From: Nanobdellota archaeon
Lineage (GTDB): Archaea; Nanobdellota; Nanobdellia; Parvarchaeales; Parvarchaeaceae
Length of the DNA stretch: 34,785 nt
Assembly (NCBI GenBank): GCA_021851145.1
Contig: JAJZJK010000005.1
Span: forward strand, 1 to 34,785
Reading direction: 5' to 3'
Under the pieces are notes generated by a model that was given only the letters and a program-made list of their open reading frames with translations, did not search any database and was not told the origin of the DNA. Every line of letters starts with the position of its first letter. Position 1 is the stretch's first letter. Shown one piece after another: positions 1-34,785 of this stretch. Made by a program: the position numbers and the translations under genes.

Positions 1-349
1 TCAATACTCTTGCTGAGTTTCCCGGATTTATCAGCTGATTCGGACTTGTTATGGCTGTTTTTCCGTTTGCTGTTGCATTTACTGAGGTTATGTTTATTAG
101 ATTGCCGGTTGCATCCTCTATTGAAACAACTAATACTCCTGTCGGAGTGCATATTGCTGATGATATAGGGGTTTGCTGAAAACCTGTTATTGTAGAACTT
201 ATTGAGGAACTTGGATTGAAGATTCCCATTGAGTATAAGATTACAGCTACGATTACTATAATTAGAATTGCCCAGCCGTAGGTCATCATATATTCCAGAG
301 CCGACTGAGCTCTTTTTGAGCTTATTAAACCAAAATTATATTTTTTCAT
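1..349 (-). CDS. Pilin-like surface protein with class III signal peptide (partial, runs off left edge)
   Basis: Reverse-strand translation from ATG at 349: MKKYNFGLISSKRAQSALEYMMTYGWAILIIVIVAVILYSMGIFNPSSSISSTITGFQQTPISSAICTPTG...; open to the window edge; N-terminus nearly identical to the neighbouring gene. Confidence 0.85.
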   Translation of the reverse strand, partial: MKKYNFGLISSKRAQSALEYMMTYGWAILIIVIVAVILYSMGIFNPSSSISSTITGFQQTPISSAICTPTGVLVVSIEDATGNLINITSVNATANGKTAITSPNQLINPGNSARVL

Positions 350-352
350 AAT

Positions 353-1522
353 TTAAGGTGAAACCCAATTTATATCTGTTGGTACACCATTGTTATTGTT
401 ACCGCTGTAATCATTTGCATTGCCATCCAAAGGCCACCATCCGACTAGACCATGACTTGGTATTGGAGCACCTCCTATACTGGAAGAAAATAGCTCATTA
501 ACAAGATTAGGAGTAAGAACAGTATTGTATACTTGAAAATTTGTAAGGGTCCCATTAAATGGATTTAGACCATAAGAGTTTCCATTATCAGGGTTATAAC
601 CAAATGTTAAATAATCTAATGAATAAATCTCATTTGAGATGGTAGAACCAACACACGGGCCTGTAGAATTAACATAATAAGTTACAACCCCCTTATTAAC
701 AGAAATTGTAACCATCGTCCATATTCCACCACTTACTCCAAGTCCATGATCATCGGATAGCCCGGGTATAGAAACTGCGATCTCTTCATCACCAGTACCG
801 CATGAAGCCCCTCCATTATTAAGCCAAGATGTTATAAAATCAGTTCCATTTGAACCAAACGTAGTATAACCACTTCCACTTGTCATCTTAGAAGTGTTTC
901 GTCCATTAACCCAATATACAACTGTGAAGGAATCTGATTTGAATGGTAATGTAGTTATTATATAACTACTTGCACCATTAAAACTTGCTACTTGATTAGG
1001 GTTAGAATTGACTGGAACTTTAACCAGACTACCTGTGGATACATATGGGCCGGGTAATGGCTGTCCAGGTTCAGTATAAGTTATGGTAGCAGATCCTGAA
1101 TAAGATGAAGAAGACTTATTGCATGCTCCATTTACATAAAAAGAAGAAGAAGCACCAGGATTTAGGGTAGACCCTACATCTTGTGTAACTTTTAAGCCAT
1201 TATTTCCAGTTACGTTTATACTTGTTATGTTTACAGGATAACCTACATTGTTTGTTATATATAATTCAAGGATTTGATTGTTTACTGAATTTATGCAGTT
1301 AGCTTGAGTTACTCCTAAGCTTTGAAAACCAGTTATTGTAGTTGTTATGCTTGAACTTGGATTGAAGATTCCCATGCTGTAAAGGATTACTGCGACAATT
1401 ACTATTATCAAGATGGCCCAGCCATAAGTCATCATATACTCTAAGGCAGACTGGGATCTTTTTGATTTTATTGAGGAAATTTTATTACTCCCTAAATCTC
1501 TGGAAAACGCTTTAAATGACAT
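353..1522 (-). CDS. Class III signal peptide (pilin-like) protein with C-terminal LamG/concanavalin-like domain
   Basis: N-term KRSQSALEYMMTYGWAILIIVIVAVILYSMGIF; C-term GLVGWWPLDGNANDYSGNNNNG typical of LamG-like jelly rolls. Confidence 0.85.
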   Translation of the reverse strand: MSFKAFSRDLGSNKISSIKSKRSQSALEYMMTYGWAILIIVIVAVILYSMGIFNPSSSITTTITGFQSLGVTQANCINSVNNQILELYITNNVGYPVNITSINVTGNNGLKVTQDVGSTLNPGASSSFYVNGACNKSSSSYSGSATITYTEPGQPLPGPYVSTGSLVKVPVNSNPNQVASFNGASSYIITTLPFKSDSFTVVYWVNGRNTSKMTSGSGYTTFGSNGTDFITSWLNNGGASCGTGDEEIAVSIPGLSDDHGLGVSGGIWTMVTISVNKGVVTYYVNSTGPCVGSTISNEIYSLDYLTFGYNPDNGNSYGLNPFNGTLTNFQVYNTVLTPNLVNELFSSSIGGAPIPSHGLVGWWPLDGNANDYSGNNNNGVPTDINWVSP

Positions 1523-1582
1523 ATTATTTATATAAAAACGAGGGATATAAATATTTCCGTTATATAAACAAATTAAATTTTA

Positions 1583-2560
1583 TCACTTATTGTAATAAGA
1601 ATCCCATTTTGGCGCATAGAAATCTACTTTAGGAAAACTTACTTTAAAGCTATAACAGCTATAGACCATTATATTTTTAACATATTTCAAAAGAGACCAG
1701 TTTTGTTTCTTTATTTTATTTAGTACTATATCTGCTGAAGAAAGCGACTCAAAGAAATGATACAACTCCTCTTTTTTGAGTACCTGTGGTGCTTTTTCAG
1801 CAAGCCAAATTTCAAAGTTCTTTGCTTCCATGTCAGATGCAAAATATATTTCTACGTTTTCAACTTTGCCTGAAAAAACTGCTGTTATTTTTTCAAATAT
1901 TGAATCATCTGAGTTTCTAAATGTGTCTAAGTGGCTGGAATTAGTTATATATATTGTATTAAGGTCAGTTATTATACTGGAGATATTTCCTTTTGCTGAC
2001 CTTACTATACTTTCAACCATACCATCGCTTATTTTCATTTTATTGTAAAGAACAAGTTTGAGTGCAAAGGTTTTAAGTACTCTATTATTCAGTTTATAAA
2101 ATCTCACGGTTTCGTATCCAAAAAGAAATCTTTTGTATTTGCTTCTGAAAATCTCACCGGTCTCTGACTCAAATATTATTATAGAATCTCCTGCCATAGA
2201 ATTTAATTTCTGAGCTATAGATGAATCAACTGATAAAAGTTTTTCCAGATCTTCAATGTAAATAACCTTTTTACCTTGTTGGAAAAGTGATTTTGACATG
2301 GCAGATTGCTTTATGTTGTCTAAAATCATTGAAGAAACACTTTGAGTATCGTCGGTTAGTTCATACAAGTTTATTACCTCAAAGCTTGCATTTAACTCAT
2401 TTGCAATCGCCTCTGCAAGAAAATTCTTGCCTGTTCCAGCTGGCCCATTGAATATGAACCTGGACTTGCCATTTTTAATTGCAGTCAATACTTTACCCGA
2501 AATGCTATTGGAATAATTCTCTACAAACATCTTTATTTCCGGCTTAAATAAAGAAAGCAT
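1583..2560 (-). CDS. rfcL: Replication factor C large subunit, divergent
   Basis: AAA+ P-loop GPAGTGKN, start 2 nt from the stop region of RfcS; clamp-loader-like layout. Confidence 0.7.
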   Translation of the reverse strand: MLSLFKPEIKMFVENYSNSISGKVLTAIKNGKSRFIFNGPAGTGKNFLAEAIANELNASFEVINLYELTDDTQSVSSMILDNIKQSAMSKSLFQQGKKVIYIEDLEKLLSVDSSIAQKLNSMAGDSIIIFESETGEIFRSKYKRFLFGYETVRFYKLNNRVLKTFALKLVLYNKMKISDGMVESIVRSAKGNISSIITDLNTIYITNSSHLDTFRNSDDSIFEKITAVFSGKVENVEIYFASDMEAKNFEIWLAEKAPQVLKKEELYHFFESLSSADIVLNKIKKQNWSLLKYVKNIMVYSCYSFKVSFPKVDFYAPKWDSYYNK

Positions 2561-2562
2561 AA

Positions 2563-3504
2563 TTATTTGAGACTGGCCAAAAACGCAAGAAAGGCCTGAA
2601 ACTGTATGAATGGCGTTGCACCTTCAACTATCCTGTAATCTGTCTCTGCAAGCTTCTCAAAAACGTAATTCTTTACCTTATCATTAACTATATCAGTTGT
2701 TGAGATTATGTTGAATATAGAAATCAAAAGCTCCTTCATATTTATCCCGTTATCAATTATCTCTGAGAATATTTCTCTTGATTTCTTAAAATCGCCTGAC
2801 AACGCCGTCTTTAAGCCATCCATTGTCTTTGAAACATCCATCAACCCGCTGCTTTGCAGAACCGCCTTTGCATCGATCTTTTTAGAAACATTTGAAAGTG
2901 ATTGCATAAGATTAACAAGCGTCCTTAAATCCCCTCTTGACACATAATCCAATGCATCCATTGCTTCCTGGTCTATTTCCAGCTTTTCGCTATCCGCAAT
3001 CCTTTTTATGAACTTATGTACATCTTCTTTAGATAAAGGCTGAAACCTAAGTATTGCACATCTTGACTGCAATGGTTCTATTATGTTACTTTGGTAGTTT
3101 ACACTGAATACAAACCTGCAAGTGTTGATGTACTCCTCCATCATCCTTCTTAGGGCCTGTTGTGCTTCCTGTGTTAATGAGTCTGCCTCATCAAAAAGGA
3201 TTATCTTAAACGGCGCATCTATAGGTTTTGTCCTTGCAAACTCTTTAACTTTACCCTGTATAACGCTTAACTTCCTATCATCAGATGCATTTAGTTCGAT
3301 AAAATTTTGATTCCAGTCTGGGCCGAATACTGCTTTTGCTAACACTACTGCTGAAGTTGTTTTACCAACGCCTGGTGGGCCAGACAAAATCATGTGCTGT
3401 ATCTCTTTTTTCTCGGCCATGGCCTTTAATTTTTCTACTATCTCTTTCTGTCCTATTATTTCATCAAAAGACTGCGGCCTATACTTTTCTATCCAGAGCG
3501 CCAT
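2563..3504 (-). CDS. rfcS: Replication factor C small subunit
   Basis: WIEKYRPQSFDEIIGQ, GPPGVGKTTSAVVLAK, DEADSLTQEAQQALRRMME, SRCAILRFQPL. Confidence 0.97.
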   Translation of the reverse strand: MALWIEKYRPQSFDEIIGQKEIVEKLKAMAEKKEIQHMILSGPPGVGKTTSAVVLAKAVFGPDWNQNFIELNASDDRKLSVIQGKVKEFARTKPIDAPFKIILFDEADSLTQEAQQALRRMMEEYINTCRFVFSVNYQSNIIEPLQSRCAILRFQPLSKEDVHKFIKRIADSEKLEIDQEAMDALDYVSRGDLRTLVNLMQSLSNVSKKIDAKAVLQSSGLMDVSKTMDGLKTALSGDFKKSREIFSEIIDNGINMKELLISIFNIISTTDIVNDKVKNYVFEKLAETDYRIVEGATPFIQFQAFLAFLASLK

Positions 3505-3505
3505 A

Positions 3506-4213
3506 TTAGATGTCTGCGAAAAGCTCTGCAGACGGATAAACTATTATTCCATTGTTTTTTATATCCAAAGGTATGTATTTAGTCAAATGCTCTGTCGATC
3601 TCATTTTTATTATTCTGAGTGCCCTTATAAATGAGCTTTGTCTTTCTACCATGTACAAAGCTACTACTCCATCCGCTGCGAACTCTTCTACTCCAAAAGA
3701 TGAAAGCTTGTTTTCTCCATAAGGCATTTCACCTATAAAAATTGCAGTGCAGTTTCTTGCCTTTATTATACTGGAAAGCTCTATAACTGCCTTTCTTATT
3801 GACATTATATCCGAGAAAAACATCTGCAAATAAGTTATTGAGTCCACAACTAAACGATTTGCGCCCATTGCATCTAATTCTGAAGATATAACCTCCTTCA
3901 TTGAGTCATAATCTACCAAAGGGATTGTGACAATTTTTATCAAGCCACTGTCCAGATATTCCTTTATTTTTGCATCAACTATCATAAACTGCTGCATTAA
4001 ATCATCTTGGCTTTCTTCTAAAGTAAAGTAAAGCCCTTTTTCACCCTTCTTTGCTCCCTCAAGTAAAAACTGGAAAGAGAATGTAGTTTTACCTGCACCT
4101 GGCGTTCCTGTTAAGAATACGACACTATTTTTAGGGAAACCTCCATTCAAAGCTTCATCTAACCCTGGAATACCAGTTGTTTCACGTTCTATGCTAGTTT
4201 GGTTCTTTTCCAC
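3506..4213 (-). CDS. KaiC/RadA-like (RAD55 family) ATPase
   Basis: GIPGLDEALNGGFPKNSVVFLTGTPGAGKTTFSFQFLLEGAKKGEKGLYFTLEES. Confidence 0.9.
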   Translation of the reverse strand: MEKNQTSIERETTGIPGLDEALNGGFPKNSVVFLTGTPGAGKTTFSFQFLLEGAKKGEKGLYFTLEESQDDLMQQFMIVDAKIKEYLDSGLIKIVTIPLVDYDSMKEVISSELDAMGANRLVVDSITYLQMFFSDIMSIRKAVIELSSIIKARNCTAIFIGEMPYGENKLSSFGVEEFAADGVVALYMVERQSSFIRALRIIKMRSTEHLTKYIPLDIKNNGIIVYPSAELFADI

Positions 4214-5091
4214 TATCCCTCCAGTATGATATCTCCCATTAATTGATATTTTATCCTTATAAGAGAATTTTGGCTAAGTATATTAGCCCATTTAGAGATT
4301 AGGTCCTTACTAACATTTAAAGATTGCGCTGCCTGAGATGCTGTAACTGAATGCTTCTCTTTCACCAACAAAAGCAACTTGTTTAATGGATTATTCACTA
4401 TTTCATTTGAATCTTCTTTTTGAGCTACAGCTGAAGGATTTTTGAAATTAATAGTTTCGAATACACTTTTCTGTAATTCTGACTGGGAACTTAAGTCTTC
4501 AGCAGGTTTCATTTCTTTCATAGGAGAAAGCTCTGGCTCCTTTTTTTCATTAACAATATTCACTTTTGTAGGCATTGAAGCTTGTATTTTATCCAATTTG
4601 CTTTCTTTTTCTTGCATTGAAACTTTAGTTTCCTTTGGCTTTTCAGCTGCCGCAACCATGACTTTGTCCTCTTTTATCTCACCGGGTTTATAATTTGGCC
4701 TTGAAGGCAGTTCACTTGCTACTTTATTTATTTTATCCTCTTTAACCTGGGCTAATTTTAGTTTCTCTTCAACCATGTTTATCTTTGGCTGAAAGGATAC
4801 ATTTTCCGGGGTTTTATCCTCCTTTTTATTTTTTCTTTCAAGATGGAAAAAAGATACTTTCTTTTCTGGTTGGCTTGTTTCATTGTTTTTTACCAGAGTA
4901 TTTGCCGAAATTTCTGAAGCTTTCCCCTGAGTCTTTGCCAAATCTATCTGTGGAACCTCCTGCAGATTTACGCCCAAAGCAGAAGCTGCTCTGAATAAGG
5001 AGCTGTTAATTAATGAGACATCAGAATAAACCTTGTAAGAGGTGTCTAAGATATTCTGTGCTATTTGCTTTAAATTACCCTTATTGTCCAT
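4213..5091 (-). CDS. Uncharacterised K/E-rich protein with C-terminal winged-helix-like domain
   Basis: Long low-complexity middle; C-term LLLLVKEKHSVTASQAAQSLNVSKDLISKWANILSQNSLIRI; abuts the KaiC-like gene. Confidence 0.75.
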   Translation of the reverse strand: MDNKGNLKQIAQNILDTSYKVYSDVSLINSSLFRAASALGVNLQEVPQIDLAKTQGKASEISANTLVKNNETSQPEKKVSFFHLERKNKKEDKTPENVSFQPKINMVEEKLKLAQVKEDKINKVASELPSRPNYKPGEIKEDKVMVAAAEKPKETKVSMQEKESKLDKIQASMPTKVNIVNEKKEPELSPMKEMKPAEDLSSQSELQKSVFETINFKNPSAVAQKEDSNEIVNNPLNKLLLLVKEKHSVTASQAAQSLNVSKDLISKWANILSQNSLIRIKYQLMGDIILEG

Positions 5092-5174
5092 AAGTATTAC
5101 TTTAAATTCAAGACTTAAATATATTTAACTTTTTTGAAACCAGGCCATAATATGTAAACTCTAAAAATTATAAT

Positions 5175-6653
5175 TTAGCTTACTATCTTACAGCTACCTG
5201 ACAAACAGTATTCGCTTGAATAACTCAATGCATTGATCTTAGATTCCAATTCAGAAATATAGGAAAGACTGCAAACTGGCGCTGTATTGTTTATAACGCT
5301 ACATATCTGTGCTGTAAGGATATTTGCCGCGCCCAATTCTGTTTCTCCCATTGAACCGGAAGTAGGATTTTCTATTGAATTAAGAACATCCTGATGAGTA
5401 CTGTATGCTGAGTTCAAACCGCTTGAAGTAAGGTATGTTCCAGCATCTATAATTGCACCGTCAAATACGTACTTGTTATTAATGTCAAAGAATGGCACAC
5501 CGCCAACAAAGAAATTCTGTATTCCAAAACCGGCTGCAGATAATATTGCTGAACTCGTTGAATTGAAATCGTGCATCCCTAGAACATAAACATTTGAATA
5601 GATAATTGGGCTTATCTGCTCTATTCCGGTAGTATTTACTAAAAATGACCCTCCCATCTCATCTAATGGCTCAAAGTTTATGTACTTTGATGTGTAATAA
5701 GCACCGGTTACAAAAGGCTCTGGATTGCTATCACCGTAAGGAGCACCATTCAAAGATGGTTGTGAAGTTGCCTCTTTAAATAAGGTACTTGAGAAGTTAA
5801 ACATCAATGTTGGAACGTTTGCATCATTTGTAGCAGATCTGTCATAAAATAACTTTGAAAAGTTACCAAATCTTGAAAGAGCGATTGCTATTGACCAACG
5901 CATGCCTGCACAGAATGGACAACCTTGTGCTCCTAGATAAACAAATGTCGGTTTACCGTTTTGGCTTATTGAATAATTAGAAAAATTAGATGGGACAGAG
6001 ATAGGAACTATATCGTAATTATTACTGTTACCATAAACCAGAACATAATACCCTGGAGAAGGCCCATTGCTACCATCACTTACATTTTCATATATAAAGC
6101 TACCAGCAACCTGCTGTGCCCCTACACTTGCTAGTTGACTGCTAAGGTCAGATAAGCCATTTATGTAAGTCGAACCTAAAGATTCGCCATCCGGACCTAA
6201 AAAGAATGACCCTGAAGCATTTGCATTAACTGAAGGCGTTAATGAAGAAACCGAAGAGGAAAATATATGAAAACCAAATACTAAAACCAACAATACTACA
6301 ACGATTACTGCTAGACCTATAACAATGTAAGGAACGAAACTTTTATTTGAGTTATTCTCCCCTTTTTGAGATGAATTAGAACTACTACCTTTTAACTTCT
6401 CATTTTCTTCCTTAAGACGCTGGATTTCTTTCAGCCTTTCATTTTCCTTTTTCAGTCTTTCAAGTTCATCGTCATTTGAGTTAGTAGCAATTTCTACTTT
6501 CTTTTCCTCGGTTTTGTTTTGAGAATTTTGCTGATTATTAGGTGAACTTTCACTGTTATTATCAACAGCTACCGCCTTTTCCGGCTGCAAATCCTTATTT
6601 GCATTTTCATTGACGTTAGTATCAGCATTGTTTTCTTTGTCTTCGTCTGGCAT
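5175..6653 (-). CDS. DUF929-like membrane-anchored thioredoxin-like protein
   Basis: Coiled coil, TM (FVPYIVIGLAVIVVVLLVLVFGF), then FVYLGAQGCPFCAGMRWSIAIALSRFGNF with CxxC. Confidence 0.85.
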   Translation of the reverse strand: MPDEDKENNADTNVNENANKDLQPEKAVAVDNNSESSPNNQQNSQNKTEEKKVEIATNSNDDELERLKKENERLKEIQRLKEENEKLKGSSSNSSQKGENNSNKSFVPYIVIGLAVIVVVLLVLVFGFHIFSSSVSSLTPSVNANASGSFFLGPDGESLGSTYINGLSDLSSQLASVGAQQVAGSFIYENVSDGSNGPSPGYYVLVYGNSNNYDIVPISVPSNFSNYSISQNGKPTFVYLGAQGCPFCAGMRWSIAIALSRFGNFSKLFYDRSATNDANVPTLMFNFSSTLFKEATSQPSLNGAPYGDSNPEPFVTGAYYTSKYINFEPLDEMGGSFLVNTTGIEQISPIIYSNVYVLGMHDFNSTSSAILSAAGFGIQNFFVGGVPFFDINNKYVFDGAIIDAGTYLTSSGLNSAYSTHQDVLNSIENPTSGSMGETELGAANILTAQICSVINNTAPVCSLSYISELESKINALSYSSEYCLSGSCKIVS

Positions 6654-6686
6654 TTTTATGTTAACACCTTCCTGCTTAAATAGATT

Positions 6687-6968
6687 GCGGTATTGAATAG
6701 CCCGTTTTTTGTCATCCCTCAGCTTTAGTTCAAAAGCTTCTCAGTTGGATGTAACAACATTCGACTAAGCGCCGGAATACCGGTTTGCACCGTGAAGGTC
6801 TGCCGTTTCATCCTCTTTTCAGCAATCAGCTTTCGCATCATATCTTTGCACTGAAAACAGGTATCGTTTCTGCTCAGTTGCCTGCCTTTTACAGCAATGC
6901 ATTACTGCACTTCAATTTTAAAGGTGAACGGACTTCCTCCTTTAATGGTCTGTTGCATACAATACCGC
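6687..6968 (-). ncRNA. rnpB: RNase P RNA
   Basis: Reverse strand has GGAGGAAGTCCGTTCACC (CR-I) and GATGACAAAAAACGGGCTAT (CR-V); P4 AGTCCG/CGGGCT pairs; termini form perfect P1 GCGGTATTG/CAATACCGC; GCAGAAACGATACC inside. Confidence 0.88.
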
Positions 6969-7003
6969 TATTATATATAGCAATCTGCATTTAATAAATT
7001 ATT

Positions 7004-7291
7004 GTGGAAGTAAAAACATTAGATGATAAAGACTTGAAGAAAGATGAAAAGCTTTACATAAAGGGAATTAGATTAGTTAATTCTGTAAAGATTGACTATA
7101 AAACGCAAAAGCATATTTCTTTTCTTGTTCAAGGAGATAATGAACTCCACAATGTAATGTATTTTGACGAAAAGCCATCGGACAAAAAATGGCAATGTGA
7201 TTGCAAGTGGTATACTCTTCAGGATAAGCTTTGCTCACATATAATCTCTGTAAATCTGGCGATAAAAAACGGGAAATTAAAAATTGATTAG
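7004..7291 (+). CDS. SWIM zinc-finger domain protein
   Basis: CDCKWYTLQDKLCSH matches CxCx(n)CxH; GTG start. Confidence 0.75.
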   Translation: MEVKTLDDKDLKKDEKLYIKGIRLVNSVKIDYKTQKHISFLVQGDNELHNVMYFDEKPSDKKWQCDCKWYTLQDKLCSHIISVNLAIKNGKLKID

Positions 7292-8022
7292 TAATACATT
7301 GACATATAAGAAGGGATATTCAAGCCTGTTCCAAATTTCTCAAACTTTGCATTTCCTTCACTTAATTCATTGTCATGCCAGTAATCTACTGCCCTCATGA
7401 ATTCTATTAATCTTTCGTTTTTTGCCTTATCCAAGATTTTTAATTCACCCTTATCAAAAAGATATATCCTTGAGCCTACAATACTGTTTTTGTTCATAGT
7501 TTGCCTATAAACCAGAGTTACCCCATTGCTTTCCTTTTCGCTGTAAAACCTTACTTTTATGGTTTTGTTAAGATTTTCCCTTCCTTCTTTTAAATTTGGG
7601 TATTCACAGTACCTCTCAGATTTTATAAGAGAGTAACTATCTAGACTTTTGTAAGACCTGCTATCATAAACTGAAACATTAAGCAACGCTAAATTTGGTA
7701 TAGAATCCTTTTCAGAGAAGTTTTCAGTATAAAGTTCGGATGAAACGACATATGAATTGTTTGTTTCTTTCAGTTTTTCCATGTTTACAAGGAATAAATC
7801 AAGCTTTTTATCTAAATACATAAGGTTGTTCCTTCCCTTTTTTGCTATTATATGCTTGCTTTCCCCTTTGTTTTTATACCAGTTAAAAGTATCCATTGAC
7901 TGCAGAACGGTTAAATCCTCATTTTCTGAGATGAGATTTAATATTTCTTCATCTGAAACTGTTATGTAATCTTGCTTTAGTAGATTGTCCAAAATACCTC
8001 TTTCATTTTTTGGTATCATCAC
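7288..8022 (-). CDS. Hypothetical protein
   Basis: 244-aa ORF with ATG; convergent 4-nt overlap with the SWIM gene. Confidence 0.7.
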   Translation of the reverse strand: MMIPKNERGILDNLLKQDYITVSDEEILNLISENEDLTVLQSMDTFNWYKNKGESKHIIAKKGRNNLMYLDKKLDLFLVNMEKLKETNNSYVVSSELYTENFSEKDSIPNLALLNVSVYDSRSYKSLDSYSLIKSERYCEYPNLKEGRENLNKTIKVRFYSEKESNGVTLVYRQTMNKNSIVGSRIYLFDKGELKILDKAKNERLIEFMRAVDYWHDNELSEGNAKFEKFGTGLNIPSYMSMYY

Positions 8023-8065
8023 TAAATTTAAGAATAAACCATCTATAAATACTTAATACTTGTAT

Positions 8066-8524
8066 TTAGGAACCTGTACGCAATACCCGACATATCCAGT
8101 CTTTCGGGGCAGATGCATGCTCCACTTCCTTAATAAGAAGATCTGCCTGTTTTTGACTTTCCAATTCGTCTAGCTTAAGATAGACGTAACCTTCTTCTGC
8201 TTCATTATGGCCTTTTAATACGCGCATAACTGCTTCTGTTTTCTTTTTTGCATCTTCAAGTTCATTTATGGAAATAAGCCTTTTCACCTCATCCAACAGT
8301 TTAAGTATGGATCCATGCTCCGCTTCCAAACCCTGTATCCTAAGTTTATTCTCTTCGAGTATTTCAGGAAAAAGGTACTCCTCTTCCCAGAACATGTGAT
8401 TTCTAAGCGAAGAGACTATCAAAGAAAGTTTATCCATGTCAGGTTTTGAACTCAATGAAAGCAAGAATTCATTTAGATACACATCGATCCTTTCATGATC
8501 TTTTGTCAAAACACTATCTAACAT
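8066..8524 (-). CDS. Hemerythrin HHE cation-binding domain protein
   Basis: HERIDVYLNEFL...FWEEEYLFPEI...EAEHGSILKLLDEVKRL...GHNEAEEGYVYLKLDEL. Confidence 0.85.
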   Translation of the reverse strand: MLDSVLTKDHERIDVYLNEFLLSLSSKPDMDKLSLIVSSLRNHMFWEEEYLFPEILEENKLRIQGLEAEHGSILKLLDEVKRLISINELEDAKKKTEAVMRVLKGHNEAEEGYVYLKLDELESQKQADLLIKEVEHASAPKDWICRVLRTGS

Positions 8525-8586
8525 AATAAAATTTAACAGGCCTTTGATTTAAAGATTCTTTTTTATATTTGGTAAATAAAGCCAAT

Positions 8587-8659
8587 GCCCTCGCCAGGAT
8601 TTGAACCTGGGTGCCCGGTTTAGGAAACCGGTATTCTGTCCAAGCTAAACTACGAGGGC
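8587..8659 (-). tRNA. tRNA-Arg(CCT)
   Basis: Acceptor GCCCTCG/CGAGGGC; anticodon arm CCGGT-TTCCTAA-ACCGG; T arm CCAGG-TTCAAAT-CCTGG. Confidence 0.95.
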
Positions 8660-8744
8660 TATTCGAAATTTAAGGCTCTTTTAGCTTAAATCATTTAATT
8701 TTAAAACTATTAATATTATCCTTTGTCATATCTTTTTATCGTTT

Positions 8745-9407
8745 ATGGCAACATATAATCCATTTATAAGCATAACTTACTCTGATAATGACGTTATAGT
8801 AGACAGAGTTAATGAAAAGATAGATTTATTGATGCTTGTAAATGATGCCTTAGAACATGGATGTATAATTATACTTAAAGGCGCCCCCGGTATGGGTAAA
8901 AGCACACTGATAAATGTAGTAGAAAAAGAGCTTAGGAACTCAAAAAATATAGAGATAGTAAAAGAGGAGTTTACACCTGCGGTTTATAATAAGCTTAGAA
9001 ATTTACAAGTAAATCCTGCAAAAAGGATGTTTATAGAACTAGATGATTTCAACAATGTAGAGATGCTAGACAAATTAAGCCAACAGAGAGTAATAGATTT
9101 GCTTTACAGCTTGGGCCAAAAAGCCGCAATTTTATTGGTAGAAAACAGAGAGGAAGGGGTTGAAAAAGAGCTTAAAACACAAAGCAAACAGTTCAAAAAA
9201 TACCAGTTGGAAGGCATGTCAAGGGATGATTTAAGGCAGATAATAATAAACAGATTAAACTTATCAAGGACTGAAAAATCAAACTCTCTTGCCCCTTTTA
9301 CAGAAGTCGAGTACGAAAAGATATATAAAAAATCAAAAGGAAACCCGAGAATAGCATTGCTTATATGCTCTGCATTATTTGATCAAAAAACAAACAGTAT
9401 AATATAA
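8745..9407 (+). CDS. AAA+ ATPase, possibly Orc1/Cdc6-like core without winged helix
   Basis: Walker A KGAPGMGKSTLINVVEKEL; IELDDF; sensor-2-like KGNPRIALLI. Confidence 0.75.
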   Translation: MATYNPFISITYSDNDVIVDRVNEKIDLLMLVNDALEHGCIIILKGAPGMGKSTLINVVEKELRNSKNIEIVKEEFTPAVYNKLRNLQVNPAKRMFIELDDFNNVEMLDKLSQQRVIDLLYSLGQKAAILLVENREEGVEKELKTQSKQFKKYQLEGMSRDDLRQIIINRLNLSRTEKSNSLAPFTEVEYEKIYKKSKGNPRIALLICSALFDQKTNSII

Positions 9408-9425
9408 AGAATATCTAAATAGAAC

Positions 9426-10301
9426 ATGAAGACAAACATTAAGCTAGCCTTGCTTTTACTAGGCATATTTACAGTAGTTTTAATAGCCAGCGGATTTTTT
9501 GCAGGTGTTAACCTAAAACTGTTTTCTGTTATTTCTCAGCAAACAGGAATAAATTACAATGCCACATCCCCGTTTTATTATTTAATTTACATAATAACTG
9601 CAGGTTTACTAGTCCCAACAGCTATAATCCTTCTGCTGGTTAAATACAAAAAAATAAAGATTATAAATATACTGATAATAGTTCTATTTTTGTTCGTAAT
9701 GTACGCTTTTTCAGATATGTGTCTACTTGATTTGTATGTATTCCCGCTTCATGGCAACCTTAATTCCAACAGCAGCTTACTCGCGGTTTTTTCGCTTTTA
9801 GTCTATGTCTTGCCTGTTGTACTTACATATTATTATTTCAGGTACGCTGGAAAATACGGTAAGGACATTTTGAATGTAATATTATTCGTTTCCATATCTG
9901 CGATAATCTCACTTTATTTAAACATAATAACCGCGCTGATACTTATTGCGGTCATAAGCGTATATGATTACATATCAGTTTTTATAACCAAACACATGCT
10001 AACACTGGCAAAGGCATTCTCCGGGAATTCATTTGGCGGTATATCACTGATGGCAAAGAAAGCAAAAAGAAAGGAGATTTTTCTTGGAGGAGGGGATATG
10101 GCATTCCCAGCGATACTTGCAGATGAATTCTTTTTACATTACAGCCTGCTGTCTGGAGTATTTGCCATAGTAGGTGCAGTAATAGGGTTATCAATAATAT
10201 TATTTTTAGGCAAAAAGGGGAAAGCTTACCCTGCAATGGCCGCAATAGGGCCTATGCAGTTCGCATTCTTAGGCCTGTTCTTCCTAATAAAATTTATTTA
10301 G
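9426..10301 (+). CDS. Presenilin/signal peptide peptidase family (A22) intramembrane aspartyl protease
   Basis: Multi-TM with VYDYISVFITKHM (YD), GGGDMAFPAIL (GxGD), YPAMAAIGP (PAL-like). Confidence 0.88.
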   Translation: MKTNIKLALLLLGIFTVVLIASGFFAGVNLKLFSVISQQTGINYNATSPFYYLIYIITAGLLVPTAIILLLVKYKKIKIINILIIVLFLFVMYAFSDMCLLDLYVFPLHGNLNSNSSLLAVFSLLVYVLPVVLTYYYFRYAGKYGKDILNVILFVSISAIISLYLNIITALILIAVISVYDYISVFITKHMLTLAKAFSGNSFGGISLMAKKAKRKEIFLGGGDMAFPAILADEFFLHYSLLSGVFAIVGAVIGLSIILFLGKKGKAYPAMAAIGPMQFAFLGLFFLIKFI

Positions 10302-10345
10302 TATAACGGCGTTATATATTTAAATTATTATGAATTAGATAGAAG

Positions 10346-10651
10346 ATGGAAGTCAAAGTAAAGGAAGAGGATGTCATAAGGGGATTGAAACAATGCTTTG
10401 ATCCTGAGATACCTGCCAACATTTATGATTTAGGATTGATTTACAAGATAGAAGTAAACGGCACTGAAGTAAAGATATTAATGACTTTAACTTCTCCTTT
10501 CTGCCCAGTTACTGATTATTTAGTAGAAGATATAAAAGGAAAAGTAATAGATTTTTCTGGTGCTACAAAAGTAGATTTGGATATAACTTTTGATCCTCCT
10601 TGGACCAAAGACAAAATGACAGACGAAGCAAGAGCCGAACTAGGGATATAA
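10346..10651 (+). CDS. MIP18/DUF59 family Fe-S assembly protein
   Basis: VIRGLKQCFDPEIPANIYDLGLIYKIEV...LTSPFCPVTDYLVEDI...DLDITFDPPWTKDKMTDEARAELG. Confidence 0.92.
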   Translation: MEVKVKEEDVIRGLKQCFDPEIPANIYDLGLIYKIEVNGTEVKILMTLTSPFCPVTDYLVEDIKGKVIDFSGATKVDLDITFDPPWTKDKMTDEARAELGI

Positions 10652-10686
10652 AATTTACAGTTTATTTTAAGTATGCGGCTATAAAC

Positions 10687-11790
10687 TCAATCTAAAAAAT
10701 TCTTATCTTTCAGTTTTTCAGGAAGGTAGGTCTCAGTCATAAATGACAATCCTTTTGCAGTAAATGCATCTAACTCTACCTTAGCGCCCAATTTCTCCAT
10801 TTTATCAAGTTCTTCCATCCATTTTTTGTTATTTTTGAACCAATCATAATTCTTGATTTGTTTTATTCTTGCCATATCAACATCCTTGAACTTTATCAAG
10901 TGCCTTCTTAATTCATATTTATCTATATCTTCCATTGTCAAGCCCATAAACTTTGCTTCCGGCAAAGAAAGCTTGTCTGATACGTGTGCCAAAGCAATGG
11001 AACCGAATTTTATTGCAGAGTAGATGTATACTCCCCAAATATCCCCATCTGTCAAAACATAAACCGGCAGGTTATGCTCCCTGCTAAGCCTTTGAAGCAG
11101 TCTTCTTATACCCCTTGTAGCCTGTCCCTGGCTTGCGATTATAACACAGTGCAGTTTCTTCCAGGCTTTATCCTCATTCATACGGTCCCAGATAGTTGCC
11201 TTCTCCATGTATATTACGAATTTTGCATCAACTTTTTTGAAGATAAGTTCTTCCACGTTGCTTGGAACCGCCCAGCCACCGCTTCCCATCTTTGACCAGT
11301 CTATAATATCTCCTCTGTCTTCAACTATTACTTCCCCTGCAACTGCGCCGTTCTTATTTGCATTTATGTTTAGCTGCTCCCTCGTAAGATCTGTTATTAG
11401 TTCTAAGTCTTCTATTGCCTTGTTTGTTTCTATCTGATCATCAACTACATCTATCTTTGTTCCCGGAATTGTCCTCCTTACTTGATAGAATGCGGACCTT
11501 AAACTTGTGTGCTTATCATTTTTTATAAGTTCTCTGCTTACTGCAGCCATTGCCATTGTCTGTATGAATTTTCTGACATGACCAACGTTTAAAAAATACC
11601 TTCTTGACAAACCGCTGCCTAATGTAATCATCCTGCTTTCAGTATCGTATTTTACGTTTGACAAACCTCTTACTGGCAAAGTCAGATAAGGGTTCTCTCC
11701 TTTTTCTATCTGCTGATAAACATTCTTTCCAAGATCTTCAAGCACGCTAAGCCTCATTTTTCTTGACTGCTCGATTTCTTTATTATCCAT
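10687..11790 (-). CDS. top6A: DNA topoisomerase VI subunit A
   Basis: Toprim VLTDGDIWGVYIYSAIKFGSIALAH; adjacent to top6B. Confidence 0.96.
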   Translation of the reverse strand: MDNKEIEQSRKMRLSVLEDLGKNVYQQIEKGENPYLTLPVRGLSNVKYDTESRMITLGSGLSRRYFLNVGHVRKFIQTMAMAAVSRELIKNDKHTSLRSAFYQVRRTIPGTKIDVVDDQIETNKAIEDLELITDLTREQLNINANKNGAVAGEVIVEDRGDIIDWSKMGSGGWAVPSNVEELIFKKVDAKFVIYMEKATIWDRMNEDKAWKKLHCVIIASQGQATRGIRRLLQRLSREHNLPVYVLTDGDIWGVYIYSAIKFGSIALAHVSDKLSLPEAKFMGLTMEDIDKYELRRHLIKFKDVDMARIKQIKNYDWFKNNKKWMEELDKMEKLGAKVELDAFTAKGLSFMTETYLPEKLKDKNFLD

Positions 11791-11792
11791 AT

Positions 11793-13658
11793 TTACTCCT
11801 CCTCTTCTGAAGATGTATCAGATTCTATCTTGCTTGATATAACATCTCCTTTACTAAGGCTTTCTTCTACATTTGCCTTAACTTCTTCTTTCTTCTTTTC
11901 AAGCAGGCCCTCTATCTTTGCCTTTACTTTTTTCTCGTCCATGTCTGTTAATTTTGATATTGAGTAAGCTAATTCTATACCGTACTTGTCAAACAGGCTT
12001 ATTCTCTCCTGGAACAAGCTGCTTTTATGCTTTCTATTGAGAAATACTGAAAGAGTCCTTACAAGCTCCTGCAATGCAAGTTTTATTTCCTTTATTATTA
12101 CTGGATAACTAGCAACCGAATTCTTACTTTCATTTGTATAAGGAACCCATACTGATGCAATATGAATTATGAACACTAATGGCCCGATAGGAACTTTATT
12201 CTCCACCTTTAAACCATAACGTGCGTAATCTACTCCCAAAAAGCTTTGAGTCAAAGCACAAGATGAGGAATCAAATAACAAAGGTATTTTATTTGCAAAT
12301 CTCATTAAAAGGGCCCTGTCATTTTGTATCTTGCCACCGTAGGCTGCAGCGACTTCTATCTGGAAAGGCATTCCCCTGTAAACTTCCGGCTTTCTCGTAA
12401 CTGATTTAACAAATTCTGGTGAATACTCTTTCTTCAGGCTTTTTTCCAGTTCTTCTCCGCCTATTGGAGATAGACAGTCTGTCTGCGGCCTCATTAAATC
12501 CAAAGACTGCAATGCTTTCAGTATAGAGTTTGCCTGCACCCTGTCGATATCCTGCGGTTTGCTTTTAGTGTCTATCCCTGCACTTTTCAGGGTTTGATCT
12601 GCAACTGCCCTGCTTACCCTTGACAATTCATTTTCAAGAACAGACGCAACTGTCCTTTCTGTGGAATTCTTGAGAATACGCATGAATATTCCTATTTCCA
12701 AACCTTCTGGGTGTGGTTTTATAGACAAAGGCTCTTTTGGCAGTGATTCTATAACTCTTTTGTAGGTTACCTTTTCTCCGTTTGGATTCGTATACATTAT
12801 TGTTGCATGTGGGTTTACCAAAGCTGTTCTTCTAACATATTCATCTAAACCTTTATTTCCGCTAACGTACAAACCTTCTATTTCTAATTCAATGCTTGTA
12901 CCAGACTCATAAGGGTAATCCTCATCGCTTTCCTCCATTACTTCCGGCTCATTTTTAAGTATGTTTATCTGAACTTTCATCATTTTTGCTTTCTTTGCGC
13001 TTTTTATCTTTGAGATTATCTTTGCGGATTTTCCGGTAGTCAACTGAGAATAAAGAACTGCAGAGTGGATACCTATACCTTGCTGTCCCCTTCCCTGTCT
13101 CATTGACTGAAACTTGCTACCGTAAAGCATTCTTCCGAATATGTCTGGTATTTTTGATGAAAGTATGCCTGGCCCGTTATCCATTATTTTAATAAGGAAT
13201 ATAGGGGCATTTTTCTTCAGCCTTAGCTGTTTCCCGTTCATTAATACTAAAAGCTTGTCATTGTTTTCTGATATATCAAATGTAACGTCTTCAAAAGACA
13301 GAGTCAGCTTTCCGGCCCTGATCTGCTTTGATTCACTTTTACCTTTATAAAGAACTGTAAATTCGTTTTTCCTGACTATTAACTGACCAATATTTTGCTT
13401 CTCATCTAGCAGCTGATAATTATCGCTTAGCGCCTTTACATCTACAGTTATTTCTGGCAAGGTTACTTTATCCTTGTTTTTTTCCTGCATGTGCCCAAGC
13501 TCTTCACATGCATCTAAAGAGTTATCAACAGCCTCTTTTACACAAGTAAGCAGGGCTTTCTGTTTGTTATCAAAACCCAGAAGGTGCCTGTTCTTTTCAA
13601 AGAACTCAGTAACACTTATTGCTCTCTGTCCTTTTGCAAGTTCCTCAGCGATTTCCAT
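11793..13658 (-). CDS. top6B: DNA topoisomerase VI subunit B
   Basis: GHKL motifs KEAVDNSLDACEELG, IMDNGPGI, GRGQQGIGIHSAVLYSQLTTG. Confidence 0.97.
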   Translation of the reverse strand: MEIAEELAKGQRAISVTEFFEKNRHLLGFDNKQKALLTCVKEAVDNSLDACEELGHMQEKNKDKVTLPEITVDVKALSDNYQLLDEKQNIGQLIVRKNEFTVLYKGKSESKQIRAGKLTLSFEDVTFDISENNDKLLVLMNGKQLRLKKNAPIFLIKIMDNGPGILSSKIPDIFGRMLYGSKFQSMRQGRGQQGIGIHSAVLYSQLTTGKSAKIISKIKSAKKAKMMKVQINILKNEPEVMEESDEDYPYESGTSIELEIEGLYVSGNKGLDEYVRRTALVNPHATIMYTNPNGEKVTYKRVIESLPKEPLSIKPHPEGLEIGIFMRILKNSTERTVASVLENELSRVSRAVADQTLKSAGIDTKSKPQDIDRVQANSILKALQSLDLMRPQTDCLSPIGGEELEKSLKKEYSPEFVKSVTRKPEVYRGMPFQIEVAAAYGGKIQNDRALLMRFANKIPLLFDSSSCALTQSFLGVDYARYGLKVENKVPIGPLVFIIHIASVWVPYTNESKNSVASYPVIIKEIKLALQELVRTLSVFLNRKHKSSLFQERISLFDKYGIELAYSISKLTDMDEKKVKAKIEGLLEKKKEEVKANVEESLSKGDVISSKIESDTSSEEEE

Positions 13659-14160
13659 TTAGGTATACCTCGACTTTCTTTTTGTTTATCATTGAAAACA
13701 CATTATCATGTTTTGCGCCATTTAAAATCATTTCGATTGCCGATTGGGCAATAGATATATTCTGTATTTGTCCAATAATACTTATAGTTTTCCCATAAAC
13801 ATTTATATAACAGGAAGTTTCTCTCATTAGCCTTTGCTTTATCATTCCCCTTGTGCCTATTACCCTTCCTTTTAGCTGCATTGCCCGCTTATCTGAGTTG
13901 CTGTATTCCCTCAGGCTTATTACGACCAAATCATAGTCATCATCTAATAATAAAGCGGAGATAGCGGCATCAAAGCCCCTGTTAAATGCGTTTATTGCAT
14001 TTTTAGCAGACAAAACTTCAAATGCGCTTTTTCCGGTCATATAAACCATATTTCCGTCTACTTCTATATCTACACCGTGCTGCTTTATTTTTTCAAGTAG
14101 TTTCTTCTGTTTTGTTATCTCTTTTGCCTTCCTGCTGTTCATCAATATTTCATCTTCCAT
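13645..14160 (-). CDS. KH-domain RNA-binding protein (PNO1/Dim2-like)
   Basis: LKGRVIGTRGMIKQRLMRETSCYINVYGKTISIIGQ. Confidence 0.85.
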   Translation of the reverse strand: MEDEILMNSRKAKEITKQKKLLEKIKQHGVDIEVDGNMVYMTGKSAFEVLSAKNAINAFNRGFDAAISALLLDDDYDLVVISLREYSNSDKRAMQLKGRVIGTRGMIKQRLMRETSCYINVYGKTISIIGQIQNISIAQSAIEMILNGAKHDNVFSMINKKKVEVYLNGNR

Positions 14161-15738
14161 TTATAGCTCCTTTGACATGTACCACTTGTACCTTTTATAG
14201 CCAAGATTCCTGTAATACTCCCTAACTCCTACTCCAGATATAACATTTATCTTATTTATGGAGTACTCCTCTTTTGTTATCTTTTCTGCTTCTGAAAGAA
14301 GATTCTTACCAAATCCCTTGTGCTGAAAGGATTCGCTGTTATTTTCATTTATATTAAGGTGCTCACCGTAAACATGCAGCTCTCTAACAAAGGCTTCATT
14401 TGAGTTATCCGCTATCCTTAGCCTTAGAAAGGCAATGATTGCATTATTGTTTATATCATCAATACTTAGAAAGACCTCATCCCCATTTACTGATCTGTAG
14501 TTTTCTCTGTTGAGTTTTATCTTAACAGGTTTTGAGAGTTTTGTATGCCCTATTTCTCTACTGCGTATGTCATTTGCGCTTTTGCCTATTTCTTTTAATT
14601 TATCATCAACTAGCTGCCTTAAATTGGTTGTCTTTATTCCATTTTCTATGAAAGTGGATGGTATATCCCTCTCAATTCGCATTATCCTTAGCCATCTCGG
14701 AGCGTTTACTTCTGCTTCAGCAATAAGCTCTACTACATCTTCAACAGGGTAAGGTTTGTAATTTCCTCTTTTCCACATCTCATACAAGCCTGTGCCCCTG
14801 ATAACCAATGTTGGGTATATTTTTATGGCATCCGGTTTGAAATTTTCATTGTTGTAGATTTCATTTATTGTTTCCCGGTCTTTATCTTTGTCTGACAAAG
14901 GAAGATTTAGCATTATGTGGTAATCAACCTTATACCCATAGTTCTTAAGCCTCCTGCTGGCATCTGTAACATCCGCTATAGTATGCCCTCTATTGTTTTT
15001 TGTCAATACCTCATCATAAATGCTCTGAACTCCCATTTCAACCCTTGTTATACCCAAGTTAAGCATTCTTTCTATGTCTTCATCTGCACACCTCTCTGGC
15101 TTAGTTTCTGCAGCAAATGCAACGCATCTTATCCTTGCGGTTTCATTAAACCTTTTTTGTTCTTCTAGATTTCCCTCTACTTTATCACCGTAGAACTCAT
15201 TCATTGCTTTATAAACAGAGGTAACATAGTCATTGACATAATCTTTTGGTAAAGTTGTAAAAGTTCCGCCTATTGTTATAATCTCTATTTTTTGGGGGTT
15301 ATAACCCATAAAAAGATAATGCTTAAGCCTGGCAGTAACTTGTTTGTAAGGATCATAGTTATTCATTAGCGCTCTTCTAGCGGCAGGCTCAAAGCCGGTG
15401 TAGCTTTGCGGAGTATTAAAATTTGTGCCGCCTGGGCAGAATATGCATGTTCCGTGAGGACAGTTGTAAGGTTTAGTCATTATCGCCACGACATTAACTC
15501 CTGATAAAACCCTTACTGGTTTTGAAACCATTAATTCCGCGTACTTTTCTCTTTCTGATTGTGATAGATAATTCAGTATCTCTCCATTCTTGGGGATATT
15601 ATGCAGTCCAGTTTGTCTAGAAACAACCCTCTTCGCGATAAGAAGCTCTTTTTTACTGTGTATATTCCTTTCTTCAATTATACGCTTAAATTCATGGATA
15701 AACGCACTTAAACTCTCTTCTTTGTTGTAATAATCCAT
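14161..15738 (-). CDS. elp3: Elp3-like tRNA uridine modification enzyme (radical SAM + GNAT)
   Basis: CPHGTCIFCPGG, GGTFTTLPKDY, MGVQSIYDEVL; C-term GNAT GFGKNLLSEAE. Confidence 0.95.
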   Translation of the reverse strand: MDYYNKEESLSAFIHEFKRIIEERNIHSKKELLIAKRVVSRQTGLHNIPKNGEILNYLSQSEREKYAELMVSKPVRVLSGVNVVAIMTKPYNCPHGTCIFCPGGTNFNTPQSYTGFEPAARRALMNNYDPYKQVTARLKHYLFMGYNPQKIEIITIGGTFTTLPKDYVNDYVTSVYKAMNEFYGDKVEGNLEEQKRFNETARIRCVAFAAETKPERCADEDIERMLNLGITRVEMGVQSIYDEVLTKNNRGHTIADVTDASRRLKNYGYKVDYHIMLNLPLSDKDKDRETINEIYNNENFKPDAIKIYPTLVIRGTGLYEMWKRGNYKPYPVEDVVELIAEAEVNAPRWLRIMRIERDIPSTFIENGIKTTNLRQLVDDKLKEIGKSANDIRSREIGHTKLSKPVKIKLNRENYRSVNGDEVFLSIDDINNNAIIAFLRLRIADNSNEAFVRELHVYGEHLNINENNSESFQHKGFGKNLLSEAEKITKEEYSINKINVISGVGVREYYRNLGYKRYKWYMSKEL

Positions 15739-15778
15739 ATGCTTTATAATTTATAAAAGCTGGATATATAAATTATAT

Positions 15779-16612
15779 ATGAACAATAAAGCGCAGATGA
15801 TAACGATATTTTTCTCTTTGTTTCTTATACTTGCAATTGTAACAATATTAGGCATAGAATCTGCAAACCTAAAAACAAACGAAAATTTAAATTCCCTAGA
15901 GCAGGCTTACAACCTGCCAAAACTAGAGTATTATAACTTTTTAAACGTGTTGTCAAAAACTTCGAATATAAATCCTTCAAACAGTGTGAGCACAATATTA
16001 AATTCTACCCTAGAAAACATCTACAATAATTTTTTCCAAAACTTAAATGTTACGGCACAAAAACTTAATACGAGTAACCTTATGCTGAGTAGTGAAATGA
16101 ATCTTTATATTAACGGCGCTGAAGATTCTAATAATACAGTAATACAGGGAACACAGTCAAACTTTACTGCAATTGTACAGCCCAGCACATACTATGTTTC
16201 TTTGTATGTAAATGGTGTAAAGGAAGTTTCATTATCACAAGGCAAAGCAACATATCTGAATACACTGCCGACGGGTTCATACAAAGTCACAGCGGCTACA
16301 AACACAAGCGGTGTGGCTAATATAACTTATTATGAAAGCGTAAAAGGGATTACATTGTATCTAAACGGCGCTGAAGATTCAAATAATACAATATACTTTG
16401 GAACAGAGAGTAACTTCACGGCCGTAATAGCTAAAAGTACAGATTATGTTTCTTTGTATGTAAATGGTGTAAAGGAAGTTTCATTATCACAAGGCAAAGC
16501 AACATATCTGGATACGTTATCGGCGGGTTCATACAAAGTCACAGCAGCATCAAACACAAGTGGGGTTAGTAATGTAACTTATTATGAAACCGTAAAAAAT
16601 CGTCCTACATAA
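15779..16612 (+). CDS. Secreted/membrane-anchored surface protein with two tandem 84-aa repeats
   Basis: N-term NKAQMITIFFSLFLILAIVTILGI; units beginning LYINGAEDSNNT and LYLNGAEDSNNT. Confidence 0.8.
   Translation: MNNKAQMITIFFSLFLILAIVTILGIESANLKTNENLNSLEQAYNLPKLEYYNFLNVLSKTSNINPSNSVSTILNSTLENIYNNFFQNLNVTAQKLNTSNLMLSSEMNLYINGAEDSNNTVIQGTQSNFTAIVQPSTYYVSLYVNGVKEVSLSQGKATYLNTLPTGSYKVTAATNTSGVANITYYESVKGITLYLNGAEDSNNTIYFGTESNFTAVIAKSTDYVSLYVNGVKEVSLSQGKATYLDTLSAGSYKVTAASNTSGVSNVTYYETVKNRPT
16103..16354 (+). repeat. Intragenic tandem repeat unit 1 (252 nt)
   Basis: Copy of 16355-16606; perfect 66-nt core 16193-16258 = 16445-16510. Confidence 0.93.
16355..16606 (+). repeat. Intragenic tandem repeat unit 2 (252 nt)
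   Basis: Same as above, offset exactly 252 nt. Confidence 0.93.
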
Positions 16613-16660
16613 TTACTTTAAAAGACCATATTTTCAATTTAGATAGGGGATACTTCTCAT

Positions 16661-17782
16661 TTATTCACTTAAAATAAAACTTGCTGTTTTTTCCTTATTG
16701 AACGGAATTAGATCCTTATAATCCTGCCCAGTTCCTAAGAATAATATAGGTTTTTTGGTAACATATGAGATTGATAAGACTGCTCCCCCTTTTTTATCAA
16801 CATCCGCCTTTGAAAGTATATTAAGATCTATGCCTACTTCCTTATCGAATACTTCTGCTTGTTTTACAACATCATTTCCTGTCAATGAATCTCCAACAAA
16901 GATGGTAATGTCAGGCTTGCTGACTCTTTTTATTTTCTTTAATTCCTCAATTAAATTTTTGTTTATATCGCTTCTACCTGCAGTGTCTATTAAAACTACA
17001 TCGTCATTATCTGAATTTGCATGCTTTATTGCATCAAATGCAACGGCTGCTGGATCTGCCCCGTATGTGTGTTTTATTACTTCTACCCCTAAACGCTTTG
17101 CATGAATTTCTAACTGCTCTATTGATGCTGCTCTAAATGTGTCGCTTGCCGCTATAACAGGCTTTAGTTTATTGTCCTGCAAGAACTTGCAAAGCTTTGC
17201 AATTGTTGTCGTTTTTCCAGCGCCATTTACCCCTACAAAAAGTATGACAAATGGCTTTTTACTTTTTACTTTTGATATGAATTCTCCCGAGTCATAACCA
17301 GTTAAAACATCTGCTATGCTTTCTTTTATTGCCTTTTCTATGGATTTTTTGTTATTTAGAATTGAAACGCTCTCCCCGACAAGTTTTACACTTAAATCAT
17401 CATGTATTTTATCAAGAACAGAAAGCGCAACATTATTCTCTAAAAGTGCAGATTTTATTTCCGAGAATATTGTATTAACGTCATCATCGGTTATTACATG
17501 AGAGAAGACCTTTTTTTTCTTCTGTGCCTTTTTCTCTATAGGATTTAGTTCTTCCTCTTCTTTTTTTAATTCTTTTACTTCTTTGCTTACTTCCTTTATT
17601 TCTTCCTTTAATTCTTTTTTATCAGAATATTCCAGATCTTTCTTTAATTCTTCCTTGTCTTCCTGCAGTATACCCGCTTCTTTTTTTATGTCGCTTTTTA
17701 TCTCTGATTCTTCTTCCTTTGAAAGCTTTTTCTGGATTGAGTTTATAGAATCCTTTATTTTTTTCTTTATGAAGTCAAACAT
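16661..17782 (-). CDS. ftsY: SRP receptor FtsY
   Basis: FVGVNGAGKTTTIAKLCKFL, AASDTFRAASIEQLE, DTAGRSDINKNLIEEL, FLGTGQDYKDLIPF. Confidence 0.97.
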   Translation of the reverse strand: MFDFIKKKIKDSINSIQKKLSKEEESEIKSDIKKEAGILQEDKEELKKDLEYSDKKELKEEIKEVSKEVKELKKEEEELNPIEKKAQKKKKVFSHVITDDDVNTIFSEIKSALLENNVALSVLDKIHDDLSVKLVGESVSILNNKKSIEKAIKESIADVLTGYDSGEFISKVKSKKPFVILFVGVNGAGKTTTIAKLCKFLQDNKLKPVIAASDTFRAASIEQLEIHAKRLGVEVIKHTYGADPAAVAFDAIKHANSDNDDVVLIDTAGRSDINKNLIEELKKIKRVSKPDITIFVGDSLTGNDVVKQAEVFDKEVGIDLNILSKADVDKKGGAVLSISYVTKKPILFLGTGQDYKDLIPFNKEKTASFILSE

Positions 17783-17785
17783 ATC

Positions 17786-18208
17786 TTATCTTAGAGAGTT
17801 TTGATAGCTTTCGTAAAGCTTATTTGCGTCTTCTTCGAGCTTTGCGCCTCTTTCCTGCAAAGTCTGAATTGTCTGTGCTATTGAGTTTATATTTTCACTT
17901 ACTTCCTTAAAATCGCTTTCTAATTTTTCCTTTAATTCCTTTAATGAAAATGACTTAAAAATATTGCTCCCTATTCCGACTAATGCTGTATCCAATTCAT
18001 TTAGATTTCCTTTTATGAATATGTCTTGTGCATATGGCATTAAGATCTCTTTATTGCTTCTCAATGAAGTAAAACCATCCAATGCCCTGGCAATGTTATC
18101 TTGGGTAGCCTGTAAATTATTTAGAACATTTATGTAGTTTTCCAGCTCCCTGCGTATGTACTCTATTTCCATCAACTGATTGCTCAGTTTTTCCTCATCA
18201 ATTTCCAT
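17786..18208 (-). CDS. pfdA: Prefoldin subunit alpha
   Basis: 140-aa coiled coil in conserved position next to ftsY; VGIGSNIFKSFSL hairpin region. Confidence 0.85.
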   Translation of the reverse strand: MEIDEEKLSNQLMEIEYIRRELENYINVLNNLQATQDNIARALDGFTSLRSNKEILMPYAQDIFIKGNLNELDTALVGIGSNIFKSFSLKELKEKLESDFKEVSENINSIAQTIQTLQERGAKLEEDANKLYESYQNSLR

Positions 18209-18472
18209 TTACTGGCCCTGCTTTACAAGATTCACAGTCACTATCTTTTTGTCGTCTTTAGAACACATAACCCTTATTTTAACTCTTGGATCTTTCATCC
18301 CTCTGCTGAATATCTCATTATTTACATCCTGGCTTAGCTTTACATCCTCTGCCTTCATGTGCCTTTTTACAAAAGCCTTTAGGTACTTTGCTCCAGCTGC
18401 TGCCCTTTTGTATGGCGGGACTTTCTCTATCCCTCTTCTCATATTAACCATCATTATTTTTTGTTCTGCCAT
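18209..18472 (-). CDS. rpl31e: 50S ribosomal protein L31e
   Basis: RRGIEKVPPYKRAAAGAKYLKAFVKRHMKAEDVKL. Confidence 0.95.
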   Translation of the reverse strand: MAEQKIMMVNMRRGIEKVPPYKRAAAGAKYLKAFVKRHMKAEDVKLSQDVNNEIFSRGMKDPRVKIRVMCSKDDKKIVTVNLVKQGQ

Positions 18473-18473
18473 T

Positions 18474-18620
18474 TTATCTGCCTACATTCTTGTTCATCCT
18501 GGACCTGTCCATCTTTCTTGTTCCGTATTTCCTTATCTGTGCAAATACTGGAGGACGGCTAGTCTTTCTAGCATGTTTTATTAATTTCCTTTTATTGTTA
18601 GCTGATTTGTTCCTTGCCAT
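18474..18620 (-). CDS. rpl39e: 50S ribosomal protein L39e (absent from ORF track)
   Basis: Reverse translation MARNKSANNKRKLIKHARKTSRPPVFAQIRKYGTRKMDRSRMNKNVGR*. Confidence 0.95.
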   Translation of the reverse strand: MARNKSANNKRKLIKHARKTSRPPVFAQIRKYGTRKMDRSRMNKNVGR

Positions 18621-18622
18621 AT

Positions 18623-18910
18623 TTATTTATTTTCAAACCTTATTTTTTGCTCCTTTTTAGGCTGTGAGATGGTCTGCAACAGCTCTTTTAACCTCTGATC
18701 ATCTATGACTGACTTTAGCCTGCCTGTTAAAGCTGACTGTATAAGCATGTTTTCAACCTCTTCAGCCAATTCAGGATGTACATACCTTAAATTGCCCAAA
18801 CGTTCTCTTGCTTCTTTAGTCAAGAATTTCACAAGAACATCCTGCTTTAACTGTTCCATCTTTTTTCTCTGTTCCAATTCGTCAATATTGGCTTTATTTT
18901 GGTATTCCAT
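18623..18910 (-). CDS. PDCD5-family DNA-binding protein
   Basis: LVKFLTKEARERLGNLRYVHPELAEEVENMLIQSALTGRLKSVIDDQRLKELLQ. Confidence 0.93.
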   Translation of the reverse strand: MEYQNKANIDELEQRKKMEQLKQDVLVKFLTKEARERLGNLRYVHPELAEEVENMLIQSALTGRLKSVIDDQRLKELLQTISQPKKEQKIRFENK

Positions 18911-18911
18911 C

Positions 18912-19343
18912 TTAAATCTTCGCCGCTTCTTTTGCTACTGAATCTGTAAATGATATGCCTTTTGGAGTTAGAGCCCTTCCAAAATGATTCTTCACCTTAA
19001 CCTTTTTAATTAATTCTGCTTGTTCCAATTCCTGAAGTATGTGCCTTATTACTGCGCCACTGGCAGGCTTAAAATGCTTTCCGCTGTACCTATTTTTTTC
19101 CTTGTCTCCGTAAATATTCCTAAGGCGATTCACACCTATTGGCCTCTTGTCAACATACATCCTACGCAATATGCTTGCCGCTCTAAGATACCACCAATTG
19201 TCCTGTGAGGGGATCCTATCTTTTGCGGAGCCTGTTTTAACGAACATAGCCCAGTCGGGAGGGGGAGTCAATTTATCTTCCTCTAGCTTCTTCGCAAGCT
19301 CATTCACTAACCTTATCTGATTTACGTCGTATCCTCTTATCAT
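18912..19343 (-). CDS. rps19e: 30S ribosomal protein S19e
   Basis: PPDWAMFVKTGSAKDRIPSQDNWWYLRAASILRRMYVDKRPIGVNRLRNIYGDKEKNRY. Confidence 0.96.
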   Translation of the reverse strand: MIRGYDVNQIRLVNELAKKLEEDKLTPPPDWAMFVKTGSAKDRIPSQDNWWYLRAASILRRMYVDKRPIGVNRLRNIYGDKEKNRYSGKHFKPASGAVIRHILQELEQAELIKKVKVKNHFGRALTPKGISFTDSVAKEAAKI

Positions 19344-19620
19344 ATTTTACCTTTCTAACATTTCCACAATTTAAACATTTATACGTTAAAAAGCCTTGCT
19401 TTAAACGCACTGTACAATTGAACCCTGGTACAAGTAATTTATTACAGCGCCTGCATATTAAAAACTTTTCCTCCTTAGATAATTTTATCTTTTTTGAAGT
19501 CAATATCCTGTGTGCTATGTAGATATACCTGTCTGAAAGCTCTTTATTTTCCTTAGCCATGTTTATTAATGAATAAAAATCCCTCCTGAATCTTTTTTCA
19601 TCGTGTTTCGATATTGCCAT
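19300..19620 (-). CDS. rnp4: RNase P protein component 4 (Rpp21/Rpr2)
   Basis: RYIYIAHRI...KEEKFLICRRCNKLLVPGFNCTVRLKQGFLTYKCLNCG. Confidence 0.9.
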   Translation of the reverse strand: MAISKHDEKRFRRDFYSLINMAKENKELSDRYIYIAHRILTSKKIKLSKEEKFLICRRCNKLLVPGFNCTVRLKQGFLTYKCLNCGNVRKVKYDKRIRRKSDKVSE

Positions 19621-19783
19621 ATTTTATTATCTTTATTCTATTATTAATATCCTAAATGCCTATAAAACCAAAAACTTAAAATAATTACAAATTTTCAAAT
19701 TGTAGAAAAATTTATAAAGGATATGTCTCTCTTAAAAGTAAAGCGCTGTGACAGATGCGCAAAATAAAATTAGGGAGGTTGTT

Positions 19784-19912
19784 ATGGCCAAAAAGAACAA
19801 AGTGGAAGAAGACGATGAAATCATCGAAGAAGACGAACTAGATGGAATGGATGATGAAGATTTAGAAGATACCGACGACTTGGATGATTCAGACGAAATG
19901 GACACAGAGTAA
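19784..19912 (+). CDS. 42-aa highly acidic protein (absent from ORF track)
   Basis: ATG after GGAGGT (19774-); MAKKNKVEEDDEIIEEDELDGMDDEDLEDTDDLDDSDEMDTE*; TATA-like tttataaag ~75 nt upstream; T-rich tail follows. Confidence 0.75.
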   Translation: MAKKNKVEEDDEIIEEDELDGMDDEDLEDTDDLDDSDEMDTE

Positions 19913-19949
19913 ATAAAGTAAAAATAAGTTATTTTTAATATTTTTTTAT

Positions 19950-20447
19950 TTAATTTAATTTCCTTAAAACAAGCACGAGATTCTCATTTGCAAATTCTTC
20001 TGATATAATGCTTTGTCTTTTGTCTCTCCTGACTATCTTAAGGTAGAGCTTATCCCCGTTTTTAGCCCTTATCTCGATTGAATTTTCCATCTTTCTTATA
20101 TCTATATCGTCTTTGTACCTTACGCCTGGCAGGGAAATTGCATGTATTATAGTGTCACCGTGCTTTGATATCAAATCTTCCGGTTCTATTATTTCTTTTG
20201 CAGAGAAGGAGTGCTTTGGGGAGCTTTCCCTTCTATCCTGTGCTTCCTGCTGTTTTTCACTAAATATAGAACCGTTAAATACTCCGTTTAAAACCTGGGG
20301 CATGATCTCCTGAACCATTTTTGTAACGTCAATGTTAACCCCGCTGATGTTTATTCCCTGTGTCTTCAAAGGTCTGCCGCAATGAGGGCAGAAACTCCAC
20401 TCCTTTTCTATTGGGATACCACAAAATAGACATTTTTTCTTTTGCAT
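19950..20447 (-). CDS. Zinc-ribbon protein with Hsp20/alpha-crystallin-like C-terminal domain
   Basis: CLFCGIPIEKEWSFCPHCGRPL; C-term ISLPGVRYKDDIDIRKMENSIEIRAKNGDKLYLKIV...NLVLVLRKLN. Confidence 0.75.
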   Translation of the reverse strand: MQKKKCLFCGIPIEKEWSFCPHCGRPLKTQGINISGVNIDVTKMVQEIMPQVLNGVFNGSIFSEKQQEAQDRRESSPKHSFSAKEIIEPEDLISKHGDTIIHAISLPGVRYKDDIDIRKMENSIEIRAKNGDKLYLKIVRRDKRQSIISEEFANENLVLVLRKLN

Positions 20448-20533
20448 AATGCCTAATCTTGTATGTGATTAAATATATAATTTGCTGTATATTCTAGGAA
20501 AAGGTTAAATTAAGGGAGAATCTAATAAAATAT

Positions 20534-20755
20534 ATGATAAAATCCCTGTTTTTGATAGGATTAATTGTATTCCTGATTGGAGGGATATCTTTTTTAGGAT
20601 TAAATATACAGGCCATAAGCGGCTACATCAACAAATTGTTTTCATTTATACCCATACAGCAGGAATATACTGCAATAATCTTTATGGCAATAGGGTTGAT
20701 AGTGCTTGGGCTAAGCTTTTATCCTAAGATGGGAAAATACTACAAATACTATTGA
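20534..20755 (+). CDS. Small membrane protein (2 TM)
   Basis: Two hydrophobic spans in 73 aa; followed 1 nt later by the next ATG. Confidence 0.7.
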   Translation: MIKSLFLIGLIVFLIGGISFLGLNIQAISGYINKLFSFIPIQQEYTAIIFMAIGLIVLGLSFYPKMGKYYKYY

Positions 20756-20756
20756 C

Positions 20757-20972
20757 ATGGGATTTGCCGGAACAAACATAACCGATGAGGACGCTCAGGA
20801 AATATTGACTTTGCTTGTAACTGCATATTCTGCAATTCCGCCGGTTGTAAAACCATACATACCAAGTTTGGACAGAATTTTAAAAGCTCTTCCCGACACT
20901 GTTAGGAAATATTCTGTAGAGGATATAATAAAGCTCCTTGGTTGGGCCGCAAAAAATGACATAGTTATTTAG
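20757..20972 (+). CDS. Hypothetical 71-aa protein
   Basis: ATG 1 nt after the upstream stop. Confidence 0.65.
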   Translation: MGFAGTNITDEDAQEILTLLVTAYSAIPPVVKPYIPSLDRILKALPDTVRKYSVEDIIKLLGWAAKNDIVI

Positions 20973-21077
20973 CAGTAAAGCAATTATGCTTACCATTATT
21001 TTTTAAGTATAAAATTTAATACAGCAAATAAAACACAACGATAGGTTTAAATTCAGATAGATATTCTATTTAAGGAT

Positions 21078-21488
21078 ATGATAATTGACGGAAAAGACTC
21101 TGTATTAGGAAGGTTGGCAACTTTTGCAGCAAAATCAGCTCTAGAAGGAGAGCAGGTCGACATAATAAATGCAAATGATATAGTCATAGTTGGAAACAAA
21201 AACAGCATACTTAAAAAATATCTGGAAAGGAGAAGAATAGGTACGATGTCAAAAGGCCCTTTCTTTCCGAGAGACACAAAGGGGATAGTCAGAAGAGCGA
21301 TTAGAGGGATGATAAGGGACAAGAGATACCACGGAAGAGAGGCATTCAAAAGAATAAAAGTATTTGAAGGTACTCCGGAAGAATTAAAAGACAAGGAGAT
21401 TATCAATATTGCAAAAGTAAGAATGGACAGGCCTATACACAAAGTTAAAATAGGAGAACTTGCAAATATACTTAAACAGGTAAAGTAA
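21078..21488 (+). CDS. rpl13: 50S ribosomal protein L13
   Basis: IDGKDSVLGRLATFAAKSALEGEQVDIINANDIVIVGNK; GPFFPRDTKGIVRRAIRGMI. Confidence 0.97.
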   Translation: MIIDGKDSVLGRLATFAAKSALEGEQVDIINANDIVIVGNKNSILKKYLERRRIGTMSKGPFFPRDTKGIVRRAIRGMIRDKRYHGREAFKRIKVFEGTPEELKDKEIINIAKVRMDRPIHKVKIGELANILKQVK

Positions 21489-21489
21489 A

Positions 21490-21885
21490 ATGAAAAAGAA
21501 CGCAATAATCGTAGCAAAGAGAAAAACGGCAATAGCGAACGCTGTTATAAAAGAAGGAACAGGAAATGTTTTTGTAAACGGAAAATCCTTGTATTCTTTT
21601 AATGATAAATTATTTAGAGAAATTGCATCTGAGCCAATTGAACTTTCTGATGAGCTTTATAAAAAATATGATATAACTATAACTATAACAGGCGGAGGCC
21701 AAGTAGCAAGGGCCCAGACAATAAGGTCGGCAATTGCAAAAAGCCTGGTTAAAAAGGAAAAAAGCCTTAGGAAGAAATTCTTAGAGTATGACAGAACGCT
21801 GTTGGTAGATGATAAAAGACAGACTGAAGCCCAGAAACCTTACAGAAGTGCAGCAAGGGCACTCAAACAGACAAGCTACAGATGA
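21490..21885 (+). CDS. rps9: 30S ribosomal protein S9
   Basis: AKRKTAIANAVIKEGTGNVFVNG...GGGQVARAQTIRSAIAKSL...KPYRSAARALKQTSYR. Confidence 0.97.
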   Translation: MKKNAIIVAKRKTAIANAVIKEGTGNVFVNGKSLYSFNDKLFREIASEPIELSDELYKKYDITITITGGGQVARAQTIRSAIAKSLVKKEKSLRKKFLEYDRTLLVDDKRQTEAQKPYRSAARALKQTSYR

Positions 21886-21921
21886 GCATAAAAGCTTAAA
21901 TATCTGGTTTTTTCTCATAGT

Positions 21922-22485
21922 TTGATGGATAGTTTGTATGAATTCATAAACAAAGAACAAAAAAGCAAACTTGAGGGCCTTTCTAAGCTTATTGAAGAAG
22001 GCAAACACGAAAGGGCCCAAAGCAAATTAATGGACATTATCTTTGAACGTACGCTGTATATGGGTGTCCTAAAGGAAAAGGGTATTGAAAACAAAATAGA
22101 CCATACTATGAAGGTATATGTTGCCGGCCCATACACCCCGAAGGAAACAAGCCTGCATGAGGCTGCGAGAGTTGCGCATTTAAACACAGAGTTTGCTATA
22201 CATGAGGGCATGCAGGTAATAGACAAAGGACATTTTCCTTACATACCTCACTTATTACATTTTATTCATTTATATGGCGGAAAAAGCCTTCCTTATGAAT
22301 ATTATGCTGACGCAGGCATTGAATGGCTACAAGCATGTGATGCAATACTTTATTATGATGGTAGGATAGGAAAATCAAAGGGAGCTGATAATGAACTTAA
22401 AATTGCAATAGATAGCGGAAAAACGGTATTTTTCAGCATATACGAAATTCCACATTATGTTCCGGCTAAAAAGCAGAACCTCTGA
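21922..22485 (+). CDS. DUF4406/nucleoside 2-deoxyribosyltransferase-like protein with extra N-terminal region
   Basis: VYVAGPYTPK...AIHEGMQVIDKGHFPYIPHLLHF...GIEWLQACDAILYYDGRIGKSKGADNELKIA. Confidence 0.75.
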   Translation: MMDSLYEFINKEQKSKLEGLSKLIEEGKHERAQSKLMDIIFERTLYMGVLKEKGIENKIDHTMKVYVAGPYTPKETSLHEAARVAHLNTEFAIHEGMQVIDKGHFPYIPHLLHFIHLYGGKSLPYEYYADAGIEWLQACDAILYYDGRIGKSKGADNELKIAIDSGKTVFFSIYEIPHYVPAKKQNL

Positions 22486-22491
22486 TCAAAA

Positions 22492-22947
22492 ATGAAAACG
22501 CAGAAAGCATTAGACTTCTTCAAAACGAATGGGCTTTTTTTGGATTATATTGAAACTGAAAAAAGCACAGCAAGCTCACAGGAAGCTGCTTCGGTTATAG
22601 GGTGCACTACAGGAGAAATAGCAAAATCCATAATATTTGAAAGCGGCGGAAAAGCTATACTGGTTCTGATAGAAGGCGATAAAAAAGTAGATATTAAAAA
22701 ACTTGAAGGGATAGTATCCTCTAAAATAAAAAAGGCAGACCCGTTATTTATCCTGCAAAAAACCGGCTTTGAGGTTGGAGGAGTTTCTCCAATTCCTAAT
22801 GAAAATATAATAATATTCATAGACAGCGGCATAACCAAGCATGAATTTATTTGGGTATCTGCAGGATCTAAGGAGTCTGTTATAAAGCTAAGCACAAAAG
22901 GCCTTGAAAAGGCATTAAAAGCGCCTATTGTTTGCGTTTCAACCTAA
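22492..22947 (+). CDS. YbaK/EbsC-type aminoacyl-tRNA deacylase
   Basis: TGEIAKSIIFESGGKAILVLIEGDKKVDIKKL...VGGVSPIP. Confidence 0.92.
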   Translation: MKTQKALDFFKTNGLFLDYIETEKSTASSQEAASVIGCTTGEIAKSIIFESGGKAILVLIEGDKKVDIKKLEGIVSSKIKKADPLFILQKTGFEVGGVSPIPNENIIIFIDSGITKHEFIWVSAGSKESVIKLSTKGLEKALKAPIVCVST

Positions 22948-23353
22948 ATACTGATAAGATAAAGAGAAGAAAGGCAAAAGCTATAAAGATAGCATCAATA
23001 TACAGATTCAAAGGTTGATAATAATTGCTTAGATTATAGTACTGCCCTACGCTTACAAGGAAGTTAGCTTCATCCGAGATAAGGCCTACGCCAAAGCCAA
23101 ACGCAAAAGCAGTAACGCACATTGCCCTGATATCTTTTCTTAATTTTTCATTTAATGAAAAAAACACTAAACCTGTTACTATTACTAGAATTATTCCAAG
23201 AAATATATGGTGAAACTTTATCCCGTCATAGCCCAGCCCTAGATTTCCCCCAAAATAAACATACAGCCTAGCTATCAGTATAGCTGAAACTATTCCGACG
23301 AATAAGTAAAGAGAGGGTTGTTCATATATCCTTTTGCTGATATTTTTTGCCAT
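22925..23353 (-). CDS. Small multi-TM membrane protein
   Basis: About 4 hydrophobic spans; converges and overlaps YbaK by 23 nt. Confidence 0.75.
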   Translation of the reverse strand: MAKNISKRIYEQPSLYLFVGIVSAILIARLYVYFGGNLGLGYDGIKFHHIFLGIILVIVTGLVFFSLNEKLRKDIRAMCVTAFAFGFGVGLISDEANFLVSVGQYYNLSNYYQPLNLYIDAIFIAFAFLLFILSVFRLKRKQ

Positions 23354-23399
23354 AAATTCAATATTATTAATATTAACAAATGTTATTTATAAAGAGTAT

Positions 23400-23474
23400 G
23401 GGCCGGTGGTCTAATGGCATGACATCACGTTCGCATCGTGAAGGCTCCGAGTTCAAATCTCGGCCGGTCCACCA
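23400..23474 (+). tRNA. tRNA-Ala(CGC), CCA encoded
   Basis: Acceptor GGGCCGG/CCGGTCC with G3:U70; anticodon arm TCACG-TTCGCAT-CGTGA; A73 then CCA. Confidence 0.95.
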
Positions 23475-23488
23475 TACTAAAATTAATT

Positions 23489-24502
23489 TTAAAGGAAAAC
23501 CTTTTGATGGTTGCCTCTCCCCCATATTATCTTATTTGTGAAGAAAAGCGAGACCGCAGAAACAATTATTATTGAAAATGTAGATATTATCGAGAAATCT
23601 GTCCTGCCAAATGTCAGCACATATTTTGATATGACGCTTATCATGAGTATATCAAAGGCAACCACTGCAAGTATAAACGCATTGAATTTACCGAAGCGGT
23701 ATGCGGAGCTTAAGAACCCTTTGTTCCTAAAGTTTATTTTCTCGTTTACAATAAAGTTGGAAAGGCCGCTTATCTCCCCTCCTAGAAGCACTGCTATCGG
23801 GTAGAAAAATCCCAGGCTTAAGCTGGTGTACACCATTAATAAATTTACAATGTAAGAAAGCGAGGATATTAAGCTATAATTTATCGATGTTTTGTTAAAG
23901 CTCTTTATTACGGACTCCGCCATCTCTGCAAGATTTATCCTTTTATTGTCTTTTCCGTACTCCTCCCTTATTATTTCCGTATTGTGTATACCGTGCGCAT
24001 TGAGGATATTTATTGATTCAACCATGAAAGACTTGCCGTTTAGTTTAGTGTCTCTCAATAGAAGCGCTGCTTCCTTTGTAATTATTCGATTGAATGAAAA
24101 ATTATTGTAGGAATTACCAAATGACAATAAATTTGAGAGTTCTGTAACCACCATTTCTCTGAAATTTCTTCTTCCGCTTTCAACCAGATTTCCTCCGTTT
24201 AAGTAGTCCGTAAACCATATGGCATTAACAGTAGAGTAACTTTCAAATGTTACTATCTTCTCCGCTCCTAGATTCAAAGCAGCTGACAGTCCTAAACGAA
24301 AGCTTTCTCCAAAAAGCCGTATATGCTTGAACCTTACAATAATGAGGTTATCCCACCTGCTTTCATCCTCCTCATTGGAATCCAGCAGTACTATTGAAGG
24401 GCTTTTGACCGCTTTATTCAGCCTATCTAGAAATTGCTGTCTCTGTGAACTTTTTTGATTCACAAACGCGGGTAAAAGGAACGCTATACTCGGACTGTTC
24501 AT
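23489..24502 (-). CDS. GT2-like (DPM1-like) domain fused to GtrA-like membrane domain
   Basis: Soluble GT-A-like half, then GtrA-like half YSLISSLSYIVNLLMVYTSLSL...EISGLSNFIVNEKINFRNKG. Confidence 0.75.
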   Translation of the reverse strand: MNSPSIAFLLPAFVNQKSSQRQQFLDRLNKAVKSPSIVLLDSNEEDESRWDNLIIVRFKHIRLFGESFRLGLSAALNLGAEKIVTFESYSTVNAIWFTDYLNGGNLVESGRRNFREMVVTELSNLLSFGNSYNNFSFNRIITKEAALLLRDTKLNGKSFMVESINILNAHGIHNTEIIREEYGKDNKRINLAEMAESVIKSFNKTSINYSLISSLSYIVNLLMVYTSLSLGFFYPIAVLLGGEISGLSNFIVNEKINFRNKGFLSSAYRFGKFNAFILAVVAFDILMISVISKYVLTFGRTDFSIISTFSIIIVSAVSLFFTNKIIWGRGNHQKVFL

Positions 24503-24576
24503 TAATAAGTAAACACACTAGATTGTATTTAAACTTAATTTTCTACCTTTCAAAGGTAACTCGTTTTATTTTATAG

Positions 24577-25569
24577 CTAGATATCTGTAAATTTTACAAG
24601 TATTCCGCCAAATGAATTCAATTGACTCAAAGATTCATCATTTTCATCAAATAGAACAACCTCACAATCCATACTGTCAAGCCTTTCCAAAATTTCTTTA
24701 TTGTTAAGTACATACTCTTTTGATAATAATGCCTGAACTGGCCTTTTTTCATTTAATACTGTATTTATCTGTTCTTTTCCGTATACGTAATTTTTTTCAT
24801 TTTTTGATATTCCTGTTAAATATTCATTCATAAGCTTTCTTTGCACAGCAAGTCTTGATTTGCCCAACGCGGCATTTATGCTGTCTCTGGACAAAAGCTC
24901 TTTTAAACCAGTATCCGCATATGAAACAGTCTCATATACAATATTTTTATCCTTAAGGTAATTTTTTCTTAGATCCTCATTGTCCATTGCCTTGCCCGCA
25001 ACTATAAAGGCATTGTAACCTTTTTTGTACTCCTCCAGAAGCAAGGTGGAAAGCTTTGTAAAAAACTCCTTTCTGCTTTCGTTTTTGAATCTTTTTCCGC
25101 TAACGGACTTGCTAAAATCCATTTTTCTCTTTATCCTGTAATTAGACATGGCATAGAAAAAAGCTTCCCCTTCTTCATAAACGCAGATAAAAACCTTTGG
25201 CGAGGTTTCTGCTGCCTGCCTTATTAATTTAATCTGAAAATTAAGAAGCTTTGATTTCTTAAGTGTAAACCCCGTGCCTCTCTTTATTGATAGAGTATGG
25301 TACTTGTGTAACGGGACATTTTCATCAGATGAATACGTAATCCTTCCGCTTACATCCAGGGAAGTTTCAGTCAGCTTCAGTTTTTCTATTATTATGCTTA
25401 TCTTTATTGTTTTTATTTCCTGCGACTTTCCTACGACTACCTTTCTTCTTGAATAAGCAGTCAGTTCATCCCCATTTTCCAATATATATTGTAGGAAAAT
25501 AAGATCGCTATAGGATTTCACTATTGCTTTTATTGTGTTATTTTTACTGTCTAACTTCGCAATTTTCAT
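24577..25569 (-). CDS. pelA: mRNA surveillance protein Pelota
   Basis: VVVGKSQEIKTIKISIIIEKLKLTETSLDVSGRITYSSDENVPLHKYHTLSIKRGTGFTLKKS. Confidence 0.88.
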   Translation of the reverse strand: MKIAKLDSKNNTIKAIVKSYSDLIFLQYILENGDELTAYSRRKVVVGKSQEIKTIKISIIIEKLKLTETSLDVSGRITYSSDENVPLHKYHTLSIKRGTGFTLKKSKLLNFQIKLIRQAAETSPKVFICVYEEGEAFFYAMSNYRIKRKMDFSKSVSGKRFKNESRKEFFTKLSTLLLEEYKKGYNAFIVAGKAMDNEDLRKNYLKDKNIVYETVSYADTGLKELLSRDSINAALGKSRLAVQRKLMNEYLTGISKNEKNYVYGKEQINTVLNEKRPVQALLSKEYVLNNKEILERLDSMDCEVVLFDENDESLSQLNSFGGILVKFTDI

Positions 25570-26675
25570 ATTATTGAATAAACTGTATAAACCAAGCCAA
25601 GCAGCATTACTATAAATGTAAAGATTATCAGGTAAACTCCTCCAGGAACCAGATATTTTATCTGCTTTTTATCTCTCTTTTTCCTTTCTAAATATACTGC
25701 ATATAATATCATTATTGCCAAAATTGAAATAAATATGCCCCCTGTTACATCCAAAATACTTTCAAAATTAAAACCAAAGAATGCTATCGCAAACGGAGCA
25801 GCTAACGAAAGAAACATGCTAGGTTTCCTTGCAATCCCAAAGTCATAAGTAAACGAATCTGCAAGCACAAGGCTTAGCGCAATATAAGGAGTTAAAAGGA
25901 TGAACAAAGTTGTCATAGAGAACAGCAATTCATAATAAACAGAATGTATTCCATCTGTTGCAATTGTTGAAACAGTAGGCCCAAATGCCCCCACAAAAGC
26001 AAAGGAAAAGAAGATGTAAAGAAGCAAAGTAATGATGTAAGAAACAACTATCACACTGGTTAAGTTCTTTACTCCTCCAAGTTCCTCTTTCACTTCCGGG
26101 ATAACTGTATACCCTGTAAATGAGAAAAGGATTATACCAAATGGGCCAAATAAACTAGTTAAATTGTAATTGTAGAAGTTGGCATCTTTTACTATGGTTA
26201 AAACAGATAAAGCTGCAGCGATTATAAGCGCTATTTTTATGAAAAGCAGCGGAAGTTCTGCATCCTCCACAAATTTGTAGCCTTTGTAAATTAATGGAAG
26301 TGTAAGAAGGAAAACTAAAAGCACTGAAACTGCGTAGGGGATATGGAAAAGAAAAACCATAACTAATGCAATGCCTGTAAGATAGGCTATTTGAGCACCG
26401 TATATTGTAAGAACCTGGAAAAGAAGGATTAACACCCTTAACCTCTTTCCTGTGTACTTGCTTATCATAACTGGCAGCTGATGAAGTTTTTTAAAGTGAC
26501 TTGAAAGTTCTCCAGTGTACATTGTTATAAGTATGGACGCAAAACCAATAAGAACCAATAATGCTATGCCCTCAAAAAACCCGCTTTTTTCTATTGCATA
26601 AGGTAAAGCCAGTATACCACCGCCTACTATGGTTCCAACGGTAGTGCTTAACGCCGCAAGATATCTTATATTCAT
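25566..26675 (-). CDS. Amino acid permease (aromatic amino acid/AVT-like, APC superfamily)
   Basis: LSTTVGTIVGGGILALPYAIEKSG; ~11 TM; FSFTGYTVIPEVKEELGG. Confidence 0.88.
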   Translation of the reverse strand: MNIRYLAALSTTVGTIVGGGILALPYAIEKSGFFEGIALLVLIGFASILITMYTGELSSHFKKLHQLPVMISKYTGKRLRVLILLFQVLTIYGAQIAYLTGIALVMVFLFHIPYAVSVLLVFLLTLPLIYKGYKFVEDAELPLLFIKIALIIAAALSVLTIVKDANFYNYNLTSLFGPFGIILFSFTGYTVIPEVKEELGGVKNLTSVIVVSYIITLLLYIFFSFAFVGAFGPTVSTIATDGIHSVYYELLFSMTTLFILLTPYIALSLVLADSFTYDFGIARKPSMFLSLAAPFAIAFFGFNFESILDVTGGIFISILAIMILYAVYLERKKRDKKQIKYLVPGGVYLIIFTFIVMLLGLVYTVYSII

Positions 26676-26765
26676 AGAGTTAGTAGCATCTTAAGACTAA
26701 TAAATTTGGTGTTTAGGAAATTATAATATAATTTATTAATACAAGCGCTTTAATACTATTTATGC

Positions 26766-26838
26766 GCTCTCGTAGTCTAGCGGCCAAGGACAGTGGCCTC
26801 TCGAGTCACTGACCCGGGTTCAAATCCCGGCGGGAGCA
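26766..26838 (+). tRNA. tRNA-Glu(CTC)
   Basis: Acceptor GCTCTCG/CGGGAGC; anticodon arm GTGGC-CTCTCGA-GTCAC; T arm CCGGG-TTCAAAT-CCCGG. Confidence 0.93.
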
Positions 26839-26922
26839 ATATTTAATATAAAACGAGTAATAATAATTAGTTTAATACTGAAAAACAAAAACCTATTTAT
26901 TCTTTATTAGTATTATGTTGCT

Positions 26923-27876
26923 ATGTCTGAAATTCCCTTCAAAGGAGAGATTCGCAGGGATTATATAACGGGATCAGACGTAATATTCACTTTCTCAAGG
27001 GACAAAAGGCCGAAGGATTTTAAAAACGAAGAGATACTTTACGGCAAAGCAGAGAACTGCCCATTTGAGTATGGAAAAGAAAACTTAAACACAACAATTA
27101 AGTTTGTTGGGGATCCCTGGAAACTTAGATTAATGTACAATAAATACCCTATTGTAAACGAAAATGTGACTCTATCTGATAAAGAGGACTTTTTCACGAA
27201 GTATGTGAATTATGGGCATTCTTATGTAATAATAGACACTCCCGATCATTTACAGAAATTTTATCAGATTAAAGAAGACCTACTAGAAAGCTGGTTTAAG
27301 CTCATAATAGACGCAGAAGATTTAGCTTATTCTGACGAAAAAATAAAACATGTTTACACTTTTAGAAATAATGGAAGCATAAGCGGCGGAAGCTTATACC
27401 ATCCACATACGCAGGTGATAGGATTCACTTTTTTGCCTCCAATAATAAAACAGGAACTAGAAATTATAAAAAATAATGAAAAGAGATGCGTGATTGAAGA
27501 AGCTATAGGAAAAGAGGGAAAAAGAACCTTACTAAAGGATGAAAATGTTGTAGCAATAGCCCCTTATGGGTCAAGATTTCGCGGACTTTCAATAATAGTG
27601 CCTAAAAGGCATATGGATTATGTTGGCAGGTTGGATGATGCAGAGATAAAAAGCTTGGCAAAATTTATAAAGATAATCCTTGAAAAGAATTATAAAATAT
27701 TTGGAAGCCACTCCTATAATCTAATATTTCATGAATTAAAAGGCAATAAAGAATTGCATTTCTATATAGAGATAGCGCCAAGGTTTTCTAATTTTGGAGC
27801 AATGGAGCTGTCTGGCCTTTACATAAACTCATTAAGGCCAGAAGAATACCTAGAATTATTCAATAAAGCTAATTAA
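26923..27876 (+). CDS. galT: Galactose-1-phosphate uridylyltransferase-like (GalT, HIT superfamily)
   Basis: IRRDYITGSDVIFTFSRDKRPKDF; NNGSISGGSLYHPHTQVIG; LHFYIEIAPRFSNFGAMELSG. Confidence 0.9.
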   Translation: MSEIPFKGEIRRDYITGSDVIFTFSRDKRPKDFKNEEILYGKAENCPFEYGKENLNTTIKFVGDPWKLRLMYNKYPIVNENVTLSDKEDFFTKYVNYGHSYVIIDTPDHLQKFYQIKEDLLESWFKLIIDAEDLAYSDEKIKHVYTFRNNGSISGGSLYHPHTQVIGFTFLPPIIKQELEIIKNNEKRCVIEEAIGKEGKRTLLKDENVVAIAPYGSRFRGLSIIVPKRHMDYVGRLDDAEIKSLAKFIKIILEKNYKIFGSHSYNLIFHELKGNKELHFYIEIAPRFSNFGAMELSGLYINSLRPEEYLELFNKAN

Positions 27877-27878
27877 AT

Positions 27879-28859
27879 TCACTTTGAAATAAAAGACAAC
27901 AATTCTGACAGATCCTCTTTATTTCCGTACATTGCAACTCCACCGACAAAAATTGTTTGAACAGCTGGCTTTGAATTTTTAACGTAATTAAAGAAGCCTT
28001 TTTTGTATTCATCCTCGAGATTTTCCTTTATTAGAACATCAAATTCTCCCACGTCATATGATTTAAATTCATCATGGTCTATAAGGTAGCCATAAACATT
28101 TCCGCTTTTTGATTCCATGTTTATTATGTCAGTTATGTGATACTCTCCGCCGGCTCCTTTTTTAACTTTCCCGATTTTGTCTGCCCCTTTTTCATCGATA
28201 AGATAAACCCCTCCTGCTACTGACAGATCAGTAGGGTTTTTATTTACGTATTCCAAAGGAGGCTTCTCTAATACTTTATCGAGTTTATAGAAATTGCCTT
28301 CTATGTTATTACAGTATGCTGCAGATTTCTCTGTAATTCTCTTAACGTTGTTTCTTTTCATTGAAACTAAAGTCTCGCCCTCATACTTAGAAAGCATCTG
28401 TTCAAGTAAGGACTTCCCGCCTTTGACATTTTGCTGGATAACATCGGAAAACATGACTGCACAAGAGTCTCCATTTACGAAACCATTGTCATAAGCTACC
28501 TTCAAACCTCTTGCAGTTCCTAAAGGTTTACCTGTTTTTCTGTTTACAGGCTGATAATCCAAACTTATTTTTATCTCCCCATTTTCTATTTCTTTTTTGT
28601 ATTCACTTAAGTTGTTTGCAACATTGTCCTTGCTAAAATAATCTATAAGCAATTTAAAACTGGGTAAGCCTTCTTTATCGTTTCTTGAAACTATTAATAT
28701 GTCTTTTATCCCTGCTTTTATCATTTGATACACTATCCGTTTAGTCATAGGGATTTCCCCTAAAGGTAGCATGGGTTTTGGTATGTAGTAAGAAGCTGGC
28801 CTAGCTCTTGTTCCGCTGCCAGAAGCAAGAATAACTCCTTTGGTTATCCTATTTACCAT
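27879..28859 (-). CDS. Sugar-phosphate nucleotidyltransferase
   Basis: GVILASGSGTRARPASYYIPKPMLPLGEIPMTKRIVYQMIKAGI. Confidence 0.93.
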   Translation of the reverse strand: MVNRITKGVILASGSGTRARPASYYIPKPMLPLGEIPMTKRIVYQMIKAGIKDILIVSRNDKEGLPSFKLLIDYFSKDNVANNLSEYKKEIENGEIKISLDYQPVNRKTGKPLGTARGLKVAYDNGFVNGDSCAVMFSDVIQQNVKGGKSLLEQMLSKYEGETLVSMKRNNVKRITEKSAAYCNNIEGNFYKLDKVLEKPPLEYVNKNPTDLSVAGGVYLIDEKGADKIGKVKKGAGGEYHITDIINMESKSGNVYGYLIDHDEFKSYDVGEFDVLIKENLEDEYKKGFFNYVKNSKPAVQTIFVGGVAMYGNKEDLSELLSFISK

Positions 28860-28896
28860 GGTATAATAGTGATAGAATCTTATTTAAATAGTTAAC

Positions 28897-29520
28897 TTAT
28901 CTAAGGTTATCTGGTGTCAAGATTTGCATATCTTTGTACATATCAATAAATTTTGGGTGCTCTACTACAAATATAGAATTAGAATCTGTTGGGTAGACAT
29001 GCCAGCAGGTAGGAAACCCTCTGCTGTCTATTCTAGAATTTGGCAATACATATTCTCTCTCAACTGAAAGATTAAAAGGATTTTTAAATTTCATTTTTAT
29101 ATTCAATGGAAGCTGTAATGAATTCATTTCCATTTGTTTATTATCGATACCAATAAAAATTTTGTTGATTATATTGAAAATATTTTTCTTTTTATTACTT
29201 TCATTATTCAAGATATAACTGCCATAAAAATCATCAGAATCATCACCTTCGGAAAAAACTTCTAGATTTTTTGGGAATGTATTCTTAGAGATATATGCAG
29301 TTGCTTCGTCTCTAAGTATATCAAAATTAATATATGCATGAATTCTTTCCAATTTACTTTCTTCTTTAGAGATTAGAAAATACTCTGTTTTTAAATTTTT
29401 AGAGTATTCAACATCATAAACAGATAAATCTACGGACATTTCTTTTCTTTCAAGCTTGTAGCTTTTAAGCCTCTTTCCTGAATTAAGCAGTTCTTCTAAA
29501 CCTATTTCCATACCTCTCAA
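28897..29520 (-). CDS. Hypothetical protein
   Basis: 207-aa ORF, no recognised domain. Confidence 0.65.
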   Translation of the reverse strand: MRGMEIGLEELLNSGKRLKSYKLERKEMSVDLSVYDVEYSKNLKTEYFLISKEESKLERIHAYINFDILRDEATAYISKNTFPKNLEVFSEGDDSDDFYGSYILNNESNKKKNIFNIINKIFIGIDNKQMEMNSLQLPLNIKMKFKNPFNLSVEREYVLPNSRIDSRGFPTCWHVYPTDSNSIFVVEHPKFIDMYKDMQILTPDNLR

Positions 29521-29544
29521 AGACTAAAAGAGGTATATATATTT

Positions 29545-30198
29545 TTAGTAGTAAGTGTGTCTAGAACGCTTTGGCTTTTTTGTAAGAGCTATAAAGACAA
29601 GAGGATAGCTTATAATCAATACAAATGAAAAGAAATAGGAGATGTATGGTAAGTTTTCAAGAATAGAAACAACTATGCCTAGAAGAACAAAAAGCGCAAA
29701 TAGGTACCACCAATTCCCAAAGGTTATACTCCAACTTCTCTTTAAAGCTTCTATAGGGCTCTTTTCCTCTACAACTGAAGAAACCGGCGCAAGAATCAGC
29801 TTGAAAATCAGGTATATCCCCGGAATTATAAATGCTATAAGCCCTGCAAGAATTATTATACCAGTTAAAAAGGTTGTAGCAATCAAAGCGGGGAATCTTT
29901 TTACTGCTTTGTTGATGATTTTGTTAATAGGCTGCTTTTTATTTACTATTCTTATAAAAACCATTCCACTCATAAAAGTGCTTACAAGAAAAATGACAAC
30001 TGCGTATACCAGAATAAAATACATGTTTGAAACGTTTATGCTGGTAATATCCAGAGCAGTTAAGTGTATATTATAGGAAGAATAAATGCTAAAAGCAATT
30101 GAGATTATAGCATATATCAACGCCAAACCAAATAATAGTGGATCTACAAAAAGCAGAACAAAGCTCTTTTTAAAAATTTGAATTATGTCAAATGCCAT
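29545..30198 (-). CDS. Multi-TM membrane protein
   Basis: Several hydrophobic spans; SPIEALKRSWSITFGNWWYLFALFVLLGIV. Confidence 0.8.
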   Translation of the reverse strand: MAFDIIQIFKKSFVLLFVDPLLFGLALIYAIISIAFSIYSSYNIHLTALDITSINVSNMYFILVYAVVIFLVSTFMSGMVFIRIVNKKQPINKIINKAVKRFPALIATTFLTGIIILAGLIAFIIPGIYLIFKLILAPVSSVVEEKSPIEALKRSWSITFGNWWYLFALFVLLGIVVSILENLPYISYFFSFVLIISYPLVFIALTKKPKRSRHTYY

Positions 30199-30252
30199 TT
30201 AGATTTTATTATATTATGGTATAAATAACTGTATAATTAATAAATAACTCAA

Positions 30253-30618
30253 ATGACTCATAGTAACATGGAAGAACTGCTAGTTGTGATATATGGTACA
30301 CACCCTAAAAGCAAGAAATTATACGCAGAAGCCGAAAAGATAATAAACTTGATAAGAGAAAAAGGCAGTGTAACAAGAGAGGAACTTGCTAACTCACTCA
30401 ACATAGACCTAAATTCGCAAAACGGTAAAAAGCATTTTTATAACCTTGTATCCCCAATGTTCAACATAATATTGGTATCAGAACATAGGGGCAAGACTGT
30501 TTATTACAGGCTTTCATATGATTTGTTTAGGGTTTACATAGACGGAATAAGAAGAAAGGCAAAATATTACTTAGTAAAGAACGCAGACAGTGTAAATGAG
30601 GACATTGATCAGCAATGA
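30253..30618 (+). CDS. Winged-helix DNA-binding-like protein
   Basis: INLIREKGSVTREELANSLNIDLNSQNGKKHFYNLVSPM...RGKTVYYRLS; overlaps next ATG by 4 nt. Confidence 0.7.
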   Translation: MTHSNMEELLVVIYGTHPKSKKLYAEAEKIINLIREKGSVTREELANSLNIDLNSQNGKKHFYNLVSPMFNIILVSEHRGKTVYYRLSYDLFRVYIDGIRRKAKYYLVKNADSVNEDIDQQ

Positions 30619-31139
30619 AATATTATTCTGGAACAGGCGATAAAGGAAAAACAGATATAGCCAACAGACGAATAGGGAAAGATAAAGAAATAATAGAGTT
30701 AATAGGCACTTTGGATGAGCTTAACGCGTTTATAGGATTTGCTTTATCAAATACCAAATACCTAGATATAAATAGCATACTTAAAAAGGTCGAAAAGAGA
30801 ATTTATGCCATAAGCGCATGTGTCTCGGGTTATGCAACATTAGTTAAAAGAGAAAAAATAGAAATAGGGAAAAAAGACGTTGAGGATCTTGAAAATGATA
30901 TAAACTCAATTTCAAATGAAATTGAAGATATAGTAAAATTCATTTACCCAAACGGAAGCGAATCTGCCAGCATATTAAATATTTGCAGGACTGTTGCAAG
31001 AAAAGCTGAGAGATATGCTGTTAAATCAAAGATAAATAATGGTAGTGTAATTGCTTACCTTAACAGACTTTCTTCATTATTATTCGTTTTGTCTAGAGTA
31101 GTTAACAAAAGAGACGGGTTTAAAGAAGAATTTTTCTAG
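30615..31139 (+). CDS. ATP:cob(I)alamin adenosyltransferase (PduO/MMAB type)
   Basis: YYSGTGDKGKTDIANRRIGKDKEIIELIGTLDELNAFIGFAL...FIYPNGSESASILNICRTVARKAER. Confidence 0.92.
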   Translation: MKYYSGTGDKGKTDIANRRIGKDKEIIELIGTLDELNAFIGFALSNTKYLDINSILKKVEKRIYAISACVSGYATLVKREKIEIGKKDVEDLENDINSISNEIEDIVKFIYPNGSESASILNICRTVARKAERYAVKSKINNGSVIAYLNRLSSLLFVLSRVVNKRDGFKEEFF

Positions 31140-31141
31140 GA

Positions 31142-31657
31142 TTAAGCTACTACTACCCTAGTCTGTATGCCTAATTTCTTACTCATTTTTAATGCTGCAT
31201 CTTTTGCAGCTGTTAAATTAGCCTTGTCAACATGTATCTCAAATATACGCTTACCTGCTGCCAATCTTGCTGCAAGACCTATAGGCTTACCGAAAGATTT
31301 CTGCATACCTGATGAGAAACGGTCCGCGCCTGCTCCCGTAGCCAACTTGTGCTCTCTAAGAACTTGATGTGGGTAAGCCACAACCACTATATGAAAATTC
31401 TGATCAGTTATCCTGTCTGTAAGGTATTTGTTTGCAACTATCCTTGCGGATTCAATTGCATTGTCCCTTAACTGAAGCGACTTTTCTGAGATAAGAAAAA
31501 CTTTGCTATCAAACTCTCTTTTCGGATTTCCGGAATGATACTGTGTTATTTTTGGCCTCTGTGCAATTTTTATGTAGCTTTTTGTCTTATACTTAGACTT
31601 TCTAGTGTAAGGGATTTTAAGTTCTTTATACGATCTTCCAGGTCTTAATTTTACCAT
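31142..31657 (-). CDS. rpl10e: 50S ribosomal protein L10e
   Basis: KLRPGRSYKELKIPYTRKSKYKTKSYIK...FHIVVVAYPHQVLREHKLATGAGADRFSSGMQKSFGKPIG. Confidence 0.97.
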   Translation of the reverse strand: MVKLRPGRSYKELKIPYTRKSKYKTKSYIKIAQRPKITQYHSGNPKREFDSKVFLISEKSLQLRDNAIESARIVANKYLTDRITDQNFHIVVVAYPHQVLREHKLATGAGADRFSSGMQKSFGKPIGLAARLAAGKRIFEIHVDKANLTAAKDAALKMSKKLGIQTRVVVA

Positions 31658-31658
31658 T

Positions 31659-31859
31659 TTACTTCTTACCCTCTTTTTTCTTTGAAAAATCTATTGTAAC
31701 CTTTCCAGATAATTTGATTGGCTCTTTTATACTTGGAAGCTTTATCTCTAGATTATCAAGATCAAGTGAAAACCGCTTATTTCTGCCACCAATCATCCCT
31801 AATAGCATCTGTGGAAGCATTCCAAACAGTTTGTTATTTCCATCTTCTTTCTTTTCCAT
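31659..31859 (-). CDS. Small hypothetical protein, paralogue of 31952-32176
   Basis: MEKKED...FSLDLDNLEIKLPSIKEPIKLSGKVTIDFSKKKE. Confidence 0.75.
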   Translation of the reverse strand: MEKKEDGNNKLFGMLPQMLLGMIGGRNKRFSLDLDNLEIKLPSIKEPIKLSGKVTIDFSKKKEGKK

Positions 31860-31951
31860 AGAGTTATTATATATTAACTTACATTTATAAACATTTATAC
31901 TTTAGTTTATAAACCTTACAAAGAGATTACACAAAAAATTAATATTAAAAT

Positions 31952-32176
31952 TTACTGTTTTTTGTTGCTGTCTTCTTTATTCTTACCGGAAAAATCTAAA
32001 TCAATTTTTGCGGAAAGCTTTACTGGATACTTCAAACCTGACATGTTTATCTCCAACTTATCTAGATTTATTGAAACTTTCCTAGGCTTGGATTTTTGCT
32101 CATTCATGTTATCTTTGATTACCTTAGCTATCCCAGTTATTGCGTCGTAAATGGCGTTGTCTTCTTTCTTTTCCAT
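31952..32176 (-). CDS. Small hypothetical protein, paralogue of 31659-31859
   Basis: MEKKED...VSINLDKLEINMSGLKYPVKLSAKIDLDFSGKNKE. Confidence 0.75.
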   Translation of the reverse strand: MEKKEDNAIYDAITGIAKVIKDNMNEQKSKPRKVSINLDKLEINMSGLKYPVKLSAKIDLDFSGKNKEDSNKKQ

Positions 32177-32350
32177 ATAATTATATCAAATTGATAGAAT
32201 ATATACTTAACTTATCCATTCAGTCATATAATTTGTTTGATGGCAGCCTTTTATAGAATGTTGAAAAATTTGGGTTATAAATGAAGAAATAGAGATTTAT
32301 TTGGAATTTTAAAAGTGAATTCATTTCGGACTTGATAAATATAATCAAAA

Positions 32351-32445
32351 CGTCAGGGATGGGGGTTGAACCCATTAAGGCTTGCGCCAACATGCTTTCC
32401 GTTACTGGATAGCAGGCATGCACCTTACCGTTCGGTCACCCTGAC
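32351..32445 (-). tRNA. tRNA-Ser(GCT) with probable 13-nt anticodon-loop intron (about 32397-32409)
   Basis: Acceptor GTCAGGG/CCCTGAC, G73; T arm ATGGG-TTCAACC-CCCAT; long variable arm; anticodon stem CATGC/GCATG encloses 20 nt CTGCTA-[TCCAGTAACGGAA]-A. Confidence 0.85.
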
Positions 32446-32533
32446 TTATTACAGATTAGAGTAACTAATCTATTTTAACTTATTGCTAATATAATTTTAT
32501 ACTAGTATTAATCTAAAAAATATCTTACTAAAT

Positions 32534-32796
32534 GACAGGCCATGGCTTCGAAATAGCTATCCATATAGAGAGTAACAACATTTTCTCCTTACAGTTTACC
32601 TACAAGCACGCTTCAGCTTAATTACAGTTGCTCCCTTCCGGGCCTGGCTGGGTTCTTAAACCAAAGCATCCTATAGGGCTGTAAATCTACGATAGCTTTG
32701 TTACTATGTATAGAGTCACTATCCCTCGGCCACGGTTCACTGCGCCTAAAGTCCATTTGCGCTGCAGGGAGGGACTAACTCCCCAGCTAGCCTGTC
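32534..32796 (-). ncRNA. Signal recognition particle (7S) RNA
   Basis: Helix 8 signature CCAGGCCCGGAAGGGAGCAACTG (32625-32648 on -); termini pair GACAGGC/GCCTGTC; TATA-like ttctataaag upstream. Confidence 0.92.
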
Positions 32797-32996
32797 AAAT
32801 ATTAGCTAATCTTTATAGAATAAATAGATATTACTGCTGACAGATGAAAAACGCATAAAGTATTTATTGCTTATTGCATTCGCAAGCAGCGTTGTTTAGC
32901 CATTTAAAATAGAGTGTAACCTTGTAGGTAGTACTTCTGCATATAATTTAAAAACATATAATTATTTATCACAGTGGTATTCATACTAAAAGTTAT

Positions 32997-33189
32997 GTGC
33001 CACAGGCCGATAATTCCCCTTGTAAAGTAGGATCCAAAAAAATATTGATCATAATGTTCCTAATAGGATTGGCTTCATCCATATTAGGTTGCATTGTCAT
33101 CAAAAATGACTGCAAAAAAGGTGCTTAGTATATTCATACGGCTTTTGTTTGGCATATTCATGTTTGGCTATCTACTAATTCTAGGATAA
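32997..33189 (+). pseudogene. Frameshifted small two-TM protein gene (43-aa ORF from GTG overlapping 27-aa ORF from ATG 33106)
   Basis: MPQADNSPCKVGSKKILIIMFLIGLASSILGCIVIKNDCKKGA* and MTAKKVLSIFIRLLFGIFMFGYLLILG*; dropping one A from AAAAAA (33114-33119) joins the frames. Confidence 0.45.
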
Positions 33190-33229
33190 GAAAAGATATC
33201 CTTTCAAGTTCAGCCGCTTAAAATCTTAT

Positions 33230-33871
33230 TTATTCTTTGGAAGACTTTGCATATAGCTTTAAGGGTATGGACTTGTCAATATACAATGTGTTGTCTGTCT
33301 CTGAAAGCAGGTTTCCTGATTTAATTTCTTTGCTTTTGAATAAACCTTTTTTATTTATTTCCTTCAATGAATAATTTGCGTTTGTATCGAATTCTGCTTT
33401 CACATTATTATCATAAATAAGTGTAAGCTCTAGCAAATTTTTTGCTGGTTTGTATTTTAAGCTTATTTGAGAGGTGTGCATATTCATATCACTATCCAAA
33501 GAATAAAACTCAATAGGCACATTCACTCCAGACTGGATAAATTTTATACTTTTGCTGTCTTTATTTTCTAGCCTGCCGGCAATAATATTGTCTGAATCTA
33601 GAAAGTTACGTATATTCGTTAAGTGATCGTCTATTTTGCCGTTACTTACAATGGGCTTAAAATAAGCAAAGTCACTTTTTATCTCAAATAAAATATTGCT
33701 GTTTGTCTTATCTCTATAAAGGGTAACCTCTAACATTCTTTTATGGCCTTTTTTTGTTACCATAAACTGCCCTGGAAACATGTCTGGCATGTCAAAAAAA
33801 TCTACTTCATCTCTATCATTGATGGGAAGCTCCCCCATATCAAGTATTATCTCGGTTAAATTAGGTGTCAT
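33230..33871 (-). CDS. Hypothetical protein
   Basis: 213-aa ORF with ATG, no recognised domain. Confidence 0.65.
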   Translation of the reverse strand: MTPNLTEIILDMGELPINDRDEVDFFDMPDMFPGQFMVTKKGHKRMLEVTLYRDKTNSNILFEIKSDFAYFKPIVSNGKIDDHLTNIRNFLDSDNIIAGRLENKDSKSIKFIQSGVNVPIEFYSLDSDMNMHTSQISLKYKPAKNLLELTLIYDNNVKAEFDTNANYSLKEINKKGLFKSKEIKSGNLLSETDNTLYIDKSIPLKLYAKSSKE

Positions 33872-33993
33872 TTATTTTTAATGAATAATACTATTATTAA
33901 TAGCTTCTCACTAAATAACTGGGAATTCCCAGTCTTTCACATGCTCATCTTTCTGCCCAAGATCTTTTTCTAGTTCAACCCTCTTTTCTATTG

Positions 33994-34050
33994 AGGCAAC
34001 TAAATCCCCAGCTAGCCTGTCAAATATAATTCTGATTCTGATAGGTTAAA
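33994..34050 (-). repeat. Degenerate partial duplicate of the SRP RNA 5' end and promoter
   Basis: 34005-34027 tccccagctagcctgtcaaatat equals 32780-32802 exactly; flanks gagg.actaa and TATA side weakly similar. Confidence 0.75.
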
Positions 34051-34131
34051 TAATTTTATGATTAGAAATTAAATTGATAGACAAAACTACAATTTAATAA
34101 AATTTAAGGATATTTATTTAAAAATATAATT

Positions 34132-34497
34132 TTAAAATCTCTTGAGAAAGGGTATAAATTGATCCAAGTCTTCAGCCAAATCTACACTCATTTTTTCATA
34201 TCCCTTTATGGCTTCTTTCCCTCTCTCAGTTATCCTGTACTGCTTTCTCGCTTTTTCCCCTTTATTTCCCTTGTTTACCGCTTCTATGTACCCAGAACTT
34301 TCCAACTGTGAAAGAGAAGGATAAACTGCTGCTGGCCCAGGCCTCCACATGCCATCAGTCTTTTCGAATATCTGTTCCATTATCTCAAAGCCATGCATTG
34401 GCTTATCCATTAATAATCTTAACATAAATGGTTGAAGCAGGCCTTTTGGGATAATATCAACATTAAAAGGCCCGCAGCGGCAACGTCTGCCTCTCAT
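34132..34497 (-). CDS. PadR family transcriptional regulator
   Basis: LQPFMLRLLMDKPMHGFEIMEQIFEKTDGMWRPGPAAVYPSLSQLESSGYIEA...KQYRITERGKEAI. Confidence 0.95.
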   Translation of the reverse strand: MRGRRCRCGPFNVDIIPKGLLQPFMLRLLMDKPMHGFEIMEQIFEKTDGMWRPGPAAVYPSLSQLESSGYIEAVNKGNKGEKARKQYRITERGKEAIKGYEKMSVDLAEDLDQFIPFLKRF

Positions 34498-34499
34498 AT

Positions 34500-34736
34500 T
34501 CAGCTACTTTCCTCATCGCTCTCTTCATCAGAACTGTTTTTAGAAAGCTCGTCTATCCTTTTATTGATAAACTTTATTTCTTCTTCCAGCTCATCTTTGT
34601 AGCTCTCGAGGTTTTCCTTCAAGTCTTTTTTCTCATATGACTCTTCGGTTCGCATTCGCATCATGCCATGCCTGCCCATTCCATTCATTTTTTTGTTTCC
34701 GCAGCCACAGCCGCATCCACTATTGTTCATTTCCAT
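34500..34736 (-). CDS. Cys/Met-rich small coiled-coil protein (DUF5320-like)
   Basis: MEMNNSGCGCGCGNKKMNGMGRHGMMRMR...YKDELEEEIKFINKRIDEL; SD gaggtgat; upstream of PadR. Confidence 0.7.
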   Translation of the reverse strand: MEMNNSGCGCGCGNKKMNGMGRHGMMRMRTEESYEKKDLKENLESYKDELEEEIKFINKRIDELSKNSSDEESDEESS

Positions 34737-34750
34737 ATTATATCACCTCT

Positions 34751-34768
34751 GATATAACTACTTATATC
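34751..34768. promoter_or_regulatory. Perfect inverted repeat, putative operator of the PadR operon
   Basis: GATATAA-CTAC-TTATATC, between TATA-like tttatact and the SD of the 34736 gene; second palindrome TACTAGTA at 34771-34778. Confidence 0.6.
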
Positions 34769-34785
34769 TCTACTAGTATAAATAC

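Follow-up and report, generated by a model that had tools for sequence, protein, structure and literature searches.

A fragment of the SRP RNA gene at the breakpoint of a truncated ppsA in a small archaeal genome

The locus and its direct repeat

The window, as the whole stretch of 34,785 nucleotides analysed here is called, belongs to the genome of a tiny acid-mine archaeon (G000), an incomplete MAG (63%) of 588 kb in 50 contigs. Besides an intact SRP RNA gene, it contains a second copy of the promoter and extreme 5' end of that gene. The features of the locus are as follows:

32533..32797, minus strand: intact SRP RNA gene (copy 1), a full-length match to Rfam RF01857 at 112.4 bits
32798..32833, minus strand: promoter of the intact SRP gene, with a TATA-like TATTTA at 32821-32826, from SRP upstream regions aligned across 10 genomes
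33088..33218, plus strand: remnant of a VKOR gene, from tblastn with the VKOR of G018 and G013 and from blastn segments
33230..33871, minus strand: 213-aa ORF, directly downstream of ppsA in G018 also (88% aa)
33911..34003, minus strand: ppsA remnant, the last 30 codons and stop (LVASIEKRVELEKDLGQKDEHVKDWEFPVI*), matching the ppsA C-terminus of G018 at 97% aa identity
33999..34008, minus strand: junction inside GGGAxTTAGT, from side-by-side sequences of SRP RNA and ppsA
34005..34022, minus strand: copy 2 of the SRP RNA start (18 nt), without difference from copy 1 in the alignment
34023..34058, minus strand: second SRP promoter (copy 2), with a TATA-like TATTTA at 34047-34052, from sequence comparison with G009 and copy 1
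34132..34497, minus strand: PadR regulator (Pfam PF03551), directly upstream of ppsA in G009 and G003

A sequence-only reading of this DNA had pointed to an exact 23-nt block present in the same orientation at 32780-32802 and 34005-34027, and this was confirmed; the chance expectation is nil (0 in 100 shuffles), and the repeat grows to 29 nt with 28 of 29 positions matching (32774-32802 and 33999-34027), the two copies being spaced 1,225 nt from start to start. These are the only two occurrences in the whole assembly when searched with an 18-nt core and up to two mismatches, and no match to the 23-mer was found in viral contigs. As had been proposed, copy 1 of the block comprises the 5' terminus of the SRP RNA, placed by Rfam at 32797 (-), together with its upstream edge; 18 nt of the block lie within the RNA and 5 nt upstream of it.

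The weaker similarity said to extend into the promoter is also real, copy 2 aligning with the local SRP gene over 54 nt at 81% in a DNA search and with the SRP promoter and 5' end of the relative G009 over 60 nt at 88%. In total, the similarity covers about 54-60 nt and includes the SRP promoter with its TATA box, a TATTTA-type element that is conserved about 24-25 nt upstream of the SRP RNA in the alignment of 10 genomes. In the other direction less was found than the ~10 nt of inward similarity that had been described: copy 2 is not SRP-like past TTAGT, and the 3' end of ppsA lies there instead. RF01857 has a single match in the window and the full SRP RNA fold is absent from copy 2, which holds only 18-24 nt of the RNA.

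Gene order in relatives and the bracketed DNA

Read on the minus strand, copy 2 runs on into an open frame (...GDLVASIEKRVELEKDLGQKDEHVKDWEFPVI*) which, on its sequence identity, is the C-terminus of phosphoenolpyruvate (PEP) synthase, ppsA. It is 97% identical to the ppsA end of G018, a Candidatus Parvarchaeota MAG closely related to the window, and 45-84% identical to those of other relatives, whose full-length ppsA carries the Pfam domains PPDK_N, PEP-utilizers and PEP-utilizers_C. About 758 of the 788 codons, roughly 2.27 kb, are missing where copy 2 sits, and a search of the G000 assembly found no further ppsA sequence. Between the remnant and G018 there are five synonymous and no nonsynonymous differences, suggesting that coding constraint was lost only recently, if at all.

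The order of genes in relatives shows what the locus formerly looked like. On its minus strand G009 has DUF5320, PadR, ppsA (a frame of 802 codons), SRP RNA, tRNA-Ser and L10e; G003 has DUF5320-PadR-ppsA and then the contig ends; G013 has ppsA, VKOR on the opposite strand, SRP RNA and L10e; and G018 has ppsA, the 213-aa ORF and VKOR, with the 3' end of ppsA intact and the repeat absent. In the window the order is DUF5320-PadR, copy 2, 30 codons of ppsA, the 213-aa ORF, the VKOR remnant, SRP RNA, tRNA-Ser and L10e. The parental order was thus DUF5320-PadR-ppsA-(VKOR)-SRP, with a single SRP copy, and the body of ppsA has gone from it; by comparison with these sequences, the DNA bracketed by the repeats is native to the locus. 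G018 itself differs near the SRP gene, its likeness to the window ending about 108 nt short of where the SRP RNA is expected, with other sequence instead (G018:C39, 3567-3860), which is either a rearrangement or a misjoin in a low-coverage contig.

The two genes between the repeats had been described as an orphan ORF and a broken small membrane gene. The latter is indeed broken, and was identified as VKOR by tblastn with the G018 and G013 proteins, intact relatives matching Pfam PF07884; relative to G018 it has suffered three internal deletions. The 213-aa ORF, however, is no orphan, having relatives in 8 of the 37 genomes searched (its own genome counted), all within the genus. A scan of contigs with this ORF matched G018 as the sole record, and neither Pfam, PHROGs nor PDB sequences gave a convincing match to its family. 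The family also includes longer paralogues of 240-283 aa.

Direct repeats of 29 nt which bracket 1.2 kb, one of them where a conserved RNA gene begins, bear a likeness to the attL and attR ends of an integrative element in an RNA gene, and att-like ends of an element integrated at the SRP RNA gene had been suggested. We rejected this interpretation, to which we attach only a very small residual probability. The ppsA 3' end and VKOR belong to this locus in G009, G013 and G018, the two repeats carry different promoters, and no integrase, transposase or other recombinase was found with Pfam among window ORFs of about 110 aa and upwards and the neighbours of the repeat. The comparison with sister genomes that had been proposed as a check also went against an element, since G018 carries the 213-aa ORF without the repeat. 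Nothing relevant on archaeal integrases that use SRP RNA genes turned up in a literature search.

A functional role for copy 2, either as an SRP-like small RNA or as a captured strong promoter driving the ppsA remnant and the 213-aa ORF, might be read from the TATA-like box lying at the SRP spacing. However, this is very hard to credit: there is no SRP fold past 18 nt, the fold of the presumed chimeric transcript is not notable (z-score -1.7), the spacer between ppsA and the 213-aa ORF, with any promoter that the ORF possesses, is nearly unchanged from G018, and copy 2 is conserved in no relative. The SRP piece is without evident function and is at most an SRP-type promoter reading into the remnant.

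The junction and the source of the SRP piece

Copy 2 (34005-34027) is the breakpoint at which the ppsA body is missing and not the border of an insertion. The suggestion that the repeat is a relic of a segmental duplication holds in part, in so far as a duplicated SRP 5' segment is present. The SRP 5' end and the 30th-last codon of ppsA lie apart in relatives, whilst here they are joined at a shared GGGAxTTAGT, a motif common to the SRP RNA (GGGAGTTAGT) and ppsA (GGGAGTTAGT in G009, GGGAATTAGT in G018). When the SRP RNA (GGGGAGTTAGTCCC), the junction (GGGGATTTAGTTGCC) and ppsA from G009 (AGGGAGTTAGTTGC) and G018 (AGGGAATTAGTTGC) are placed side by side, the change-over falls within the 10 nt common to SRP and the G009-type ppsA; one junction base (T) comes from neither known parent.

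The promoter of copy 2 matches that of the G009 SRP gene at 32 of 36 positions and that of the local copy 1 at 26 of 37, a comparison that covers only 36 positions. A promoter so diverged next to so fresh a ppsA remnant argues that the SRP piece is no recent copy of the local gene. Copy 2 probably derives from a second SRP haplotype, that of another strain, brought in either in the cell or in the assembly, although confidence in this is moderate as the numbers compared are small. The stretch from PadR to the copy 2 promoter (34059-34132) aligned no better than shuffles with the ppsA-SRP spacer of G009 or with PadR-ppsA spacers, and shows no significant similarity to the copy 1 upstream region, 15% of shuffles scoring as well in local alignment. 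As it resembles none of the spacers compared, the second breakpoint is placed inexactly.

These comparisons bear on the idea of an old tandem duplication of a 1,225-bp unit bounded by the GGGAGTTAGT motifs in ppsA and SRP, in which the upstream copy would later have been deleted with the ppsA body and both promoters would descend from one ancestor. The 1,225-nt spacing and the motif shared at the junction are the leftovers expected of such an event. However, the promoters match at only 26/37, 34059-34132 does not significantly resemble the copy 1 upstream region, and an old truncation should show nonsynonymous change, of which the ppsA remnant has none; we consider this origin improbable. Slighter still is the chance that a 1,225-bp circle comprising the ppsA tail, the 213-aa ORF, VKOR and the SRP 5' end was formed by a join of the GGGAGTTAGT motifs of ppsA and SRP and entered, through homologous recombination, the SRP 5' end in a strain where PadR adjoins SRP. 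A circle would explain how the repeats share the RNA part yet carry different promoters and, if true, would mean that DNA was integrated without an integrase at the RNA gene of a DPANN archaeon.

Between G000 and G018 there is a mosaic of near-identical and diverged stretches, with 63 differences clustered within 832 columns; the three longest identical runs have P of about 0.0002 against shuffled positions. This fits strain exchange or mixed strains, and uneven constraint along the ORF could contribute.

Rearrangement in the cell or chimera in the assembly

The explanation that we favour, at about even odds, is that copy 2 is a rearrangement scar and that the join was made in the cell. In the parental locus PadR precedes ppsA, with VKOR (and the 213-aa ORF in this lineage) and then the SRP RNA gene further on. 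Here about 2.27 kb of ppsA is missing, and the space from PadR to the last 30 ppsA codons is taken by an SRP promoter and the opening ~18 nt of the SRP RNA, which meet ppsA within the 10-nt motif common to both genes (GGGAGTTAGT). So much is shown by the sequences; we infer that microhomology-mediated or homologous recombination in the cell made the join, using a diverged second SRP haplotype such as that of a co-occurring strain in which PadR adjoins SRP. A haplotype of this kind was not seen in any genome examined.

Several observations favour a real junction. The parts brought together were already neighbours in the ancestor, with matching order and strand, an outcome not expected of a random misjoin; VKOR, at the same locus, is short of three segments; and an overlap of 10 nt cannot cause a k-mer join. 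The motif shared at the junction, the lack of nonsynonymous change in the ppsA remnant and the likeness of the copy 2 promoter to that of G009 count for it as well. The mosaic identity of G000 and G018 fits recombination between lineages. The arrangement resembles scars of the MMEJ/MMBIR type, with a templated or foreign insert, in having a short piece from elsewhere, a short shared motif and an adjoining deletion. However, the promoter of the insert is unlike that of the local source gene, so that it was not simply copied, and an origin in the cell is putative.

The principal competitor, to which we assign a probability somewhat short of even, is a chimera of two strain haplotypes produced in the assembly or the library. 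Strain A would have PadR followed by the SRP gene and strain B ppsA-213-VKOR-SRP; the contig of strain A would have stopped just inside the conserved SRP gene and been joined to B via the short shared motif, through overlap joining in scaffolding or a chimeric molecule. The locus shares with MAG contig misjoins and strain chimeras a position near a contig end (the junction is 755 nt from it), a conserved RNA gene where the contigs of sister genomes break, and strain mosaicism. Contigs of G001, G002 and G003 (G001:C21, G002:C17 and G003:C34) end inside the SRP RNA gene, those of G002 and G003 at the same base, which suggests that the SRP RNA is a recurrent assembly break point in the genus. The junction is found in this genome alone among the 28 genus genomes searched, coverage of the contig from the sister MAG G018 is 1.86, and a chimera would also suit both the G000/G018 mosaic and promoters too diverged for a recent copy beside a ppsA remnant that is fresh. 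However, the pieces are ancestral neighbours in the correct orientation, the PadR-SRP haplotype must still exist, and an overlap of 10 nt falls far short of what a k-mer join requires, so that a chimeric read or overlap-based scaffolding is needed.

The case has little significance beyond this locus. If the join is real, the lineage recently lost PEP synthase via a rearrangement that drew on SRP promoter DNA from a different haplotype. This enzyme and PEP carboxykinase have been reported in Parvarchaeota from acid mine drainage, as a proposed link between pyruvate and the TCA cycle (PMC5864196). If it is instead a product of assembly, SRP RNA genes are break and misjoin points in strain-mixed archaeal MAGs, and the absence of ppsA should not be inferred from this assembly.

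Some other features of the window may be recorded. The tRNA at 32351-32445 (-) was detected by Rfam and missed by ARAGORN; judged by eye, it resembles a tRNA-Ser (GCT) whose anticodon loop is interrupted by an intron. Two neighbouring small ORFs of 66 and 74 aa (31659-31859 and 31952-32176, minus strand) have a common start, MEKKED..., and a common start region of 25 nt, and are probably tandem paralogues. Compared with the Rfam model, the archaeal RNase P RNA at 6687-6968 (-) has about 36 additional nt close to its 3' end.
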